Position numbers and translations under genes: made by a program | In this document: in pieces, positions 1 to 63,678 of the stretch | Layout: each line of letters starts with the position of its first letter | Position numbering within the stretch: position 1 is the first letter of the stretch | Notes under the pieces: model-generated | The model's input: only the letters and a program-made list of their open reading frames with translations | What the model was told of the DNA's origin: nothing | Database searches by the model: none | Origin: Clostridia bacterium | GTDB taxonomy: Bacteria > Bacillota > Clostridia > Christensenellales > Aristaeellaceae | DNA: 63,678 bases | Direction: 5' to 3' | NCBI GenBank assembly: GCA_017526525.1 | Contig: JAFXRG010000050.1 | Span: forward strand, 1 to 63,678

Positions 1-1
1 C

Positions 2-145
2 GTTCTGATGCCGAAAGGATCGGAAGACCTGCTGAGTTATGTGAATGAATTCCTGGAAGAAGAAAAAGAGACGGGCCGGATCGATGAGCTGGCAGAAGAA
101 TACATTTATCGATATGTCCGGCAGGAAACGGACGAAGCGGCTTGA
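2..145 (+). CDS. C-terminal end of amino-acid ABC transporter substrate-binding protein (partial)
   Basis: The first 47 codons read in one open frame to a TGA and give a tail containing MPKGSEDLLSYVNEFLEEE followed by a GRIDELAEEYIYRYV segment. That pattern (pro-lys-gly-ser, then an amphipathic helix ending in a G-x-I-D-x-L-x-x-x-Y motif) is the usual C-terminus of family 3 extracellular solute-binding proteins, which capture amino acids outside the membrane for ABC import. The start and most of the protein lie outside the window, so the substrate cannot be judged. A short stub follows 23 bases downstream. Confidence 0.6.
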   Translation, partial: VLMPKGSEDLLSYVNEFLEEEKETGRIDELAEEYIYRYVRQETDEAA

Positions 146-168
146 CGGCTGACAGTACAGGAGGCAAT

Positions 169-210
169 ATGAAGAAAACAGCAGCGGCGGTTCTTACCAT
201 TAACATGTGA
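169..210 (+). pseudogene. 13-codon stub with a strong ribosome site, probable gene remnant
   Basis: An AGGAGG-type site (159-164) is followed four bases later by ATG and the peptide MKKTAAAVLTINM, then TGA. The peptide resembles the first residues of a signal peptide (two lysines then a hydrophobic run) that stops before a cleavage site. It may be the remnant of a secreted-protein gene that once followed the transporter gene and was lost by rearrangement, or a small leader peptide. No homology can be claimed for so short a peptide. Confidence 0.35.
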
Positions 211-220
211 GGGTGCACTT

Positions 221-796
221 TTATCCTTGCTGATCCTCCGCTCCGGTCACATCAGGCAGCCTGAGCACATAAACGTCAGATTCAAACGCAGCGCTTCCGT
301 CAATCTTTGCATAGGAGGAGCTGTGATCATAAACCATTCCAAGTTTTTTCATCACGCCGGCGCTGCCGGCGTTTTCCTTCGCACATTCGCCCTCAAAGGA
401 ACGTGCTCCGTAAACCTTCGCCGCGTGGTCCATCAAGGCTTTCATTCCTTCTGTCGTGTACCCCTTCCCCCAGTCGTCAAACCGGTTCACATAGGATAAT
501 GTCCACACATCCCTTTCAGTTTCATGGTTCAGCGCGTAGATGCCGATGGCATGACCGTCCTCTTTATCCATCACCAGCATCAGGATATTTGTTCTGGACA
601 TCGGATCCTTTTTGGGAAGCCATGCAAGCGGTTCTTCCGGGCTCTTGCAGGCAGAACCCAGCAGATATTTATATACTCTTTCGTCCATATCCCATGCGGC
701 CATCGCACGATAGTCCTCGGGCCTTAACCGTCTCATGATCAGCCTGCCGGTTTCCACAATTTCCTCACCGGGCCGATAAAGGTTATTCTTTTCCAT
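221..796 (-). CDS. GNAT family N-acetyltransferase
   Basis: The 191-residue product reads as an Acetyltransf_3/RimJ-like GNAT. It has an N-terminal TGRLIMRRLRPEDYRAM strand-helix, a central WTLSYVNRFDDWGKGYTTE stretch corresponding to the acetyl-CoA pyrophosphate loop region, and the late ENAGSAGVMKKLGM helix-strand typical of these enzymes. It would transfer an acetyl group from acetyl-CoA to an amine; the substrate is unknown. The start at 796 is preferred because GGAGG lies seven bases upstream; an ATG two codons earlier is only one base from that site. It is separated from the mutase gene by about 100 bases and points the same way. Confidence 0.85.
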   Translation of the reverse strand: MEKNNLYRPGEEIVETGRLIMRRLRPEDYRAMAAWDMDERVYKYLLGSACKSPEEPLAWLPKKDPMSRTNILMLVMDKEDGHAIGIYALNHETERDVWTLSYVNRFDDWGKGYTTEGMKALMDHAAKVYGARSFEGECAKENAGSAGVMKKLGMVYDHSSSYAKIDGSAAFESDVYVLRLPDVTGAEDQQG

Positions 797-900
797 ACTC
801 ATCCCTCCGGATTCACTGCACCTGTTAACCAGCGGCTGGCAGGCGGAAAGATCCTGCATTTTACTGTTGCAGAGTGTGCGGGAGTGATCTCTGTCTTCAT

Positions 901-2577
901 TTATTTCAGCATGGTTTTTTCCCAGCTGTCATAGGGTGTGACGCCCAGCAGATCCGCGATGGTCGCGGCAACGTTCGCCAGACCGAAGGGGCTTTCCGTG
1001 TCCAGCTCGTGCCGTGCGTCCCGGTCGTGAATGATGAAGGAAACGGGATTCACGGTATGGGCAGTGCGCACGGTGATTTCCCCTTCCTTGTTCTTCTCCA
1101 GCATCTGCTCGCAGTTTCCGTGATCGGCGGTAACGACCAGAATACAACCATGCTCATCGCATGCCCGGAGAATCCTGCCCAGGCACAGGTCCACCACTTC
1201 CACGGCGATCTCCGTGGCCTGCAGGCTGCCGGTATGGCCCACCATGTCCCCGTTGGGGAAATTGCAGCGGATAAAACCATATTCGCCGGATTCAATGGCC
1301 GCAATAACCCTGTCGGTAATCTCCGACGCCTTCATCCAGGGGCTTTCATCGAAGGAGCGGTTGTCGGAGGGCACTTCCTCCCAGGTCTCCAGTTCTTCGG
1401 AAAACTTCTCACTGCGGTTGCCGTTCCAGAAATAGGTTACATGCCCGAACTTCTGTGTCTCGGAGCAGGCATACTCGCTGATGCCGTTCTCTGTCAGCAG
1501 CTCAGTCAGCGTCTGCCGGATCCGGGGCGGTTCGACCAGGTAACGGCGTGGAATATGCAGCTCCGCGTCATATTCCAGCAGGCCCGCATATTTCACCTTC
1601 GGAACCTCTCCCCGGTCAAACCTGTCGAAGGAGGTGTCCCCATCGAAAGCCATTGAAATCTCCAGTGCCCGGTCCCCGCGGAAGTTAAAGAGGATCACGC
1701 TGTCCCCGTCCTTCATGGCGCCAACCGGCACGCCATCCTCCGCAATCACAAAACCGGGCAGATCCTGATCGATGATCCCGGGCTGTTCCTTCCGGTACGC
1801 CTCAATCGCTTCCCGCGCGGAGGCAAACTGCCGCCCTTCGCCATGCACATGAATATTCCATCCCTTTTCCACCATGCCCCAGTCAGCCTGGTAGCGGTCC
1901 ATGGTAATCTGCATGCGGCCGCCGCCGGAGGCGATACGACCGTCGAAGGTTTCACCGTTCAGCCCGGCCAGCGTGTTTTCCAGCTGATCCACATAGTCCA
2001 GGGCGGAAACCGGGGACACATCCCGCCCGTCCAGCAGGATATGTATCCGGACCCTCCGCACACCCTCAGTCTTCGCTTCCTCCAGCATGGCCAGAAGATG
2101 GGAGATGTTGCTGTGGATATTTCCGTCGCTCAGCAGGCCGATAAAGTGAAGCGTGCCTCCGGAATCCTTCAGGCCGGAAACCAGGTTTTTCCAGGCGCCG
2201 GACTCATAGATTACGCCGCTGCCGATGGACTCGTCCACCAGCTTGGTGCCCTGGGAATAGATCTGGCCGCAGCCGAGGGCGTTGTGCCCCACCTCGCTGT
2301 TGCCCATATCGCTGTCCGAAGGCAGGCCCACTGCGGTGCCGTTAGCCCTGATCAGTCGAAAAGGATCATTGGCCTTCAGGGCGTCCAGGGTTGGGGTGGA
2401 AGCCTTCAGCACCATATTCCCCGTTTCATCCGCATACTCCCCAATGCCGTCCATGATCACCAGCACGACGGTTTTTTCCGCGGGCGCATGCCCTTCCGCC
2501 GCTGCTCCGGCCGACGCCGGGCCGGTCAGTAGGATCAGCGCAATCAAAGCAGCCGCAAATCGTTTTATGTTTTTCAT
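901..2577 (-). CDS. 2,3-bisphosphoglycerate-independent phosphoglycerate mutase, plant-type, with export signal
   Basis: The 558-residue enzyme interconverts 3- and 2-phosphoglycerate through a phosphoserine in an alkaline-phosphatase-fold domain. Visible family motifs are VLVIMDGIGE near residue 40, MGNSEVGHNALG with the catalytic serine, ILLDGRDV, ASGGGRMQITMDRY, FNFRGDRA, FGHVTYFWNGNRSE, GDMVGHTG and VTADHGNCEQM. The wording of several motifs (NSEVGHNALG, FWNGNR, MDRY) follows the plant/protist branch rather than the usual bacterial GpmI. The oddity is residues 1-28: MKNIKRF, then a hydrophobic run and an ASA/AAA cleavage region, a standard signal peptide placed before the catalytic domain. 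Whether it still acts as a mutase or as an exported phosphatase-like enzyme is open. Confidence 0.88.
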   Translation of the reverse strand: MKNIKRFAAALIALILLTGPASAGAAAEGHAPAEKTVVLVIMDGIGEYADETGNMVLKASTPTLDALKANDPFRLIRANGTAVGLPSDSDMGNSEVGHNALGCGQIYSQGTKLVDESIGSGVIYESGAWKNLVSGLKDSGGTLHFIGLLSDGNIHSNISHLLAMLEEAKTEGVRRVRIHILLDGRDVSPVSALDYVDQLENTLAGLNGETFDGRIASGGGRMQITMDRYQADWGMVEKGWNIHVHGEGRQFASAREAIEAYRKEQPGIIDQDLPGFVIAEDGVPVGAMKDGDSVILFNFRGDRALEISMAFDGDTSFDRFDRGEVPKVKYAGLLEYDAELHIPRRYLVEPPRIRQTLTELLTENGISEYACSETQKFGHVTYFWNGNRSEKFSEELETWEEVPSDNRSFDESPWMKASEITDRVIAAIESGEYGFIRCNFPNGDMVGHTGSLQATEIAVEVVDLCLGRILRACDEHGCILVVTADHGNCEQMLEKNKEGEITVRTAHTVNPVSFIIHDRDARHELDTESPFGLANVAATIADLLGVTPYDSWEKTMLK

Positions 2578-2676
2578 TTCTTATCACCCTGTACCATTGT
2601 GATGAAAGAGCCTGTTTTTGTCAAGAAGGGCGTGAGAAAGTGGCAGTTATTCCTCCGCATGAGGATGAAAAAAAAG

Positions 2677-2755
2677 CCCCGGAACGCTTTATCTTCAACG
2701 TTCCGGGGTTGTGGGATTAGTAGGACTCGAACCTATGACCCCCACGATGTCAACG
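2677..2755. repeat. attL: left copy of the tRNA-Val 3' repeat
   Basis: This 79-bp stretch matches 11517-11595 with a single difference (2693 C against 11533 T); the last 62 bases are identical. It contains the terminator hairpin and the tRNA 3' half from the anticodon stem to the discriminator base, but the next bases (gcata) do not continue the tRNA. It is therefore the displaced original 3' end left at the far side of the integrated element and encodes no complete tRNA. Confidence 0.92.
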
Positions 2756-2868
2756 GCATAGGTGTTTTTCTCTGTTTTTTGTGGTTTTTCTCCGTTCCTT
2801 TATTTTCAACGGTTTCAGGCTTTTTCTTTTTCCTTCTTTTTCTGCCTTTTTTTGTTTTTTTCTAATTT

Positions 2869-2888
2869 TGTTAGACATATGTTAGACA
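2869..2888 (+). repeat. Left pair of integrase arm-type sites (TGTTAGACA x2)
   Basis: Two identical TGTTAGACA motifs start at 2869 and 2880, exactly 11 bp apart, about one helical turn. The same pair geometry recurs at the right end (11448/11459). Short direct repeats inside both ends of an element, near the att core, are the usual arm-binding sites for the N-terminal domain of lambda-type tyrosine integrases. The assignment is inferred from position and repetition. Confidence 0.7.
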
Positions 2889-2973
2889 TGAAACAATCAT
2901 TTTGAACGGATGACCCCCAAGTTTTTCATACAAAACGCGGAGGAATTATATTCAATCCTCCGCGTGTTCACAA

Positions 2974-3333
2974 TCATTTTGTAGGAAACTGAATGATATT
3001 ATTTAACTCAAGACTTCTTTCCTCTATCTGGTTAAATATCTTCAATGCTTCAGATATAGGCAATCCGTTTTTTATTTCCTTCTCATCCGGCCTTTTATCC
3101 CACACAATACATTTTTCAGAAATCAATAGATTATCAATATCTTTTGTTTCATACATTTCTTTTGTTGCGTACCCAATACATCCGCCGAATCCGGGAACAG
3201 TTATAAGCATCGGATAAACCTTGTAATATGGAATATCGTAATCAAGAGTATCATGTTCTTCAATCCAGACAACAGCACCCAACGGAAGAGATTCTATTTC
3301 TTTCAAAGTCAGTTTTACCGCTTTATCATGCAT
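2974..3333 (-). CDS. Hypothetical element protein downstream of integrase
   Basis: This is a 119-residue protein starting MHDKAVKLTLKEIESLPLG. The start at 3333 is chosen over a much earlier ATG that would overlap the integrase gene, because GAGGAAG lies a few bases upstream. The middle is rich in aromatic residues (HDTLDYDIPYYKVYP) and no catalytic motif is recognised. It lies 25 bases after the integrase stop, is probably co-transcribed with it, and is the last gene before attL. The function is unknown. Confidence 0.65.
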   Translation of the reverse strand: MHDKAVKLTLKEIESLPLGAVVWIEEHDTLDYDIPYYKVYPMLITVPGFGGCIGYATKEMYETKDIDNLLISEKCIVWDKRPDEKEIKNGLPISEALKIFNQIEERSLELNNIIQFPTK

Positions 3334-3358
3334 TTCAGATTCTTCCTCTTGATTGACT

Positions 3359-4696
3359 TTATTTGAAGATTGCTTCAAGTGTTTCAGATGCAATTCTGTC
3401 ATTCTCTGGCAGCGCATGACCATAAATGTCAAGGGTGACAGATGCTTTACTGTGTCCAAGCCTTTTTGATACAGTTTCAATATCTGTATTCTTTCCGAGG
3501 AGCAATGTTGCCCCTGTATGCCGTAGATCATGCAGCCGGATATATGGAAGCTTCATTTCTTCCTTTTCACAAGTCGAATTATACATATCAATAATTTCAT
3601 GGAACTTGTGACCAGGCGTAGACAGATGCAGCGGTTTTCCGATTTCCTTATCCTGAATGAAGATAGTATTCTGTTCAAAAGTATCCTCAATTTTTCCGGC
3701 CTTGTTTATAGTGTTTCTGTGACCCTTCCAAGCTGTCCCCAGCTTAAGGCAAAGAGCAATCTGTTCTTTCTTCCATTGCTTCAGAAGTGTAATCAATGAT
3801 GCCGGAATATAGATATCACGAATCCCGGCTTTTGTTTTCGGATCCTTTATATATTGTCCGTCTGCTTTTGTCATGGCTAAAGCTTTAGTAATGCTGATAA
3901 TGCCTTTATCAAAATCAATATCATCCCAAGTCAAAGCGCACATTTCACCGCGCCTCATGGTTGTATGTATGGCCATTGTAAAATACACTTGCCACATCAA
4001 ATCAATTTTCTTTTTAACCTTGTATCCTTTAATTGTATATTTTTCTCCGGTTTTCTTATTCTTTCTGTGACGTTCTCCGAATGTAATTTCGTATTCCATA
4101 GTCAAAGCATCATTCATAAACCTTTTTGCCTGATCTTCATTAAAGAAACTCAAATCTTCCCCGGTTCTCATTTCCACCGGAGGAAGATCATCACACCGGA
4201 GGCAAGGATTCTCCCGGACATACTGTTTTTTTACCGCGTACCGGAACACGCTATTGATAACTGTAAAAGTCATCCGTACTGTCTTAGGTGCTTTTTCTTC
4301 TTCCTGTTCCTTTTTGATTATTTTATCAATATGTGTTGCCCGGATATTAGTCAATTTCATAAAGCCAATTTCCGGAATGACGCGGATCCGCAGCACATCT
4401 TTATAATTTTCCCTGACTCCGGGAGTTTTTGCCGGAAGCCAATTCTCTTCCCAGATCTTCACAAATTCAGCGAATGTGATTTTATCTCCGGAAACAATAT
4501 CCCCATTCTTTACCTTGTTTTCAAAGTCAATAGCGAAAGCCTGAACTTCCTTTTCTGCTTTTGTAGGTGCCTTTGATGTAGGTGTAAAGGTTGCATATTT
4601 GAAAATTTGTTTTCCTTCAGCTGTCCGGCCTAATGAAACAGAAATCACGTAGCTAACTGTTCCGTCCTTCTGTGGTCTGGGTTTAATACTGGCCAT
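3359..4696 (-). CDS. Tyrosine recombinase / phage integrase
   Basis: The 445-residue protein would catalyse site-specific integration and excision at the tRNA-Val att site. The N-terminal part (about 1-60, with KPRPQKDGTVSYVISVSLGR) resembles an AP2-like arm-binding domain and is followed by a SAM-like core-binding domain (about 70-170). The catalytic domain shows arginine in TTMRRGEMCALTWDD, the box II HDLRHTGATLL, a conserved histidine in KRLGHSKASVT and the nucleophilic tyrosine in LDIYGHAL. Its ATG overlaps the repressor stop by one base (TAATG), implying coupled translation. It is longer than average because of an insert of about 40 residues before the first catalytic arginine. Confidence 0.95.
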   Translation of the reverse strand: MASIKPRPQKDGTVSYVISVSLGRTAEGKQIFKYATFTPTSKAPTKAEKEVQAFAIDFENKVKNGDIVSGDKITFAEFVKIWEENWLPAKTPGVRENYKDVLRIRVIPEIGFMKLTNIRATHIDKIIKKEQEEEKAPKTVRMTFTVINSVFRYAVKKQYVRENPCLRCDDLPPVEMRTGEDLSFFNEDQAKRFMNDALTMEYEITFGERHRKNKKTGEKYTIKGYKVKKKIDLMWQVYFTMAIHTTMRRGEMCALTWDDIDFDKGIISITKALAMTKADGQYIKDPKTKAGIRDIYIPASLITLLKQWKKEQIALCLKLGTAWKGHRNTINKAGKIEDTFEQNTIFIQDKEIGKPLHLSTPGHKFHEIIDMYNSTCEKEEMKLPYIRLHDLRHTGATLLLGKNTDIETVSKRLGHSKASVTLDIYGHALPENDRIASETLEAIFK

Positions 4697-5511
4697 TATT
4701 TATCACTCCCATCATTTTTTATATCTGAAAAATTGTATTTCTTTCTTTCTTGTTCCGTATAAATACCAAGCTTGTCAATTTTCTGTAATTCCTCATCTGA
4801 AAGGATATATTCATACCAATTTTCTACACCTACACTTTTTAAATCTGGCTGCATTTCAGCTTGCTTCAGATTTGCATCTGCTTCAGCTTTTTCAAATTCC
4901 TTCGTTAACTTTTCAAACAAAGCAGAGGCATATTTGGCTATTGATCCCTGAATCAGCTTAATAGTTTTCAAATCAAAGGGGGTTAGAAAAATTGTTTTTC
5001 CATCCCTTGTTATTTGAAACAGGCTTTCCCCATCTGGTATTTTTTGCGTTTTAGCCGGAACAGATCTTTCATAAAACTTATGATTAGAATCTTCAATTCC
5101 GTAGTAATGCAGCGGAGAATACTTAGGATATTTTTCTTCAAAATCCGGCATGATATTTCGTAATCCCTGAAAGAATGTTAAGTCAATCTTGAAATCCTCA
5201 ATTGCTCTTCTTTCAAGATCGCCTTCGACCTTCTTTGCATAATCAACAGAGTAACGGTATTTGTCATTCCTTGATTGAGGATCAAATTCAGAAGCATTTA
5301 CGCCCAGAACAGTACAGATTGCTTGTAAAAGATGCGGACGAGGAGCATATACACCATTCACCAACCGCGAAACATACGTTTTGTTTATTCCCGAATCTGG
5401 CAGTATTTTCTTTATTTCGTCTGCAAATTGCTGCTGAGATTTTCCTTTTATTGCCCATTTGCTTTGATACAGGACTCTAAATCTTTGAATGATGTATTCC
5501 CGGTTTTTCAC
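4696..5511 (-). CDS. XRE-family helix-turn-helix repressor of the element
   Basis: The 271-residue protein begins at a GTG with AAGGAGG nine bases upstream. Residues about 20-75 form a lambda-repressor-like helix-turn-helix: SQQQFADEI, NKTYVSRLVNGVYAPRP, LLQAICTVLGV. The C-terminal 190 residues are charged and partly helical, with no recognised peptidase motif, so RecA-stimulated self-cleavage is not evident. It is divergent from the cro-like operon and translationally coupled to the integrase, the classic layout for a lysogeny switch. By position it should repress the rightward operon and its own promoter. Confidence 0.85.
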   Translation of the reverse strand: MKNREYIIQRFRVLYQSKWAIKGKSQQQFADEIKKILPDSGINKTYVSRLVNGVYAPRPHLLQAICTVLGVNASEFDPQSRNDKYRYSVDYAKKVEGDLERRAIEDFKIDLTFFQGLRNIMPDFEEKYPKYSPLHYYGIEDSNHKFYERSVPAKTQKIPDGESLFQITRDGKTIFLTPFDLKTIKLIQGSIAKYASALFEKLTKEFEKAEADANLKQAEMQPDLKSVGVENWYEYILSDEELQKIDKLGIYTEQERKKYNFSDIKNDGSDK

Positions 5512-5629
5512 AATTCTATCCCTCCTTGCAAGTTGTCGTTTGATGTTGCTTTTTATTCGGCAACTTCCTTTATGTAGTTTAATGCGTTATCCTGAGATTG
5601 TCAATAACAACAAGAAGGAAGTGAAAGAT
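5512..5629. promoter_or_regulatory. Divergent control region between repressor and cro-like gene
   Basis: This 118-bp AT-rich gap separates two divergent regulators and must hold both promoters. Symmetric half-sites are visible: CAAGTTGTCG against CGGCAACTTC, and GTTGC against GCAAC around TTTTTATTCG. A further TTGTC box lies nearer the rightward gene. These are plausible operators for the two helix-turn-helix proteins. No -35/-10 pair is clear enough to assign. Confidence 0.5.
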
Positions 5630-5821
5630 ATGGCGAATCAAAAAATTAGGGATCAATTGCAAAAGGCTAAACTTCATCAATGGCAGTTAGCGGATGCTCT
5701 GGGTGTTCATGAAGCGGTTCTTTGTCGGAAACTCCGTCATGAACTCTCGACAGATGAAACGGAAAAAATCATCGGTGTTATCAAACGAGTATCGGAGGAG
5801 AAGCAAAATGGACAACATTGA
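5630..5821 (+). CDS. Small helix-turn-helix regulator, cro-like
   Basis: The 63-residue protein has LHQWQLADALGVHEAVLCRKLR, a helix-turn-helix whose recognition helix is VHEAVLCRKLR. Its position as first gene of the rightward operon, divergent from the repressor, matches a Cro-type regulator that would favour induction. An AAGGAAG site lies about nine bases before the ATG. The 3' end overlaps the next gene by 14 bases. Confidence 0.7.
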   Translation: MANQKIRDQLQKAKLHQWQLADALGVHEAVLCRKLRHELSTDETEKIIGVIKRVSEEKQNGQH

Positions 5822-6011
5822 TTCTATCCCGATCATGATCGGCCTCAAGGAAGCCAGCCAGCGCACCGGCCTGTCATACGACAGCCTTCGAAAGCTCTGC
5901 CTCTGCGGTCAGATTGTTCATATCAGGGCCGGGACGAAGTATTACGTCAATTTTTCCCGGTTGATCGAATTTCTCAATTCAGCCGGTATCATGGGGGATA
6001 AGAAAAAATGA
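5808..6011 (+). CDS. Excisionase-like helix-turn-helix protein
   Basis: The 67-residue product reads GLKEASQRTGLSYDSLRKLC, then a wing-like IVHIRAGTKYYVNFSRLIEFL. This is the MerR/excisionase-type winged helix (HTH_17 pattern) common in temperate phages and islands. It could direct the integrase toward excision or act as a second regulator. GGAGG is placed nine bases before the ATG at 5808, and the gene ends with an ATGA overlap with the next, so the operon is tightly coupled. Confidence 0.72.
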   Translation: MDNIDSIPIMIGLKEASQRTGLSYDSLRKLCLCGQIVHIRAGTKYYVNFSRLIEFLNSAGIMGDKKK

Positions 6012-6592
6012 TCGACGGGAAGCCGGAGTGGTTCAGGCTTAGCGGTGCAGCACTTGCAGATGTCATTTTGTTTGATAATGCTGGGAAATTAGCCTTCATT
6101 GAGGCTGTTTGCCAAATGTATGACCATGCGCTGGATCCGGATTATAGACCGGATTCCGGCGAAGGATTTGTCGGCAGAGCAATCGACCGGCAATTTGATT
6201 GCTTCAAAAACGGGATCGATAGCTATATGAGGCTTGTAAATGCTAACCCCAGCGGTAGGCCAAAGGGTACCCAAAGGGTTGACAATGCCGACCCGAAGAG
6301 AAGAGAACAAACGAAGAAAGAGATTGAAGAAGAAATCGAAAACGAAACGAAACAAGAACTGATTCGATCCGGTTTCAATGATAACGAAATTTCCGATGCC
6401 CTGAAAACTATATCAAGCTGGGACGGAATCGAAAATCGTGTTGGTTATCTGATCCAGATCATGAGGAATCAACGAATACAAAAGAAGAAGAACCTGGCTC
6501 AACGGTACTCGCAACGGAATTATTCCGGCGAGGACGATGACGCCATGTCCCGGATGCTGGCCGATATGTCCCGAATGGAGGAAAAAAAATGA
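6008..6592 (+). CDS. DUF6291-like phage protein, possibly replication-linked
   Basis: The 194-residue protein has an N-terminal half that resembles DUF6291 phage proteins: LAFIEAVCQMYDHALDPDY, then GFVGRAIDRQFDCFKNGIDSY and a basic GRPKG tail. These proteins are often found near phage replication genes. A charged linker (KKEIEEEIENETKQE) follows, then a second helical part ending in MSRMEEKK. It occupies the slot where related elements carry a replication gene, but no helicase, primase or initiator motif is visible. The assignment rests on pattern memory and is moderate. Confidence 0.55.
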   Translation: MIDGKPEWFRLSGAALADVILFDNAGKLAFIEAVCQMYDHALDPDYRPDSGEGFVGRAIDRQFDCFKNGIDSYMRLVNANPSGRPKGTQRVDNADPKRREQTKKEIEEEIENETKQELIRSGFNDNEISDALKTISSWDGIENRVGYLIQIMRNQRIQKKKNLAQRYSQRNYSGEDDDAMSRMLADMSRMEEKK

Positions 6593-6705
6593 CACGTCCT
6601 GTTTTCCGAAACACGTTTCTTCCCTATCTCATCCATCCCGGCTTTTCACCTCCACTTGAATTCTTTTACCGGAAACCGAATCGAAATAAAATCAAAGGAG
6701 ATTGA
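6589..6705 (+). CDS. Small hypothetical protein (38 aa)
   Basis: The short frame starts with ATG overlapping the previous stop (ATGA) and has GGAGG eight bases upstream, so it is placed to be translated. The peptide MTRPVFRNTFLPYLIHPGFS continues with an aromatic and basic tail. No family is recognised. The next gene starts three bases after its stop, which keeps the operon spacing continuous only if this frame is used. Confidence 0.45.
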   Translation: MTRPVFRNTFLPYLIHPGFSPPLEFFYRKPNRNKIKGD

Positions 6706-6708
6706 ATC

Positions 6709-7089
6709 ATGGAACAGAGCATTGATAAAAGAGTTGGATCTTCTATTCAGGGATTTTTAAAGGATGCAATTGAATATCAGAAACAAAATATCCGGTATCT
6801 GGGTATGAACCGGGAAATCATCTGCAAAACAAGCATTTGTGACTATGGCAAGCGCGGAAAGAATAGGAAAACAGATAATATCCTCTTCAAAAACGAGAAT
6901 GGCTATTTCTTTGAAAGGGACGGGAAAATCGTTTGTTCTGGTGAAACCCGCGCTGAATGTGTAAAGAGGGCCTTTTCTGCCGGGTACCTGTCGGATGATG
7001 ATTATATCCTTTTCCGCGCCGGACACAAAGCAATGACACAGTATGTGACTCAAAAACAGAATGAAGCAAAATTGAGGAGGCGTTTGTAA
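6709..7089 (+). CDS. Hypothetical element protein (126 aa)
   Basis: A 126-residue soluble, charged protein with a GYFFERDGKIVCSGETRAECVKR-like central segment and a basic C-terminus (KLRRRL). No catalytic motif or family is recognised. AAAGGAG lies nine bases upstream of the ATG. The stop overlaps the next start by one base (TAATG), so it is an internal gene of the rightward operon. Confidence 0.7.
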   Translation: MEQSIDKRVGSSIQGFLKDAIEYQKQNIRYLGMNREIICKTSICDYGKRGKNRKTDNILFKNENGYFFERDGKIVCSGETRAECVKRAFSAGYLSDDDYILFRAGHKAMTQYVTQKQNEAKLRRRL

Positions 7090-7619
7090 TGATTGATCCC
7101 GGAAAAAATATCTTTGCTGCCACAAGGGAACTCGGAGAGAGTCTTATCAAAAAAGAAAAAATGGAGCAGATCAAAGATACCTCAATCGAATTGGATATCA
7201 AAAGCGCGGAGGAACGTTTAAAAGATGCTGCCCTGAACGAAAACGAAGAAGAATACATAAGGACAAAGGAAGAAATCCGTGTTCTGAAAAACCGGGCAGA
7301 AATGTTCAGGATCCGGAAGGAAAACAAACGAACCATTATCACAGATGAACAGATCCGGGATATCTTTGCTCCTGTAGAGGCTGCGACAGAAACGGAAAAC
7401 AAGCGCCTTTTAAAAGAACTTGCAGATGCTCTTGAAAGAGTTGATGAAATCTGCAAAGCTGGCCGGGTAAATATTGATCGGTACAATTCCCTTGTAATGT
7501 TCTGGGAAAGTCATGTACTTCATAGAACCGAATTTTTATACCGGCCAAAGCTGGGTACAGATTTCGGAATGAATCATTCCTTCAAGATCAATCTGTTACG
7601 GGAGAAAGCAAATGGATGA
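7089..7619 (+). CDS. Hypothetical coiled-coil protein
   Basis: The 176-residue protein is dominated by charged heptad-like helices from about 20 to 125 (KSAEERLKDAALNENEEEY, EIRVLKNRAEMFRIRKENK, NKRLLKELADALERVDEI), predicting a coiled coil. The C-terminal 40 residues are more globular and aromatic. There is no enzyme signature. It is coupled to the gene before by TAATG and overlaps the following small gene by eight bases. A structural or DNA-binding accessory role in the element is possible but not shown. Confidence 0.7.
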   Translation: MIDPGKNIFAATRELGESLIKKEKMEQIKDTSIELDIKSAEERLKDAALNENEEEYIRTKEEIRVLKNRAEMFRIRKENKRTIITDEQIRDIFAPVEAATETENKRLLKELADALERVDEICKAGRVNIDRYNSLVMFWESHVLHRTEFLYRPKLGTDFGMNHSFKINLLREKANG

Positions 7620-7761
7620 TTTTTATAATGATTTGCGGTTGCTTGCGGATGATGTTGAAATTGCTGCCGGATCCGTAAAGGATGATGATGTTTCCTGTTC
7701 CCTTGACTATATTGCTTCCAGAATAAGGAATATTGCGGATGCATTGGAGGCAGAAGAATAA
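7612..7761 (+). CDS. Small acidic hypothetical protein (49 aa)
   Basis: The 49-residue product is very acidic (MDDFYNDLRLLADDVEIAAG at the start, ALEAEE at the end). The start overlaps the preceding gene by eight bases and has GGAG about eight bases upstream; the next gene starts three bases after the stop. Small acidic proteins in phage-like elements sometimes act as DNA mimics or inhibitors, but nothing here proves that. Confidence 0.55.
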   Translation: MDDFYNDLRLLADDVEIAAGSVKDDDVSCSLDYIASRIRNIADALEAEE

Positions 7762-7764
7762 AGC

Positions 7765-8481
7765 ATGGATAAAATCCCTTCAATTTATGAATTAATGGGA
7801 CTCAATCCAGAAGATGCACCACAAAGCAAAAGTAAGTCAAAGGAACCGGATCCGGAAGATCCAACCTATGAAATTGTCAAAGTGAAGAAAACTATGACAA
7901 TTCACCGGGCCAGAAGGATTAATTCAGAATGTGCTTTAGAACAATCGCTTCCCTGGCACTTTGAAGCCGGTGTTACCTATCATTGTATCTCTTGTGGAGA
8001 TGTTGACAGTTTAACCTATTTCCGCGTGATCCTGAAGCAACAGAAAGTCAGATATGCAATCATATCGACTTGGTGCATGGCTTTAGAAGATATCAAAGAG
8101 ATAGGAAGCTGGCTTGATTCCGGATATATTGACCGCATAGATTTCTTTTGTGGTGAAATATTCCGAGGAACCTATACGAAAGAATACAATGAACTCAAAG
8201 CATTGTGCCGGAAGCATGGCTGCAAAATGTCAATCTTCAGAAACCATTCTAAAGTTATGGTTATTTATGGGGAAAGATTCAATGCAGTAATTGAATCAAG
8301 CGCAAACGTAAACACAAATCCGCGAACGGAACAAACGGCCATCACCCTAAATGACGAGTTGTGCAATTTCTATCTTGATTTCTTCAATGGAATCAAATCT
8401 TTTGAAAGGGAGTTTGATAATGTCAAAGCGTGGAACCCAACCAAGTCAAAGCCAGCTAAAAGAACCAAGAATAAAAGCTGA
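7765..8481 (+). CDS. Phospholipase-D-like (single HxK) element protein
   Basis: The 238-residue protein has a C-terminal PLD-like module. A strand leads to FRNHSKVMVIYGE near residue 160, where His-x-Lys matches the HKD core without the usual aspartate spacing, followed by IESSANVNTNPRTEQTAI, the typical Ser-Ala-Asn continuation. Only one such motif exists, so an active enzyme would have to dimerise, as in Nuc-type nucleases. The N-terminal 40 residues are disordered and charged. The gene overlaps the terminase-like gene by 62 bases. Similar proteins are found in phage genomes near packaging genes; substrate unknown. Confidence 0.65.
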   Translation: MDKIPSIYELMGLNPEDAPQSKSKSKEPDPEDPTYEIVKVKKTMTIHRARRINSECALEQSLPWHFEAGVTYHCISCGDVDSLTYFRVILKQQKVRYAIISTWCMALEDIKEIGSWLDSGYIDRIDFFCGEIFRGTYTKEYNELKALCRKHGCKMSIFRNHSKVMVIYGERFNAVIESSANVNTNPRTEQTAITLNDELCNFYLDFFNGIKSFEREFDNVKAWNPTKSKPAKRTKNKS

Positions 8482-8806
8482 ACTTGACCGCTTAAATGAT
8501 CTTTTCTCTTCCTCTCAAGGCATAGATCAGAACAAGCTTGATTTCATTCAAAGACAGATAGAACAACTTGCATGGTATAACGTTTCAATCGCTGACCTTC
8601 AGAAGAAGATTGATCAATGGGGTACCTTAATCACGTATGACAATGGAGGAGGCCAATCCGGAGTAAAAACAAATCCGGACCTGAAAACCCTGATTGATTA
8701 TCAGAAAGCAGCCACAGCGATTGTAAAAACCCTGATGCCCTTTGTTCCGGTAAAAAGTAACCGGCACAAAAGCGAACTTGATCAATTTCGCATCGTAAAT
8801 CTTTAA
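8420..8806 (+). CDS. Phage terminase small subunit, P27-like
   Basis: The 128-residue protein begins MSKRGTQPSQSQLKEPRIKAEL, has a helix pair (KLDFIQRQIEQLAWYNVSIA), then YDNGGGQSGVKTNPDLKTL and a closing helix ending MPFVPVK. The order (helices, a G-rich turn, a K-x-NP-x-L-K motif, a last helix) is that of P27-type small terminases, which recognise the packaging site and hand DNA to the large subunit. No large terminase gene is in the element. The ATG at 8420 is chosen because AAAGGGAG precedes it; earlier in-frame ATGs lie inside the PLD-like gene. Confidence 0.62.
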   Translation: MSKRGTQPSQSQLKEPRIKAELDRLNDLFSSSQGIDQNKLDFIQRQIEQLAWYNVSIADLQKKIDQWGTLITYDNGGGQSGVKTNPDLKTLIDYQKAATAIVKTLMPFVPVKSNRHKSELDQFRIVNL

Positions 8807-8821
8807 TCCGGAGGCCATTAG

Positions 8822-9205
8822 ATGAACTCAAAGCAGAAGGGAACCAGAGGAGAACACGAAATAGAATCAATTCTGCTCAGATATGGTTTCTATGCTCACA
8901 GAAATGATCAGATCTTTAAGGGAGGCAAGAATAATCCTGATGTTTTTGCCTCCCTTTCCGGAAAATCATTTCATGTTGAAGTGAAACGAGTAGAAAAGCT
9001 GAACATATCTGCAGCAATGGCACAGGCAAGCCGGGACGCTGGCCCTAATGCGATGCCGGTTGTCGCGCATCGAAAAAACCGCGAATCATGGTTAATTACT
9101 ATCCCATTGATTGAACTTCTGGAATTGTTGAAAGAAAGGAAGCTGATACCAGATGAAAGAGAAGCATCCGGAAGAGAAACAGAATCCGGACAAAGCGCCG
9201 GATAA
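8822..9205 (+). CDS. PD-(D/E)XK nuclease, Holliday-junction-resolvase-like
   Basis: The 127-residue protein opens NSKQKGTRGEHEIESILLRYGF, the N-terminal helix with a conserved glutamate seen in archaeal Hjc-type resolvases. It continues with NNPDVFA and HVEVKRVEK, which supply the D...E-x-K metal-binding triad. A Q-containing helix (AAMAQASRDAG) and a core strand (MPVVAHRKN, SWLITI) complete the fold. It likely cuts branched DNA made during element replication or packaging. GGAGG stands seven bases before the ATG. Confidence 0.75.
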   Translation: MNSKQKGTRGEHEIESILLRYGFYAHRNDQIFKGGKNNPDVFASLSGKSFHVEVKRVEKLNISAAMAQASRDAGPNAMPVVAHRKNRESWLITIPLIELLELLKERKLIPDEREASGRETESGQSAG

Positions 9206-9311
9206 CGATAGCCGGCAGCGGAAAAGAGTCAAACTGAATCCGCGAATTGTCTTTAATGATCCTGACAGTTTTTTTAAAGATTTGCTGATGGAGCAACAGG
9301 AACAGCACTAA
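9153..9311 (+). CDS. Small hypothetical protein (52 aa)
   Basis: The frame overlaps the nuclease gene by 53 bases and encodes a highly charged peptide ending NPRIVFNDPDSFFKDLLMEQ. An AAAGGAAG site lies about ten bases upstream. The C-terminal sequence looks ordered and amphipathic, while the overlap part is lysine and glutamate rich. The next gene starts 23 bases later with its own site. It may be real because it fills an otherwise empty stretch of the operon; no function is apparent. Confidence 0.45.
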   Translation: MKEKHPEEKQNPDKAPDNDSRQRKRVKLNPRIVFNDPDSFFKDLLMEQQEQH

Positions 9312-9334
9312 GACAAAAGGAGATTTTGCAAACT

Positions 9335-10105
9335 ATGACAGAACAGGAATACAGATCCGCGCCGGGAATAAATAAATCCACATTGTGGAACATCCATAAA
9401 TCCCCGGCACATTATCAATACTGTCTGACTCATGTTCAGGAAGATACTCAATCATATAAGTTTGGTCGGGCGTTTCATTCTGCCATTCTTACACCGACCG
9501 CATTTAAAAATGATTTTATTGTTCTGCCGGATTCTATTGATAGACGGACAAAAGCCGGAAAAGAAGAATATGCAGCTTTCCTTGAATCTGCTCAAGGAAA
9601 AGAAATCATCACATCCCAGGATTACAATACCATCCGGAGCATGGTAAAAGCTTTCAGGAAAAACCGGGATGCCGTTGATCTTCTGAAAGGCACAAAACGC
9701 GAAAAGCCTATCTTCTGGACAGATAATAATGATCTTCTGTGTAAATGCCGGGTTGATGCATATAAAAACGGAGTCATGATAGATCTGAAAACCGCAGCGG
9801 ATGCCGGGACGGATACTTTCACAAGGGAAGCTTTGCGGTATGGGTATCACGTTCAGGCAGCACATTATATTGACGGATATTATCATACTGTATCAAGGAA
9901 AACCCCTGAATGGTATTTCATAGTCATTGAGAAAACAGAACCCTTTGCAGTAAATATTCTGAAAGCTGATATGGGTTTTCTGGATTATGGTTTTCTGATT
10001 CGGGACAAGCTTCTTTCAATCCTGATGAATTGTCAAAAGACAGGAAGTTTTCCCGGATACGGAATCAATGATTTGTGTCTGCCGGGATATATCGCGGAGG
10101 AATAA
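9335..10105 (+). CDS. RecE-like exonuclease (DUF3799, PD-(D/E)XK)
   Basis: The 256-residue protein opens TEQEYRSAPGINKSTLWNIH and has KFGRAFHSAILTP, MIDLKTAADAG (the D-x-K metal site near residue 150) and GYHVQAAHYIDGYY, the closing Q...Y motif. These are the conserved blocks of the phage exodeoxyribonuclease VIII-like family, which degrades one strand at a double-strand end for annealing recombination. ATG at 9335 is preferred over a TTG three codons earlier because AAAGGAG stands about twelve bases from it and only three from the TTG. No RecT annealing protein follows. Confidence 0.8.
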   Translation: MTEQEYRSAPGINKSTLWNIHKSPAHYQYCLTHVQEDTQSYKFGRAFHSAILTPTAFKNDFIVLPDSIDRRTKAGKEEYAAFLESAQGKEIITSQDYNTIRSMVKAFRKNRDAVDLLKGTKREKPIFWTDNNDLLCKCRVDAYKNGVMIDLKTAADAGTDTFTREALRYGYHVQAAHYIDGYYHTVSRKTPEWYFIVIEKTEPFAVNILKADMGFLDYGFLIRDKLLSILMNCQKTGSFPGYGINDLCLPGYIAEE

Positions 10106-10109
10106 GAAA

Positions 10110-10589
10110 ATGCATTGGAAAAAGCTCTTCAATCCTAATTATCTGGGAGCATACGCGTTTGAAACAGGAGAAGAAAAGCCGGTTACGATTTCAAGCATTA
10201 AGGAAGAGGAAGTTACAAGTACAGAAGGCAAAAAGGAAAACTGCCTTGTTTGTACCTTCAAAGAACCGGAGAAACCTTTGATTCTGAATAAGACAAACTG
10301 CAAAACAATAGAAAAGTTATACAATGAACCGGATATAGATCAATGGCCGGGAAAAGGAATTATTCTGTATGTTGCTAAAGTCAAAGCGTTTGGGGAATTA
10401 ACAGATGCAGTTAGGATCAGATCTGTAAAACCTTTTCTGTGTTCAGCTTGCGGAGGAATCATAACCGGATGTAAAAACAAAACCCATGCTGAAATATATG
10501 AACTGACCCGGAAGAAATATGGTAAGGCACTTTGCCCAGCTTGTGCAACAAAAGCAGCGCAAAAGGAAGAAAAGAAGGATACTCATTAA
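10110..10589 (+). CDS. Phage protein with OB-like domain and zinc ribbon
   Basis: The 159-residue product has an N-terminal domain starting HWKKLFNPNYLGAYAFE and ending GIILYVAKVKAFGELTDAVR, a pattern I know from uncharacterised phage recombination or replication cassettes and which looks like an OB fold. The C-terminus has FLCSACGGII and ALCPACATK, two CxxC knuckles that could bind zinc. It directly follows the exonuclease and may be a single-strand-binding or annealing partner standing in for RecT; that role is inference. GGAGG precedes the ATG by eight bases. It is the last gene of the operon. Confidence 0.65.
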   Translation: MHWKKLFNPNYLGAYAFETGEEKPVTISSIKEEEVTSTEGKKENCLVCTFKEPEKPLILNKTNCKTIEKLYNEPDIDQWPGKGIILYVAKVKAFGELTDAVRIRSVKPFLCSACGGIITGCKNKTHAEIYELTRKKYGKALCPACATKAAQKEEKKDTH

Positions 10590-10745
10590 TAGAGCATGAC
10601 AACCGCCGGAGGCAAATACATTTCAGGATGCATTAACGAATAAGAATACTTCATTATTGATTTTCAATGCATTCCCAATACACAAGTAAACGTTGTAGAT
10701 GCGTTGAAACGTTCTTTCTTCTGGGACGAATCAACATATTTATTA

Positions 10746-10780
10746 AGCTTCTGCAAAATGCAGACGCTTTTTTCTTTTTT
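10746..10780 (+). terminator. Rho-independent terminator of the element operon
   Basis: A nine-pair stem with one mismatch (AGCTTCTGC / GCAGACGCT, loop AAAAT) is followed by TTTTTTC and another T run. It lies about 155 bases after the last operon gene and faces rightward. Confidence 0.7.
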
Positions 10781-10781
10781 G

Positions 10782-10804
10782 AAATTTCCACCTGATGGAA
10801 ATTT
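10782..10804. repeat. Perfect 9-bp inverted repeat AAATTTCCA...TGGAAATTT
   Basis: The arms are identical complements around a five-base centre (CCTGA). It lies immediately after the terminator T-run, in gene-free DNA. It could be an operator or a replication/packaging protein site; the function is unknown. Confidence 0.55.
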
Positions 10805-11384
10805 GAACCGCTGGAAACAGAAGAAGAAAAGAAAGATAGATTGCCTTGTTCGTTAGAAGTTTAGCCAGGAACGCACGAACGGAAATCAAGTAAGGGAATC
10901 CCTTTGTTTTTAACGTTTGCGCGGTTTTCTGTCCTGAAAAAAATTGAAATAATCAAGAAAGTATTCTTCTTTGCTTTATCCAGATACCGGCGGGCCTCCC
11001 AGATCCCCCCCTATATGTTCTTTTTTTCGTAAATGGCACAGGGCTTAGTGTTACCTCGCATAAGCGCGCCGTAATGAAAATATTTACCGGTGGTTCTGGC
11101 GGTACTTTTCAGCCTTGCTACCATGAAAAAGAATTGCGGACTTTTAAGGACATAGGCACATTTTAGTAAAAGATCCGAGGACTTTTGTTCCCAGAAAAAA
11201 AGTTTTACAGACTTCTGCCTTTTTCAATGGTACATTTTTTCTTTTGCTCAAATACGCTTGCACAGTTGCAAGTTTGTTGCAAGATTGTAATCAAAAAACA
11301 ACAAGAATACAAAAAGAAATGCTCTACAGCTGCCAACACATACCTTGAACAGCGAAAAAGCTGATGCATTTTCAAATATTTTAT

Positions 11385-11467
11385 TGTTGGACATGAAGTG
11401 TTTTTTTGTTAGACAGAACATCTCAAAGGAACAACAGTATTATTTTTTGTTGGACATATGTTAGACA
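11385..11467 (+). repeat. Right integrase arm-type sites (four TGTTRGACA copies)
   Basis: Copies start at 11385 (TGTTGGACA), 11407 (TGTTAGACA), 11448 (TGTTGGACA) and 11459 (TGTTAGACA). Spacings are 22, 41 and 11 bp, all near whole helical turns. All have the same orientation as the left pair. Two sites on the left and four on the right give the unequal arm layout of lambda-type integration systems. Confidence 0.7.
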
Positions 11468-11510
11468 CGAACTTGTTTTTCCCATATCTGGCACATACTG
11501 AAGAAGCAAA

Positions 11511-11548
11511 GAAAAACCCCGGAACGCTTTATTTTCAACGTTCCGGGG
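11511..11548 (-). terminator. Terminator of tRNA-Val
   Basis: On the minus strand the perfect ten-pair stem CCCCGGAACG / CGTTCCGGGG with a 12-base loop is followed by TTTTTC just downstream of the tRNA. The hairpin is carried within the att repeat. Confidence 0.85.
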
Positions 11549-11595
11549 TTGTGGGATTAGTAGGACTCGAACCTATGACCCCCACGATGTCAACG
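11517..11595. repeat. attR: right copy of the tRNA-Val 3' repeat
   Basis: This copy of the 79-bp repeat restores both the tRNA-Val 3' half and its terminator, so integration leaves a working tRNA. The repeat ends inside the 5' strand of the anticodon stem, so the strand exchange probably occurred in or near the anticodon loop. Confidence 0.92.
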
Positions 11596-11625
11596 TGGTG
11601 CTCTAACCAACTGAGCTATAATCCC
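11552..11625 (-). tRNA. tRNA-Val (anticodon GAC)
   Basis: The minus strand folds as a 74-nt cloverleaf: acceptor GGGATTA/TAATCCC, D-arm with AGCTCAGTTGGTTAGAGC, anticodon stem CCACG/CGTGG with loop TTGACAT (anticodon GAC), and T-arm with GGTTCGAGTCC. Discriminator A is at 11552 and the CCA tail is not encoded. Its 3' half is the integration target of the element. Confidence 0.95.
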
Positions 11626-11646
11626 ATGCATCGCTGCAACATTGCA

Positions 11647-11675
11647 ATAATAGCACAGAAAGTGCTGTTTGGCAA
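11647..11675 (-). promoter_or_regulatory. Promoter of tRNA-Val
   Basis: On the minus strand TTGCCA (11675-11670) and TATTAT (11652-11647) are separated by 17 bases, about 20 bases before the tRNA 5' end. It is chromosomal, so tRNA expression is kept after integration. Confidence 0.75.
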
Positions 11676-11870
11676 GCATTTTTTTAATGTCATTGCATTG
11701 CATCCCTGACAGGCTTTGTGCAGGTCCCGGCAGGCATTCTGCAAGCATCCGCCAGCAAAGAGCCGCCCGGAAAAAGAATTCCGGAAAAAGAGAAGAATGG
11801 ATTATGTCGAATATGCTATAATCTTTTTCGGAACATGAAAAAAGAATTGCAATCAGGAGGCAGGCAGAAA

Positions 11871-13529
11871 ATGCAGCGGCTCTTTTCAGAACATGAAATC
11901 CGTCCCGTCCGGTCCCTGGACGGAATCTGGCAGCTCACCGCCCGCAACGGGCAGGAAACGCCCCTGCCGGCAGGCGTTCCGGGGGTATGGGAAAGCATTC
12001 CGGCCCTCGCTGCCTTCCGCGGCACAGCAGATTATGTGCGCAAGGTGCAGGTCCGGCGGGACGGCGCCGTGCTGCTGCGCTTCGGCGGCGTCAGCCATAC
12101 CGCCCGCATCTTCTGGGACGGGATCCGGATCGGAGAGCATTATAACGCCTTCACCGGCTTTGAAATCCTGCTTCCGGAGGTGTCCCGCGGGGAGCATGAG
12201 CTCCGGGTGGAAGCGGACAATCGCTATTCGGATCAGTCCGCCCTGCATGTTCCCAATGATTATATGACCTACGGCGGCATCAACCGGCCGGTGGAGCTTC
12301 ATGAAATCGGCGGCGCTTATCTCGAACGCATGGCCTTTCATGCGGAGGAAACCGACGGCAGCTTCACCGCCTGTGTCCGCGTCTTTGTCCGGGCGCTGCA
12401 GGCGCTGACGAATGCTTCCCTTTCCATTTCCGTGGCCGGGAGCGAAACAGTCTGCCGCCTTCCGGACCTGGCACCCGGCGGCAGTACCGTCGCGGACGTC
12501 CGTCTGCCCGTCACCGGGGTGCGTCGATGGGATCTCTTCCAGGGAAACCTGTACGATCTGAAAGCCCGCCTTCTTGTCGGCCAAAGGGAAACGGACGACC
12601 TCATTGACCGGGTCGGCTTCCGCACCGTCCGCATCGCGGGCGAGGATCTCCTTCTCAACGGCAGGAAAATATGTATCAAAGGCTTCAACCGTCACGAGGA
12701 TCACGGCCAGTTCGGCTGTTCCCTTCCTCCGGAAGCCATGCTGCATGACCTGCAGCTGATTCTCGATCTGGGCGGAAACTCCGTCCGCACCTGTCATTAT
12801 CCGAATGATCCCCGTTTCCTGGACCTCTGTGACGAACTGGGAATCCTCGTCTGGGAAGAAAACCACGCCCGGGCGCTGCCGGAGGCGGTGTTCCACAGCG
12901 AGCTGTTTGCCCGTCAGTGTGCGGCCTGCAATGAGGAAATGATCTCCCAGCATGTGAATCATCCGTCCATTTATCTCTGGGGTCTCCTGAACGAATGTGA
13001 AAGCGAAACGCCCTTCGGCCGCGGCGTCTATGAAAAACAGATCGCCCAGCTGCGCGCGCTGGATCCCACCCGGCCCGTTACCTTTGCCACCTGCCGGCTC
13101 TTTACGGATATCTGTCTGGATCTGGCGGACGTCGTTTCCTTCAACATCTATCCCGGCTGGTACACGCAGGAATCCACAGCCGATCTGCTCGACCGCCTGT
13201 TCCGCTGGATGGATGAGCACGGCGCAAAAAACAAGCCTGCCCTGATTTCCGAAATCGGTGCAGGCGCCATCGCCGGTTTCCATGATCCGTTCCGCCGTGC
13301 CAAATGGAGCGAAGAGCGGCAGTGTGAAATCCTCCGGGAGCAGCTTTCCGCCGTCCGGCAGCACCCGCGGTGCAGCGGATCCTACATCTGGCAGTTCGCA
13401 GATGTGAAGGTTTCCGAAGAATGGGCGGCCCAAAGGCCGAAAACCATGAACAACAAAGGGATTGTGGATCAGTACCGCCAACCGAAAATGAGCTATCTGA
13501 CCGTCCGGGAAATCTACTCGAACGAATAA
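11871..13529 (+). CDS. Glycoside hydrolase family 2, beta-glucuronidase-type
   Basis: The 552-residue enzyme has the GH2 order: sugar-binding jelly roll (about 1-170), immunoglobulin-like domain (175-260) and TIM barrel. The barrel shows GFNRHEDHGQFG, the acid/base glutamate in LLNECES (about residue 375) and the nucleophile in LISEIGA (about 461). Near the end MNNKGIVDQYRQPKMS preserves the N-x-K-G motif that contacts the glucuronate carboxylate in UidA enzymes, so beta-glucuronidase fits better than beta-galactosidase. There is no signal peptide, so it is cytoplasmic. A TATAAT box is at 11817 and AGGAGG about nine bases before the ATG. It overlaps the convergent glycosylase gene by 16 bases. 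Confidence 0.85.
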   Translation: MQRLFSEHEIRPVRSLDGIWQLTARNGQETPLPAGVPGVWESIPALAAFRGTADYVRKVQVRRDGAVLLRFGGVSHTARIFWDGIRIGEHYNAFTGFEILLPEVSRGEHELRVEADNRYSDQSALHVPNDYMTYGGINRPVELHEIGGAYLERMAFHAEETDGSFTACVRVFVRALQALTNASLSISVAGSETVCRLPDLAPGGSTVADVRLPVTGVRRWDLFQGNLYDLKARLLVGQRETDDLIDRVGFRTVRIAGEDLLLNGRKICIKGFNRHEDHGQFGCSLPPEAMLHDLQLILDLGGNSVRTCHYPNDPRFLDLCDELGILVWEENHARALPEAVFHSELFARQCAACNEEMISQHVNHPSIYLWGLLNECESETPFGRGVYEKQIAQLRALDPTRPVTFATCRLFTDICLDLADVVSFNIYPGWYTQESTADLLDRLFRWMDEHGAKNKPALISEIGAGAIAGFHDPFRRAKWSEERQCEILREQLSAVRQHPRCSGSYIWQFADVKVSEEWAAQRPKTMNNKGIVDQYRQPKMSYLTVREIYSNE

Positions 13530-14089
13530 AGGCCCAGCTCCTGCAGCTTGCTCCGCAGGCTCTTCATATCCTCCCAGGCTTCGCGCTTCTTGTCCGGATC
13601 CCGCAGCAGGGCGGACGGATGGTAGGTGGGCATCATCCAGACACCCTTGCGTTCCGTCCATTTTCCCCGATCCCGGGTAATGCGGATTTCGGGGTCCAGC
13701 AGGTTCTTCGCCGCGGTGCTTCCCAGCAGTACAATCACCCGGGGCTTCACCAGCCAGGTCTGCATCCGCAGGTGAATCCGGCAGGCGGCGGCTTCCTCCG
13801 GGGTCGGCACCCGGTTGTTGGGCGGCCGGCACTTAACAACATTGCAGATATAAACCTGTTCCCTGGAAAGCTGAATGGCTTCCAGCATTTTGGTCAGCAG
13901 CTGCCCCGCCGGGCCCACGAAGGCCAGTCCTTCCTCATCCTCCACCTGCCCCGGGCCTTCCCCGATCAGCATCAGCGGGGCGTTCCGGTCTCCCTGTCCG
14001 GGCACCTTGTGTCGGATCTGCCGGCACAGGGAACACAGCCGGCAGGCCTCCACCTGCTTTTCAAAAAGCTCCCAGGTTATTTCCTGCAT
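13514..14089 (-). CDS. Uracil-DNA glycosylase, family 4
   Basis: The 191-residue enzyme removes uracil from DNA. It shows CRLCSLC near residue 17, GEGPGQVEDEEGLAFVG and PAGQLLTKML for the uracil pocket, two further cysteines at ICNVVKCRPPNNR and AAACRIHL, and the HPSALLR active-site histidine block. Four cysteines in this spacing ligate the 4Fe-4S cluster of family 4 enzymes. It is the last gene of a leftward set with YfcE and an EamA transporter, 17 bases after the YfcE stop, and ends convergently inside the GH2 gene. Confidence 0.93.
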   Translation of the reverse strand: MQEITWELFEKQVEACRLCSLCRQIRHKVPGQGDRNAPLMLIGEGPGQVEDEEGLAFVGPAGQLLTKMLEAIQLSREQVYICNVVKCRPPNNRVPTPEEAAACRIHLRMQTWLVKPRVIVLLGSTAAKNLLDPEIRITRDRGKWTERKGVWMMPTYHPSALLRDPDKKREAWEDMKSLRSKLQELGLYSFE

Positions 14090-14106
14090 AGCCCTCGGCT
14101 CCTTTT

Positions 14107-14646
14107 TTATTTCAGGATATGGTACGTCTCCCCGTCCAGCGTTTTCCAGGAAAACACACCCTCCTCCAGTGTCATATATCCGCGGAAACTGTCCTGCTTC
14201 GGAATGGAAACGGATCCGGGATTCAGGATCCGGATTCCTTCAACGGTTTCCCAGCAGGGCACATGGGTATGCCCCTGCAGCAGGATTTCCCCCGCCTTCA
14301 GGGGCGGAAGATGATCCCGGTGGAATACGTGCCCGTGGGTGGCAAAAATCGTCACACCTTCCGCGGCAATCCATGCATACTCCGCCAGGATCGGAAATTC
14401 CAGCACCATCTGGTCCACTTCCGTGTCGCAGTTGCCCCGCACGCAGAGAATCTGCTCCCTGCGTTCGTTCAGCATCCGCAGCACTTCCTTCGGGCAGTAT
14501 TCTTCCGGCAGGTCGTTCCGGGGACCGTGATACAGCAGATCCCCCAGCAGCACCGTCCGGTCCGGTTTTTCCCGGTCCCAGGCCTCCAGCAGTTTCCGGC
14601 ACCACCGGGCCGATCCGTGGATGTCAGACGCAATCAGCAGTTTCAT
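14107..14646 (-). CDS. yfcE: YfcE-family metallophosphodiesterase
   Basis: The 179-residue calcineurin-like phosphoesterase has the complete metal set: LIASDIHGS, VLLGDLLYHGPRN, VRGNCDTEVD, FATHGHVF and LLQGHTHVP, closing with ILNPGSVSIPKQ, typical of MJ0936/YfcE enzymes that cut phosphodiesters. The physiological substrate is not known for the family. The first 23 bases overlap the 3' end of the EamA transporter gene, so the two are likely co-translated. Confidence 0.9.
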   Translation of the reverse strand: MKLLIASDIHGSARWCRKLLEAWDREKPDRTVLLGDLLYHGPRNDLPEEYCPKEVLRMLNERREQILCVRGNCDTEVDQMVLEFPILAEYAWIAAEGVTIFATHGHVFHRDHLPPLKAGEILLQGHTHVPCWETVEGIRILNPGSVSIPKQDSFRGYMTLEEGVFSWKTLDGETYHILK

Positions 14647-15562
14647 GGGTCTTCCCTTTCTGTATCTTCTTGTTTGTCATCGCCGTGGAAAGCTGTGCCA
14701 GAATCACCGCCGCGAACATCAGCACGCATCCGACGGCTTCCCGGCCGGTCATCTGTTCCCCGAGGAGAACCACGCCGGTCAGCACGGCAAAAACCGACTC
14801 CAGGCACATGATCAGGGAGGCGATGGTCGGATTGACCTCCCGCTGTCCCATAATCTGCAGCGTATACCCCACCGCGCCGGACAGGATGCCTGTGTACAGA
14901 ATCGGAATCGCCGCCGCCCGGATCGCGTCCAGCCGGATTTCCTCCGTGCACACCGCAATGATCATGGAAAGGCCCCCGGTAATCAGGAACTCATCCCGGG
15001 CCAGCTTCAGGGGATCCGTTTTCGGCGCGTAATAATCCACGCAAAGAATCTGCCCGGTAAAGCATACCGCGCAGCCCAGCACCAGCCCGTCCCCGGTTTC
15101 AATCCGGAATCCGTCCGCCGGCACGCACAGCAGATACAGGGCAATCACCGCCAGCCCCACGCCGGCCCAGATCATGCCGCCGGTTTTCTTTTTCAGGAAA
15201 ATGAGTCCCGCCACCGGCACCAGCACCACATACAGCGCCGTTACAAACCCGGCTTTTCCGGCGGATGTATAAACCAGTCCGGCCTGCTGCAGGCTGGTGG
15301 CGGCAAAAAGCAGCAGCCCGCAAAGCATCCCGGCCTTCCGCTGGGCCGTCCGGCCCTCCGGCGTCCGCCGGGAAGCTTCCCCTTTCCGGTTCATCAGAAG
15401 GGACAGCGGAAGAATCACAATGCCGGCCAGCAGCATGCGTACCCCGGTAAACGTAAAGGGCGGCATGTGCTCCATGCCCATCCGCTGCGCCGCAAACGCC
15501 GCGCCCCAGATCACCGCTCCCAGCAGAAGCAGCAGGCTGCCCCGAATCGATTTGGTATACAT
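14624..15562 (-). CDS. EamA/DMT-family transporter
   Basis: The 312-residue protein has about ten hydrophobic segments arranged as two EamA repeats. The first begins at LLLLLGAVIWGAAFAAQR and the second at LVLGCAVCFTGQILCVD, with the family's late VNPTIASLIMCLESVFAVL and GEQMTGREAVGCVLMFAAV. Such proteins export metabolites or amino acids across the cytoplasmic membrane; the substrate is not predictable. It sits between a small CxxC protein gene and yfcE on the same strand. Confidence 0.9.
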   Translation of the reverse strand: MYTKSIRGSLLLLLGAVIWGAAFAAQRMGMEHMPPFTFTGVRMLLAGIVILPLSLLMNRKGEASRRTPEGRTAQRKAGMLCGLLLFAATSLQQAGLVYTSAGKAGFVTALYVVLVPVAGLIFLKKKTGGMIWAGVGLAVIALYLLCVPADGFRIETGDGLVLGCAVCFTGQILCVDYYAPKTDPLKLARDEFLITGGLSMIIAVCTEEIRLDAIRAAAIPILYTGILSGAVGYTLQIMGQREVNPTIASLIMCLESVFAVLTGVVLLGEQMTGREAVGCVLMFAAVILAQLSTAMTNKKIQKGKTHETADCV

Positions 15563-15580
15563 TGCCGATATGCTCCAGAC

Positions 15581-15802
15581 TCAGTAGATTTTACGGATCT
15601 CGCCCGTAATGCCCCAGCTTTCCCGGAAAGCCGCCAGGTCCTCTTCGCCGCGGATCAGCATCACTTCTTCAAAAGCGCCTGTATCCTTCCGCTGAAATCC
15701 GGCCACCTGCTCTCCCGTGCAGATGCTGCAGCGGATCACCGGTGTCCTCACTTCCGGGTCATACCCCGCTTTCGGGGCTTCTTTTCTTTTTCTGAACAGC
15801 AT
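15581..15802 (-). CDS. Small conserved protein with CxxC (73 aa)
   Basis: The 73-residue basic-start protein contains VIRCSICTGEQVAGF and GAFEEVMLIRGEEDLAAF. The CSIC pair could bind metal or be redox active. Proteins of this length and pattern are common in Clostridia and unassigned in function. It lies 18 bases before the EamA gene, so the two are probably one transcript. The divergent trpS promoter is about 45 bases from its start. Confidence 0.7.
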   Translation of the reverse strand: MLFRKRKEAPKAGYDPEVRTPVIRCSICTGEQVAGFQRKDTGAFEEVMLIRGEEDLAAFRESWGITGEIRKIY

Positions 15803-15845
15803 CCTGCCTCGCCTCCGCGATGATTATAACGATCGTGATTTATCC

Positions 15846-15874
15846 TTGTCAACCGCCGCCGCAGGCGATATAAT
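15846..15874 (+). promoter_or_regulatory. Promoter of trpS
   Basis: TTGTCA (15846-15851) and a perfect TATAAT (15869-15874) are separated by 17 bases, about 32 bases before the trpS start. The leader is too short for a T-box. Confidence 0.8.
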
Positions 15875-15906
15875 AAAGAATCATTTGTATAAGGAGTCCC
15901 TTAACG

Positions 15907-16914
15907 ATGGAAGAGCAGGTAAGAAAGCAGGTTATCTTTTCAGGAATTCAGCCCAGCGGCACCCTGACCCTGGGAAACTATATCGGCGCCCTGCGGCGTT
16001 TCTCGGAGCTGCAGGATCAGTACGACTGTCTGTACTGCATCGTGGATGAGCACGCCATCACCGTGCGCCAGAATCCGGCGGATCTCCGCCGCCGCTGCCT
16101 GGAGCTGGCCGCCCTGTATCTGGCCAGCGGCATTGACCCGGAAAAAAGCATCATCTACTGCCAGAGCCATGTCAGCGCTCACGCGGAGCTGGCCTGGATC
16201 CTGAACTGCTACACCTACATGGGGGAACTCAGCCGGATGACACAGTTCAAGGACAAGTCCGCCAAACACGCGGACAATATCAACGCCGGCCTCTTCACCT
16301 ATCCGGTGCTCATGGCGGCGGACATCCTGCTGTATCAGACCAACTTCGTTCCGGTGGGTGCGGACCAGAAACAGCACCTGGAGCTGACCCGGGATATTGC
16401 CCAGCGCTTCAACGGCGTTTACGGGGATGTGTTCACCGTGCCGGAACCCCTCATCACCAAGAGCGGTGCCCGCATCATGAGCCTGCAGGATCCGGAGCGC
16501 AAAATGAGCAAAAGCGATCCGGAGGATACCTTCGTTTCCCTGCTGGACGACGCGGATGCCATCCGCCGCAAAATCAAGCGGGCTGTCACGGATTCGGAAA
16601 CGGAAATCCGCTTTGATCCGGAAAACAAGCCCGGCGTCAGCAACCTGCTGAACATTATCAGCTCCCTCTCCGGCGAAAGCACGGACAGCGTCTGCGCGGA
16701 GCTGAACGGCCAGGGCTACGGCGCCCTGAAATCCCGCGCCGCGGACGTGGTCATCGCCGCCCTGGAGCCGCTGCAGGCGGAGTTCAGGCGCCTCATTGCC
16801 GATAAGGCCTATTTGTTCAGCGTGCTGAATGCCAGCTCGGAAAAGGCAGCGTATCTTGCCTCCAGGACCCTGCGCAAGGTGCAGAAAAAGATCGGCTTCG
16901 CCCCCCGTTCCTGA
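15907..16914 (+). CDS. trpS: Tryptophan--tRNA ligase
   Basis: The 335-residue class I synthetase charges tRNA-Trp. It shows [19 protein letters not shown] (the HIGH-equivalent is TLGNY), the tryptophan-pocket blocks [20 protein letters not shown] and [11 protein letters not shown], and [10 protein letters not shown]. Length and order are standard. The AAGGAG site is eleven bases upstream of the ATG. It has its own promoter and is followed after 27 bases by the Sel1-repeat gene, which may be read through from it. Confidence 0.97.
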
Positions 16915-16941
16915 TTTTTTCCCCTCCACAGGAGTTTCATC

Positions 16942-17961
16942 ATGATTCGTAAAACAATTTCGCTTTTACTTGCAGCGCTGCTGCTTCTTTCCCTCCTCTC
17001 CGCCTCCGCGGAAGAGGAGGTTTCTGCTGCCGGGGAAAACCGCATCTGCCTCCTCTGCGGCTCGGAATATCCGGGCGGCGCCTGCGATGCCTGCGGTGCG
17101 GTGGAAGGCCTGTGGGAATGCTTTGACTGCGGCATACGCAACTGCCTCCCTGCCTGCTCCTCCTGCGGCATCTCCCGTCAGGACTCCGTCCGAAAAACAG
17201 CTGCCTGCGGGAATTTGCTCCTGGCGTACCCGGCGGTTCGGTATCTGGCCGCCCGGCAGGATGCCGCCGCCCTCTGCGCCTTGGCCGGTTATTACCGTTC
17301 CGGCGTTATCCTGCCCCGGTCCCCGGAATCCGCCGCCGCCTGCCTGGAGCAGGCCTGTGAAAAAAACTACGGTCCTGCCTTCCTGGAATACGGCCGGGAG
17401 CTGGACCGGGGAGATTTCCTGGAAAAGGATCCCCGTCACGCCCTGGACTGTTTCCTCCGGGCGGCGGAGCTGGGCGTCGCGGAGGCCAGCTGGTACCTGG
17501 GCGTGTATTATGCGGAAGGCGTCGTGGTCACCCGGGACGATGCCAGGGCCCTGGAATACTACCGCCTTGCCGGCGAAGCCGGAGATCCGGACAGCTGGAT
17601 GAGCCTGGCCTGGTGCTACGCTGAAGGCCGGGGTGTGGAGCGGAATATTGAAACGGCCGTTTCCTGGTATGAAAAAGCCGCGGAAGCCGGCAGCGCCATG
17701 GCCTGTGATTACCTGGGCTATTGCTGCATGACCGGCGAATTGGTGCCCCGGGATCCGGCAAAAGCCCTCGAATGGTATGAAAAAGCCGCCGCCCTGGGCA
17801 GCGCCCGCAGCATGATGGCCCTGGCCGTCGCCTGCGAAAAGGGAGAAGGCATGGAGCCGGATCCCGCCCAGGCCCTTTCCTGGTATGAAAAAGCCGCCCT
17901 GGCCGGAAGGCAGGATGCCCTGGAGCCCCTGCGGCGGCTGTCGGAAAAAGAGGACGACTGA
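16942..17961 (+). CDS. Exported Sel1-repeat protein with cysteine-rich head
   Basis: The 339-residue protein starts with a signal peptide (IRKTISLLLAALLLLSLLSA, cut after ASA). Residues 30-80 hold seven to nine cysteines in CxxC pairs (CLLCGSEYPGG, CDACG, CFDCG, CSSCG), a zinc-ribbon-like array. From about 110 to the end are at least five Sel1/TPR-like units with the repeated core ALEWYEKAAALG. Sel1 proteins are adaptors for protein contacts. A zinc-ribbon head on an exported Sel1 rod is unusual. It ends at a strong bidirectional terminator. Confidence 0.8.
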   Translation: MIRKTISLLLAALLLLSLLSASAEEEVSAAGENRICLLCGSEYPGGACDACGAVEGLWECFDCGIRNCLPACSSCGISRQDSVRKTAACGNLLLAYPAVRYLAARQDAAALCALAGYYRSGVILPRSPESAAACLEQACEKNYGPAFLEYGRELDRGDFLEKDPRHALDCFLRAAELGVAEASWYLGVYYAEGVVVTRDDARALEYYRLAGEAGDPDSWMSLAWCYAEGRGVERNIETAVSWYEKAAEAGSAMACDYLGYCCMTGELVPRDPAKALEWYEKAAALGSARSMMALAVACEKGEGMEPDPAQALSWYEKAALAGRQDALEPLRRLSEKEDD

Positions 17962-17991
17962 AAAAGAATTCCCCTGAAATATAACCGTCAC

Positions 17992-18037
17992 AGGCATAAA
18001 AAACCAGGCAGCCCGCGCTGCCTGGCTTTTTATGCCT
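17992..18037. terminator. Bidirectional terminator
   Basis: An almost perfect 21-pair palindrome has the GC core ACCAGGCAGC / GCTGCCTGG and A/T runs on both sides, between two convergent genes. It serves both the Sel1 gene and the leftward transpeptidase gene. Confidence 0.9.
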
Positions 18038-18047
18038 TTATGGGTTT

Positions 18048-19880
18048 TTATTGCTTCGGTGCCGGCGTCACGGTAGGTCCGGGCGTGGCTGTGGGTTCCG
18101 GCGTGGGAGTCGGCTTTTCGGCCGTCACCATCAGGTCAATCAGCTGCTGGTTCACCGTGCCGCTCTGGTAAAATCCGTTGTCCTTCTGGAAGTCCCGGAC
18201 TGCCTGGGCCGTCCGGTCCAGGAAATGTCCGGTGCACATGGTGTTGTAATAGCCCAGCTCCTTCAGGCGGCGCTGCACCCAATAGACGTCGTCGCTTCGC
18301 TCGCCCTGCACCATGTTCCGTTTCTTCAGCTCCGGCGGATTCTCCCGGCTGTAGTCCGGCATGGCCGGTTCCGGGGTAAAGGTGGCGTTGGGGGACGCCG
18401 GCAGCTTCAGGGCTTCCTTCAGCTCCGGATCCTTCGGCAGGCTGGTGGTAATCGTCACCACGGTTCCCGCGCCTACGTTGTCATAAATCCATTTGGCGTC
18501 CGCAACGGACAGCCGGATGCATCCGTGGCTGGCCCGCTGTCCCAGCATCTTGTAGCTGCCCGTTTTCATGGCCTTGTTGCTCACGGAACTGTAAATCGGG
18601 GAATGGAAGGCAACGGACTTGTTGATCCGCGTCCAGTACCGGGCGTAGTCGCCCCACTTGGGGAAATAGCACCACCGGGCCTTCCGGCCGTTCAGCACCC
18701 AGTCGCCCACCGGGCTGTCGGTTCCGACCTTGCCGGAGGAGCACAGCATCTGCCGCACCGGCACGGTGTAGTTTCCTTCCTCGTCCCGGGTATACACGGA
18801 AACAATCTGGTTCTTGACGTCCACCGTAATGGCAAAGGCCGCCGGTTCCGGGGTGGCCGTGGGCTTGGGCGTCTGGCCCGGCATCACGATGCCCGGATTG
18901 TTGAAAATCAGGTTCCAGGTGGCCTCATCCGTCACGCCGGAAGCCTTCATGCCGTTCTGGGTCTGTATTTTCTTGATGGCCTTCAGCGTCTTTTCCATGT
19001 AGTTGCCGCTGACCGGTCCGTCGTAGTAGCCCAGTTCCTTGATCCGCTCCTGCAGCTGTTTCACCAGGTCGGATCCCGTCATGCCGCTTTTCAGTTCCTT
19101 GGTGAAATAGACCGGAACGCCGGACATGGGCGCGCCGCTTTCATCCTCGTTCACCAGGTAATAGGAGGAATCGTCAAAGGGCGTCGGCGTGGGATCCGCC
19201 ACATCATACTTGGCTACCGCCTCAAAGGAGTACAGCACCTCCTGGGTCCGGGGATCCGCAACTCCGGTTACCTCAAGGTCGTTGTTCTTCTGGAAGAGCT
19301 TGATTCCGTTGGTGCTGCCCTCCAGGTAGTTGCCGCTGATCTTTCCCGTGTAGTAACCCAGGGCGGTCAGCCGGGTCTGCAGTTCCTTCACGTCGTCCCC
19401 GCCGGATCCGTAGCGCAGCGTCCGGTAGTGGGTGGCGGCGGCCAGGATCTGGGTAGCCTCGTCCGCCTGGCCCGTCACGGTCAGTCCGCTGGCCTGGTTG
19501 TCCGCCTGGAACTGGCGCACGGCCTCCTCCGTGTCAGGGCCGTATTTGCCGTCCGGCGTGCCGGTGAAGTACTGAAGGCTTTCCAGCCGCAGCTGGAGAA
19601 ACAGCACGTCGTCTCCTTCGTCCCCGGCCTTCAGCAGGCGGATCACGGTTTCCTCAAAGCTTCCGCTGCTTTCAGCGCTCTCTCCGGATGCTTCCTCTTC
19701 CCCTTCCGGAATGTCCACCGGAATCTGTTCCGAGTCGTCGCCGTCCACATCGTCCATTTCATCTGTTTCTCCCTCCGGCGCAACCGGAATCACCGGTTCC
19801 TCTTCGCCGAAGGCGTACAGTCCGGCGGCCGCCACCATCAGGGTCAGGGCGGTCACCAGACAGATCCATTTCCTTTTCAT
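18048..19880 (-). CDS. L,D-transpeptidase (YkuD) with four peptidoglycan-binding modules
   Basis: The 610-residue exported protein has a signal or anchor segment (ICLVTALTLMVAAAGLYAF), an acidic linker (35-75), and three PG_binding_1 modules (about 80-145, 155-220, 265-330, each with a LQxRLxxLGYYxG core). The YkuD domain (about 350-480) has the catalytic HSPIYSS and ASHGCIRLSVADA, where cysteine is the nucleophile. A fourth module (525-590) and a TPTPEPTATPGP tail follow. It would make 3-3 crosslinks or attach proteins to the wall. It starts eight bases after the SdrD-B gene stop, suggesting co-expression of wall protein and wall enzyme. Confidence 0.92.
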   Translation of the reverse strand: MKRKWICLVTALTLMVAAAGLYAFGEEEPVIPVAPEGETDEMDDVDGDDSEQIPVDIPEGEEEASGESAESSGSFEETVIRLLKAGDEGDDVLFLQLRLESLQYFTGTPDGKYGPDTEEAVRQFQADNQASGLTVTGQADEATQILAAATHYRTLRYGSGGDDVKELQTRLTALGYYTGKISGNYLEGSTNGIKLFQKNNDLEVTGVADPRTQEVLYSFEAVAKYDVADPTPTPFDDSSYYLVNEDESGAPMSGVPVYFTKELKSGMTGSDLVKQLQERIKELGYYDGPVSGNYMEKTLKAIKKIQTQNGMKASGVTDEATWNLIFNNPGIVMPGQTPKPTATPEPAAFAITVDVKNQIVSVYTRDEEGNYTVPVRQMLCSSGKVGTDSPVGDWVLNGRKARWCYFPKWGDYARYWTRINKSVAFHSPIYSSVSNKAMKTGSYKMLGQRASHGCIRLSVADAKWIYDNVGAGTVVTITTSLPKDPELKEALKLPASPNATFTPEPAMPDYSRENPPELKKRNMVQGERSDDVYWVQRRLKELGYYNTMCTGHFLDRTAQAVRDFQKDNGFYQSGTVNQQLIDLMVTAEKPTPTPEPTATPGPTVTPAPKQ

Positions 19881-19888
19881 GTGTCACC

Positions 19889-22800
19889 TCAATATTTGGG
19901 AGTCCATTCCTGCGCGGTGCCCTCTCCGGCGCCGGCGGGCAGCACTCCGTCCTGCCTGCAGACAAAGCCAAGGTCTGCGTCATACTGGTTCCGGTTGCTG
20001 ACCACGGTCACCGGGTAGGACTCCACGGTCTCCCCGTCATCCTCCCGCAGCACGGAAGCGATCATCTTCAGATCGGTCCGGTGCTCGGTCGGCCGCACTT
20101 CCGCAGGCACACGGACCCGCAGCACGTACTCCGCGGGATACAGATCCACAAACCGGTAGAAGCCGTATTCGTTGGTGGTGGTTTCCGCCACGGTCTGTCC
20201 GTCCCGCGTCAGCTCAATGTGCAGGTTCGGAATGCCGGGTTCGTCGCCGGCCTGCAGGCCGTCCCCGTTCAGGTCCACCCAGCACCAGTCACCCAGCCGT
20301 CCGGGCAGCACGCACCCGAAGTCAACCTGCTCCCGGTCCTCGTCCATCCGGAGGCTCATGCTCTCCGTGGCGCCGGTCCGGTTGCTGGTGGACACGGCGG
20401 CGGAGCGAATTTCCTCTGTCAGCCGCGGATCTCCGGGCTCGATGAGGACGCAGCCTTCCGGCGCGGTCACTTCCAGGCGGAATTCGCAGGGCATCAGCTT
20501 CGTCAGCCGGTAAGCGCCGGTAGCGTCCGTCTCGGTTTCGGCAATCAGGCCGCCCTGTTCGTCCTTCATTTCAATCCGCATGCCGGCCAGGTTCTCCAGC
20601 TGTCCGCCCCGGTCAATCCAGGCCCGGCCGCTGATCTCCGTATACCGGATAATGCCCAGGTTCAGGCCTTCCCGCAGCTCGTTTTCCTGCAGCACAATAC
20701 CCCGCAGCGCCAGCATGCCCTCCTCTTCCGTAAACACGGAATCGCCGGGCACCGTTCCCAGGGTTCTCTCATCTAACGGCAGGGACACCGCAAAGCTTCC
20801 CGGAATCATGCCTTCCGCGGAGAACTTTCCTTCCCCGTCGGTCACCGGCGTGTCAAAAACGGTTCCGGTGGCTTCGTCCGTAACGGTCACGGTATATCCC
20901 GCCGGCGTCTTTTCGCCTTCGTCATAGCGGCCGTTTCGGTTCTCGTCCATCCAGATCCGGCCCCGCAGCGCGGCGGGAATTACCGCGCCGATTTCCTGCT
21001 GCGTCCACGCGGATCCCATAGGCGCCGGAAGCGCGGACCGCTGGGTGTTCAGTCCCGCCCGCACGGGCAGCTGCAGGTGATCCGTCCGGCTGGCCACAAA
21101 GCTCTCCGGGCACACCACTTCCAGTTCGTAGGTATCCGGGCGGATATCCTCAATCCGGAAGCTGCCGTCCTCCGCCGTAACCGCGGTGACGGTTTCCAGG
21201 TCCGTCCGCCCGGGAATCAGGCGCACGGTCACCCCGGCCAGGGTTTCCTCGCCCTCGTCCCGAATGCCGCTGCCGTTGTGGTCCTGGTAAGCCAGGCCTT
21301 CCATCCGGCTCAGCGTCAGCGCGCCGCACAGGGGAGCCTGCCACAGGTCCCCGGTGGCAAAGTCAAAGGTTTCCGTCCGGGCTGTCCGGCCTTCGCCGCT
21401 GATCCGGTTTCCGCCCTCGGCGGTCACCGCGAACACCGTGTATTCCGGCAGCTCGTATTCCACCCAGTACCGGCCCGGCATCACCGCGTCAAACAGGAAC
21501 CGGCCCCGTTCGTCAATCTCCGCCCGGAAGGCCTCGCCCTCGTCGCTCATCAGGCGCACCACAACGCCCTTCAGGCCGTTCTCGTCCGCCTCCCGCATGC
21601 CGTTGTCGTTCAGGTCGGCAAACACGGTGCCTTCCACGGTGCCGGGACGGATCATGCCGATGTCCATGCCGGACGCCTCAGCCCCCAGCTCCACCCGGAA
21701 GGGTTCGGAATAGCCCGCCCCGCCGGTTCTGTTCAGGATCACGTTGCCCTCGCCCCGTTTGGTAAAGGCGTATCCGCTCACGGCCGTCACGTCCAGGGAA
21801 TACTCCCCGGGGGTCAGCCCGTCAATCTCATAAATTCCCCGGGCATCGGTCCGGTCGGATCCGGCCGGGTTGCCGTCGGCGTCCCGCAGGGTTACAGCAA
21901 ACCCGGTGGCAACCTTTTCCTTGCCGTCCCGGGCGGCGGAGAAATCGTCGTCATAGTACACCGTGCCCGTAACCTTGCCCGGCAGGATGGCGCCGATGTT
22001 CATTTCCCGCTGTTCCGCGTCCCGCAGGTTCAGGCCCTTGAGGGTGGCGGCCCGGGCGTCGCCCCGGGCGTAGAAATAGTTCCCCTTCGGATCCCCCATC
22101 GCCGTGCGGGTGTACAGGTATCCGCCCTCGGGCAGCAGGGTCGTCATGGTATAGTAGTTCCCCCGCATGCCGGTCAGGGTATATCTTCCGTCCTCACCGG
22201 AAACCGCCTTGGCAGCCTCCGCTCCGTCGTAGGCAAACAGGGCATAGACCTTCACGCCCTTCAGGGGCAGTTCGCCCTCGTCATAAATGCCGTTGTAGTT
22301 GGCGTCCAGGTAGCAGATCCCCCGCACCACGGCGCTCCAGTTGTAGCCGATGTTGCAGTCGGTGGTCACGCTGCCCACGTTCACAATCTGCCGCCGCCGG
22401 GGATTGTCGGAGGTCAGGTAGCTCCGCCGGCCCCGGGTCTGGGTGTACCGGGCCATCATCATGCCATCGGGCGTGGAGGCGGAAATAACGTAGTAACCCG
22501 GCCGCAGGTTGGTAATCTTCCAGCTGCCCTGCCCGTCGCTGACGGTTTCGTAGGTCAGGTCCTCCCCGTCCTGGTAAACCATCCGGATCGTGATGCCGGG
22601 AATTGTCTGTTCGTCGCTTTTGTAAAGGCCGTCCGTCACGTTTTCCAGCCAGCATACGCCGCTGTAAATCCCGGCGCCGCTGTGAATGCCGACCCCCTGC
22701 AGGGTCTCCGTCCCGGCGGCAACCTGCACCGGGCCGCTGGTCTGGCTGCCGCCGGCACAGGGGCCGAAGGCGCTCCGGGCCAGGTCGTTTTCCCCCGCGG

Positions 22801-23650
22801 CCTTGGTGAAATAATAGTCCTCCGGCAGAATCACCCGGGTGCGGTACTCACCGGCCGGCACGTCCGTAAAAACAGCCATGCCCTGGGCGTCCGTGGTCAC
22901 GCACAGCAGTGCTTCCTCCCGGGCGTCCAGCAGATACACGGCAATGTTCCGGATTCCGCTTTCAAAGTTTCCCTGGACTCCGTTTCCGTTCTTGTCGTTG
23001 AAAACCTGCACCCGCAGGCTGCCGGTTTCCCCGCTGCCCTCCAGGCCCTTCAGTACCGGTTCGGGGGTGGTGCTGTCCTCCGGCACATAAGGGGCCAGCG
23101 TGGGCGTCACCACGGCTTCCGGACCCGCCGGCATGGAAGGTCCCTCGGTTTCCTCCGGAGGCACGGGCGTTGCCGCGGGCGTCTCGGAAGGCATCGCCTC
23201 CGGGGTCGGAATTTCCGGAATCCCCTCCGTGTACGCGGGGATCACGGGCGTCCCGGTGGGCGGCGGAACCTCGGTGGGCTTCGACGTATCCCTCCGGTAT
23301 ACCGTCACCTGGAGGGTGCCCGAAGCCACGGCGGCGGAATCCGCCGTCACGTAGGCCGTCGAAAGATCCCATTCCGGCAGGAAGCTCTGGGGAATCGGCT
23401 CCAGCCGGATCCTGTCCTCGGTGTTCAGCGTCAGGGTATCCTGCCCCGCCTTCACGATGGCGGTTTCCTGGCCGTTTACAAACACCCGGAAACTGCCTTC
23501 CACCGTCGTCTGCCGGGTGGATCCGTCCTCCGACTGAATCACACCGGTCACGGTAATGCCGGTCCGCACCAGTTCCGCTCCCGCCGCCGGAATTCCGCAC
23601 AGCAGCGCGGCGCAAAGCATCAGGGAAAGAATTAGCTTCATCTTTTTCAT
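19889..23650 (-). CDS. Giant exported SdrD-B-like repeat protein
   Basis: The 1253-residue protein has a signal peptide (LILSLMLCAALLCGIPAAGA), an N-terminal domain, a Pro/Thr/Glu linker (about 150-225), then about nine SdrD-B/prealbumin-like units. Units often begin with D-x-N-x-N-G-x-x-D-x-G-E calcium-type loops such as FNDKNGNGVQ, YLDANYNGIYDEGE, FADLNDNGMREADENG, WMDENRNGRYDEGE and WVDLNGDGLQAGDEPG. These usually form rigid stalks on the cell surface. The C-terminus ends QDGVLPAGAGEGTAQEWTPKY, with no LPxTG motif or membrane anchor, so attachment must differ. The ATG at 23650 has GGAGG eleven bases upstream. Confidence 0.88.
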   Translation of the reverse strand: MKKMKLILSLMLCAALLCGIPAAGAELVRTGITVTGVIQSEDGSTRQTTVEGSFRVFVNGQETAIVKAGQDTLTLNTEDRIRLEPIPQSFLPEWDLSTAYVTADSAAVASGTLQVTVYRRDTSKPTEVPPPTGTPVIPAYTEGIPEIPTPEAMPSETPAATPVPPEETEGPSMPAGPEAVVTPTLAPYVPEDSTTPEPVLKGLEGSGETGSLRVQVFNDKNGNGVQGNFESGIRNIAVYLLDAREEALLCVTTDAQGMAVFTDVPAGEYRTRVILPEDYYFTKAAGENDLARSAFGPCAGGSQTSGPVQVAAGTETLQGVGIHSGAGIYSGVCWLENVTDGLYKSDEQTIPGITIRMVYQDGEDLTYETVSDGQGSWKITNLRPGYYVISASTPDGMMMARYTQTRGRRSYLTSDNPRRRQIVNVGSVTTDCNIGYNWSAVVRGICYLDANYNGIYDEGELPLKGVKVYALFAYDGAEAAKAVSGEDGRYTLTGMRGNYYTMTTLLPEGGYLYTRTAMGDPKGNYFYARGDARAATLKGLNLRDAEQREMNIGAILPGKVTGTVYYDDDFSAARDGKEKVATGFAVTLRDADGNPAGSDRTDARGIYEIDGLTPGEYSLDVTAVSGYAFTKRGEGNVILNRTGGAGYSEPFRVELGAEASGMDIGMIRPGTVEGTVFADLNDNGMREADENGLKGVVVRLMSDEGEAFRAEIDERGRFLFDAVMPGRYWVEYELPEYTVFAVTAEGGNRISGEGRTARTETFDFATGDLWQAPLCGALTLSRMEGLAYQDHNGSGIRDEGEETLAGVTVRLIPGRTDLETVTAVTAEDGSFRIEDIRPDTYELEVVCPESFVASRTDHLQLPVRAGLNTQRSALPAPMGSAWTQQEIGAVIPAALRGRIWMDENRNGRYDEGEKTPAGYTVTVTDEATGTVFDTPVTDGEGKFSAEGMIPGSFAVSLPLDERTLGTVPGDSVFTEEEGMLALRGIVLQENELREGLNLGIIRYTEISGRAWIDRGGQLENLAGMRIEMKDEQGGLIAETETDATGAYRLTKLMPCEFRLEVTAPEGCVLIEPGDPRLTEEIRSAAVSTSNRTGATESMSLRMDEDREQVDFGCVLPGRLGDWCWVDLNGDGLQAGDEPGIPNLHIELTRDGQTVAETTTNEYGFYRFVDLYPAEYVLRVRVPAEVRPTEHRTDLKMIASVLREDDGETVESYPVTVVSNRNQYDADLGFVCRQDGVLPAGAGEGTAQEWTPKY

Positions 23651-23747
23651 GCTGTCAGCAGCCTCCGATAAAAACAGATTGTGACGCGTCTCCGGTTTTT
23701 GCAGACGCGTCACAGATCATGGATTTCTTCCAGGGATAAAACGCCGC

Positions 23748-24572
23748 TTATTCTGTGGGCTTCATGGTGTGGCGAACCTTGTTGTACACGCCGTCCGCAA
23801 AGGTATCCGCCACAGCCCGGGGATAGCTGACGTCCAGGACGTACAGCACCTTGTTGTAGGTGTTCACGATCACGCGGCCGGCAACGCCCGTTTCGGCGCT
23901 GTCGTTCAGCGTTCCCTTGTAGGCCAGGTAAACGCCGTTTCCGCTGATAAAGAACCGGGCGGCGGTGGAGGAAACCTCAAAGCTCTTGAAGTTTCCGGCG
24001 GCCCGAATGGCGTCCGCCTGGTTCTGCACTTCCTTAATCAGTTCCTTCTGGGTGTAGTCCTTGCCGACGGCCACGGTCCGCAGCACCACCTTGGCCTCGT
24101 AGTCCATGGCAGGATTCGGGTTGGTCAGCACAAAGGTGTCCGTGCCGGTCTCCTGGGGAATCCACCCCGCAGGTCCGTCAAACGCCATCCGCAGGTTGGA
24201 GGCGGTGTACGTGGCGTAGGAGAAGGTAATGGCAGGCACCGCGGTGGGCGTCGGCTTGTCCACCGGATCAATCTTCACCGGTGTGGCTCCGGCGTACTGG
24301 CTCTGCATGATCGGCGCGGGGGTGATCCCGTTGTCGGCAACCTGCTCGCTGCTCCCGCCCTCTTCCCGGGTGGGATCGTAGCTGCCGTCGTCGTAGTTGA
24401 TCTGCTGGGGCACGTTCGTGGCCGGAGCTTCCGTCGGCTGGGTCTGCTCCTGCGAAGCGCCCCCGTTCTGACGGGGCTGGTTCGGGAAGGTTTCCTGCTG
24501 CTGTCCGCAGGCGGTCAGAAGCAGGGCCGCGCACAGAATCAGGGCCAGACAAACAATACGCTTTTTCAACAT
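23748..24572 (-). CDS. Lipoprotein of unknown function
   Basis: The 274-residue protein starts at 24572 (GGAGGG eight bases upstream) with LKKRIVCLALILCAALLLTAC, a clear lipobox with cysteine near residue 21. A Gln/Pro/Thr-rich spacer runs to about 110, and a compact C-terminal domain follows with NLRMAFDGPAGWIPQETGTDTF and VYLAYKGTLNDSAETGVAGR. It resembles small PsbP/LpqN-like lipoproteins, but the match is not firm. It lies between yhaM and the SdrD-B gene on the same strand and may help hold that protein at the surface. Confidence 0.75.
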   Translation of the reverse strand: MLKKRIVCLALILCAALLLTACGQQQETFPNQPRQNGGASQEQTQPTEAPATNVPQQINYDDGSYDPTREEGGSSEQVADNGITPAPIMQSQYAGATPVKIDPVDKPTPTAVPAITFSYATYTASNLRMAFDGPAGWIPQETGTDTFVLTNPNPAMDYEAKVVLRTVAVGKDYTQKELIKEVQNQADAIRAAGNFKSFEVSSTAARFFISGNGVYLAYKGTLNDSAETGVAGRVIVNTYNKVLYVLDVSYPRAVADTFADGVYNKVRHTMKPTE

Positions 24573-24606
24573 GATGCATCCCTCCGTTATTCGTAATCGC
24601 ACTTGG

Positions 24607-25578
24607 TCATTCCGCGCTGTCCGTGTACATCGGGTGGTAAATCCGCCGGTCAAGGCTGAAAATCTTTTCGCTGAAGGCGCCCTCCGGCGTCTTGTCCTCC
24701 ACGCCCTTCATGGTGTTCATCCGGGCGTCCATGATATCGATCCAGTGCAGGGCTTCCGCCTCCGGGAACATGGGAGCCTTCGGGCTGCCGTATTCGGTTT
24801 CCCCGTGATGGCTCAGCAGCATATGTTCCAGCAGCGTCACCGTTTCCCCGTGAATGTTCAGCCTGTCCGCCACCCGGTTCAGGTTGGTGATGCCCCGCAC
24901 CAGGTGTCCCAGCAGCTGTCCGTCCCGGGTGTAATCCGTCACGTTCCCGGTCCGGTCGCTTTTCAGCTCGTCCATCTTGGCCAGGTCGTGAATAATCACC
25001 CCCGCCAGCAGCAGGTCCCGGTTCAGCCAGGGATAAACCTCCAGCATCGCCTGGGCCAGCCGCAGCATGTCCGTGGTGTGGTGCAGCAGTCCGCTCCGCT
25101 CCGCGTGATGCATCCGCTGGGCCGCCGGAAACCATTCCAGGTCCGTCCCGGCGTTTTCCAGCATGCCCTCCGTCAGCTTCCGCAGCTTTTCGCTGGTAAA
25201 ACTGTTCACCGTTTCCCGGATCTCGGCCATCATCTCGCTGCCCTTCCGCGGGGCGCTGGGCACCAGCTGGCTCATGTCCACCGGATCCTCTTCCGTCATC
25301 GGGCGCCATCGCTCAATCCGCAGCTGCAGCCGTCCGTTGTATTCCTGCACGGTGCCCCGCACCTTCACCACGGCGCCGCTCTCCGGCGTTTCCGCGGTGC
25401 TTTCCCAGTTCCAGATCTTGCAGTTGATCTCCCCAGTCCGGTCCGTCAGGTTCATGTCCACGTAGTCGTTGCCCTTGACGTCCTTCCGCTTCTCCGCGGA
25501 ACGTACCAGCAGGAATCCCTCATACCGCATGTCCTTCTGCAGCTGGCATACCGAATAACTCTCCATCTGAAAATCCAT
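24607..25578 (-). CDS. yhaM: 3'-5' exoribonuclease YhaM-like (OB fold + HD domain)
   Basis: The product, about 323 residues, has an N-terminal OB fold (NDYVDMNLTDRTGEINCKIW) and a C-terminal HD domain: SGLLHHTTDML, LAGVIIHDLAKMDEL, GHLVRGI, HMLLSHHGETEYGSPKAPM and ALHWIDIMDARM. This order is that of YhaM/CBF1, a manganese-dependent 3'-5' exonuclease acting on RNA ends. The start is uncertain: ATG at 25578 has GAGG directly against it and ATG at 25566 has it twelve bases away. It overlaps or abuts the dnaB stop at 25584. Confidence 0.88.
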   Translation of the reverse strand: MDFQMESYSVCQLQKDMRYEGFLLVRSAEKRKDVKGNDYVDMNLTDRTGEINCKIWNWESTAETPESGAVVKVRGTVQEYNGRLQLRIERWRPMTEEDPVDMSQLVPSAPRKGSEMMAEIRETVNSFTSEKLRKLTEGMLENAGTDLEWFPAAQRMHHAERSGLLHHTTDMLRLAQAMLEVYPWLNRDLLLAGVIIHDLAKMDELKSDRTGNVTDYTRDGQLLGHLVRGITNLNRVADRLNIHGETVTLLEHMLLSHHGETEYGSPKAPMFPEAEALHWIDIMDARMNTMKGVEDKTPEGAFSEKIFSLDRRIYHPMYTDSAE

Positions 25579-25583
25579 CCTCG

Positions 25584-26951
25584 TCAGAATGGGGCCTCTC
25601 CGCCGGGCCCGTTCTCCCTCGCCAGGTTGGCAAAGGTCGTATATTCGCTCAGCCACGCCAGCTTCACCGTCCCCAGGGGGCCGCTGCGCTGCTTGGCAAT
25701 AATCACTTCGCCGATGTTCTTGTCTTCCGTTTCCTTGTCGTAGTATTCCTCCCGGTGGAGGAACATCACCACGTCCGCGTCCTGTTCAATGGATCCGGAA
25801 TCCCGCAGGTCGCTCAGCACCGGCCGCTTGTCCTGCCGGTCCTTGTTGGCCCGGCTCAGCTGGGCGCAGGCCATCACCGGCACCTTCAGCTCCAGCGCAA
25901 TGGCCTTCAGCTGGCGGCTGATCTCGCTGACCTCCAGCTGGCGGTTTTCCACCCGGCCGTCGGCATGCATCAGTCCCAGGTAGTCCAGCACAATCAGGTC
26001 CAGGCCTTTGTCCATCATCAACCGGCGGCACCGGGACCGCAGCTGGCTCGGCGTAATGCCCGCCGTGTCGTCAATGTACATCGGGGCAGCCACCATCGGC
26101 GTCAGGGTGGCGGCCAGTTTTTCCCAGTCCTCCATGCTCAGGGTGCCCTTCCGCACCCGCTGCATGTCCACCTTGGCGTCGGAGCACATCACGCGCATGG
26201 CAATCTGTTCCCGGGGCATTTCCAGGGTGAACACGGCCACCTTCATGCCCTTGTTGATGCTGGCGTGGGATGCCACGTTCATGGCAAAGGACGTTTTTCC
26301 CATGGAAGGCCGCGCCCCCACCACCACCAGCTCGCCGCCGTGCAGGCCTGTCAGCAGGTTGTCCAGGTCGATAAACCCCGTCGGCACGCCGGAAATGGCG
26401 CCCTTCAGCCGGGAAAGCTCCTCCACCTGCTCGTAGGCCTTGAATGCCACCTCGCTCAGGGGCTTCAGGGTATCCCCGTCCGTCCGGTTCATGACGATGT
26501 CAAAAATCGCCTTTTCCGCCCCGGCCAGCGTTTCGGCCACCGGTGTCTGCTGCTGGTAGCATTCCGCGGAAATCTTCTGGCAGGCGCTGATCAGCTTCCG
26601 CAGCGTGCTTTTCTCCCGCACGATGTCGATGTAGGCCTTCACGTTGACGGAGGTGGGCACCGCGTTCATAATCCGCAGCAGCGCCGCATCCCCGCCGATG
26701 CCGGCCAGGGTTCCCTTCCGGGCCAGCTCCGTGTGCACCGTCACCAGGTCAATGGGGCTGGATTTCAGGGTCAGGTCCCGGATCACCTGAAAAAGCTCCC
26801 GGTGCTCCGGCATGTAAAAATCCTCGGCCTTCAGCAGTTCCATGCCCCGGAGCACAGCGTTGCTGTCCTGCAGCATCGCGCCCAGGACACTGATCTCCGC
26901 CTCCACGCTGTGGGGCGGAACCGCGCCGCTCATAATCTCCGGTTTATCCAT
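25584..26951 (-). CDS. dnaB: Replicative DNA helicase
   Basis: The 455-residue hexameric helicase unwinds DNA at the fork. The N-terminal primase-interacting domain starts PPHSVEAEISVLGAMLQD. The RecA-like domain has Walker A VGARPSMGKTSFAMN, VAVFTLEMPREQIAMR, Walker B LDLIVLDYLGLMH and the late FLHREEYYD and IIAKQRSGPLGTV. The start at 26951 is chosen because GAGGAG lies seven bases upstream. It follows rplI by 13 bases, the usual L9-DnaB pair. Confidence 0.97.
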   Translation of the reverse strand: MDKPEIMSGAVPPHSVEAEISVLGAMLQDSNAVLRGMELLKAEDFYMPEHRELFQVIRDLTLKSSPIDLVTVHTELARKGTLAGIGGDAALLRIMNAVPTSVNVKAYIDIVREKSTLRKLISACQKISAECYQQQTPVAETLAGAEKAIFDIVMNRTDGDTLKPLSEVAFKAYEQVEELSRLKGAISGVPTGFIDLDNLLTGLHGGELVVVGARPSMGKTSFAMNVASHASINKGMKVAVFTLEMPREQIAMRVMCSDAKVDMQRVRKGTLSMEDWEKLAATLTPMVAAPMYIDDTAGITPSQLRSRCRRLMMDKGLDLIVLDYLGLMHADGRVENRQLEVSEISRQLKAIALELKVPVMACAQLSRANKDRQDKRPVLSDLRDSGSIEQDADVVMFLHREEYYDKETEDKNIGEVIIAKQRSGPLGTVKLAWLSEYTTFANLARENGPGGEAPF

Positions 26952-26964
26952 GTTTGCTCCTCGG

Positions 26965-27417
26965 TTACTTGCTGATGGGCTGGACATCCAGCTTCATCTT
27001 CGTTGTGATTCCGGAATACAGCCATACGGAAATCTCCCGGATGCCCACCTCACGGATGGGATCCCCGATGTCGATCTTCCGCTTGTCGGCCTTGATCCCG
27101 TGCTGCTTCTCCAGGGCTTCCGCCACTTCCGCGGCGGTCACGCTGCCGTACAGCCGGCCCTTTTCGCCGCACTTCACCTGCAGCACCACAACCTTGTTCT
27201 TCAGCAGCTCAGCCTTTGCCTGGGCCTCGGCCCGCAGCTCCTCCTCCCGGGCGTCCTGGGCGGCCCGCTTCCGTTCAATTTCCTTCAGGGTTCCGGGGGT
27301 CGCCTCCGCCGCCAGCTTCTGGGGAAACAGGAAGTTCCGCGCATATCCGTCGCTGACGGTAAGAATATCGTCCCGTTTGCCCATGTTTTTAACGTCCTTC
27401 AGCAGTACAACCTTCAT
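26965..27417 (-). CDS. rplI: 50S ribosomal protein L9
   Basis: The 150-residue ribosomal protein has the signature [19 protein letters not shown] and [16 protein letters not shown], the long connecting helix rich in Arg/Ala/Glu, and the C-terminal domain with [16 protein letters not shown]. The ATG overlaps the DUF2232 stop by four bases (ATGA). It binds 23S rRNA at the base of the L1 stalk. Confidence 0.97.
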
Positions 27418-28364
27418 TCCTGATCAGCCTCCTCTTTCGGCCGCAGGTGACGTGCGTCCCTGCGTTGATCAATCATTCCCATAATCATGGGAATCAGCGG
27501 CACAATGACGCTCAGCACGACGCTCCAGAGATTCCGGGCCGCCGAGCGGATGCCCATCCGCTTTCCCATCCATTGCATCCAGCAGATGCCCTGCAGCATA
27601 AACGCTGTCCTGAAAACATCCGCGCACATCCATCCCAGGTATTGTCCGATGCCTTCCCGGGCCATCAGTGCAATAACCCACCCGATGCACAGGGCGAAAA
27701 CCGCCGCTCCCAGCCGCCGGGGCATGTACCACTGTTCCATGGGGGAAAACTCGCCCTTCTCCCCTTTTTTCCTGCGCTGCCAGTCCGGCAGCACCGTGGA
27801 CAGCAGCACCGTCAGCGCAGTGTGATACACCACGGCGCTGCAAATGGCCGAAGGCAGCATTTCCTCCAGCGTCACCCGCAGGCTCAGCAGCATCTGCGTC
27901 CGCGCTGTATCCGGAATCACCAGGTTTCCCATCACCCGCACCGCGGGCATCAGCGCCTCCGCTCCGGTCAGCCGGCAGTACCCCATGCTGTAGAACCGCA
28001 GCAGCAGATCCGTGCTGTTTCCGCTCCGGTCCACCCAGTCGCATCCGGCCTGTGCCAGGCCGTTAATAATCTTTCCTCCTGTCACCGACAGAAGAATCGC
28101 CATCCCGATTCCCCACGCAGCCAGGCACATCCCGGCCCGCAGAATCGGCCGCATCAGCTTCCGCTTCATCGGCAGGCACGCTGTCAGCCCGCTGCAGACG
28201 CCCCAGAACAAAACCAGGGGCAGGGCCTGCACCGGCAGCGCCACAGCGCCCAGGAGCGTTGTGACCCCGCATACCGCCGCTGTCACAATCCAGGAAGAAC
28301 CAACCCCGGTCAAAGCGGCAATCACCGGCAGCAGCAGCTGCAGAATCAATACGGCAATCGTCAT
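27414..28364 (-). CDS. DUF2232 (YybS-like) membrane protein
   Basis: The 316-residue integral membrane protein has about eight hydrophobic segments, with [17 protein letters not shown] at the start and a late [22 protein letters not shown] segment. Position directly before rplI-dnaB and topology match the YybS family. In Bacillus a gdpP gene lies between yybS and rplI; it is absent here. The start at 28364 is inferred from a GGAGG about eleven bases upstream. The open frame extends further but runs through the palindromic repeat array and is unlikely to be coding there. Confidence 0.75.
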
Positions 28365-28429
28365 CTCTGCCGCCACCTCCATCGCATACAATATCACTTT
28401 ATTGTATGACAACTCCCCCAAAAAAGCAA

Positions 28430-28505
28430 GGGGAACGATGGGGACGACCCTTTTCGTTCCCCGGAGACAAGGGGGGAACGATGGGGACGACCCTTTTCGT
28501 TCCCC
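28430..28505. repeat. Two tandem copies of the GGGGAACG palindromic repeat
   Basis: Two 33-bp copies (28430-28462 and 28473-28505) with a 43-bp period each have arms GGGGAACGA / TCGTTCCCC around an inner GGGGACGACCC hairpin. A degenerate third unit with GGGGTGTCCCC follows to about 28530. They lie between two divergent genes. Single related copies recur at 53728, 57151 and 63502. Confidence 0.85.
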
Positions 28506-28542
28506 GGAGACAAGGGGTGTCCCCGGCGTTCCCTCTTTTCCC

Positions 28543-28601
28543 TTGACAACCTTCCGGGATAAAGTAAAATAATGGTAAAATGCCATACCGCTTAAGCGGT
28601 A
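28543..28601 (+). promoter_or_regulatory. Promoter with perfect 16-bp palindromic operator
   Basis: TTGACA (28543-28548), a 16-base spacer and TAAAAT (28565-28570) form a good sigma-A promoter. The palindrome TACCGCTTAAGCGGTA (28586-28601) covers about +9 to +24 of the transcript, a place where a LacI- or GntR-type repressor would block elongation. It controls the solute-binding fusion gene at 28630; no adjacent regulator gene is seen. Confidence 0.75.
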
Positions 28602-28629
28602 CAGACAAAAGAATGAAAGGTGAATCAAA

Positions 28630-30903
28630 ATGAAAAGAAAAATCAGTATTCTCCTGGCTGTCATCATGGTTTTTTCTGTTTTCATGACGGCATCTGCCGA
28701 TTCGTCGGGCCGCTATGATGTTACGGTCTGGGTTTCGGAAAGTGCCATCGACCTGACCAAACAGCAAATTGCGGATTTTAACGCATCCAATCAGGATGGA
28801 ATCACAATCAACGCGACGGTGGAGGGCGTTTCCGAATCAGATGCCGCAAGCATGATGATTACGGACGTGGAAACCGGCGGCGACCTGTACTGCTTTGCGC
28901 AGGACCAGCTGGCCCGCCTGGTGCAGGCCGGCGCCCTGAAAAAGGTGGTCAACGGCGCCGCTGAAAACGTCAAATCGGCCAACAACGCCGGTACCGTGGC
29001 CGCCGCCACCTCCGGCGACGATCTGTATGCCTATCCCATGACCTCCGATAACGGCTATTTCATGTACTACGACAAAAGCGTCATTCCGGATGCGGACGTG
29101 GATTCCATGGAAAAGCTGCTGGCGGACTGTGAAAACTCCGGCAAGTATTTCGGCCTGGACGACACCAGCGCCTGGTATCTCGCCTCTTTCTTCTTCGCCA
29201 CCGGCTGTAATTCCGAATGGACTACGGACAGCACCGGATCCTTTGTCGGCGTGAAGGACGATTTCAACAGTGACAAGGGCCTGATTGCCGCCAAGGGACT
29301 GAAAAAACTGGTTGAATCCCCCAGCCACGTAAGCGCCGGCAGTGCGGATCAGTTTGAACAGGATGCCGCCGTCGTCATCAGCGGCACCTGGGATTATGAA
29401 CAGGCAAAGCGAATCCTGGGGGACAATCTCGGCGTTGCGGATCTGCCTTCCTTTGATGTGGACGGAAAGGAATACCACCTCGGCTCCTACAGCGGCTGCA
29501 AGCTGATGGGCGTGAAGCCCCAGGTGGATGCGGAAAAAGAAGCCGCCCTGTCGAAGCTGGCGCAGTACCTGACCGGCGAAAAGGCCCAGATGGAACGCTT
29601 TGAAGCGCTGTCCTGGGGTCCCTCCAACCTGGCGGACCAGGCATCCGAAGAGGTTCAGGCAAACCCCGGCCTGGCTGCGCTGAATGAGCAGTCGGCCTAT
29701 TCCGTGCCCCAGGGCCAGATTCACGGCGCCTGGTGGGATATTGCCCGCGGAATCGGGCAGGATGTAAAGGACGCCAGTGACGAAGCCGGCCTGAAAACGG
29801 CCCTGGTAAACTACTCCGACAAAATTGCCGCCCTTGCCCCCCTCCAGGATGAACAGCTGGACGTTTGGACCGTCATCGGTACCATCGGCGACACCGACTG
29901 GGATACCGATATCCCCATGACCTTTGGCGACGACGGAGTCTGGACCACCGGGAACATGCAGCTTTTTGCCGGCGACGAATTCAAGGTCCGCCAGGGCATG
30001 AGCTGGCTGGTCTCCTTCCCGCTGGAGAAAAACTTCATCGTGGAAGCAGACGGCGTTTACAGGATCATCTTCAATGAAACGTCCAAGGCTGTGGGCCTGG
30101 TTGCCTGTGACGATGAAAACAAAAAAGATGAGGAGCCCGTGGACCCGACAACCAAGGTTGCCGATTTTGTGAAGCGCTGCTACAGCCTCATCCTGGGCCG
30201 GGACGCCGATGAAGGCGGCCTGAACAACTGGGTCACCCAGCTCACCGCCGGGGTTGCAAATGCCTCCCAGATTATCAGCGGGTTCATGAACAGCGCCGAA
30301 TACCTGAACCGCAACAGCGCCAATGACGCAACCGTTGAAATTCTTTATAACACCATGCTCGGACGTCCTTCCGATCCGGCCGGAAAGCAGGGATGGGTGG
30401 ATCAGCTGAATGCCAGCGGCGACAGCAATACCGTCATCAACGGTTTCTGCGGATCGCAGGAATTCCTTGCCATCTGCGCGGACTACGGCATTTCCGCCGG
30501 TTCGGTGGACGCCAGCAGCGGACAGGCCGGACAGCCGGAACAGGAAACGGGAATCGACGGCTTTGTGGCCCGCTGCTACAGCGAAGCCCTCGGACGCACC
30601 GGCGATGAAGGCGGCCTGGCTTACTGGAAAAACATCCTGACCAGCAAGGAACAGACCCCGCAGCAGGTGGCCGCAGGTTTCGTGTATTCGCAGGAAATGG
30701 ATGCCGAAAACAAACTGGTAAACAATCCGGACGCCCTGCTGGATTCCCTGTACAAGCTGTACCTGGGACGCACTGCCGATGAAGGCGGAAAAGAATACTG
30801 GAAACAGCGCATTGCGGAAGGCCTGAGCCTGGATGAACTGAATGCAGGCTTTGCGAATTCCGCGGAGTTCACCGGCATCGTTGCCGGTTACGGGCTGGAA
30901 TAA
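28630..30903 (+). CDS. Exported sugar-binding protein fused to SusE-like and DUF4214 domains
   Basis: The 757-residue protein has a signal peptide ending TASA with no lipobox cysteine. Residues about 25-400 form a maltose-type solute-binding domain (YDVTVWVSESAIDLTKQQI, YAYPMTSDNGYFMYYDKSV, AAVVISGTWDYEQAK). Residues 410-495 resemble a SusE/SusF carbohydrate-binding domain (WTVIGTIGDTDWDTDIPM, GDEFKVRQGMSW). From about 505 to the end are four DUF4214 units in two pairs (CYSLILGRDADEGGLNNWV, CYSEALGRTGDEGGLAYWK). No permease genes adjoin. The protein looks adapted to hold glycans at the surface rather than feed an importer. Confidence 0.85.
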   Translation: MKRKISILLAVIMVFSVFMTASADSSGRYDVTVWVSESAIDLTKQQIADFNASNQDGITINATVEGVSESDAASMMITDVETGGDLYCFAQDQLARLVQAGALKKVVNGAAENVKSANNAGTVAAATSGDDLYAYPMTSDNGYFMYYDKSVIPDADVDSMEKLLADCENSGKYFGLDDTSAWYLASFFFATGCNSEWTTDSTGSFVGVKDDFNSDKGLIAAKGLKKLVESPSHVSAGSADQFEQDAAVVISGTWDYEQAKRILGDNLGVADLPSFDVDGKEYHLGSYSGCKLMGVKPQVDAEKEAALSKLAQYLTGEKAQMERFEALSWGPSNLADQASEEVQANPGLAALNEQSAYSVPQGQIHGAWWDIARGIGQDVKDASDEAGLKTALVNYSDKIAALAPLQDEQLDVWTVIGTIGDTDWDTDIPMTFGDDGVWTTGNMQLFAGDEFKVRQGMSWLVSFPLEKNFIVEADGVYRIIFNETSKAVGLVACDDENKKDEEPVDPTTKVADFVKRCYSLILGRDADEGGLNNWVTQLTAGVANASQIISGFMNSAEYLNRNSANDATVEILYNTMLGRPSDPAGKQGWVDQLNASGDSNTVINGFCGSQEFLAICADYGISAGSVDASSGQAGQPEQETGIDGFVARCYSEALGRTGDEGGLAYWKNILTSKEQTPQQVAAGFVYSQEMDAENKLVNNPDALLDSLYKLYLGRTADEGGKEYWKQRIAEGLSLDELNAGFANSAEFTGIVAGYGLE

Positions 30904-30974
30904 GGGAATCAGGAGTTGCCCGAAACGGGCCGTCTCCTTTGAAACAGGATTCGGCATTGCTGAAACAGAAAAAG

Positions 30975-31005
30975 CCCGCTGCGCTTACAAGGCGCGGCGG
31001 GTTTT
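30975..31005 (+). terminator. Terminator after the solute-binding fusion gene
   Basis: The stem CCCGCTGCGC / GCGCGGCGGG (one G.U) is followed by TTTT and preceded by an A-run. It lies between convergent genes, so it may serve both strands. Confidence 0.8.
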
Positions 31006-31092
31006 CCTTGTTTCCCGGAGTTTCCGCTCTGCGGACAGGATTTCTTCGTTTTGCCCGGAAGGAAGCCCGGGAAAGCGCTCGCAGGAACGTTT

Positions 31093-33000
31093 TCAGCCGT
31101 CCGATACTTTCCAGATGACGGCTTCCTCGTTTTCAAAAACTTTCTGGTAATTCCGGTCCAGGGCCTCCGTGTCCACGTCGTACTGGGAACGTTCGTAGGA
31201 GGAGACGTAAATGTACCCGACACCGTATTTCTGGGGAATGTCCGGATAGGCTTCGGGGTCTTCGTAGAAGGCCTTCAGCTCCGCCTGTCGCTCCAGGGTA
31301 TTGAATCCGTGCCAGTAAAGCCACAGATCCGGGCCGCAGACCACGGTCTTCCCTCCCAGGGCGCAGATGGGGTTCAGGTGTTCCGTGCCCGTCAGGAATA
31401 CCGCGTCCTTTTCCGTGCGGTCCCGGGCAAACTCCCCGGCTTCCGCCGCCGGGCGGCTGAAAGCCACGTAGTCGGAAACGCATTCCCGCCAGATGCTCAG
31501 CCCGGCGCTCAGGAAGGTAACCACCGCCGCCATAACAGCCAGGACCTTCCGGCTGCCGGTTCCCTCCAGCCTTTTCCAGAGGGAGGCGCACCAGTCCGCC
31601 ACAATCATGCAGCAGGGCAGCCAGGCCAGGTAAAGCAGCTTGTTGTTGTCGTATTCGTTGGGCTGGAAGCGGATGAACTCCGCCGCCAGGATGATGGGCA
31701 CCGCCATGCAGAAGAGCCGCCGGTTCCGGGGCGTTTTGTCAAACAGCGCCGCAATCAGGGCCAGGAACGGCAGTCCGATGTTCTTCACATAGAACCAGAG
31801 ATACAGATCCCGCATGCCGCTGCCCCGTGGGTTGTTCACCCAGTTGAACTGAAACTGGACAAACCCCTGCGAGGCATCCTGCTGAAAAGCCTGCCGGAAA
31901 GTAAAGCAGATCAGCTGGGGCGCTGCCAGCACAACGGCAATGGCGGCATAGAGAAAGTACAGGCCCAGGATATCCCGCCGTTTCCGGCGGATCATCATCG
32001 CGTCCGGATCCCCGTGAATCCAGTCGTACACCATGATTCCCAGGGAGGCCAGGCCCAGGGCCAGGAAGCTGTGGGTATGAATCAGCGGCAGCGCCCCGGC
32101 CATCACGCCCAGCAGGATCAGGCCCCGCAGGCCGTTGCCGGGATCCCGCTTCCTGGGCCGGAACACCGCGTCCAGCAGGTAAAAACAGGGCAGGCTGGCG
32201 CACCATCCGCCCAGCAGGGTCCGCTGGGGAACCATCAGGTCACAGATCACGTTGGACCAGCGCAGGTTGTTGGGATCCGGCTGGTTGGTGGGGGTTTTGT
32301 ACCATCCCGTCAGAATGTACCCGACCCGCTCGCTCACCGTCCTGAACCAGCCGGAAATCGTCTGTCCGATCTTTTCAAAAAAGCCTGCGCCCTCCCGGGC
32401 TTCCCATCCGCCGCCGGCCAGGTCAAAGTCATACAGGAATCCCAGCCCGCCGTTGAGGAAAAACAGCAGGGCTGCCAGGATCGCGGCCTTTCCGCCGGCG
32501 GTCATTTCCCTCCCCATCACCAGCACGCCCCAGAAGCAGAGGAACATCATCAGGGTGCCGGGAACAATCAGGGAGGCCTGCAGGGAGGTCCCCAGCAGCA
32601 GGAAGGTGCTGCTCAGGGAATCCGCCAGGAAGGGATAGCTCAGCCGGTGCCCCGGATAAAAGGGATAGTCCGCGGGAAAGGTTTTGCCCGGCAGGCCGGT
32701 AATAAAGCTCAGGTGCATGGGCAGGTCCCCGTAGGTGCTCTGCCCCACGTGCAGGTTGCCCGCCGCGTCCGGCCGCAGGGTGTGGGTAATCTGCAGGAAA
32801 CCGCTCAGCAGCGTCAGGGGAATCAGCACCGGCAGCATCTGCCGCAGGGCCTTTTTTTCCTTCTCGTCCCAGGGGGCCGGATCCCGCCGGTCCCGAACCA
32901 GCCAGCACAGGGCGGTCAGGAGCAGCAGCAGGCCCGCCGCCGCCGCGTGGGCTGCCGCGGTAAACCCGGTCGCAAAGGCAAACAGGGCCGGCAGCCACAT
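31093..33000 (-). CDS. Large polytopic membrane protein, 3' part of an amber-interrupted gene
   Basis: The 635-residue frame has about ten hydrophobic segments and a first outer loop with STYGDLPMHLSFITGLP and FYPGHRLSYPFLADSLSS, an acidic-residue loop like those of GT-C glycosyltransferases. The C-terminal 110 residues are soluble (GTEHLNPICALGGKTVVCGPD). It resembles uncharacterised clostridial membrane proteins of this topology. The ATG at 33000 has no proper ribosome site; three bases upstream an in-frame TAG (33004-33006) separates it from 41 codons that begin at a well-placed ATG. The true gene is probably 31093-33129. Confidence 0.7.
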   Translation of the reverse strand: MWLPALFAFATGFTAAAHAAAAGLLLLLTALCWLVRDRRDPAPWDEKEKKALRQMLPVLIPLTLLSGFLQITHTLRPDAAGNLHVGQSTYGDLPMHLSFITGLPGKTFPADYPFYPGHRLSYPFLADSLSSTFLLLGTSLQASLIVPGTLMMFLCFWGVLVMGREMTAGGKAAILAALLFFLNGGLGFLYDFDLAGGGWEAREGAGFFEKIGQTISGWFRTVSERVGYILTGWYKTPTNQPDPNNLRWSNVICDLMVPQRTLLGGWCASLPCFYLLDAVFRPRKRDPGNGLRGLILLGVMAGALPLIHTHSFLALGLASLGIMVYDWIHGDPDAMMIRRKRRDILGLYFLYAAIAVVLAAPQLICFTFRQAFQQDASQGFVQFQFNWVNNPRGSGMRDLYLWFYVKNIGLPFLALIAALFDKTPRNRRLFCMAVPIILAAEFIRFQPNEYDNNKLLYLAWLPCCMIVADWCASLWKRLEGTGSRKVLAVMAAVVTFLSAGLSIWRECVSDYVAFSRPAAEAGEFARDRTEKDAVFLTGTEHLNPICALGGKTVVCGPDLWLYWHGFNTLERQAELKAFYEDPEAYPDIPQKYGVGYIYVSSYERSQYDVDTEALDRNYQKVFENEEAVIWKVSDG

Positions 33001-33003
33001 TTC

Positions 33004-33129
33004 CTACACAATGCCCAGGCTCATGCCCAGCCAGATCCGGTTCAGAGGCCGGTGCCGGGGCAGCAGGAAGCGGATGCTCAGGATCCCGAAAGCCAGATAC
33101 ATCAGGGTGTAGGAAAGGGATGCGATCAT
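33004..33129 (-). pseudogene. 5' fragment of the membrane-protein gene ending in in-frame amber codon
   Basis: Forty-one codons starting MIASLSYTLMYLAFGILSI encode a first membrane helix and continue to LGMSLGIV, then TAG, then GAA ATG and the main frame. The ATG overlaps the whiA stop (ATGA), the normal coupling in this region, so this is the natural start. A single-base change (TAG from GAG, CAG, AAG or TGG) would restore one 677-residue protein. It could be a nonsense mutation, an assembly error or low-level re-initiation at the ATG three bases after the stop. Confidence 0.65.
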
Positions 33130-34097
33130 GTTTCATCCTCCTCCATCCGGGCCGCGATGTCCATCAGGCGCTTCATCCGGTTACCCGCGCCGCTTTTGGT
33201 CACCGGCTTTTCCATCATTTCGCCCAGTTCCTTCAGGCTCAGCTCCGGATTTTCCAGCCGCAGCCGCGCCATCTCCTGCAGCGCCGGCGGCAGCGTAAAA
33301 AGCCCCTGCTTCAGGGAAATCTGCCGGATGGCCTCCGCCTGTTTCTGGGCGGCGTCCAGCATTTTTTCCCCGTTATGCTCGTCGCAGTTGGCGGCCCGCA
33401 CGGCCGCCGCCCGCATCTGTTTCTGAATCCGGGTGTTCTCCATGGCCAGCACGCTGTGGCCGGCGCCCATCAGGGCCAGGGCGTCGGCAATCTCCTGGGC
33501 GCCCTTGAGATATACAACCTCTTTTCCGTATCGGGTGTAAACATGGAACGGAAGGTCGCTCTTTTCCAGCAGTCGGCCCAGGTTCTGGCGGAGATGGCTG
33601 TCCTCCGCCTTCCATTCAAAGTGATATCCCTTTTCCGGGTTGGTCACGGTGCCCGCCCCGAGAAACGCCCCCCGCAGGAAGGCCCGCCGGCAGCACTGCC
33701 GCGTCATGGGATGCCGGGGCACCGTCCGCTTCAGGTGAATCTGGCCCGCCTCGTCGGTTTCGGTCATGTGCAGGGCGTCCAGCAGCGTCCGGGCGTCCGC
33801 CCCGGTGAGGGTCAGCACGCAGGTTCGCCGCCCGCCCAGCCGGGAGGTCTGGGTAAAATGCAGCGCCGGGTTCACCCCAAGGCGCTTTTTCAGCAGCTGG
33901 AAAAGCCGCCGGGCCACCCCCGCGTCCTCCAGCCGGTAGCTGACGGAAATCCATCCGCCGCCCCGGAACGCCAGATGCCCGGAGGTCTGGGTCAGCGCTG
34001 AAATTTCGCTGAGCATGCAGCAGCTTTTGCCGGCCGGCAGCCGGATCAGTTCCTGCCGCACCCCGGCCGCGAAGCTTTGTCTTTCTCTGGTCGCCAT
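33126..34097 (-). CDS. whiA: DNA-binding protein WhiA
   Basis: The 323-residue protein has the N-terminal LAGLIDADG-derived domain (FAAGVRQELIRLP, CCMLSEISALTQTSGHLAF, RQCCRRAFLRGAFLGAGTV) and the C-terminal helix-turn-helix (LPPALQEMARLRLENPELS, LKELGEMMEKPVTKSGAGNR). WhiA tunes cell division and chromosome segregation in Firmicutes. It lies two bases downstream of rapZ in the standard cluster, and its stop overlaps the start of the amber-interrupted membrane-protein gene. Confidence 0.96.
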   Translation of the reverse strand: MATRERQSFAAGVRQELIRLPAGKSCCMLSEISALTQTSGHLAFRGGGWISVSYRLEDAGVARRLFQLLKKRLGVNPALHFTQTSRLGGRRTCVLTLTGADARTLLDALHMTETDEAGQIHLKRTVPRHPMTRQCCRRAFLRGAFLGAGTVTNPEKGYHFEWKAEDSHLRQNLGRLLEKSDLPFHVYTRYGKEVVYLKGAQEIADALALMGAGHSVLAMENTRIQKQMRAAAVRAANCDEHNGEKMLDAAQKQAEAIRQISLKQGLFTLPPALQEMARLRLENPELSLKELGEMMEKPVTKSGAGNRMKRLMDIAARMEEDET

Positions 34098-34099
34098 GG

Positions 34100-35005
34100 T
34101 TATTCCCCGTCCTCAACCGGCGTATTCCACCGCGCCTGCTCCAGCAGCAGATCCCGGTGGTTGATTTCTGTGGGCAGTCCCTTTTCCCGCAGAAACGCGC
34201 CGATGGCCTCCGCAATGGTAACGCTCCGGTGCATGCCCCCGGTGCAGCCCACGGCGATCACCAGGCGGTGCTTGCCCTCCTCCCGGTAGCAGGGAATCAG
34301 GAAGCTCAGCATGTCCGTATATTTTTTCATGAACTCCTTCGTCACCGGATGCTCCATCACAAAGGTTTTCACGTCTTCATCCAGCCCCGTGTGGCGGCAC
34401 ATGCTTTCCATGTAGAAGGGATTCGGCAGGAACCGCACGTCCACCACCAGATCCGCCTGGCGGGGCAGTCCCCGTTTGAAGCCGAAGCTCATCACCTCCG
34501 CCCGGATCGGCGGCTCGCTGTCGCTGAGGCCCTTCAGGTTTTCCTCCAGCGTTTTTTTCATCATCCGGCTGGAAACGCCGGTGGTATCCACCACATAGTT
34601 GGCAATCTCCCGCAGGGGCTGCAGCCGCAGCCGCTCCTCGGCAATGGCCTCCATCAGGGTCAGGCCCTCCTGGCTCAGGGGATGATCCCGCCGGGTTTCC
34701 TTGTATCGGGCCAGCAGTGTCTCGTCGCTGGCCTCCATGAAAATGATCTCCACGCTGTGGCCGAGCCGGCTCAGTTCCCGGATCATCTGGGCTACCGCGT
34801 GGGCGTCAAAAAACTCCCCGCTGCGGGCGTCCACGGCAATGGTTACGGTTTTCCATCGGGTCATGGTGGTGTCGAAGGCTTCCAGCAGCTTCGGCAGCAT
34901 CATGGGCGGAATATTGTCCATGCAAAAGGAGCCCCGGTCCTCCAGGTACCGCAGGCAGGCGGTTTTTCCCGCGCCGCTCAGGCCCGTCACAATCAGGTGC
35001 TGCAT
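34100..35005 (-). CDS. rapZ: RapZ/YvcJ nucleotide-binding protein
   Basis: The 301-residue P-loop protein has MQHLIVTGLSGAGKTACLRYL with Walker A, DNIPPMMLPKLLE, DARSGEFFDAHAVAQMI, FMEASDETLLARYKETRRDHPL and late VAVGCTGGMHRSVTIAEAI. The family hydrolyses ATP and GTP; in Enterobacteria RapZ guides small-RNA decay, while in Firmicutes the role is less clear. The start at 35005 overlaps murB by 13 bases. YvcK, which usually lies between rapZ and whiA, is missing here. Confidence 0.95.
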   Translation of the reverse strand: MQHLIVTGLSGAGKTACLRYLEDRGSFCMDNIPPMMLPKLLEAFDTTMTRWKTVTIAVDARSGEFFDAHAVAQMIRELSRLGHSVEIIFMEASDETLLARYKETRRDHPLSQEGLTLMEAIAEERLRLQPLREIANYVVDTTGVSSRMMKKTLEENLKGLSDSEPPIRAEVMSFGFKRGLPRQADLVVDVRFLPNPFYMESMCRHTGLDEDVKTFVMEHPVTKEFMKKYTDMLSFLIPCYREEGKHRLVIAVGCTGGMHRSVTIAEAIGAFLREKGLPTEINHRDLLLEQARWNTPVEDGE

Positions 35006-35886
35006 GCCGGTTCCTCCTCCCCCACAATCCGGATTTCCGGCTCCAGGCGCACCCCGGCCCGGTCCTCCACAATGGTCTGCACTTTCTGCATCAGTTCCAG
35101 GAAATCCCGGGCGGTGCCGCCGTTGTTCACCAGGAACCCGGCATGCTTCAGGCTCACCTCGGCGCCGCCCACGCTGTACCCCTTCAGGCCGCACTGGTCA
35201 ATCAGCGCGGCGGCAAAGAACCCCTCCGGCCGCTTGAAGGTGCTGCCGGCGCTGGGCATGTCCAGGGGCTGCTTTTCCGCCCGCCGGGCGTTGAGCTCCG
35301 CCATCTTCCGCCGGATTTCCTCCGGATCCCCTTCCTGTAGGGCAAAGGTGACCTCCGTCACAATCAGGTTCAGTTTTTTCACCGCCGAAGTCCGGTAGCC
35401 GAATTCCATTTCCTCCCGGGAAAGGGACATCCGGCTTCCGTCCGGATGAATGCCCTCCACCCGTTCCGTCACCTGGGCGATCTCCCCGTCGTAAGCCCCG
35501 GCATTCATGGTTACGGCGCCGCCGACGGTTCCGGGAATGCCGGAGGCAAACTCCAGCCCGGTCAGCCCCGCCTCCGCCGCCGCGGCGGCAACGGCCGCCA
35601 GCATGGCGCCGGCCTGAACCGCCAGCCGGTTTCCTTCCCGGCGGATGGCCCGCATGTTTTTCTCCACCCGCACCACCAGTCCCCGGATGCCGCCGTCCCG
35701 CACCAGCAGGTTGCTGCCGTGGCCAATCACGGTCACGGGCATCCCGGCCCGGCCGGCCTCGCTGAACAGGGCGGCAATTTCCTCCGTGCTCCGGGGAAAG
35801 GCCAGGAAGTCCGCCGGCCCGCCCAGCTTCAGGGTGGTATAGCGGCTCATATCCGCGTTCTGTACCACTTCAAATCCTTCGAACAT
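34993..35886 (-). CDS. murB: UDP-N-acetylenolpyruvoylglucosamine reductase
   Basis: The 297-residue FAD enzyme reduces UDP-GlcNAc-enolpyruvate to UDP-MurNAc for peptidoglycan synthesis. Visible blocks are YTTLKLGGPADFLAFPRS, VTVIGHGSNLLVRDGG for FAD, FASGIPGTVGGAVTMNAGAY, FGYRTS, PSAGSTFKRPEG with the catalytic serine, and DQCGLKGYSVGGAEVS. It is a type IIa/b MurB of normal length and the first gene of the murB-rapZ-whiA set. Confidence 0.96.
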   Translation of the reverse strand: MFEGFEVVQNADMSRYTTLKLGGPADFLAFPRSTEEIAALFSEAGRAGMPVTVIGHGSNLLVRDGGIRGLVVRVEKNMRAIRREGNRLAVQAGAMLAAVAAAAAEAGLTGLEFASGIPGTVGGAVTMNAGAYDGEIAQVTERVEGIHPDGSRMSLSREEMEFGYRTSAVKKLNLIVTEVTFALQEGDPEEIRRKMAELNARRAEKQPLDMPSAGSTFKRPEGFFAAALIDQCGLKGYSVGGAEVSLKHAGFLVNNGGTARDFLELMQKVQTIVEDRAGVRLEPEIRIVGEEEPACST

Positions 35887-35973
35887 ATTCTTTCGTTGTC
35901 TGCTCCTTCAAAAGGTTGGGGTCAGAAAACCTGACATATTATTTTACCTGCCGTCCCCTCAAAAATCAACCAT

Positions 35974-35999
35974 GACAAAAAAACACCCGTTCGGGTGTT
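35974..35999 (-). terminator. Terminator after the RsbW-like gene
   Basis: On the minus strand AACACCCG / CGGGTGTT with a two-base loop is followed by TTTTTTTG. It separates the RsbW-like gene from murB. Confidence 0.85.
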
Positions 36000-36024
36000 C
36001 CTTCTTCCGGTTCGTCCGGGATCA

Positions 36025-36435
36025 TCAGATTTTTTTCTGCATGGTCAGGATATTTTTTCCGTTTTCATACCGGTAGTCCATCCGGTCCATCAGCTTTTTC
36101 ACCAGGAAAATGCCCAGGCCGCCGATGCCGCGTTCCTCCGCGCTCAGGGTCACGTCCGGATCCTCTTTTTCCATGGGGTTGTAGGGAATGCCACCGTCCT
36201 CGGTGATGATGGTGAAAACCCGGCTTTCTGTCTCAAAATCCACCTTCACGGTGGCGCTTCCGGTGCTGTTCGGATAGGCGTAGCTGGAGATATTGGTAAA
36301 AATCTCGTCCATGGCCACGTCAATCTGCATCTGGATTTTCAGGGGGCACTCCGCCGCTTCCAGGGCTTCGTCCACAAAAGCGGTCACGGCAGGTATGTTC
36401 GTAATCACGGCATCCAGCGTTATTTCTTTCACCAT
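36025..36435 (-). CDS. RsbW-like ATP-binding protein (HATPase_c_2)
   Basis: The 136-residue protein has the GHKL fold of anti-sigma-factor kinases: the N-box VAMDEIFTNISSYAYPN, G1 IITEDGGIPYNP and G2 ERGIGGLGIFLVKKLMD. Related proteins bind a sigma factor or an STAS anti-anti-sigma partner and phosphorylate a serine. No partner gene is adjacent, so its pathway is unknown. It has its own terminator and stands alone between murB and the NUDIX gene. Confidence 0.88.
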   Translation of the reverse strand: MVKEITLDAVITNIPAVTAFVDEALEAAECPLKIQMQIDVAMDEIFTNISSYAYPNSTGSATVKVDFETESRVFTIITEDGGIPYNPMEKEDPDVTLSAEERGIGGLGIFLVKKLMDRMDYRYENGKNILTMQKKI

Positions 36436-36485
36436 ACAGCCCTCCCGCCTTTTTTCTTCTATTATCTACAAGCGCGCCCGGTTTG

Positions 36486-36986
36486 TCAATTCCTATCCTT
36501 GTTTTCTTCGCGAACGATGATTTCTTCCTTCCCTTCCAGCTTCCAGCGGAGCAGCTCTCCGCCCGGGGCGTACACCAGTTTCAGGCTGAAGCAGTCCCGG
36601 TTTTCCCGCAGCAGCGGAAGGAAAATCCGGTCCCCTTCCCACAGGGGCAGCGTCTCCGCCTGCTCCGCGGGAATCCATTTCAGTTCCCCCTCCGGGCAGT
36701 CCGGCAGGGGCTGTTCCTCCGCCCGGGCGGTATACAGGAAGGTCATTTCGTTTCCCCATTCCGGCAGGATAAAGGTCAGGATGCCCCGCAGCCGCAGGTC
36801 CTGCACCTCCAGTCCGGCCTCCTCTCGGATCTCCCGGCGGATGCATTCCTCCGGGGATTCATCCTCCAGCAGGTGTCCCCCCAGGCCGATCCATTTGCCG
36901 GCGTTTTCGTCTTCGCTTTTTTTGATCCGGTGCATCATCAGCCATCGGCCGCCGTTTTCAATGTAGCATAAGGTTGTCAGCCGCAC
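36486..36986 (-). CDS. NUDIX hydrolase, MutT/8-oxo-dGTPase-like
   Basis: The 166-residue protein starts at a GTG (RLTTLCYIENGGRWLMMHR) with AGGGGCGG upstream. Its NUDIX helix lies near residues 35-58: GGHLLEDESPEECI followed by RREIREEAG, with the E-x-x-E-E metal residues intact. It likely hydrolyses nucleotide diphosphates and resembles 8-oxo-dGTP diphosphatases of this length. The GTG overlaps the 3' end of the cyclo-ligase gene by ten bases, so the two are coupled. Confidence 0.88.
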   Translation of the reverse strand: MRLTTLCYIENGGRWLMMHRIKKSEDENAGKWIGLGGHLLEDESPEECIRREIREEAGLEVQDLRLRGILTFILPEWGNEMTFLYTARAEEQPLPDCPEGELKWIPAEQAETLPLWEGDRIFLPLLRENRDCFSLKLVYAPGGELLRWKLEGKEEIIVREENKDRN

Positions 36987-37567
36987 GTTTCCGCCCCTTT
37001 TCCCGTCCGCAGGGTCTCCCGCTCCGTCACAATCACATCCATCGGCACATCCCATTCCGCCCGGGGAAGCGCCTCCGCCTGCTGCACGCTGAAGGCCGCC
37101 ATCAGGATCACCGCCCTCCGGCACGCCGGCAGGAACCGGTCGTAGTATCCGCCGCCCATGCCCAGCCGGGTCCCCGCCGCGTCAAAGGCCGCCCCGGGGC
37201 AAACCGCCAGGTCGATTTCCTCCGGCGGCACCTCCCGGGAGGATTCCGGATCCGGCTCCGGAATCCCGAACCGTCCCCGGATCCATCCTCCCGGCTCCAG
37301 GGCCCGCATTTCCGCCTCCCCTTCGCACCGGGGATACACAAACCGTTTGCCGGTCGCCTCCGGCAGGGAAAGCAAGGCCTCCGGGTCCAGTTCGCTCCGG
37401 ACCGCCTTGTACAGCAGCACCGTCCGGGCCCGGCGGAATTCCGGCAGGGCGGCGATCCGCGCCGCCGCCTGCCGGGACGCCTCGGCCCGGAACGCGGCGC
37501 TCAGGGCCGCGCGAGCCTGCAGGAATTTTGTTCGCAGTTCTGTCCGGCTTTCCGCTTCCGCCGCCAT
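36977..37567 (-). CDS. 5-formyltetrahydrofolate cyclo-ligase
   Basis: The 196-residue enzyme converts 5-formyl-THF to 5,10-methenyl-THF with ATP. It shows LYKAVRSELDP, KRFVYPRCEG, GIPEPDPESS, DLAVCPGAAFDAAGTRLGMGGGYYDRFLP and the late PMDVIVTE, all family blocks. The ATG overlaps the PNPOx gene stop (TGATG). It is part of a three-gene leftward operon with the NUDIX gene. Confidence 0.93.
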   Translation of the reverse strand: MAAEAESRTELRTKFLQARAALSAAFRAEASRQAAARIAALPEFRRARTVLLYKAVRSELDPEALLSLPEATGKRFVYPRCEGEAEMRALEPGGWIRGRFGIPEPDPESSREVPPEEIDLAVCPGAAFDAAGTRLGMGGGYYDRFLPACRRAVILMAAFSVQQAEALPRAEWDVPMDVIVTERETLRTGKGAETCG

Positions 37568-37968
37568 CAGAACTTCACGGTTTCCGGCGCCGCGGTGAAG
37601 GAGGAGAAAACCGCCTCCCCGTTCCGGATGTACAGCACCTGGGTATTTTCATCCTCGGGATCATACATGGCCCGCAGGTCGGGATACTTTTCCAGCATGG
37701 CTTTCTTGACCTCAATCCGGTCGTCGTTGATCAGTTCGCCGCTGACCCGGACCCATGCGCCGTCCCTGAAGCCGCAGATTTCCGCCTTCGGATTAGCTGC
37801 CAGCTGCTTGCTGACGGATTTCGCCTTCCCCGTCTGGATATAAAGCCTGCCGTCATAGTTCATCACGGTGCCGAAGGGGCGAACCCGGGGCTGGTCCCCT
37901 TCCGCCGTGGCCAGGTAGTAGGTGCCGCAGGACTCCAGAAATGCGCATACACGTTCAATCGCTGTCAT
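37567..37968 (-). CDS. Pyridoxamine 5'-phosphate oxidase-fold protein
   Basis: The 133-residue flavin-fold protein has CGTYYLATAEGDQPRVRPFG, LYIQTGKAKSVSKQL, KAEICGFRDGAWVRVSGEL and MYDPEDENTQVLYI. This is the short clostridial PNPOx-like group that binds FMN or a related cofactor; true PdxH activity is unlikely at this length. It is the first gene of the operon with the cyclo-ligase. Confidence 0.88.
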   Translation of the reverse strand: MTAIERVCAFLESCGTYYLATAEGDQPRVRPFGTVMNYDGRLYIQTGKAKSVSKQLAANPKAEICGFRDGAWVRVSGELINDDRIEVKKAMLEKYPDLRAMYDPEDENTQVLYIRNGEAVFSSFTAAPETVKF

Positions 37969-38043
37969 TTTTCAAACGCCTCCTTATTTGCTTTGTTTTC
38001 CTTATTGTGCTCCATCTCCGCCCAAAAGACAACCTTTTTTTCC

Positions 38044-38072
38044 TTGCTTCTTCCCCGTTCCTCCCGTATAAT
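38044..38072 (+). promoter_or_regulatory. Promoter of UDP-GlcNAc 2-epimerase gene
   Basis: TTGCTT (38044-38049), a 17-base spacer and TATAAT (38067-38072) lie 22 bases before the ATG, giving a very short leader. Confidence 0.75.
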
Positions 38073-38094
38073 GTCCCCGAAAGGCGGAGGATCC

Positions 38095-39228
38095 ATGAAA
38101 AAGATAATGTGTGTATTCGGTACCCGGCCCGAGGCGATCAAAATCTGTCCCCTGGTGCTGGAAATGAAAAAGCGTCCGGGGCTGGAGGTCGTGGTCTGCG
38201 TCACCGCCCAGCACCGGCAGATGCTGGACCAGGTGCTTGCCACCTTCGGCGTTCAGCCGGATTACGACCTGAACATCATGAAGGACCGGCAGACGCTGTT
38301 TGATATCACGGTGAACATCCTTTCCTCCATCCGGCAGGTGCTGGAGGAGGTGCGGCCGGACGTGGTGCTGGTGCACGGGGATACTTCCACCACCTTCGTG
38401 ACGGCGCTGGCCTGTTTCTACCTGCAGATTCCCGTGGGCCATGTGGAGGCGGGGCTGCGCACCTATGACATTTATTCCCCCTATCCGGAGGAATTCAACC
38501 GGGAAGCGGTGGGCATCCTGGCGCAGTATAATTTTGCCCCCACGCCCCTTTCCGCGGAAAACCTGCTGCGGGAGGGAAAACGCCGGGAAAGCATTTATGT
38601 CACCGGCAACACCGTGATCGACGCCATGCAGCATACCGTCCGGGAGGATTACCGCCATCCGGAGCTGGACTGGGTGGGGTCCGACCGGCTGATTTTCATC
38701 ACCGCCCACCGCCGGGAAAACCTGGGCGAGCCCATGCATCACATGTTCCGGGCCATCCGCCGGGTGCTGGATGAGCATCCGGACTGCAAGGCCGTTTATC
38801 CCATCCACCTGAACCCGGTGGTGCGCAAGGCCGCCGAGGAGGAACTGGCAGGCTGCGGCCGGATTCACATCATTGAACCCATTGAAGTGTTTGACTGCCA
38901 TAATTTCGAGGCCCGGGCCTTCCTGTGCCTGACGGACTCCGGCGGCATCCAGGAGGAATGCCCCTCCTTCGGGGTCCCGGTGCTGGTGATGCGCAACACC
39001 ACCGAGCGCCCGGAAGGCATTCAGGCCGGCACCCTTCGGCTGGTGGGCACGGAGGAGGAATCCATTTACCGCACCTTCACCCTCCTGCTGGAAAACCGGG
39101 AGGAATACGAAAAAATGAGCCGGGCCTGCAACCCCTACGGGGACGGCCGGGCCTGCCGGCGCATCGCCGATATCCTGGAGGGCAAGCCCTACGATCCCTG
39201 GAATCCGGATGCTGCCCGGAAGCCCTGA
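38095..39228 (+). CDS. wecB: UDP-N-acetylglucosamine 2-epimerase (non-hydrolysing)
   Basis: The 377-residue enzyme converts UDP-GlcNAc to UDP-ManNAc for surface polysaccharide. Visible are VFGTRPEAIKICPLVLEMK, CVTAQHRQMLDQVL, VLVHGDTSTTFV, VGHVEAGLRTYDIYSPYPEE, VTGNTVIDAM, TAHRRENLGEPM, YPIHLNPVVR, LTDSGGIQEECPSFGVPVLVMR and TERPEG. Catalytic acids and the His block are intact. The ATG at 38095 has GGAGG five bases upstream. It is followed by a glycosyltransferase gene with its own regulated promoter. Confidence 0.96.
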   Translation: MKKIMCVFGTRPEAIKICPLVLEMKKRPGLEVVVCVTAQHRQMLDQVLATFGVQPDYDLNIMKDRQTLFDITVNILSSIRQVLEEVRPDVVLVHGDTSTTFVTALACFYLQIPVGHVEAGLRTYDIYSPYPEEFNREAVGILAQYNFAPTPLSAENLLREGKRRESIYVTGNTVIDAMQHTVREDYRHPELDWVGSDRLIFITAHRRENLGEPMHHMFRAIRRVLDEHPDCKAVYPIHLNPVVRKAAEEELAGCGRIHIIEPIEVFDCHNFEARAFLCLTDSGGIQEECPSFGVPVLVMRNTTERPEGIQAGTLRLVGTEEESIYRTFTLLLENREEYEKMSRACNPYGDGRACRRIADILEGKPYDPWNPDAARKP

Positions 39229-39311
39229 CCGGGAATTGTCAATTTATCCGGTCTATCATGCCAGAAAAGACAGGTGCAAAAAAAGTCCGCCGAAGGACCC
39301 CCAAAAAAGTG

Positions 39312-39349
39312 CCGGAACGCTTGACAAAAAAGGCGTTCCGGTGTTTAAT
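39312..39349 (+). promoter_or_regulatory. Promoter embedded in an inverted repeat before the GT2 gene
   Basis: CCGGAACGC (39312-39320) and GCGTTCCGG (39333-39341) are a perfect 9-bp inverted repeat. TTGACA (39321-39326) lies in its centre; the 17-base spacer contains the right arm and TTTAAT (39344-39349) follows. A protein bound to the repeat, or the hairpin itself, would directly affect promoter use. Confidence 0.7.
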
Positions 39350-39415
39350 ACCTCCCGTTGCGAATATTTTTTGTGAATACCGGGGCAGGGGCTTCGGGAA
39401 TGGAGGAAGAGCATC

Positions 39416-40762
39416 GTGGAGTTTCTCAGGGGTGTGCTTCAGGTGATCATCGGGGGCTGCAGTTTTGTGCTGCTCGTGATGATGCTGTATCAGCTGGTAA
39501 TCAGTCTGTTCGGCTTCAAAAAGAACGTGAAGGATTACGCGGATCATGATCCGGAATCCCGTTTTCTGGTTCTGATCCCCGCCCATAATGAAGAGCGAGT
39601 CATCGGCGATATTGTCCGCAACCTGCAGGAAATGGACTATCCCCGGGAACTGTACGATTTTTATGTCATTGCCGACAACTGCACCGACAATACCGCGGAG
39701 GCTGCCCGCCGCGCCGGCGCCCGGGTCATCGAAACCCATAAGGAATCCCCGGACGCGCCTACCGGCAAGCCCATTGCCCTGCGCAAGGCCCTGCAGGCCC
39801 TGGAAGGGTACCAGAACCGTTACGACCTGATGATGATTTTCGACGCGGATAACCTGATGGACCGGAACATGTTCCGGGAGGTTAACAGCCAGTATCTGGA
39901 CAAAGGCCGTCCCGACCTGATCCAGTGCTATCTGGGCGCCAAAAACAAAAAAGGCGTGGTGGCCTGGTTCTATTATACCGGCTACACCCTCACCAACCGC
40001 TTCTTCGACCTGGCCAAGCACCGGTTGGGCCTGAACTGCGTCATCGGCGGCACCGGCTTCGCCATTTCCACTTCCTATTTGTATGAGCGGGGCGGCTGGA
40101 CCACCATGTCCCTGACCGAGGACTTTGAAATCCAGGTGGAAGCCACCATGGAAGGCCGCCGGATTCTCTGGAACCATGTCACCCGGGTTTATGACGAAAA
40201 GCCCACCACCATGCGGGCCTCCATCCGGCAGAAAATCCGCTGGGGCCAGGGCCACTGGTTTGTCGCCCTGAACAACACCGGCCGGCTTTTCCGCCTGGCG
40301 TTCCAGGGCCGCATCAGCGCCGGGGAGTTCATGAGCCTGCTGACCTATATGTATTCCCTCAGCGTTTACCTGCTGGTGCTGATCCAGACCGTGGCCAGCG
40401 TCATCCTCTGGGCTATCACCCCGGGCATGGAGCTGTTCAGCTTCTCCCTTTCCGGCCTGCTCTTCGGCGCCGCGCTGTTTATCTATTCCTTCCTGTTCCT
40501 GTTCTACGTGGCGGATAAGATCGACAATCATATTTCCTTCAGCTTCCGGACCCTGCCGGTCATGCTGGGCGGCATCTTCGCCAATACGATTGTCGGCATC
40601 TTCAACCAGCTGGTGGGCCTGGCCCGTTACCGGGATCAGCAGCACTGGGTCAAGACTGAGCACGTGCTGAAGGCGGAAACCGTGCTTCCGGAAAAGAGCC
40701 TTTTCCCGGACGGCACCTTCTGCGGGGAAGCCGCGCCCCGGGTCAAGGCCAAAGCTTCCTGA
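39416..40762 (+). CDS. Membrane glycosyltransferase family 2 (processive type)
   Basis: The 448-residue protein starts at GTG with GGAGG nine bases upstream. One membrane helix (VLQVIIGGCSFVLLVMMLYQ) precedes the GT-A domain: LVLIPAHNEERVIGDI, VIADNCTDNTAE, MIFDADNLMD (D-x-D), SLTEDFEIQ (T-E-D catalytic base) and RQKIRWGQGHW (Q-x-x-R-W). At least three more membrane helices follow. These features match processive synthases such as cellulose or hyaluronan synthase and related enzymes. The product is unknown; the epimerase next door hints at an amino-sugar polymer, but this is inference. Confidence 0.9.
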   Translation: MEFLRGVLQVIIGGCSFVLLVMMLYQLVISLFGFKKNVKDYADHDPESRFLVLIPAHNEERVIGDIVRNLQEMDYPRELYDFYVIADNCTDNTAEAARRAGARVIETHKESPDAPTGKPIALRKALQALEGYQNRYDLMMIFDADNLMDRNMFREVNSQYLDKGRPDLIQCYLGAKNKKGVVAWFYYTGYTLTNRFFDLAKHRLGLNCVIGGTGFAISTSYLYERGGWTTMSLTEDFEIQVEATMEGRRILWNHVTRVYDEKPTTMRASIRQKIRWGQGHWFVALNNTGRLFRLAFQGRISAGEFMSLLTYMYSLSVYLLVLIQTVASVILWAITPGMELFSFSLSGLLFGAALFIYSFLFLFYVADKIDNHISFSFRTLPVMLGGIFANTIVGIFNQLVGLARYRDQQHWVKTEHVLKAETVLPEKSLFPDGTFCGEAAPRVKAKAS

Positions 40763-40781
40763 CAATCCAGTCTTAAAAATC

Positions 40782-40809
40782 GCCCCCTCTTCCGGCCGGA
40801 AGAGGGGGC
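40782..40809. terminator. Bidirectional terminator between convergent genes
   Basis: A perfect palindrome with 14-base arms, GCCCCCTCTTCCGG / CCGGAAGAGGGGGC, has an A-run before and TTTG after. It lies between the GT2 gene and the convergent GH3 gene. Confidence 0.85.
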
Positions 40810-40835
40810 TTTGCTGTTTATGTTGAAGATTTCGG

Positions 40836-43004
40836 TCAAACCTGCAGGGTGAAGCTTTCCGTCAGCAGCAGGTGATCCGCCCAGCCGGCGGAAACCCGGA
40901 TCTCCCCGCTTTCGCAAACCTGCTTTCCGTCCATGTCATAGAACCGCAGCTGTTCCTCCCGAAGGCGGAAAACCACATCCTTCGCCTCCCCGGGGGCCAG
41001 CAGGATTTTCTGGTAGTCCTTCAGTTCCTGCACCGGCCGCACCACGGAACCCACCGGATCCCGGGTGTAAAGCTGCACCGTTTCCTTTCCGGCCCGGTCC
41101 CCGGTGTTCCGGACCCGTACCGTTACCTCCAGCGTTTCGCCCCGGCCAAGGGTCTTCCGGCTCAGGGTCAGCTTTTCATAGGCAAAGGTGGTATAGCTCA
41201 GGCCGTAGCCGAAGGAATACAGGGGCAGGTTGGGCATGTCCAGATAGCAGCTGGTGAAGGGGAACGGCTGATTGTCCGGTTCCGGTTTCGGCCGTCCGGT
41301 GCTCATGCGGTTGTAGGGCATGGGATACTGGCCCACGCTCCGGGCCAGGCCTGCGGACAGCTTTCCGCAGGGATTGGCGTCCCCCCAAAGCAGCCGGGCC
41401 GCGGCGTTTCCGGCTTCCGTGCCGGGATACCACATTTCCAGCAGGGCCGGGGCCGTTTCCGCCAGCTCGGTCAGCACCAGGGGCCGTCCGTTGAAAAGAA
41501 GCACGGCGGTGTTCGGATTGGCCGCAATCACGGCCTTCGCCAGCTCCGTCTGCCGTCCCGGCAGCGTCAGCTCTGCCCGGCTCCTTCCCTCGCCGCTGTC
41601 GTTTTCCGGCTCGCCCAGGGCCAGGATGACCACTTCAGCTTCCGCAGCCGCCCGGACCGCTGCGGCGATTCCGGAATCGTCCGTGTCCCCGATTTCCGCG
41701 CCGCAGCCCTTTTCCGTCCGCAGTTCCGCCTCCGGCAGCAGGGCACGGATGCCCTCCGGCAGCGTCACGGTATACTTTTCCGCCCCCGGCCGGCTCCAGA
41801 AGCCGTTCAGCCGCGTTTCCTCCGCAAAGGGGCCGATCAGCGCAATACGCTTCACGTCCTTCCGGAAGGGCAGAATCCCCTCGTTTTTCAGCAGCACCGC
41901 GGTTTCCTCCGCCGCCCGGCGGGCAATCTCCCGGTGTTCCGGGCAGAGATAGATTTTCTTTTCCGCCTCTTCGTCCGCCCCGTGATACGGATTCTCAAAC
42001 AGGCCGAGTTCGTTTTTCAGCCGCAGCACCCGCATCACCGCGGCGTCCACCATTTCTTCCGATACTGTGCCTTCCCGCACCAGCTCCGGCAGGTGCAGGT
42101 AGTAGGCGTTCATCACCATATCAATGTCACAGCCGGCCTCCATGGCCAGCCGGGAGGCGTCCTTCAGGTCCGCCGCCGCCCCGTGGCTCACCAGCTCGCC
42201 CACCGCGTTGTAGTCGCTGATTACCACGCCCTCAAAGCCCCATTCCTTCCGCAGGATATCGTTCATCAGGCGCTTGTTGGCCACGCAGGGGACCCCGTTC
42301 AGTGCGTTGAAGGCCGGCATAATCAGCCGGGCCCCGGCGTCCAGGCAGGCCTTGTAAGCCGGCAGGTACGTTTCCCGCAGCATCCGCTCGCTGACGTCCA
42401 CGGTGTTGTAATCCCGTCCGGCTTCCCCCGCCCCATAGGCAGCGTAGTGCTTCACGCAGCAGGCCACGTTTCCGGGGTCGGAAAGATCGTTCCCCTGGGT
42501 GGCCCGCACCAGGGCCGCGCCCATGCGGCTGTTGAGGAGCGGCTCTTCAGAGTTGGTTTCCAGGATCCGCCCCCACCGGGCGTCCCGGGCCGTATCCACC
42601 ATGGGATTGAATGTCACGTGTACGCCGCACGCGGCGGATTCCTTCCGGGCCATGTCCGCGCATTCCGCAACCAGACCGTCGTCAAAGCCGCAGCCCATGG
42701 CCAGCGGAATGGGATAGGTGGTCCGCAGCCCGTGAATCACGTCCAGCATCAGCAGCAGCGGAATTTTATTCGGGTCCGCGGCCAGATGCATATCCTGCAG
42801 CGCCTTCGCCTGTTTCGCGTCTTCAAAGGTCAGCACGCTGCCCATCACCCGGCACAGGTCCTCCGCGGGAAGCGTTTCCCCGTCCGGTCCCGTGATCTCC
42901 AGGGTGTTTGCAATAAACTGTCCCGCGTTGCACTGCACCAGCTGGCCGGCCTTTTCCTCCAGGGTCATGGAATCCAGCAATGCTTTCAGTTTTTCCTCCG
43001 TCAT
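40836..43004 (-). CDS. bglX: Glycoside hydrolase family 3 beta-glucosidase
   Basis: The 722-residue enzyme, without signal peptide, has the GH3 order. The N-terminal barrel shows MTLEEKAGQLVQ, LLLMLDVIHGLRTTYPIPLAMG, NPMVDTARDARWGRILETN, CVKHYAAYGAGEAGRDYN and the nucleophile aspartate in GVVISDYNAVGELVSHG. The alpha/beta domain has RIALIGPFAE, and a C-terminal fibronectin-III-like domain begins near VTVRVRNTGDRAGKETVQLY. It would release glucose from beta-glucosides inside the cell. GGGGAGGG is about six bases before the ATG. It is monocistronic. Confidence 0.93.
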   Translation of the reverse strand: MTEEKLKALLDSMTLEEKAGQLVQCNAGQFIANTLEITGPDGETLPAEDLCRVMGSVLTFEDAKQAKALQDMHLAADPNKIPLLLMLDVIHGLRTTYPIPLAMGCGFDDGLVAECADMARKESAACGVHVTFNPMVDTARDARWGRILETNSEEPLLNSRMGAALVRATQGNDLSDPGNVACCVKHYAAYGAGEAGRDYNTVDVSERMLRETYLPAYKACLDAGARLIMPAFNALNGVPCVANKRLMNDILRKEWGFEGVVISDYNAVGELVSHGAAADLKDASRLAMEAGCDIDMVMNAYYLHLPELVREGTVSEEMVDAAVMRVLRLKNELGLFENPYHGADEEAEKKIYLCPEHREIARRAAEETAVLLKNEGILPFRKDVKRIALIGPFAEETRLNGFWSRPGAEKYTVTLPEGIRALLPEAELRTEKGCGAEIGDTDDSGIAAAVRAAAEAEVVILALGEPENDSGEGRSRAELTLPGRQTELAKAVIAANPNTAVLLFNGRPLVLTELAETAPALLEMWYPGTEAGNAAARLLWGDANPCGKLSAGLARSVGQYPMPYNRMSTGRPKPEPDNQPFPFTSCYLDMPNLPLYSFGYGLSYTTFAYEKLTLSRKTLGRGETLEVTVRVRNTGDRAGKETVQLYTRDPVGSVVRPVQELKDYQKILLAPGEAKDVVFRLREEQLRFYDMDGKQVCESGEIRVSAGWADHLLLTESFTLQV

Positions 43005-43178
43005 TCCGAGCCCTCCCCGCGTCCCTGAGGACGTAATCCTATATTACTTCTGCATTCTCCCTTCCGATTCCTTTTATTCCCCGCTTGCCCCGTCCGCCTT
43101 CCCTGTGGTATCATTTTTCCGCAGGAATCCGGCGGAATGCAAAAAGCTGGAAAAGAACCGAAAGGAAGTTCTCCCGCA

Positions 43179-43796
43179 ATGATCCGGAACATCGTTTTCG
43201 ATATGGGAAAAGTCATCATCCGTTTTGATCCGGACTTTTTTATGGACCGGGAAGGCGTCACGGACCCGGCGGACCGGGATCTCATCCGCCGGGAGCTGTT
43301 CCGTTCCCTGGAGTGGGCGCAGATGGACCTGGGCGTGCTTTCGGAGGAAACGGCGGAGCCCCGGCTGCTGCCCCGCTTTCCGGAGCGTCTGCACGGCGCG
43401 GTGCACCGGCTGCTTTTTGCCTGGTCGGATCCGGGGGATACCCTTCCGGGCATGGAGGACCTGGTCCGCCGCCTGAAGGCCGCCGGCTACCGAATTTACC
43501 TGCTCAGCAACGCCAGCACGCTCCAGCCCATCTACTGGCCGAAAATTCCCGTCAGCCGGCTTTTTGACGGCACCTTCCTCTCCTGTGACCTGGGCGTCGT
43601 GAAGCCCTGCCGGGAAATCTACCGGGCCTTCACAGACCGCTTCTCCCTCCGGCCTGGGGAATGCGTGTTTATTGACGATCTGCCGGCCAACGCCGCCGGC
43701 GCTGTGTCCTGCGGCTGGCAGGGCATCGTTTTCCACGGGGACGCCGTTGAGCTGGAGCAAAAGCTGAAGGCCCTGGGCGTCTGTCCCGCCCCCTGA
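43179..43796 (+). CDS. HAD-superfamily hydrolase (YihX-like)
   Basis: The 205-residue HAD enzyme shows motif I NIVFDMGKVIIRFDP (the first aspartate is the nucleophile; the usual second acid is replaced by glycine-lysine as in many YihX/epoxide-hydrolase-like members), motif II IYLLSNAS, motif III with lysine at GVVKPCREIYR and motif IV FIDDLPANAAGA. It probably dephosphorylates a sugar phosphate. ATG at 43179 is chosen because AAGGAAG lies ten bases upstream. It is followed by a terminator. Confidence 0.88.
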   Translation: MIRNIVFDMGKVIIRFDPDFFMDREGVTDPADRDLIRRELFRSLEWAQMDLGVLSEETAEPRLLPRFPERLHGAVHRLLFAWSDPGDTLPGMEDLVRRLKAAGYRIYLLSNASTLQPIYWPKIPVSRLFDGTFLSCDLGVVKPCREIYRAFTDRFSLRPGECVFIDDLPANAAGAVSCGWQGIVFHGDAVELEQKLKALGVCPAP

Positions 43797-43823
43797 GTCT
43801 CCGCCTCCTTTCCGTTTTCCCTT

Positions 43824-43854
43824 CCCGCTTTTTCGTTGAAAGAGCGGGCTTTTT
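43824..43854 (+). terminator. Terminator after HAD gene
   Basis: CCCGCTTTTTC / GAAAGAGCGGG, with a short GTT loop, is followed by CTTTTTG. Confidence 0.8.
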
Positions 43855-43912
43855 GTTTCCGGCCTGTTTATCCTTTCTGTGGACGTACCTTCCCATTTTT
43901 TCCATTTTTCTC

Positions 43913-43969
43913 TTGCAAAAAATGCAAAACGCGGTATAATGTTCACAGTTCAGGGCGGCTATGGCCGCC
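43913..43969 (+). promoter_or_regulatory. Promoter and leader palindrome of the ABC importer operon
   Basis: TTGCAA (43913-43918) and TATAAT (43935-43940) are separated by 16 bases. Downstream, GGCGGC-TATG-GCCGCC (43954-43969) makes a six-pair hairpin or operator at about +7 to +22 of the transcript. Confidence 0.75.
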
Positions 43970-43996
43970 AAAAATAAAATAAAAGGAGAAACTGGT

Positions 43997-45301
43997 ATGA
44001 AAAAACTTATTTCTGCTGTGTTGGCGCTGATGATGCTGCTGACCATGGTTTCCTTCGCCTCCGCCGAATCCGTGGAGGATGTGATCAAACAGGCGCAGGA
44101 AATGACCCTGGAAGAGCTCATCAAGAAAGCCATTGAAGAATCCAACGGCAAGGACTTCTATGCGGTCGGCAACTCCAGCCGCGGCAAGTCCGCCATCCCG
44201 AAGTTCATCGAAGCGGCCCAGAAAATCGATCCGAACTACAACCTGAACTTCGACTGGCAGCAGCCCAAGGAAAACCGGATCTTCGATCAGCTGACCGAGG
44301 ATGTCAACGGTTCCAACCACACCTTCTCCATGACCCTGATTCAGGACGGCAACCAGATCAAGAGCAAGATGCTGGACACCGGCATCCTGCTGAACTTCGT
44401 TCCCCTGGACTGGAACAATGCGGAAGGCGTCGCCCGCGAAGATAACGCCCAGCCCCTGGCCCTGCAGACCCTGAACAAGGTCTTCATGTTCAACAACCTG
44501 GGCTCCAAGACCTACAAGAACATGTGGGATTTCGTCCGCGAAGGCGAAGCTCCCCTGTTCATGGGCGTCAACTCCGAACTGGTGGGCAAAAACTTCCTTT
44601 ATATGATGACCAACGAAAAGTACGCCGCCATCGCCAAGGAAGCCTATGAAGCCTGGGATGGCAAATCCCCTGAATATGATAAAATCATTGAAGAGATGAA
44701 GATGGACGCGGCGGATCTGGGCCTCACGGGCGAAAACGTCCAGTACGGCCTGGCCTGGGTCTTCCTCTGGTGCAGCCAGTACAACGAGCAGACCGACGAC
44801 GGCCCCATCTGCAACACCCTGGTCACCACCTCCGCGGTGGATCAGTGCGGCCTGCTGGTGTACTCCAAGCTCCGCTCCGTGGAAGAAACGGCTGAATCCT
44901 CCGTCAACAACATCACCGTTGCGGCGTATCAGGATGACTACGTCGGCATCGGCGGCTACGGCTACAAGCATTACCTGATGCTGACCAAGACCTCCCCGCT
45001 GCCCTGGACCTCCTGCGCGCTGATCGCTTTCATGACCACCACGGCGGACGGCTTCTCCCCCTGGGGCAAGGACATGGGCGGCTACGCTCCCGTTCCGGCC
45101 TGCATGCAGGACCACAGCAAGGACGGCCAGAAGGATGCTGACGGCAACGTGACGGATCAGGTGCTCTTCGCCGCCAAGAACGACCGCGGCTATGACTGGT
45201 GGCTCAACGAGGGCAAACTGGTCATCGAAGACCCGGCCTACTGCGCTTCCGTTTCCACCACCATGAGCGACTGGATCGACGGTATCGTCAACAGCAAGTA
45301 A
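43997..45301 (+). CDS. ABC importer substrate-binding protein
   Basis: The 434-residue exported protein has a signal peptide (LISAVLALMMLLTMVSFASA) with no lipobox. The mature part has VGNSSRGKSAIPKFIEAAQK and NFDWQQPKENRIFDQL near the start and CALIAFMTTTADGFSPWGKD near the end, consistent with a type II periplasmic-like binding fold of the iron/putrescine/thiamine class. Repeated Trp and Asp suggest a polar ligand. It is followed by a long intercistronic hairpin, a fused permease and an ATPase. The ligand cannot be named. AAAGGAG is eight bases before the ATG. Confidence 0.85.
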   Translation: MKKLISAVLALMMLLTMVSFASAESVEDVIKQAQEMTLEELIKKAIEESNGKDFYAVGNSSRGKSAIPKFIEAAQKIDPNYNLNFDWQQPKENRIFDQLTEDVNGSNHTFSMTLIQDGNQIKSKMLDTGILLNFVPLDWNNAEGVAREDNAQPLALQTLNKVFMFNNLGSKTYKNMWDFVREGEAPLFMGVNSELVGKNFLYMMTNEKYAAIAKEAYEAWDGKSPEYDKIIEEMKMDAADLGLTGENVQYGLAWVFLWCSQYNEQTDDGPICNTLVTTSAVDQCGLLVYSKLRSVEETAESSVNNITVAAYQDDYVGIGGYGYKHYLMLTKTSPLPWTSCALIAFMTTTADGFSPWGKDMGGYAPVPACMQDHSKDGQKDADGNVTDQVLFAAKNDRGYDWWLNEGKLVIEDPAYCASVSTTMSDWIDGIVNSK

Positions 45302-45330
45302 TTTCAAAGAAAAAATCATCGGTAATCTTT

Positions 45331-45365
45331 TACAGAAGGGGCATGGTTTCCATGCCTCTTCTGTA
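45331..45365 (+). other. 16-pair intercistronic stem-loop
   Basis: TACAGAAGGGGCATGG / CCATGCCTCTTCTGTA, with a TTT loop and one G.U pair, is not followed by a T-run. It lies just after the binding-protein gene and before the permease gene, where such hairpins commonly protect the upstream message and lower downstream expression. Confidence 0.75.
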
Positions 45366-45378
45366 GGTATTATACGTA

Positions 45379-45439
45379 TCATCCTGAGCGTCCGCGTGTC
45401 ACTTTCCCCTCGTGTCATCCTGAGCGCAGCGAAGGATCT
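45379..45439. repeat. Two TCATCCTGAGCG repeats
   Basis: TCATCCTGAGCG occurs at 45379-45390 and 45415-45426. The second extends into CAGCGAAGGATCT, forming an imperfect inverted repeat (ATCCT...AGGAT). The same short word is known from intergenic repeats in many bacterial phyla. It lies between the importer hairpin and the permease start. Confidence 0.7.
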
Positions 45440-45477
45440 TTCCCCTTTGTAATTAAGCTTGAGAGGCAGGGCTTATC

Positions 45478-47787
45478 ATGAATGAAAAAAAACTGCATCC
45501 GGCAAAAAAAATTGTCGGCGGCCTGATCCTGCTCATGGGCGTGCTGATCTTCGTGCAGTCCTATCTGGGCTTTGTCACCGATCAGCTGACGACCATCCTG
45601 CGGCTGGAAGCGGAAGAAACCGGGGCCGCCGTATCCGTTGACTTCTTCGGCGCCCTGGCAGCCAGCTTCAGCTACGTGGCCGGCATCGCCACCTTCCTGG
45701 TGGCGATGCTCCTGACCGTCGCCGGCATTCTGGTGCTGGTTTCCGGCAACAATTCAAAGCGCTGCGGCGTGGCCGCCTTCCTCACGGTTCTGGGAGCGGT
45801 TTTCGGCATCGTAATGATCGTGCCGGCGCTGCATTCCCTGGCCTGGTGTATTACCGCCCTGGTGCTGGCGGTGGTCCTGGTGATTATCACCTTTGCCACG
45901 GACTGGGCCCTGCGGGAAAAAACGAAAAACCGCTTCGCCCCCGCCCGGGTCAAAACCTATCTGTCCAAGCCCCAGAACGCGATTCTGCTGATCCTGGGCA
46001 TCATCCTAACCGTCACCACCGTATTCCCCATGCTCACGATTTTGCAGGATACGGTGAAGCTTCATCCCGGCAGCATCGATTCCACCGCGGAAGCCGCGAT
46101 GGCAGCCCGGTTTGAGGCCATCGACGGCACCCATACGGTCTATAACTGGACCAACCTTTTCGGGGATACCATCACCACCCGGGTAGGCCGGGAACGTGTG
46201 GTCCGGAGCGTTGCTTCCATTTATCTGTGGACGCCGCTGCTGAACTCCGTGCTCATCAGCATTTTCGCCTGCTTCGGCGCCATCCTCTACGGCGGCACCT
46301 TTGCCTACCTGGTCACCCGCACCAACCTGAAGTTCAAAAAATACCTGAGCTCCATTTTCATTTTCCCGTATATCATGCCCCAGTGGACCCTGGCGGTCAT
46401 CTGGCAGAATCTGTTCAACAGCAACGTGGTCACCGGCGGCAACGACGGCCTGTTCGTTTCCCTCTTCCACGTATACATGCCAAAATGGTGGTGTGAGGGA
46501 ATCTTCCCGGTATCCATCGTGCTGGCGCTGCATTATGCGCCTTTCGCCTATATCCTCATCGGCGGCATTTTCCGCAACATGGATGCCAACCTGGAGGAGG
46601 CGGCCACCATCCTGAACACGCCGCGGCTGAAGACCTTCACCCGGGTTACGTTGCCGCTGGTCAAGCCGGCCATTCTCAGCACCATCCTGCTGGTCTTCTC
46701 CAGCGCCATGGGTTCCTACCCGATTCCCCATTACCTGAAGCTCGCCACCCTTTCCACCCAGTACGTGGGCATGAGCTCCAACCGGGCGGGCCAGGCCAGT
46801 ATCCTGGCGGTCATCATGATGTGCTTCGGTTTCCTGATTCTCCTGGTGAACCAGCGCACCACCTCCGGCCGCAAGAACTTCACCACGGTCACCGGCAAAT
46901 CCGGCCAGAGCAGCACCGTGAACCTGCATGCCGGCCGGTATATCCTGGGCATTCTCCTGATTATCACCACCCTGTGCACAGGCATCCTGCCCATCATTCT
47001 CTTCGCCATTGAAACCTTCCTGCCCAACCCCGGCGACTATTCCTTCATCACCCACGGCATTGCCGGGCATACCACCACCAAGTGGTGGATCACGTCGGAA
47101 AACCTGACGGAAAACGGCATGTACGGCCAGAAGGGCATCCTGTACAACAGTGAAATCTGGAACGCCTTCGGCGGCACCCTGCTGGTGGCGGTGCTGTGCG
47201 CCCTGGCCGCCGGCACCATCGGTACCCTCATCGGTTACTGTGTTTCCAAAAACCGCCGCAGCAAATGGGCCGCCTATGTGAACAACATGGCCTTCCTGCC
47301 CTATCTGATGCCTTCCCTGGCAGTGGGCGCTGCGTTCTTCATCTTCGGTTCCAGCATCGGCATTTACAACACGGTGCTCCTGCTGGTTCTTGCCGGTACC
47401 ATCAAATACATCCCCTTTGCCAGCCGGAGCGCGCTGAACTCCATGATGCAGCTTTCCGGCGAAATAGAGGAAGCCGCCATTATCCAGGACGTGCCCTGGT
47501 GGAAACGAATGTTCCGGATCATCATTCCGATCCAGAAAACCTCCATCATCAGCGGATTCCTGCTGCCCTTCATGACCTGCCTGCGGGAGCTGACCCTGTT
47601 CATGCTGCTGTGCGGCCAGGGAAAGCTGATCACCACCATGCTGGGCTATTTCGATGAAATGGGGCTGTATGCTTTCTCCAGCGGTATCAACCTGATTCTG
47701 ATCGTGCTGATCCTCGTGTCCAATACCCTGGTCAACAAGCTGACCGGCGCAAGTATTGACAGCGGCATCGGCAGCGACTCCAAATAA
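45478..47787 (+). CDS. Fused two-domain ABC permease with extra N-terminal membrane domain
   Basis: The 769-residue membrane protein carries two permease halves, each with an EAA loop for the ATPase: EEAATILNTPRLKTFTRVTL near residue 380 and EEAAIIQDVPWWKRMFRIII near 665. This is the FbpB/ThiP-like tandem layout, so one polypeptide forms the channel. Before the first half are about 165 residues with four extra hydrophobic segments (LILLMGVLIFVQSYLGFV, VALLLTV-like, AAFLTVLGAVFGIVMIV, ITALVLAVVLVIITFAT), not part of the normal fold. It lies 18 bases before the ATPase gene. Confidence 0.88.
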   Translation: MNEKKLHPAKKIVGGLILLMGVLIFVQSYLGFVTDQLTTILRLEAEETGAAVSVDFFGALAASFSYVAGIATFLVAMLLTVAGILVLVSGNNSKRCGVAAFLTVLGAVFGIVMIVPALHSLAWCITALVLAVVLVIITFATDWALREKTKNRFAPARVKTYLSKPQNAILLILGIILTVTTVFPMLTILQDTVKLHPGSIDSTAEAAMAARFEAIDGTHTVYNWTNLFGDTITTRVGRERVVRSVASIYLWTPLLNSVLISIFACFGAILYGGTFAYLVTRTNLKFKKYLSSIFIFPYIMPQWTLAVIWQNLFNSNVVTGGNDGLFVSLFHVYMPKWWCEGIFPVSIVLALHYAPFAYILIGGIFRNMDANLEEAATILNTPRLKTFTRVTLPLVKPAILSTILLVFSSAMGSYPIPHYLKLATLSTQYVGMSSNRAGQASILAVIMMCFGFLILLVNQRTTSGRKNFTTVTGKSGQSSTVNLHAGRYILGILLIITTLCTGILPIILFAIETFLPNPGDYSFITHGIAGHTTTKWWITSENLTENGMYGQKGILYNSEIWNAFGGTLLVAVLCALAAGTIGTLIGYCVSKNRRSKWAAYVNNMAFLPYLMPSLAVGAAFFIFGSSIGIYNTVLLLVLAGTIKYIPFASRSALNSMMQLSGEIEEAAIIQDVPWWKRMFRIIIPIQKTSIISGFLLPFMTCLRELTLFMLLCGQGKLITTMLGYFDEMGLYAFSSGINLILIVLILVSNTLVNKLTGASIDSGIGSDSK

Positions 47788-47805
47788 CAGAGAGGATGAT
47801 GAAAC

Positions 47806-49134
47806 ATGGCAAGAATCGAATTGACGCATGTAACAAAACGCTGGGGCGGTTTTTACGCGGTGGATGACCTGGACCTGCTCATTGATGACAACGCCTTTGT
47901 CACCCTGCTGGGCCCCTCCGGCTGCGGTAAAACCACCACCCTGCGGATGATCGCCGGCCTGGAAACCCCCACCACCGGCAAAATCACCATTGACGGCATG
48001 ACCGTTTTCGACAGCGACGCCGGCATCAACGTTCCGGCCAACAAGCGCCGCGTGGGCTTCCTGTTCCAGAACTACGCCCTCTGGCCCAATATGACGGTGT
48101 TCCAGAACATCGCCTTCGGCCTGGGCAACATCAAGGAGCCCGGCCTTTCCGTCACCCCGGAAGGTGAAATCGTCCGGGATCCGAAGGCCGGCGGCGCCGC
48201 CCGCAAGCTGACCAAGGAGGAAATCAAGCGCATTGTGGCCCGGGTCAGCGCCATCGTGAAAATTGAACCCTTCATGGACCGGTATCCCGGTGAGCTTTCC
48301 GGCGGTCAGCAGCAGCGCGTGGCCATCGCCCGCACCCTGGCTCCCGGACCGAAGGTGCTCTTCATGGACGAGCCCCTTTCCAACCTGGATGCCAAGCTCC
48401 GGTTGGAAATGCGTTCCGAGCTGCAGCGCCTGCATCTGTCCACCGGCAGCACCTTCGTCTACGTCACCCACGACCAGATGGAAGCCATGACCCTGGCCAC
48501 CCGCATCTGCCTGATTTCCAACGGCGTTCTTCAGCAGTATGACGAGCCCCTGACGGTATATAACCGGCCCAACAACACCTTCGTGGCCGATTTCGTCGGC
48601 AACCCCGCCATCAACTTCATGAACGCCCGGGGACGCCAGCAGGAGGATGGTTCCTTCCGGCTGCGGATCCTGGGAGAATACGACGCGGTCTTCACCCCCT
48701 CCGAGCGGATTCTGGTGGACAGCTGGTATGCGGACGCGGAGAAAAAAATCGCCGCCTTCGAGGCCAAGGTCCGTCCGGAAGTAAAAACCAACAAGGATGT
48801 GCCCTTCAATTATCCCGTGGCCATGGTGCAGGATATCCCGGATGACAAAACCCTGGACCGGGAGGACTGGGCCCTGGGCGTCCGTCCGGAGTTTGTCTCC
48901 ATCTGCGAGGACGGCCCGGTGGAAGGCGAAGTCTTCTCCGCCATGCCCACCGGTATGGAAACCACCGTCCGCATCCGGGTCGGCAATTTCCTGCTGACCA
49001 GCGTGGTTTTCGGCGGCGTCACCTACAAAATCGGGGAGAAAATCCGCCTCCGTTTCTCCGGAAACGGCGCCGTCCTCTTCTCCCGGGTCAACGGCCGCCT
49101 GGTCTCCACTGGCACTGTGGAAATCAGGCGCTGA
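47806..49134 (+). CDS. ABC importer ATPase, MalK/PotA/FbpC class
   Basis: The 442-residue ATPase has Walker A LLGPSGCGKTTTLRMIAG, Q-loop VGFLFQNYALWPNMTV, signature LSGGQQQRVAIAR, Walker B VLFMDEPLSNLDAKL and H-switch YVTHDQMEAMTLA. A regulatory OB-like domain follows from about 240 (FVADFVGNPAINFMNARG, LGVRPEFVSICEDG). An insert of about 25 residues between the Q-loop and signature (SVTPEGEIVRDPKAGGAA) makes it longer than usual. It powers the permease encoded 18 bases upstream. Confidence 0.93.
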   Translation: MARIELTHVTKRWGGFYAVDDLDLLIDDNAFVTLLGPSGCGKTTTLRMIAGLETPTTGKITIDGMTVFDSDAGINVPANKRRVGFLFQNYALWPNMTVFQNIAFGLGNIKEPGLSVTPEGEIVRDPKAGGAARKLTKEEIKRIVARVSAIVKIEPFMDRYPGELSGGQQQRVAIARTLAPGPKVLFMDEPLSNLDAKLRLEMRSELQRLHLSTGSTFVYVTHDQMEAMTLATRICLISNGVLQQYDEPLTVYNRPNNTFVADFVGNPAINFMNARGRQQEDGSFRLRILGEYDAVFTPSERILVDSWYADAEKKIAAFEAKVRPEVKTNKDVPFNYPVAMVQDIPDDKTLDREDWALGVRPEFVSICEDGPVEGEVFSAMPTGMETTVRIRVGNFLLTSVVFGGVTYKIGEKIRLRFSGNGAVLFSRVNGRLVSTGTVEIRR

Positions 49135-49143
49135 CCGGTTTCT

Positions 49144-49174
49144 GGGCTCCCGCGCCGCGGGAGTCCGTTTTTTT
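49144..49174 (+). terminator. Terminator of the ABC importer operon
   Basis: GGGCTCCCGCG / CGCGGGAGTCC (one G.U, single-base loop) is followed by GTTTTTTT, ten bases after the ATPase stop. Confidence 0.9.
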
Positions 49175-49208
49175 CTGCATTTCTTCCGTGCCGGCAGGAA
49201 AATCGAAA

Positions 49209-49238
49209 TTGACAACCGGGTAGTATATATAATAGAAT
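49209..49238 (+). promoter_or_regulatory. Promoter of the 871-aa secreted protein gene
   Basis: TTGACA (49209-49214), an 18-base AT-rich spacer and TAGAAT (49233-49238) lie 44 bases before the ATG. Confidence 0.6.
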
Positions 49239-49282
49239 TGATTACTCCCATAAATTACAAAATTAAGGATGTGGCCCCGTTT

Positions 49283-51898
49283 ATGAGAAAAAAGCTGAGT
49301 CTGATTGTTTCTCTGGTAATGGCCCTTTCCCTCCTCTTCCCGGGCAGCCTGGGCGCCCTGGCTGAAGGCGGGCAGCAGGCGGATTCTGCCGAAACCGCGG
49401 CAAACACCGGCTCGGAAACCACGGCTGACGCGCCGGCTCCGGCGGCAGGCCTGGCCACCCCGACGGACCTGACCTACGATTACAATGCGGAGCTGTATCT
49501 GCCCGAAACCGGGGACTTCCCCGGGGTCTATGAAACCGCCCTGCAGCCCAACAATGCCTCGAAAGAGCAGGCGCCCACCATCGGCATGCCCAGCATTGCG
49601 GATGCCAATCTGGACAAACCCACCCTGGAAAGCCCCGCCATTATCCAGGGGGCGGCCGTGGGCTATGAAATCAAAACCGGACCCACGGAATACGAAACCC
49701 TGAAAGAGCGGCCGGAGCCCTATGCGGATTATAAGGTAACCATCCTGGAGGAAACCGCTCCGGACGGATCCGTCCACCGGAAGCTTTCCGGTTTCGACGG
49801 CACCTATGTACTGACCCGGCTGGATGTTTCCGCCTTCTTTGATCCCAACGCCTCCACGCCCCAGTATCTGCACATGAAGCAGCAGCAGAACCGGGCCCTG
49901 ATTCCCGGCATGGGCATGAACGACAATAACAAGGCCTTTACCGATATGACGGGCAATAAAAACGGTGCCTACCTGCTGTCCGATCTGGTGGATAAGAACG
50001 GCGCCACACCCTATATCGACATCCTGCTCTTCTCCACCGCGTCCATCGCGGCCGGCGCGGACACCGGAAAGGAAAACGTGCCCAACGGCGATGTCCCGCT
50101 GGAGCTCTACGTGGACGATGTGGGCGACTATAATCCCGATCTCGTTTATGATCCCCAGTCCACGGACCCGGATCACGCCGCCAAGGTGCTGGCCAAGTTC
50201 TTTGACGACGCCAAAGCCCTGCTGAACTCCGTTTCCCGCTACCTGATCAAGGGCTCCGATCTGGCCCTGGAAACCGCGGTGGAAAACGGCGGCGGTGAAA
50301 ATAAGGATACCGGTACCACCTACTGGTCCCTGAAGAAATCCTTCGAGGATCCCTATTACGACCTGCCGGAGGATGCCTCCCCGGACGATCCCGGCTGCGG
50401 CCGCACCGTCAAGCTCATCAGCGAAGTAGCCGTCACGAACGAGCTGCGCCTGGAAGGCACCGATGAAAACCATCTGAAAAAGCGCACCCTGGATGTGAAC
50501 AGCTTCGACGTGCAGATTGCCAACAACACCACCTCCGGTGAAAGCGTCTATTCCGACGGTTTCGTCATGAAAAATGCCTGGCTGACCCTGGCGGACAAGA
50601 GCAACACCACCGGCGCGGAAATGGCCATCGGCAACAATGCCCGCTTCGTGATTGACCAGGGCGGCAAGCTCATCATCGATGAAACCTGCCAGCTGGAAAT
50701 CGAGTGGGACGGCGCCACCACCACCCCGGAAGCGGGCGGATCCACCCCCGCCAAAAAGGATATCCTGAACAACGGCCTGCTGGAGCTGCGGGCCGGCGGC
50801 GAAATCATCAACAACGGTATCCTGACCATTGAAGGCTTTGAAGGCAAACCTGTTCAGCCCGGCGCGGAGCAGGCGGCGGATGCCCCGAAGGGCTGCGGCG
50901 AAATGACCATCAGCGAAGGCGCCACCTTCACCAACAACGGCAGCCTGATGGTTTACGGCAAGCTCTACAACCTGGGCACCCTCATCAACAACGGCAAATA
51001 TGACGATCTCATCATTTCCAACGATCCGGACAAGGGGCAGTTCGCCTACCATAAGGGCATCATCGTTTCCTGGAAGGACGATGTCACCCAGTCCGGCGTG
51101 GAGCCCGGCTCCCTGATCAACGGCAAGGACCGGGACGGCAAAATATACTCCGGCGCGAAGCTGATCAACAACGGCGATATCGTGCTGGTACCCGGCCTGC
51201 TGGATAACTCCGTTTCCCTGCAGAACAGCGAGGCGGGCCGGATCTACCTGGCGGCGGTCACGGATGCCATCATCCCGGTGGAACCGCCGGCCGGATCTCC
51301 TGCAACAACCCCCGTCAGCAAGCGGATCACGCTGAATCCCCCGGTTCCCTCCGTGTTCGTCAATTACGGCACTATCGTCAACAGCGGCCGGATCGCTCCT
51401 GCCTCCGTGGTGGTCCGGGACGACGCCGGCCTGGGCGATCTCACCGAGCCCGGAAAGCTGCCCCACTACTTCGCCATCCGCAATTACGGTTCCATCCTCA
51501 ACTGGAATTATATCTACGGCATGGGTGATGACGGCAACCTGCTGGTTCGGGTGGACCTGGCGGACGGTTCCGTCCTGAAGCTGTTCTATGACAGCACCTT
51601 TGAGCTGATCCTCGCCTCCGGCACAAAGCTCTCCGGCACCTTCTCCTTCCGGGACGATGAAGCCCTGAAAGCGAAAAACATGCTGGTCTTTGACCTGAAC
51701 CCCGGCACGGTCGTCCGGGTCGGTCAGGAAGACACCTCCGTTCTGGAGCCCAAAGTCCTGGAAAACGGAGACTTTGAATATGAATTCGCCTTCTCCGCGG
51801 AGAACGTGAAATTCACCCTGGCGCAGGAATTCACCGCCCGGGCTAAAAACCTCCTGGAAGAGAAAAATGCCAAATCCGTTACCGCCGAAATCCGCTGA
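49283..51898 (+). CDS. Large secreted protein with parallel-beta-like NNG repeats
   Basis: The 871-residue protein begins with a signal peptide (KLSLIVSLVMALSLLFPGSLG, cut near ALAE). A Ser/Thr/Ala linker leads to a domain up to about 390 with LDVSAFFDPNAS and ILLFSTASIAAGADTGKEN. From about 450 to 790 it shows repeated Asn-Asn-Gly/Asn-Tyr-Gly turns (LNNGLLELRAGGEIINNGIL, TFTNNGSLMVYGKLYNLG, LINNGDIVLV, VNYGTIVNSGRIAP, IRNYGSILNWNY), typical of right-handed beta-helix surface proteins. The C-terminus lacks an anchor. Function unknown; adhesion or glycan contact is possible. Confidence 0.8.
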   Translation: MRKKLSLIVSLVMALSLLFPGSLGALAEGGQQADSAETAANTGSETTADAPAPAAGLATPTDLTYDYNAELYLPETGDFPGVYETALQPNNASKEQAPTIGMPSIADANLDKPTLESPAIIQGAAVGYEIKTGPTEYETLKERPEPYADYKVTILEETAPDGSVHRKLSGFDGTYVLTRLDVSAFFDPNASTPQYLHMKQQQNRALIPGMGMNDNNKAFTDMTGNKNGAYLLSDLVDKNGATPYIDILLFSTASIAAGADTGKENVPNGDVPLELYVDDVGDYNPDLVYDPQSTDPDHAAKVLAKFFDDAKALLNSVSRYLIKGSDLALETAVENGGGENKDTGTTYWSLKKSFEDPYYDLPEDASPDDPGCGRTVKLISEVAVTNELRLEGTDENHLKKRTLDVNSFDVQIANNTTSGESVYSDGFVMKNAWLTLADKSNTTGAEMAIGNNARFVIDQGGKLIIDETCQLEIEWDGATTTPEAGGSTPAKKDILNNGLLELRAGGEIINNGILTIEGFEGKPVQPGAEQAADAPKGCGEMTISEGATFTNNGSLMVYGKLYNLGTLINNGKYDDLIISNDPDKGQFAYHKGIIVSWKDDVTQSGVEPGSLINGKDRDGKIYSGAKLINNGDIVLVPGLLDNSVSLQNSEAGRIYLAAVTDAIIPVEPPAGSPATTPVSKRITLNPPVPSVFVNYGTIVNSGRIAPASVVVRDDAGLGDLTEPGKLPHYFAIRNYGSILNWNYIYGMGDDGNLLVRVDLADGSVLKLFYDSTFELILASGTKLSGTFSFRDDEALKAKNMLVFDLNPGTVVRVGQEDTSVLEPKVLENGDFEYEFAFSAENVKFTLAQEFTARAKNLLEEKNAKSVTAEIR

Positions 51899-51912
51899 TT
51901 TCCCGGTACAAG

Positions 51913-51940
51913 AAAAAACGCCGCATCCGCGGCGTTTTTT
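51913..51940. terminator. Bidirectional terminator
   Basis: AAAAAACGCCGC-ATCC-GCGGCGTTTTTT is perfect and symmetric, between convergent genes. Confidence 0.92.
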
Positions 51941-51981
51941 CATGGGCTGTTTTTATTCCTCCTTTGCGCTTCCGCATGCCA

Positions 51982-53379
51982 TCAGTAGGGACTGGTGCAG
52001 TCGTAGCTCACAATCCGGAATTCCGGCTCCGTCCGGATCACAAAAACCACGCCGTTTTCCACATACTCGGCGGTTTCCGCCGTCACGCTCATATACCGGA
52101 TTCCGTTCACAACGAACTCCAGGTCCGGAATAAAGTATACGCACTCGTCCGCCCGCTCCGGGCTGACCATCCGGACAAACTTCGCCAGCTTTTCCGCCGT
52201 CTCCGCCGGAATCTCCTGCAGGGAAGGCTCCCTGGGTTCCGTGTTGAACCATTCCTCCCGGTGATCCGTCAGCGTCAGGACGCCGCCGTCCCCGTGCAGC
52301 AGCACGGAAACCGCGTTGTATCCGGAATCCTTCTCCCGGAAGGACACCCGGATCAGTCCGCTCTCCAGGGTCGTCGTCGTCTCCGGCAGCGCTTCGTTGT
52401 CATATCCCGCCAGCGTCAGCGCCTCCCGGGCTATCCGGGAGAAGTTCTCCGCGGTTTCCGGATCCGCCTCCGGAGCCTGCGCCGGCTGCTCGCCCGCCTT
52501 CCGCTGAACAACATGATATTCGGCCGCATCAAAGGTCTTCACCTCGGTGCTGCCGTATTCGCCCATGGTAAAGTCAAAGGCAACCTTCACGCTCCGCTCT
52601 TTTCCGTCCCCGGAAGAAACAATCGCTTCGGCTTCGCCCTTCAGGGCGCTGAGCCTTCCCTGTTCGTCCCGGGAAACCGTAAAGTCCGTGTTTCCGGCCA
52701 CAAAGCGGTCCGTGGTATACAGCAGCGCCTGGGTCACCGTGTCGTAGTCGTCAAAGGCGCCCCTGCCCATGTCAGACAGCCGGTCGTAGTCCACATCCAT
52801 AAACCTGCGCAGGGCAAACTCCGCCGCCAGGTTCAGGAAGGTGTTCAGGGTTTCCGGCGTGGTTTCCCGCGTCAGCTGCACCCGCACCCCGCCGGATGCC
52901 TCCGCGGTCAGCGCGTCCTTCCCCAGCTCCTTTTCCGTTTCCTCCGCCATAGCCTCCGCCATGGCAAACATCAGCTCCGCCCCGGTGCTCCGGCGCAGCA
53001 CGGTGTTGCTGGGATAGGTGTAGGTCATCGAGTAGGTGCCGGGATAGTACCGTTCCATGACATAAACGTTGATTTCATTGCCGATGATCGTATATCCGGT
53101 TTCCCGGTCCGGCAGGTTCTCCCGCGGCGTTTTCAGGTCCAGCTGCCAGTGGGAATTGTTGGCGTCCTGCTTGTAAAGGATCTCCGCGGTTTTGAACCGT
53201 TCCCCCTCCAGGGTAAACACCGCGCTGCCGCGAATCGTCACGTTGCTGGTATCCAGCAGCAGTTTTTCCGCCGCCTCCGCCAGGGGCCGGAGAATGCTTC
53301 CTTCCGCTCCCGCCGCCGGCAGGCAGAAAACCATCGCAATACATACAGCCAGGCAGGCGGCCATCCATTTCTTCATCAT
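51982..53379 (-). CDS. Exported protein of unknown function
   Basis: The protein of about 465 residues has a signal peptide (KKWMAACLAVCIAMVFCLPA, cut after AGA). The mature part is a mixed alpha/beta protein with TSNVTIRGSAVFTLEGERFK, VAGNTDFTVSRDEQGRLSAL and SVTAETAEYVENGVVFVI, consistent with LolA/outer-membrane-lipoprotein-like half-barrel repeats, though this is not firm. The start is ambiguous: GGAGGAG lies two bases before one ATG (53388) and about eleven before the ATG at 53379 used here. It is monocistronic and convergent to the NNG-repeat gene. Confidence 0.7.
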   Translation of the reverse strand: MMKKWMAACLAVCIAMVFCLPAAGAEGSILRPLAEAAEKLLLDTSNVTIRGSAVFTLEGERFKTAEILYKQDANNSHWQLDLKTPRENLPDRETGYTIIGNEINVYVMERYYPGTYSMTYTYPSNTVLRRSTGAELMFAMAEAMAEETEKELGKDALTAEASGGVRVQLTRETTPETLNTFLNLAAEFALRRFMDVDYDRLSDMGRGAFDDYDTVTQALLYTTDRFVAGNTDFTVSRDEQGRLSALKGEAEAIVSSGDGKERSVKVAFDFTMGEYGSTEVKTFDAAEYHVVQRKAGEQPAQAPEADPETAENFSRIAREALTLAGYDNEALPETTTTLESGLIRVSFREKDSGYNAVSVLLHGDGGVLTLTDHREEWFNTEPREPSLQEIPAETAEKLAKFVRMVSPERADECVYFIPDLEFVVNGIRYMSVTAETAEYVENGVVFVIRTEPEFRIVSYDCTSPY

Positions 53380-53560
53380 ATGCTTCATCTCCTCCGTGTT
53401 TCCTGCCTATTGTACTTCCTCCCCGGTTCCTTTGCAAGTATCCGCCGAATGCGGGGATCTGGAAAGCCCCGGAGTATTTAACAGATTTGTAATAATTTTC
53501 GCTTCCATTCTCCGTTCGTGCTGCGTATAAAAAGGTGTCAAACGAAAGGAGTGTTGACCC

Positions 53561-53764
53561 ATGGAAAGAAAGATTGCAAACCTCTTCGATTTTCAGAAAT
53601 ATCAGCAGCATCCCGCGCTGCAGCGCGTCATTGATTCCGTTCATTCCCGTTATGTTGCCGAGTTGTCCCCGGAGAACATGGAGTGGGTTTCCGCGGCGGG
53701 AATACCGGACCTGGCCCGTCTGAAAAAGGGGAACGCTGGGGACGACCCTTTTCGTTCCCTTTAG
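53561..53764 (+). CDS. Small protein whose C-terminus is encoded by the palindromic repeat
   Basis: The 67-residue protein has a good AAAGGAG site nine bases before the ATG and a TATAAA box about 30 bases upstream. Residues 1-55 (ERKIANLFDFQKYQQHPALQ onward to GIPDLARLKK) look like a helical small protein. The last dozen residues (KGNAGDDPFRSL) are read straight from a copy of the GGGGAACG repeat, so the original C-terminus was probably replaced by repeat insertion. The stop overlaps the convergent permease stop. Function unknown. Confidence 0.55.
   Translation: MERKIANLFDFQKYQQHPALQRVIDSVHSRYVAELSPENMEWVSAAGIPDLARLKKGNAGDDPFRSL
53728..53759. repeat. Copy of the GGGGAACG palindromic repeat
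   Basis: GGGGAACG / CGTTCCC arms surround the inner GGGGACGACCC hairpin. It matches the 28430 copies except GCTG for GATG. It lies at the junction of two convergent genes and is translated in the small protein. Confidence 0.85.
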
Positions 53765-55044
53765 CGCTTGTCTTTGTCTATCAGTTCCAGGACAATCGTG
53801 GCGAGCGCGGCAAAAACAACAATGAAGAGACCGAGCACCAGCCAGTTTTTGATGACATTCACATCCGAATGTGCATACTCCGGTTTGAAGGAAGCTTCCG
53901 CAGTTTTCTTCTGCACAAAGTTCTTCACGTTTTCCTCTCCGAAAAAATCAAACACATCGCTGATTTTCACTTTCAGGTTGAAGGTTTTGTCGCGGTGCTT
54001 CTGAAGTGCCTTGTTGTTCCGGATAAAATCGACAACGTCGCCCACCGTGACGGCGGAATTGATCTTCTGCCCGGATACTTCCTCATCCTGCTGCAGCCGG
54101 GCAAGAATCTCCCCGAGGGTCTGGTCCCCGACCTTCCTGTCCGCGATGCCGGCGGAAGGATCCGCAAGCATTCCCGCAATCTCGCCCACGGTAAAGGACT
54201 TCACAATCTCCTTATCGTTGTGCATTTTTACGGCAGGATCCTCCAGCTTGTCCAGGACTTCCCCGATGGAAATCTCACGGCCGTACTCCTTTTCCTTCAT
54301 TTTTTCCACCATGTTCCAGACTGTGGTGGAAGGCGTGTTATTGTAATCGCTCTGGGAAGCCAGCGCCCGGATGCCGTAGTTGGAAATCGTAAAGTTGGCC
54401 AGGGATTTGCTCCACTCCGGAAGCGGAATAATGCTGCCGGCAAAAACCAGCTGGAAAATAAGCACGAAGGGCATAATGGTCATGGCGCCGGTAGTCGTGC
54501 GGGCGATGCTGGAAATGAAAAGGCTCATCATATCCGCTGCGTAGGAAATCAGGAACATGGAAATGCCAAGATCCAGAATCATCCATGGGGTAATGATCCC
54601 GGTGCCGGACCCCCGGGGAATCGGCACGCCCAGCTGGCGCAGCACGAACATGGTCAGCACCGTCTGCCCCGCGCAGAGCAGGAACTGATAAATCATATGC
54701 GCGATAACATAGGCGGAAATGTGCATTCCGGATCGATGCTCCCGCTTGATGATGGGCCGTTCCCGGCACACGGACTGGATGGAATTGAAGCAGCCGTTCC
54801 AGATAGCAACACAAACCAGCGCAAAGGAGCCGATGAGGCTGCCTTCCATGCTGACAAAGAATCGTCTGCGGATCACCATGCCCACGAGGCCGGCAATAAC
54901 CGCCGCCATGGGCAGGACCTTCCAGTCGCTCTGGTTGATGAAGAAGCGGAGCTGCTTGCCCAGGTAGATGCCGATCTGGCTGGTACGCCCCGTGTGATGA
55001 ACCTTACGAACCTTTCTGGTCCGGGTTTTGTTCGCTTCAGCCAT
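53761..55044 (-). CDS. ABC-2 type exporter permease with large insert
   Basis: The 427-residue membrane protein has six hydrophobic segments in the ABCG/ABC-2 pattern (VLPMAAVIAGLVGMVI, SLIGSFALVCVAIWNGCFNS, VIAHMIYQFLLCAGQTVLTM and others) and the SVCRERPIIKREH coupling-helix motif. Between the fifth and last helix is an insert of about 165 residues, soluble and charged, with repeated TVGEIAGML / TLGEILARLQ / TVGDVVDFIR units. A large outer domain there could bind cargo. ATG at 55044 has GGAGG six bases upstream and overlaps the ATPase gene end by eight bases. Confidence 0.85.
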   Translation of the reverse strand: MAEANKTRTRKVRKVHHTGRTSQIGIYLGKQLRFFINQSDWKVLPMAAVIAGLVGMVIRRRFFVSMEGSLIGSFALVCVAIWNGCFNSIQSVCRERPIIKREHRSGMHISAYVIAHMIYQFLLCAGQTVLTMFVLRQLGVPIPRGSGTGIITPWMILDLGISMFLISYAADMMSLFISSIARTTTGAMTIMPFVLIFQLVFAGSIIPLPEWSKSLANFTISNYGIRALASQSDYNNTPSTTVWNMVEKMKEKEYGREISIGEVLDKLEDPAVKMHNDKEIVKSFTVGEIAGMLADPSAGIADRKVGDQTLGEILARLQQDEEVSGQKINSAVTVGDVVDFIRNNKALQKHRDKTFNLKVKISDVFDFFGEENVKNFVQKKTAEASFKPEYAHSDVNVIKNWLVLGLFIVVFAALATIVLELIDKDKR

Positions 55045-56395
55045 GCTGCACCTCCGCATACTTCATAATAAACTCGTCCGCCCGGCCGTCGCCGCCTTCT
55101 TCCTGGCGGTTGACAGACTTGACGATTTCCTCCATCTTTTCCTTTCCGAAGAACGTACGCGCCTCGGAAATCGGCCCGAACCAGGCAAGGCGCCCGGTGC
55201 GGTTGGAATCCTTGGCCAACACAATCACATCGTCAAAGAGGTCAATGACCCGGTCCGGCGTATGGGTAATGACGATAATGATCTTGCCCTGGTCCGCAAT
55301 CTGCCGCAGCTGGAGGAACAGCTCCCGGGCCATGACGCCGTCCAGGCCGCTGTCCGGTTCATCCAGGATGAAGAGTGTCGGGTTGGAAATGAACTCCATG
55401 GCAATGGACAGGCGCTTGCGCTGGCCGCCGGAAAGCTTCTCCACCAGGTTGTTCCGGACCGGGGCCAGGCCGAAGATTTCCATGACCTCCTGCACCCGTT
55501 TTTCTTTCTCTTCCCGCGTGAAAGCCGCCGGAAGGCGCAATGTGGCCGCGTCCATGAGGGTGCGGTAAACGGAATCGGATCCGCGCATCAGATCCTGCTG
55601 GGGAACGAAGCCGATGTCATACTGCATGTCCTTGTATTCCCGGTACATATTGCGCCCGTTGAGCACAACCTCCGCCTTGGCTTTCTCGTAGCCGTTGACG
55701 GCGTTCAGGAAGGTGGTTTTTCCGGCCCCGGAGCCGCCCAGCAGGAGCACCATGTGGCCGGGCTGGATATACATATGAATATCCCGAAGAAGGTATTTCT
55801 TTTTCAGGAACTCCGTAACTGTCCGCTCTTCCAGGTTGACGGTGAGGCCCTGGTCAAGAATGGCGGCTTTCGCTCCGGAGAAGAAGGAAGACGCGTCGTT
55901 CTTCATCTCCGCAGCCGTCCACAGGGGCTGATACTTCTTCATCCAGCCCCACATGCAGGCGGGAATGAAGTCCAGTGGCAGGATCCAGAGGAGAACCCAG
56001 GCCTTTTTCCGGTCATAGGCATCGCAGAGGGCCAGGTAGATTTTAGCCATGAAAATCAGCTTGAGCAGTTCCAGGAAAATACTGGCAAACACGATCAGCA
56101 TCGGGATGTTATTCGTTCCCGTGCCGAAGAACAGGATACACTCGTCAAGCAGGATAATCGCGGCACGAATCATGGCGGCGATGCGGCCTTCCTTTTCCAT
56201 GCCCGCCGCCTGCCCCAGCCTGATTTCCTGCAGGCAGGGAATCAGCGCATGCCAGGGTTTGAGGCCGCTTTTCCGGAAAACGCCCCACATGCCGACGAGA
56301 AAGAGAATTTGCGGAACAAAAAGATACCAGGGGGTATCTGTTTCCGATTCGAGAAAAAAGATCAATACCGCATTGAGAATCTGCGTCAGACCCAT
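55037..56395 (-). CDS. ABCG-type ATPase fused to an N-terminal DUF5684-like membrane domain
   Basis: The product, about 452 residues, starts at 56395 (GAGGTG seven bases upstream). Residues 1-150 have four hydrophobic segments and the pattern GVFRKSGLKPWHALIPC and AKIYLALCDAYDRKKAW, like DUF5684 membrane proteins. The ATPase follows: Walker A LLLGGSGAGKTTFLNAVNGY, Q-loop FVPQQDLMRG, signature LSGGQRKRLSIAMEF, Walker B LFILDEPDSGLD and VITHTPDRV. With the permease downstream it should form an exporter. Fusing this membrane domain to an ABC ATPase is unusual; cargo unknown. Confidence 0.85.
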   Translation of the reverse strand: MGLTQILNAVLIFFLESETDTPWYLFVPQILFLVGMWGVFRKSGLKPWHALIPCLQEIRLGQAAGMEKEGRIAAMIRAAIILLDECILFFGTGTNNIPMLIVFASIFLELLKLIFMAKIYLALCDAYDRKKAWVLLWILPLDFIPACMWGWMKKYQPLWTAAEMKNDASSFFSGAKAAILDQGLTVNLEERTVTEFLKKKYLLRDIHMYIQPGHMVLLLGGSGAGKTTFLNAVNGYEKAKAEVVLNGRNMYREYKDMQYDIGFVPQQDLMRGSDSVYRTLMDAATLRLPAAFTREEKEKRVQEVMEIFGLAPVRNNLVEKLSGGQRKRLSIAMEFISNPTLFILDEPDSGLDGVMARELFLQLRQIADQGKIIIVITHTPDRVIDLFDDVIVLAKDSNRTGRLAWFGPISEARTFFGKEKMEEIVKSVNRQEEGGDGRADEFIMKYAEVQHG

Positions 56396-56435
56396 GAGCT
56401 TCACCTCTGCCATAAATTGATACGATGGGATGCTG

Positions 56436-57137
56436 TCATGTTTCCGTCGTCCTGAGTTCTTCCCCGGAAACCGGCACAAAACCGGAAAGCGCCGGATGGT
56501 TCGTCAGGGTCCGGACAATCCGCCAGCCGGTTTTGTTCCGTTCCGCGTTTTTTGGAATCGGCAGGAAACCGAGATCCAGGTACACCTTGCACGCCAGCCA
56601 GGTGGTGGTTTGCGTGGGAATAACCGCCCGGGTATACCCGAGCTTTATCATGTGCTGCAGCACATGGCTGATCAGCGGTTTGGACAGGCCTTGTCCCTGC
56701 GCATCCCGCCGGACGGCAACCCAGTGAAGCCACCCGTCCTTTCCGTTATCACCGGTCCGGATATCGTAGAAAGCCGTGGCCGTGGCCAGCTTCCGTCCGG
56801 TTTCGTCCGCGACAAAAAACATTCTGTCCTCAAGTTCCTTCTCATGACCGGCGTAATATCTTTCCCACGCCGCTTCGCCTTCCTCGTGGGTATCGAATTC
56901 CTTTGCGGTCTTTTCAATGATGATCCAGTTTTCCCTGTCGCCCGGGGCATAATTCTGATAATGGTATCCCTCAGGCAGCGGAATTTCCGAAAGGCCCTCC
57001 AGGCTCCGTTCCAGCATAAGCTCGTAATACGGAATCCGGGAATCGTGGTTGTCAAAGTGCTTCAGGCTTTCCGCAACGCCCGAATACGCCGCCGCATCCT
57101 TCGGTTGTAAATTGTAATGATCATTCGGTTCGTTCAT
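56436..57137 (-). CDS. GNAT family acetyltransferase
   Basis: The 233-residue protein starts MNEPNDHYNLQPKDAAAYSG with GGAGG nine bases upstream. The GNAT core shows MFFVADETGRKLATATAFYD, LHWVAVRRDAQGQGLSKPLI (the R-x-x-x-G-x-G/A acetyl-CoA loop) and VYLDLGFLPI. It sits between the LRR protein and the ABC exporter on the same strand, so it may be cotranscribed. The acceptor is unknown. Confidence 0.85.
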   Translation of the reverse strand: MNEPNDHYNLQPKDAAAYSGVAESLKHFDNHDSRIPYYELMLERSLEGLSEIPLPEGYHYQNYAPGDRENWIIIEKTAKEFDTHEEGEAAWERYYAGHEKELEDRMFFVADETGRKLATATAFYDIRTGDNGKDGWLHWVAVRRDAQGQGLSKPLISHVLQHMIKLGYTRAVIPTQTTTWLACKVYLDLGFLPIPKNAERNKTGWRIVRTLTNHPALSGFVPVSGEELRTTET

Positions 57138-57150
57138 CTCTGTTCCTCCC

Positions 57151-57182
57151 GGGAACGAAAAGGGTCGTCCCCACCGTTCCCC
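57151..57182. repeat. Inverted copy of the GGGGAACG palindromic repeat
   Basis: The element is present in reverse relative to the 28430 and 53728 copies. It fills the 49-base gap between the LRR gene stop and the acetyltransferase start. Confidence 0.85.
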
Positions 57183-57186
57183 TCTT

Positions 57187-60100
57187 TTACAGAACAATAT
57201 CCTCTTCCCCGCTCAGGTATTTCATCAGGTGCAGGGCATCCCGGCCGTCCACGGCCCCATCCCCGTTGGTGTCCGCATTTTCCTCCCGGATGGTCACCGG
57301 TTCGCCGCCGAAGTACCGCATCAGCAGAAGCAGGTCCTTCTCGTTCACTTCTCCGTCCCCGTTGATATCCCCGGTCTGTTTTCCAGTTTCCGCCAGCGCG
57401 AAATCGCTGAATCCGGTCACCGTAAAGCGCGCATACCACTTTCCGCCGCTTTGGTATACCGTGGGAACAATCCGCTGGGGTTCGGCTCCCGCCGTATGAT
57501 AATGCAGGATCATCACCCGCTCCGGATCCAGCCCGGAAGGAATCTCCGCCGAAATCACCACCGGCACCTTCAGGGCTTCGCTGCTTTGCACGTTGCTCAG
57601 CTTCATCGAGAACCAGACTGCGCCGGTGCTCCTGTATCCCTCCGGCAGTGTCTCCCGGTTTTCAGGCGGAGCCACGGTCAGCACCGCCGCGCCTTCCTGC
57701 TCCGTTCCGTTCAGGCTGGCGCCCGCTGCCGTTACGGAGGGCAGCGTCTCCCGTATGGATTCAGCGAAAACGATCCGGGTTTCCCCGCCCGCAGCGCTTT
57801 CAATCTCCCGCAGCGTTTCCGCAGCCTTTCCGTCCGTCTTCAGCTCCTCCGCCAGTTTTTCCGTGTCCAGCTGCTGAACCTGTTCCCGGATCATTTCCGG
57901 CGTCTTTCCGGCGGTTTCCACGTCCTGCAGCTCCCGGATTTCTTCCTTCTCTTCCGGTTTGTCCTGTTTCTCCTCTTCTTCCTGTTCTTCCTGCTCTTCT
58001 GTTTTCCGTCCGGCAAAATGATCCCCGGCGGCGTCCGTAAACAGCAGGGTGCTTTCAAAGGTGACTTCCTTTCCGTCCACCGTCCGTGTTCCGATGACGT
58101 TCAGCCCCTGTTCGTCAAACCAGAAGGCGCCGCCGTCAATCTCCAGCCATCCGGTAACCCGCTGTCCCTCCGCATTGCGGAACACCAGCGCGCCGTCCTC
58201 GGGAATCCACCCGATGTTGGCTTCCCCGCTCTGGTCCCAGTAGTGATCCGCGGAAAGCACCTGGGAGGAAACCAGAAAATATTTATGGGTTTCCATGCCG
58301 GAAACAATTCCCTGTTCACTGCCGTCCATATTCACCGGGTCGTCCCAGGTCACGTCCACGTTGTACCAAATGTCTCCGATCTTCACCTGGTTCCACACGT
58401 GGCCTTCCGCCTGGTGGAGGGTCTTTCCCGCCGTTCCGGAAACCAGGCGGTTTGTCACGCCCGCCTTGTCCAGCAGGGTCTGGTAGGTTTTCGCGTATCC
58501 TTCGCAGTGGGCTTCCCCGAAAATCAGCACGCCTGCCTGGTCATTGTATTTCAGGGAATATTTCGTATGCTGTGTAATCCAGTCGTGCAGCGCTTTCGCC
58601 TTTTCCCGGTCACTCATGCTGCCGGTAACGGTCTCCTGAACCACCCGGTCCGCAATCTCCTCCCAGCTTTCCTCTTCCTCGGCTTCACCGTAGGATACGA
58701 AGGTTGGAAAATAAGGATCCGTCGGATAGTTTTCCTGCTCCAGGAAAGCCTTGACCCGTGCTTCCGACCGGCCGCCCGGGCGGTAATACACCGTCATGTC
58801 CTTCAGCTTCGCAAAGGTATATTCCGCCCAGCTTGTATTCCGGTTTTCCAGATACAGATCCAGCTTTCCGGTAAACCCGACAAAGGCTTCGCAGTCCATA
58901 TGCGTGGTTTCCTTCGGAACATGGTATTCCGTTTCGGTTTTTGCATGGGGATAATGATACAGGAAGGACAGGTCTTTGGAGTACAGCACGCCGTCCTTCG
59001 AGGTAAAGGCCGGGTTCTCCGGATCCACGGTAATGGCCTTCAGGTTCATGCATTCGGTGAACTCATAGGCCAGCAGGTTCGTACCGTCCTCACCCATCTT
59101 TACCAGCGTTTTGGGAAAATGCACCGAGGTAATGCCCTGGTCATAGGCAAACAGCCGGCTGGGCAAGGCAGAAACAGGCTTCCCGCCCAGCGTTTCGGGA
59201 ATCACCACGTCCCCGGACAGCGAGCAGCCGAGGATGATCACCGTGCCGTCGTTCAGCGGCGCATAGGTAAACCCGTTTCCCTCCTTTACGCCCCGCTGCA
59301 GCATAAATGTTTCCCGGATACCGCTTCCGCAGTCATAGGTATAATAAACCACCGGATCCAGGAAGGTCAGGATGTTTCCGCTGACCGTTCCGCCCTCCCA
59401 GTCGGAAGCCCGGGAAACGTCAAAGCCCTTCAGTGTGGTCAGGTCCAGGGTTCCGTCCGCGGCCTCCACCAGGCAGGTGTTGTTGTACAATTTGATTTCA
59501 GCGGGATCCGGCACCTTCTTCAGTCCGCTCAGGTTCATGTGGCTGAACCGGCAGCCGTCAACCCACAGGACTTCCAGCTCCGGATTTCCGCTCAGATCCA
59601 GTTCCTCCAGGCTGTTCCAGTATGCCATCAGGGTTTTCAGCTTCGGATTATGGGTCAGGTCCAGTCTCTTCAGTTTTTTACAGACTTCTGCCCGCAGGTC
59701 CTCCAGCTCCGGGTTTCGGCTCAGATCGATTTCGGTAATCCCCGTCGAGTCCACATGCAGGCTCTTCAGCTTCGGGTTATGGGTCACGTCGATTTCGGAA
59801 ATCAGGGTACTCTGAAGCCACAGGGTCTCCAGTTCGGAAAATTCTGAAACGTCGACAGCCTGGAGCGGATTGAAGTCCAGAAACAGTTCTCGCAGGCCGG
59901 GCCAGGAGCCCTTCGGTGGCTCGGCAAGCCGGTTTTCCCGGGCCCAGATCCGTTCCAGTTTGGAATTGTTCCGCAGGTCCAGGACGGTCAGGTCATTGTT
60001 ATCCACGTTCAGGAAAGTCAGTTCCGGGTTCCCGCTCAGGTCGATCTCTGAAAGGCCGCAGCCTTCTGCCTGAAGTTCCTTCAGTCTCGGGAACATTTTC

Positions 60101-60723
60101 AGGTCCGGCATTTCCATCCTGCAGCTTCTGACCACTAGCACTTCCAGGTCCTTCATCTTCGACAGGTCAAGCTGCGTGACTTTTGTACCGTCGAGTCCCA
60201 GGGTGATCAGCCCAGGGCATTCGCTCAGGTCCAGCTCGGCGATTCCCGACCGGGTAAGGCACACATTCCGGACCTCCGGCACCTCTGAAAGCTCAAGCTT
60301 TTCCAGCTTGCTGCAATCCAGAAGGTTCACCGTGTCAAGGGTTTCCATCCGTGCAAGGCGGACGCGGGTCAGGTTTTCTCCCGTTGCCGAGATGGTATTC
60401 AGGCACGGATGGCCTTCAAGCACCAGCTCAGTCATTTTCGTGTCGGGCAAATCCAGGTTTTGGACATAGGGCAGCAGTTCAATTCCCTGAAGTGACAGAA
60501 CCTCCCCGGGCACGTCCCGCAGATAGTCGATGCTTTCAAGTTCATCCTCATCCAGCACGCCGTTTTTATCGCTGTCAAACTGTTCGGCCAGGTATTCCCG
60601 GAATGCCGAATCCGGAAAATTTGTCTCGTTCAGCGCAACGTTCTCCGCCGCGGCGCAGCCCGCTGAAAGCAGCACCGCCGCCAGCAGGCACAGCATCAGC
60701 AGCAGCGCCATCAGTTTCTTCAT
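57187..60723 (-). CDS. LRR-transglutaminase-dockerin surface protein
   Basis: The 1178-residue exported protein starts with a signal/lipobox region (LLMLCLLAAVLLSAGC). An EF-hand-like loop FDSDKNGVLDEDELESI lies near residue 50. About fifteen leucine-rich repeats (LDLSECPGLITLGLDGTKV, LDLTHNPKLKTLMAY and similar) run to about 420, then a beta domain, then a transglutaminase-like domain with cysteine in AHCEGYAKTYQTLL (about 736), histidine in GHVWNQVKIGD (about 775) and aspartate in VDVTWDDP (about 789). The C-terminus is a type I dockerin (DINGDGEVNEKDLLLLMRY, DTNGDGAVDGRDALHLMKY). It may dock to a scaffold while processing proteins. Confidence 0.9.
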   Translation of the reverse strand: MKKLMALLLMLCLLAAVLLSAGCAAAENVALNETNFPDSAFREYLAEQFDSDKNGVLDEDELESIDYLRDVPGEVLSLQGIELLPYVQNLDLPDTKMTELVLEGHPCLNTISATGENLTRVRLARMETLDTVNLLDCSKLEKLELSEVPEVRNVCLTRSGIAELDLSECPGLITLGLDGTKVTQLDLSKMKDLEVLVVRSCRMEMPDLKMFPRLKELQAEGCGLSEIDLSGNPELTFLNVDNNDLTVLDLRNNSKLERIWARENRLAEPPKGSWPGLRELFLDFNPLQAVDVSEFSELETLWLQSTLISEIDVTHNPKLKSLHVDSTGITEIDLSRNPELEDLRAEVCKKLKRLDLTHNPKLKTLMAYWNSLEELDLSGNPELEVLWVDGCRFSHMNLSGLKKVPDPAEIKLYNNTCLVEAADGTLDLTTLKGFDVSRASDWEGGTVSGNILTFLDPVVYYTYDCGSGIRETFMLQRGVKEGNGFTYAPLNDGTVIILGCSLSGDVVIPETLGGKPVSALPSRLFAYDQGITSVHFPKTLVKMGEDGTNLLAYEFTECMNLKAITVDPENPAFTSKDGVLYSKDLSFLYHYPHAKTETEYHVPKETTHMDCEAFVGFTGKLDLYLENRNTSWAEYTFAKLKDMTVYYRPGGRSEARVKAFLEQENYPTDPYFPTFVSYGEAEEEESWEEIADRVVQETVTGSMSDREKAKALHDWITQHTKYSLKYNDQAGVLIFGEAHCEGYAKTYQTLLDKAGVTNRLVSGTAGKTLHQAEGHVWNQVKIGDIWYNVDVTWDDPVNMDGSEQGIVSGMETHKYFLVSSQVLSADHYWDQSGEANIGWIPEDGALVFRNAEGQRVTGWLEIDGGAFWFDEQGLNVIGTRTVDGKEVTFESTLLFTDAAGDHFAGRKTEEQEEQEEEEKQDKPEEKEEIRELQDVETAGKTPEMIREQVQQLDTEKLAEELKTDGKAAETLREIESAAGGETRIVFAESIRETLPSVTAAGASLNGTEQEGAAVLTVAPPENRETLPEGYRSTGAVWFSMKLSNVQSSEALKVPVVISAEIPSGLDPERVMILHYHTAGAEPQRIVPTVYQSGGKWYARFTVTGFSDFALAETGKQTGDINGDGEVNEKDLLLLMRYFGGEPVTIREENADTNGDGAVDGRDALHLMKYLSGEEDIVL

Positions 60724-60887
60724 GTTTTTTCTTCTCCTTTCCGTTCCGAAAGCCTTTTATGTCATGCGTTTTTTCATTTATGATCCTACCATACAAGGCC
60801 CAAAAAGGAAAGGTTTTGCCTCCTGTTCGCCTATTTCTTTCCCAGTATTTTCGCTGTACAGGATGCTGCGCACCGCCGCCGGATTCA

Positions 60888-60916
60888 TTGAATCCCGATT
60901 TTATCTATGGTAGAAT
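60888..60916 (+). promoter_or_regulatory. Promoter of the diacylglycerol-kinase-like gene
   Basis: TTGAAT (60888-60893) and TAGAAT (60911-60916) are separated by 17 bases, about 50 bases before the ATG. Confidence 0.65.
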
Positions 60917-60965
60917 AGGAAAAGTGCAGAAAATGAAGCCATTCCCGGGAAAGGAGCCTGCCCTG

Positions 60966-61850
60966 ATGAAAAAAATGCACCTGATTATCAACCCCAATGC
61001 CGGCACCCGTCAGGGCCGTCGTCTGCTCCCGGATTTCGTTTCCGCCTTCAACCGGGCGGGTTACCTCTGTACGGTCTTCTGCACGGAAAAGCGCGGGGAC
61101 GCCGCGGAATATGCCCGGCAGCAGGCCGGGGATACGGACCTGGTGGCGGTCTCCGGCGGGGACGGCACCCTCAACGAGGTCATCACCGGGCTGTTGCAGG
61201 GCGGCCTTTCCGTCCCCGTCGGCTATATTCCCTGCGGAAGCACCAATGACTTCGCAACCGGCCTCGGCCTCCCGCGGCAGCCCCTCAAGGCCGTGCAGGC
61301 CATTCTGGAAGGAACGCCCTCCCCGCTGGATATCGGCCGTTTCGGCAAGGACCGGTACTTCACCTATACCGCCTCCTTCGGTGCCTTCACCAGCGTTTCC
61401 TGGTCCACTCCCCAGAACGTCAAAAACGTTCTCGGCCATGCCGCCTACATTCTGGAAGGCATCCGCTCCCTGGCGGATATCCGGCCCATTCATATCAAAA
61501 TTGCCGCGGACGGTCAGCAGTATGAGGACGATTACCTCTTTGCCGCCGTCTGCAATTCCACCTCCCTGGGCGGGGTCCTGAAGCTGGCGGACCATCAGGT
61601 GGATATGAACGACGGCCTCTTTGAAGCCCTGCTGATCCCCTTCCCGCCGGATCTGCTCGTTCTCAACCAGATCCTGAGCGCCCTGACAGCCCGTAATTAC
61701 GATCATCCGTCCCTCCGTTTCCTCCGGGCCTCCCGTTTCGTTTTCGAGGGCGTCCCTCACCTGAAATGGACCCTGGACGGAGAGGAAGCTGAAGGCGCCT
61801 CCGTCACGGAAATCTGCAACCTTCCCAGCGCCGTCACAATTATTCGCTGA
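60966..61850 (+). CDS. Diacylglycerol kinase / YegS-type lipid kinase
   Basis: The 294-residue enzyme has HLIINPNAGTRQGRRLLP, VAVSGGDGTLNEVITGL (the GGDG ATP site), GYIPCGSTNDFATGLGLPR, LDIGRFGKDRYFTYTASFGAF and LADHQVDMNDGLFEALLIPF. These are the DAGK-catalytic family blocks; the enzyme would phosphorylate diacylglycerol or a related lipid at the membrane. AAAGGAG is about nine bases before the ATG at 60966; the open frame extends upstream but without a site. It is followed by a YitT gene 68 bases later. Confidence 0.92.
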   Translation: MKKMHLIINPNAGTRQGRRLLPDFVSAFNRAGYLCTVFCTEKRGDAAEYARQQAGDTDLVAVSGGDGTLNEVITGLLQGGLSVPVGYIPCGSTNDFATGLGLPRQPLKAVQAILEGTPSPLDIGRFGKDRYFTYTASFGAFTSVSWSTPQNVKNVLGHAAYILEGIRSLADIRPIHIKIAADGQQYEDDYLFAAVCNSTSLGGVLKLADHQVDMNDGLFEALLIPFPPDLLVLNQILSALTARNYDHPSLRFLRASRFVFEGVPHLKWTLDGEEAEGASVTEICNLPSAVTIIR

Positions 61851-61918
61851 CCCGGCGTCCACGGAAATGGATGCAAAAAAATAACGGTTCCCGATTTTGC
61901 TGAAGGAAGCGGTTGAAA

Positions 61919-62779
61919 ATGCTGCAAAAGAAAAAAACGGTTGCCCGCGAATGGCTGCTGATTACAGCCGGTGTATTGATCCTGACGGCCGGGGTCTATT
62001 TTTTCAAGTTCCCGAATCATTTTTCCACCGGAGGCGTCACCGGCATCGCGATTGTGCTCGGCCATTATATTCCGGCCCTGACGCCGGGGCGGTTTGTCAC
62101 CGTCATCAATGTTCTCCTGCTCCTGGTCGGCTTCGCGGTTTTCGGCAAATCCTTCGGCATCCGCACCGCCTATGCCTCCCTGCTGATGTCCGGCACGCTG
62201 AACCTGCTGGAGCTTCTGGTTCCCCTGGAAGCGCCGCTGACCACCCAGCCCCTGGTGGAGCTGATGTTTGCCGTCGGCCTTCCGGCGGTCGGTTCCGCAA
62301 TCCTCTTCAACCTGGACGCTTCCTCCGGCGGCACCGATATTATCGCAATGATCCTGCGGAAGTATACCTCCCTGAACATCGGGGCGGCCCTTCTCTGCAG
62401 TGATATCATCATCACGGTCTCCGCCTGCTTCGCCTTCGGCATGGAAACCGGACTGCTCTCCGTTCTCGGGCTGATCATCAAGTCCCTGTTTATGGACGTG
62501 GTCATGGATAACCTGATGATCAAGAAATGCTTCCAGATCATCACCTCCCGCCCGGAGCCGGTGGAAAACTTCATTACCGGAACCCTGCACCGCGGAGCCA
62601 CCCAGCTGCACGGCGAGGGCGTCTATTCCCACGAAGGGAAAACCGTGGTGCTCACCGTCGTCTCCCGGCATGAGGCGGTGCTCCTGCGGAATTTCATCAA
62701 AGCGAATGATCCCGATGCTTTTCTGATCATCACATCCAGCACGGAAATCATCGGAAACGGCTTCCGCGGCGTCAACTGA
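61919..62779 (+). CDS. YitT family membrane protein
   Basis: The 286-residue protein has five to six membrane segments in the DUF161 pattern (LLITAGVLILTAGVYFFKF, FSTGGVTGIAIVLGHYI, LNLLELLVPLEAPL, ILFNLDASSGGTDIIAMIL) and a C-terminal DUF2179 soluble domain (GEGVYSHEGKTVVLTVVSRHE, DPDAFLIITSSTEIIGNGF). The family is widespread in Firmicutes with an unclear transport role. ATG at 61919 has AAGGAAG eight bases upstream; a TTG two codons earlier is too close to it. Confidence 0.9.
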   Translation: MLQKKKTVAREWLLITAGVLILTAGVYFFKFPNHFSTGGVTGIAIVLGHYIPALTPGRFVTVINVLLLLVGFAVFGKSFGIRTAYASLLMSGTLNLLELLVPLEAPLTTQPLVELMFAVGLPAVGSAILFNLDASSGGTDIIAMILRKYTSLNIGAALLCSDIIITVSACFAFGMETGLLSVLGLIIKSLFMDVVMDNLMIKKCFQIITSRPEPVENFITGTLHRGATQLHGEGVYSHEGKTVVLTVVSRHEAVLLRNFIKANDPDAFLIITSSTEIIGNGFRGVN

Positions 62780-62784
62780 CTTCC

Positions 62785-63402
62785 TTACGGATTCTGCAGC
62801 AGCAGGCTGATCTTGCTTTTCACCAGGTCAAAGGCCACATCGTTCAGTCCGCTGTTGATCACGATGTCCGCCGTCGCCCGGGTAGGTTCCACATACAGGT
62901 AATGCATGGGCTTCACGGTGCTCAGGTATTGCCGTGCAATCCCTTCCACGTCCCGGCCGCGTTCCTTCACGTCCCGGATGACCCTGCGGAGGATCCGCTC
63001 GTCCGCGTCCGCTTCCACGTACACCTTGATATCCAGCAGGTCCCGCAGCTCTTCGTTCTGCAGCACCATAATGCCCTCCACCAGGATGACCTCTGCCGGA
63101 CGGATCACGGTCGTTTCGGGGGAGCGGTTGTAAATGGTATAATCATAAACCGGGCACTCGACCGCCTGCCCGTTCCGCAGTTCGCGGATATGCCGGATCA
63201 GCAGGTCCGTCTCAAACGCGTCCGGATGATCGTAATTGATCTTCCTTCGTTCCTCAAAGGACAGGTCGTCCCGGTGCCGGTAATAGTTGTCGTAATAGAC
63301 AATGGCAACCTTATCGCCGAAGGTCTCCTTCAGCCGGTTGGTGAAAGTGGATTTCCCGGAGCCGGTACCGCCGGCAATTCCGATAATAAAGGGTTTTCTC
63401 AC
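62785..63402 (-). CDS. udk: Uridine kinase
   Basis: The product, about 205 residues, starts at GTG 63402 (RKPFIIGIAGGTGSGKSTF) with GGGGAG seven bases upstream. An ATG at 63432 is an alternative but adds an atypical extension. Walker A is GGTGSGKST. IVYYDNYYRH, NYDHPDAFETDLLIRHI, YDYTIYNR, VILVEGIMVLQNEEL, DIKVYVEADADERILRRVIRD and RGRDVEGIARQYL match uridine/cytidine kinases that phosphorylate the nucleosides in pyrimidine salvage. It is convergent with the YitT gene, six bases apart. Confidence 0.93.
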   Translation of the reverse strand: MRKPFIIGIAGGTGSGKSTFTNRLKETFGDKVAIVYYDNYYRHRDDLSFEERRKINYDHPDAFETDLLIRHIRELRNGQAVECPVYDYTIYNRSPETTVIRPAEVILVEGIMVLQNEELRDLLDIKVYVEADADERILRRVIRDVKERGRDVEGIARQYLSTVKPMHYLYVEPTRATADIVINSGLNDVAFDLVKSKISLLLQNP

Positions 63403-63501
63403 AGCGCTTCTCCCCTTTCCTCCTTTCAGCATAATCCATATTTTCCTTCTTTGCAAGGCTCACGATGATATATCCGCTCCCGCCCGTCTGCTCCCGGAAC
63501 G

Positions 63502-63535
63502 GGGGAACGACGGGGACGTACTCATTTCGTTCCCC
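63502..63535. repeat. Variant copy of the GGGGAACG palindromic repeat
   Basis: Arms GGGGAACGA / TCGTTCCCC are present but the centre differs (GGGGACGTACTCATT). It lies upstream of the uridine kinase gene. A second AGGAACGAAAAG follows directly. Confidence 0.75.
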
Positions 63536-63678
63536 AAGGAACGAAAAGACTAACTATTAAAAGTCAAGTACCTTAGAGGAGAAAATCGGACAAAATTTCG
63601 TAACCCACCGCCGCTTTTGACAAACAGCATTCAAGTGCTGGAATTGGTCGAGCGAGGGCGATGGAGGGTACAGCAAAC
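63536..63678. other. Right edge of window, no gene assigned
   Basis: After the repeat the sequence becomes AT-richer, with an open frame from about 63551 to the edge that contains NSIQVLELVERGRW but no ATG. It may be the start of a gene beyond the window; nothing firm is seen. Confidence 0.3.

Follow-up and report, generated by a model that had tools for sequence, protein, structure and literature searches.

The island at positions 2668-11595 of the window (the whole analysed stretch of 63,678 nucleotides, contig JAFXRG010000050.1 of a Clostridia bacterium) is probably a helper-dependent phage satellite, a reading from sequence to which we give a probability of about 80%. It seems to travel in phage particles by encoding its own form of the adaptor through which the virus loads DNA. 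The original prediction had proposed a satellite, as opposed to a prophage in decay or a mobilizable element, and this is supported by the reduced layout of its relatives and by its intact genes and conserved proteins. It is further backed by the finding that its kind of small terminase (TerS) adjoins the large terminase (TerL) in true phages, and that no relaxase family was matched.

An AT-rich island in a tRNA-Val gene

The island spans 8928 bp (~8.9 kb) between direct repeats, with a GC content of 0.402 against 0.595 in the rest of the window. The repeats (2668-2755 and 11508-11595; 88 nt, 97% identical, spacing 8840) cover the 3' part of tRNA-Val(gac), the target gene, called by ARAGORN at 11551-11625 on the minus strand. 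The left one (attL) is a copy of the tRNA 3' half plus a hairpin, and the right one (attR) lies partly within the tRNA gene. An AT-rich element of about 8.8 kb in tRNA-Val, as originally proposed, is thereby confirmed. Two inner repeats, 93% identical, lie close to attL (2866-2892) and attR (11445-11471) and are candidate arm sites for the integrase or excisionase (Xis). The AT-rich stretch at 10590-11507, where ORF scans gave no supported genes, is a candidate ori or cos/pac region; it has no motif in common with the non-coding stretches of related elements.

The att/tRNA sequence matched 41 of the 45 genomes of the genus at E ≤ 1e-8, including weak matches to other tRNAs. In the 29 loci fetched besides the window, the att stretch was the sole DNA in common with the element, but their flanks (≤ 1.5 kb) are insufficient to prove emptiness, and the sites in genomes G020 and G017 are occupied by sister elements. 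Locating an empty site through the flanking phosphoglycerate mutase failed: the 29 scanned loci of this gene in relatives had no tRNA. Two further tRNA-Val islands, read by eye, did not look like prophages.

We scanned 20 ORFs (15 gene candidates and five small ORFs) against Pfam and PHROGs, listing families at E ≤ 1. In agreement with the predicted gene content, none of these matches was to a large terminase, portal, capsid, tail, lysis or relaxase family, and primase/helicase families were likewise absent. An integrative mobilizable element moved by conjugation would be compatible with the size and the tRNA site of the island. Yet no relaxase or coupling family was listed for the 20 ORFs at E ≤ 1, a TerS and phage-type regulators fit such an element poorly, and the phospholipase D (PLD)-superfamily nuclease described below had no match in 72,556 plasmids, so that we consider conjugative mobilization very improbable. 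A defence island was also rejected: PADLOC gave two weak matches among 10 window proteins (an HTH protein and the coiled-coil-looking g8).

The predicted divergent int-repressor/cro-xis switch was recovered, if less firmly for xis. On the minus strand lie a tyrosine integrase (3359-4696; PF00589 3.8e-18, phrog_1 1.5e-63) and an HTH repressor, presumably the master repressor (4696-5511; PF01381 2e-7). On the plus strand follow a Cro-like HTH protein (5630-5821; phrog_17740, a family of unknown function, 2.3e-7; relatives at 37-44%) and an excisionase-like HTH protein (5808-6011). The latter call is weak by profile (PF12728 4.8e-4, below the cut-off) and is aided by relatives in the G020 (52%) and G017 (62%) elements. 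The integrase clade (E ≤ 1e-100) occurs in three of the 45 genomes of the genus, each time inside such a satellite-like element, and the best-ranked matches of an integrase search were Streptococcus satellite phages (28%). Pattern-based scans of IMG/VR gave no contig carrying this clade or the satellite TerS profile.

To the left of the integrase, a conserved protein of no known family (2974-3333, minus strand) has relatives in the G044, G023 and G020 elements (30-38%), no Pfam family and one PHROG match at chance level; its ORF extends to 3531, yet the G044 relative starts at Met67. To the right of the switch, all on the plus strand, the protein at 6008-6592 is placed as a putative replication initiator by position only and has no relative among 50,697 phage records. 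The DUF6291-like label once given to it was dropped, as PF19808 did not match it and a BLAST comparison with a sister element's DUF6291 protein was not significant. It is followed by g7 (6709-7089), with no family above chance in Pfam or PHROGs; by g8 (7089-7619), coiled-coil-looking by eye and a candidate assembly factor, with a 27% relative in G044, poorly alignable proteins at its position in the other elements and no relative found in a search of phages; and by the small g9 (7612-7761), matched in place by small ORFs in the G044 and G020 elements.

Further plus-strand nuclease and recombination genes follow the small terminase. They include a PD-(D/E)XK nuclease resembling Holliday resolvases (8822-9205; PF24608 1.9e-6, just above the cut-off, and phrog_244 1.7e-17; 62% to the G017 relative) and a RecE-like exonuclease with a TTG start (9326-10105; PF12684 2.7e-33, phrog_412 3.3e-66; 70% to the G017 relative), both as predicted. 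Between them, the small protein g13 (9153-9311) carries the motif NPR.V...D.F....MEQ.E and is present in all five TerS-bearing elements. The last gene (10068-10589) encodes a RecE-linked protein with relatives in 28 phage records; its earlier OB-like label lacks profile support, its match being to a family of unknown function (phrog_21613, 2.7e-24).

Sister elements in the genus

The search for the same gene order in other genomes, suggested with the original prediction, gave five related elements in the same genus (G044, G023, G020, G017 and G012), making six with the window element. All have a reduced layout. Three of the six, including the window element, are at tRNA-Val, and others lie beside tRNA-Leu and tRNA-Trp. 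Two sisters span 11.8 and 13.2 kb from att to att. Longer homologues with portal or capsid genes had been named as the mark of a prophage remnant. No TerL, portal or capsid was recognised in the stretches read of the five relatives, one of which is cut by a contig end, but in four of them one or two genes are structural or resemble structural genes. These are a prohead protease (G017 and G023), a tape measure with its neighbour (G012) and, in one element, a fibre-like N-terminus. The G023 protease is nearest to those of another prophage type (62% G313, 51% G038), and that of G017 is close to no prophage (29%). Compared with prophages G002 and G019, the tape measure is 48% and 36% identical and its neighbour 50% and 60%; the fibre-like N-terminus reaches 38%. 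In the replication module, the sisters tested have DUF927 (G044), DUF3987 (G023), and DUF6291 with an IstB-type ATPase (G017).

Between the PLD and TerS genes of the elements, pS was 0.77-0.93, near saturation, while pN was 0.17-0.35, and we conclude that these proteins are under constraint. Saturated synonymous sites made dN/dS uncomputable for nine of the 11 pairs; the two remaining pairs gave 0.10 (integrase) and 0.44 (xis).

These comparisons bear on whether the island is what is left of a prophage after loss of the late genes, with the early region and TerS retained. Its integrase, repressor, RecE and TerS each have phage relatives, as a remnant would. However, Pfam and PHROGs matched no structural fragments among the scanned ORFs of the island, its ORFs are intact and its proteins conserved, five sisters share the same reduced plan at tRNA-Val, tRNA-Leu and tRNA-Trp, and the integrase clade is confined to such elements. 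None of the loci read showed a full phage in which the integrase-recE-TerS backbone runs on into TerL, portal and capsid genes. Descent by simple decay is therefore improbable, and a satellite remains our preferred reading.

A small terminase, its nuclease neighbour and a possible helper

The terminase-small-like gene of the original prediction (8420-8806, plus strand) matched phrog_5110, annotated as terminase small subunit, at 6.2e-7, and phrog_1066, of unknown function, at 8.8e-13. In phage nd12, G158, G208, G094, G069 and L001, a relative lies immediately 5' of a TerL-type ORF, these ORFs being named by likeness to TerLs of the genus that match PF03354. The window protein is 47-57% identical to the TerS of sister elements and 40% to that of G020, whose element has no PLD. 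The motif YDNGGGQ.G is present in all eight selected TerS rows; the G044 and G020 proteins read YNNGGGQ and YQNGREQ, respectively.

The protein ends in LDQFRI. Endings of the form LD.FR[LI] were found in four of 4751 non-redundant ORFs (≥ 60 aa), a count to be read knowing that the motif was picked post hoc and that the ORF set comes from loci gathered around terminases. The bearers are the window TerS and the gene just 5' of TerL in prophages G002, G024 and G019 of the genus, which is named TerS from position alone; the tail is absent from the other four satellite TerS. The match suggests a helper. These three prophages share the order HNH-TerS-TerL. When their TerLs and one TerL from G033 are compared with TerLs paired with satellite-type TerS, the best matches have 46-53% identity. 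A search with PF03354 had no match in G000, G012, G023 and G044. The search for a helper in the host assembly (64% complete), also suggested with the original prediction, gave one terminase locus by phrog_2, of a kind other than the G002 type, of which no co-resident helper was found. Loci of that other kind also occur in G020, G023 and G044, and another type of helper is therefore possible.

Overlapping TerS by 62 nt, the predicted PLD-like gene (7765-8481, plus strand) matched phrog_16945 (endonuclease, 1.6e-11) and is 72-79% identical to proteins of three sister elements. The overlap of the two genes is 62-80 nt in four of the six elements. The motifs HSK and SSANVNTNPR, which we take to be a PLD signature of the HxK...N type, are invariant across four aligned rows. 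The predicted structure has a pLDDT of 63.5 and weak Foldseek matches (one of 1010 at E ≤ 0.001); the top ranks include what are presumably PLD-type proteins (PPK, PssA, F13, NucT, PLD and BfiI) and also aminotransferases. Sequence searches of solved structures with PLD and with TerS gave no relevant match. The coupling of PLD to TerS and the helper-type tail of TerS were not part of the original prediction.

Two of the 55 phage records holding a PLD relative were inspected. In all five prophage-type loci of the class with a PLD relative (G719, G642, G313, G291 and G700), it is directly followed by a TerS-position gene, profile-tested in one (phrog_83), and TerL; the G719 match is interrupted by a stop. 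An HNH gene lies alongside PLD in three of the five (by motif in G313 and G719, by eye in G642), which weakens the idea of PLD as a simple substitute for HNH. In Bacteroides phage BT-TP2 and IMG/VR contig L028 the PLD relative is directly 3' of the portal, the L028 portal-position protein being 58% like that of BT-TP2. Unlike the window element, these are phage-type loci with TerL and portal present.

Relation to known satellites and proposed mechanism

Cocci, enterics and vibrios are the hosts in which satellites have received most study. Gram-positive phage-inducible chromosomal islands (PICIs), in the portions of the source consulted (PMC6092414), have a divergent master repressor with int beside it and xis opposite, a replication module of primase and initiator followed by ori, no phage structural or lytic genes, an att site unused by prophages, and a size of ~15 kb; they show phage-dependent induction, interference and packaging in phage-like particles. 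The window element has the divergent repressor, int and a weakly supported xis, and it lacks structural and lytic genes; structural genes are present in the G017 and G023 elements (protease) and the G012 element (tape measure). Because the PICI primase was looked for and not found, strict membership fails and the element is not classed as a PICI, although it would be PICI-like in working.

As far as the consulted parts of PMC6092414 and PMC5052747 describe them, Gram-positive PICIs and SaPIs resemble the window element in int and xis astride divergent regulators, TerS, small size and the lack of TerL or capsid. The window element differs in its PLD overlapping TerS, its RecE and resolvase-like cassette and the single structural genes of its sisters. 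Head genes are reused, as in two of the sisters, by capsid-forming PICIs (PMC10690885) and by the cos SaPIs that have Ccm (PMC5052747), both seen in excerpt. The former have their own capsid protein, portal and large terminase, none of which was found in the window element; in contrast to both, two sisters have a prohead protease alone, with no capsid protein, portal or TerL recognised. The tape measure of the G012 element and its neighbour at the chaperone position recall the Vibrio cholerae PLE, a satellite with a tape measure of its own and chimeric tails (PMC12987554, in part), with another host and other genes; the window element has no tail gene. Putative tmp genes of further satellites are already described in the same excerpt. 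Nor is the present element the first clostridial satellite, because a putative PICI with TerS has been published in Clostridium novyi sensu lato (PMC8473940, consulted in part). Compared by description only, it is likewise a clostridial island, reported to carry an integrase, a SaPI-type repressor homologue, a minor capsid protein and a small terminase; it differs in lying in rnpB with Cas14a, CRISPR arrays and restriction genes, and the parts consulted name no PLD. Literature searches combining satellites, PLD and terminase gave no relevant report (one genome paper, apparently off-topic), those for phage satellites and rumen gave one Vibrio paper, and no report was found of a PLD that works with TerS to cut the packaging site.

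We propose that a growing helper phage, resident or infecting, would relieve the satellite repressor, after which Int and Xis would excise the element. It would then replicate, and RecE and the PD-(D/E)XK nuclease might help by forming concatemers or resolving them. The body of the satellite TerS would bind the satellite's own packaging site and its C-terminal tail, a putative copy of that of the helper TerS (LDxFR[LI]), would dock on the helper TerL, whose motor would load satellite DNA into helper shells. The PLD protein, from the overlapping frame, may act with TerS as the nuclease of the packaging site. The satellite lacks the HNH nuclease encoded 5' of TerS in likely helpers and would receive it from the helper. 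The likely helpers are HNH-TerS-TerL phages such as the prophages of G002, G024 and G019.

Packaging could instead depend on the helper terminase acting at a cos site that the satellite has copied, in which case TerS and PLD would mainly interfere with helper packaging. Some SaPIs have no TerS and bear the cos or pac sequence of a helper instead (excerpts of PMC6092414 and PMC5052747), and a TerS with a helper-type tail might serve as a decoy. Against this, a weak search confined to the elements gave no cos-like sequence common to them: chosen non-coding stretches of the six yielded just the window element's own arm repeat, matches of 14-15 bp and one 20-bp palindrome, common to two sisters, that reads as a terminator hairpin. 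We regard a copied cos as unlikely, if less so than a remnant, and retain docking through TerS as the preferred mechanism.

More tentatively, and at somewhat less than even odds, the six elements may all belong to a single satellite lineage, within one Clostridia genus, that exchanges helper parts one by one. Most would bear a single virion part or packaging factor (a TerS with a helper-copied docking tail in the window element; a prohead protease; a tape measure and chaperone; a fibre N-terminus), and PLD would cut at the packaging site in partnership with TerS. One short TerS tail yields a concrete prediction of the helper, and the PLD nuclease stands out as a probable companion of small terminases, in satellites as in phages, that awaits study.

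The element and its relatives

The element lies at positions 2668 to 11595 of the window (8928 bp), with a GC content of 0.402, against 0.595 in the remaining window. It is flanked at both ends by an 88-nt direct repeat (97% identity), which takes in the 3' part of tRNA-Val together with the hairpin that follows it. Just within each end lies one copy of a 27-nt repeat pair (93% identity), and these copies look like integrase arm sites. Genes for a tyrosine integrase, an HTH repressor and a conserved protein of unknown function are read leftward. The rightward genes encode a Cro-like and an excisionase-like HTH protein, a replication-position protein of unknown function, three further unknowns (g7, g8 and g9), a PLD-type nuclease (PLD), the small terminase (TerS), a PD-(D/E)XK nuclease, g13, and RecE together with a RecE-linked unknown. 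The original prediction had labelled the replication-position gene as DUF6291 and the RecE-linked gene as OB; neither label was confirmed. The profile matches of 20 ORFs of the element included no large terminase (TerL), portal, capsid, tail, lysis or relaxase families. Clostridium novyi sensu lato has already been reported to carry a putative PICI that includes a small terminase gene (PMC8473940).

A TerS search in 150 relatives gave matches in seven genomes, and a five-row TerS profile matched 10 of the 308 genomes of the family. Five of the latter (the host, G000, and G012, G020, G023 and G044), all of one genus, encode TerS within satellite-like elements. In three others (G158, G208, G069) TerS is followed by a TerL-type gene; the remaining two are G209 and G355. 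The PLD profile matched six family genomes (four of the TerS-bearing elements and two prophage-type loci among the 308) and four of 391 genomes of the class (the host and three prophage-type loci). A sixth element, in G017, is related to that of the window by its integrase (65% identity), xis (62%), recE (70%) and PD-(D/E)XK gene (62%), and occupies the same tRNA-Val site; we looked for TerS and PLD in it and found neither. The integrase clade (E ≤ 1e-100) occurs in three of the 45 genus genomes, in such an element every time. The elements of G000, G020 and G017 are at tRNA-Val, while the integrases of G044 and G023 adjoin tRNA-Leu and tRNA-Trp, respectively. A contig end truncates the G012 element, of which the part on the contig was read. 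The record of one sister element comes from goat reticulum.

Two further islands (L155 and L158) occupy the same tRNA-Val in G010 (~6 kb) and G040 (~17 kb) and have distant integrases; restriction-type genes were recognised by eye in that of G040. A human faecal contig (L161, MT836267.1, 1-11458) has a 124-nt terminal repeat, an integrase, Xre, a PD-(D/E)XK-like gene and, by eye, TerS- and TerL-like ORFs; neither a capsid nor a portal gene was recognised in it by eye. It is possibly another type of satellite.

The shared module and its link to packaging genes

TerS and g13 are present in five of the six elements, and in four PLD lies directly upstream of TerS, overlapping it by 62-80 nt (62 nt in the window). 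Directly after g13, four elements encode a sigma-factor-like protein whose C-terminal end is conserved (the one copy tested matches PF04542 at 9.6e-10); the G017 element has a related gene at another place, and no such gene was found in the window element. All five TerS-bearing elements encode a coiled-coil-looking protein ahead of PLD or TerS, barely alignable among them. In the G017 element (L157, 8808-9188) the g13 end motif (DPFLQDLIMEQAEQ) forms the C-terminus of the PD-(D/E)XK protein, whereas g13 of the window is a separate gene overlapping the PD-(D/E)XK gene.

In phages the TerS family directly precedes a TerL-type gene; TerS relatives occur in 11 IMG/VR loci, of which seven were examined. 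In all five prophage-type loci of the class, PLD immediately precedes a TerS-position gene and TerL, with HNH close upstream in three; in G719, one of these loci, the PLD match is interrupted by a stop. PLD relatives occur in 55 phage records, and the neighbourhood was read in two: PLD directly follows the portal in Bacteroides phage BT-TP2 and lies among replication-type genes in an Arthrobacter phage. In IMG/VR contig L028, PLD follows a protein 58% like the BT-TP2 portal. PLD is therefore linked to packaging in most, not all, of the contexts examined.

The predicted TerS structure (pLDDT 76.4) is helical apart from a single hairpin over the YDNGGGQ motif, and its C-terminal helix, at the tail discussed below, is of low confidence. 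The PLD model (pLDDT 63.5) gave weak matches including NucT, BfiI, PssA, phospholipase D and polyphosphate kinase, and also aminotransferases.

Structural genes in sister elements

The G023 and G017 elements encode prohead proteases (PF04586, 7.3e-45 and 6.8e-29). The former is 62% identical to that of prophage G313 and 51% to that of genus prophage G038; the latter is at most 29% identical to any protease tested. The G012 element encodes a tape measure of 685 residues (L021, 4401-6458; phrog_1533, 1.6e-19), 62 residues shorter than the 747-residue one of prophage G002, to which it is 48% identical over 461 residues. The alignment falls into two blocks, which suggests a single internal gap. 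The small protein adjoining this tape measure is 60% and 50% identical to its positional counterparts in prophages G019 and G002, and a 113-residue protein of the G020 element is 38% identical to residues 1-112 of a G002 prophage protein of 901 residues; profile searches gave no convincing family match for the former and none for the latter. In these searches 10 proteins were compared with each library; two of those run against PHROGs came from prophages. No TerL, portal or capsid was recognised in the sister elements, most genes being assessed by eye and BLAST. A satellite-encoded tape measure with chimeric tails was reported in 2026 for PLE, with putative cases in other satellites (PMC12987554), so the one found here is not the first of its kind.

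Candidate helpers and the TerS tail

In the host genome (64% complete), the phrog_2 match on contig C52 belongs by eye to a terminase locus of another kind (L116, ~11.4-16.2 kb). A stop interrupts the matched stretch, and the locus has a capsid-like ORF, named by eye, of 111 aa against 322 aa at the same place in G044. Single phrog_2 terminase matches similar to this one occur in G020, G023 and G044.

PF03354 TerL was found in 10 of the 45 genus genomes searched, G000, G012, G023 and G044 not being among them. Compared with the TerLs paired with a satellite-type TerS, those of the HNH-TerS-TerL prophages of G002, G024 and G019, as well as one from G033, reach 46-53% identity to their best match. 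The TerS of these three prophages, named by position as the gene just before TerL, end in DLD[QA]FRL, that of the window in ELDQFRIVNL, and the G033 gene before TerL in EISQFRAGL. A terminal LD.FR[LI], a motif picked after being seen, occurs in four of 4751 non-redundant ORFs (≥60 aa, from the window and collected loci of 3500 bases or more), every one at TerS. The window and prophage TerS are only ~22-23% identical overall where BLAST aligns them, and a common tail on such differing bodies fits a docking segment for a TerL shared by both. Phages of the G002 type are accordingly the predicted helpers of the window element. Since the motif was chosen post hoc and is absent from the ends of the other four satellite TerS, the other elements may depend on different helpers.
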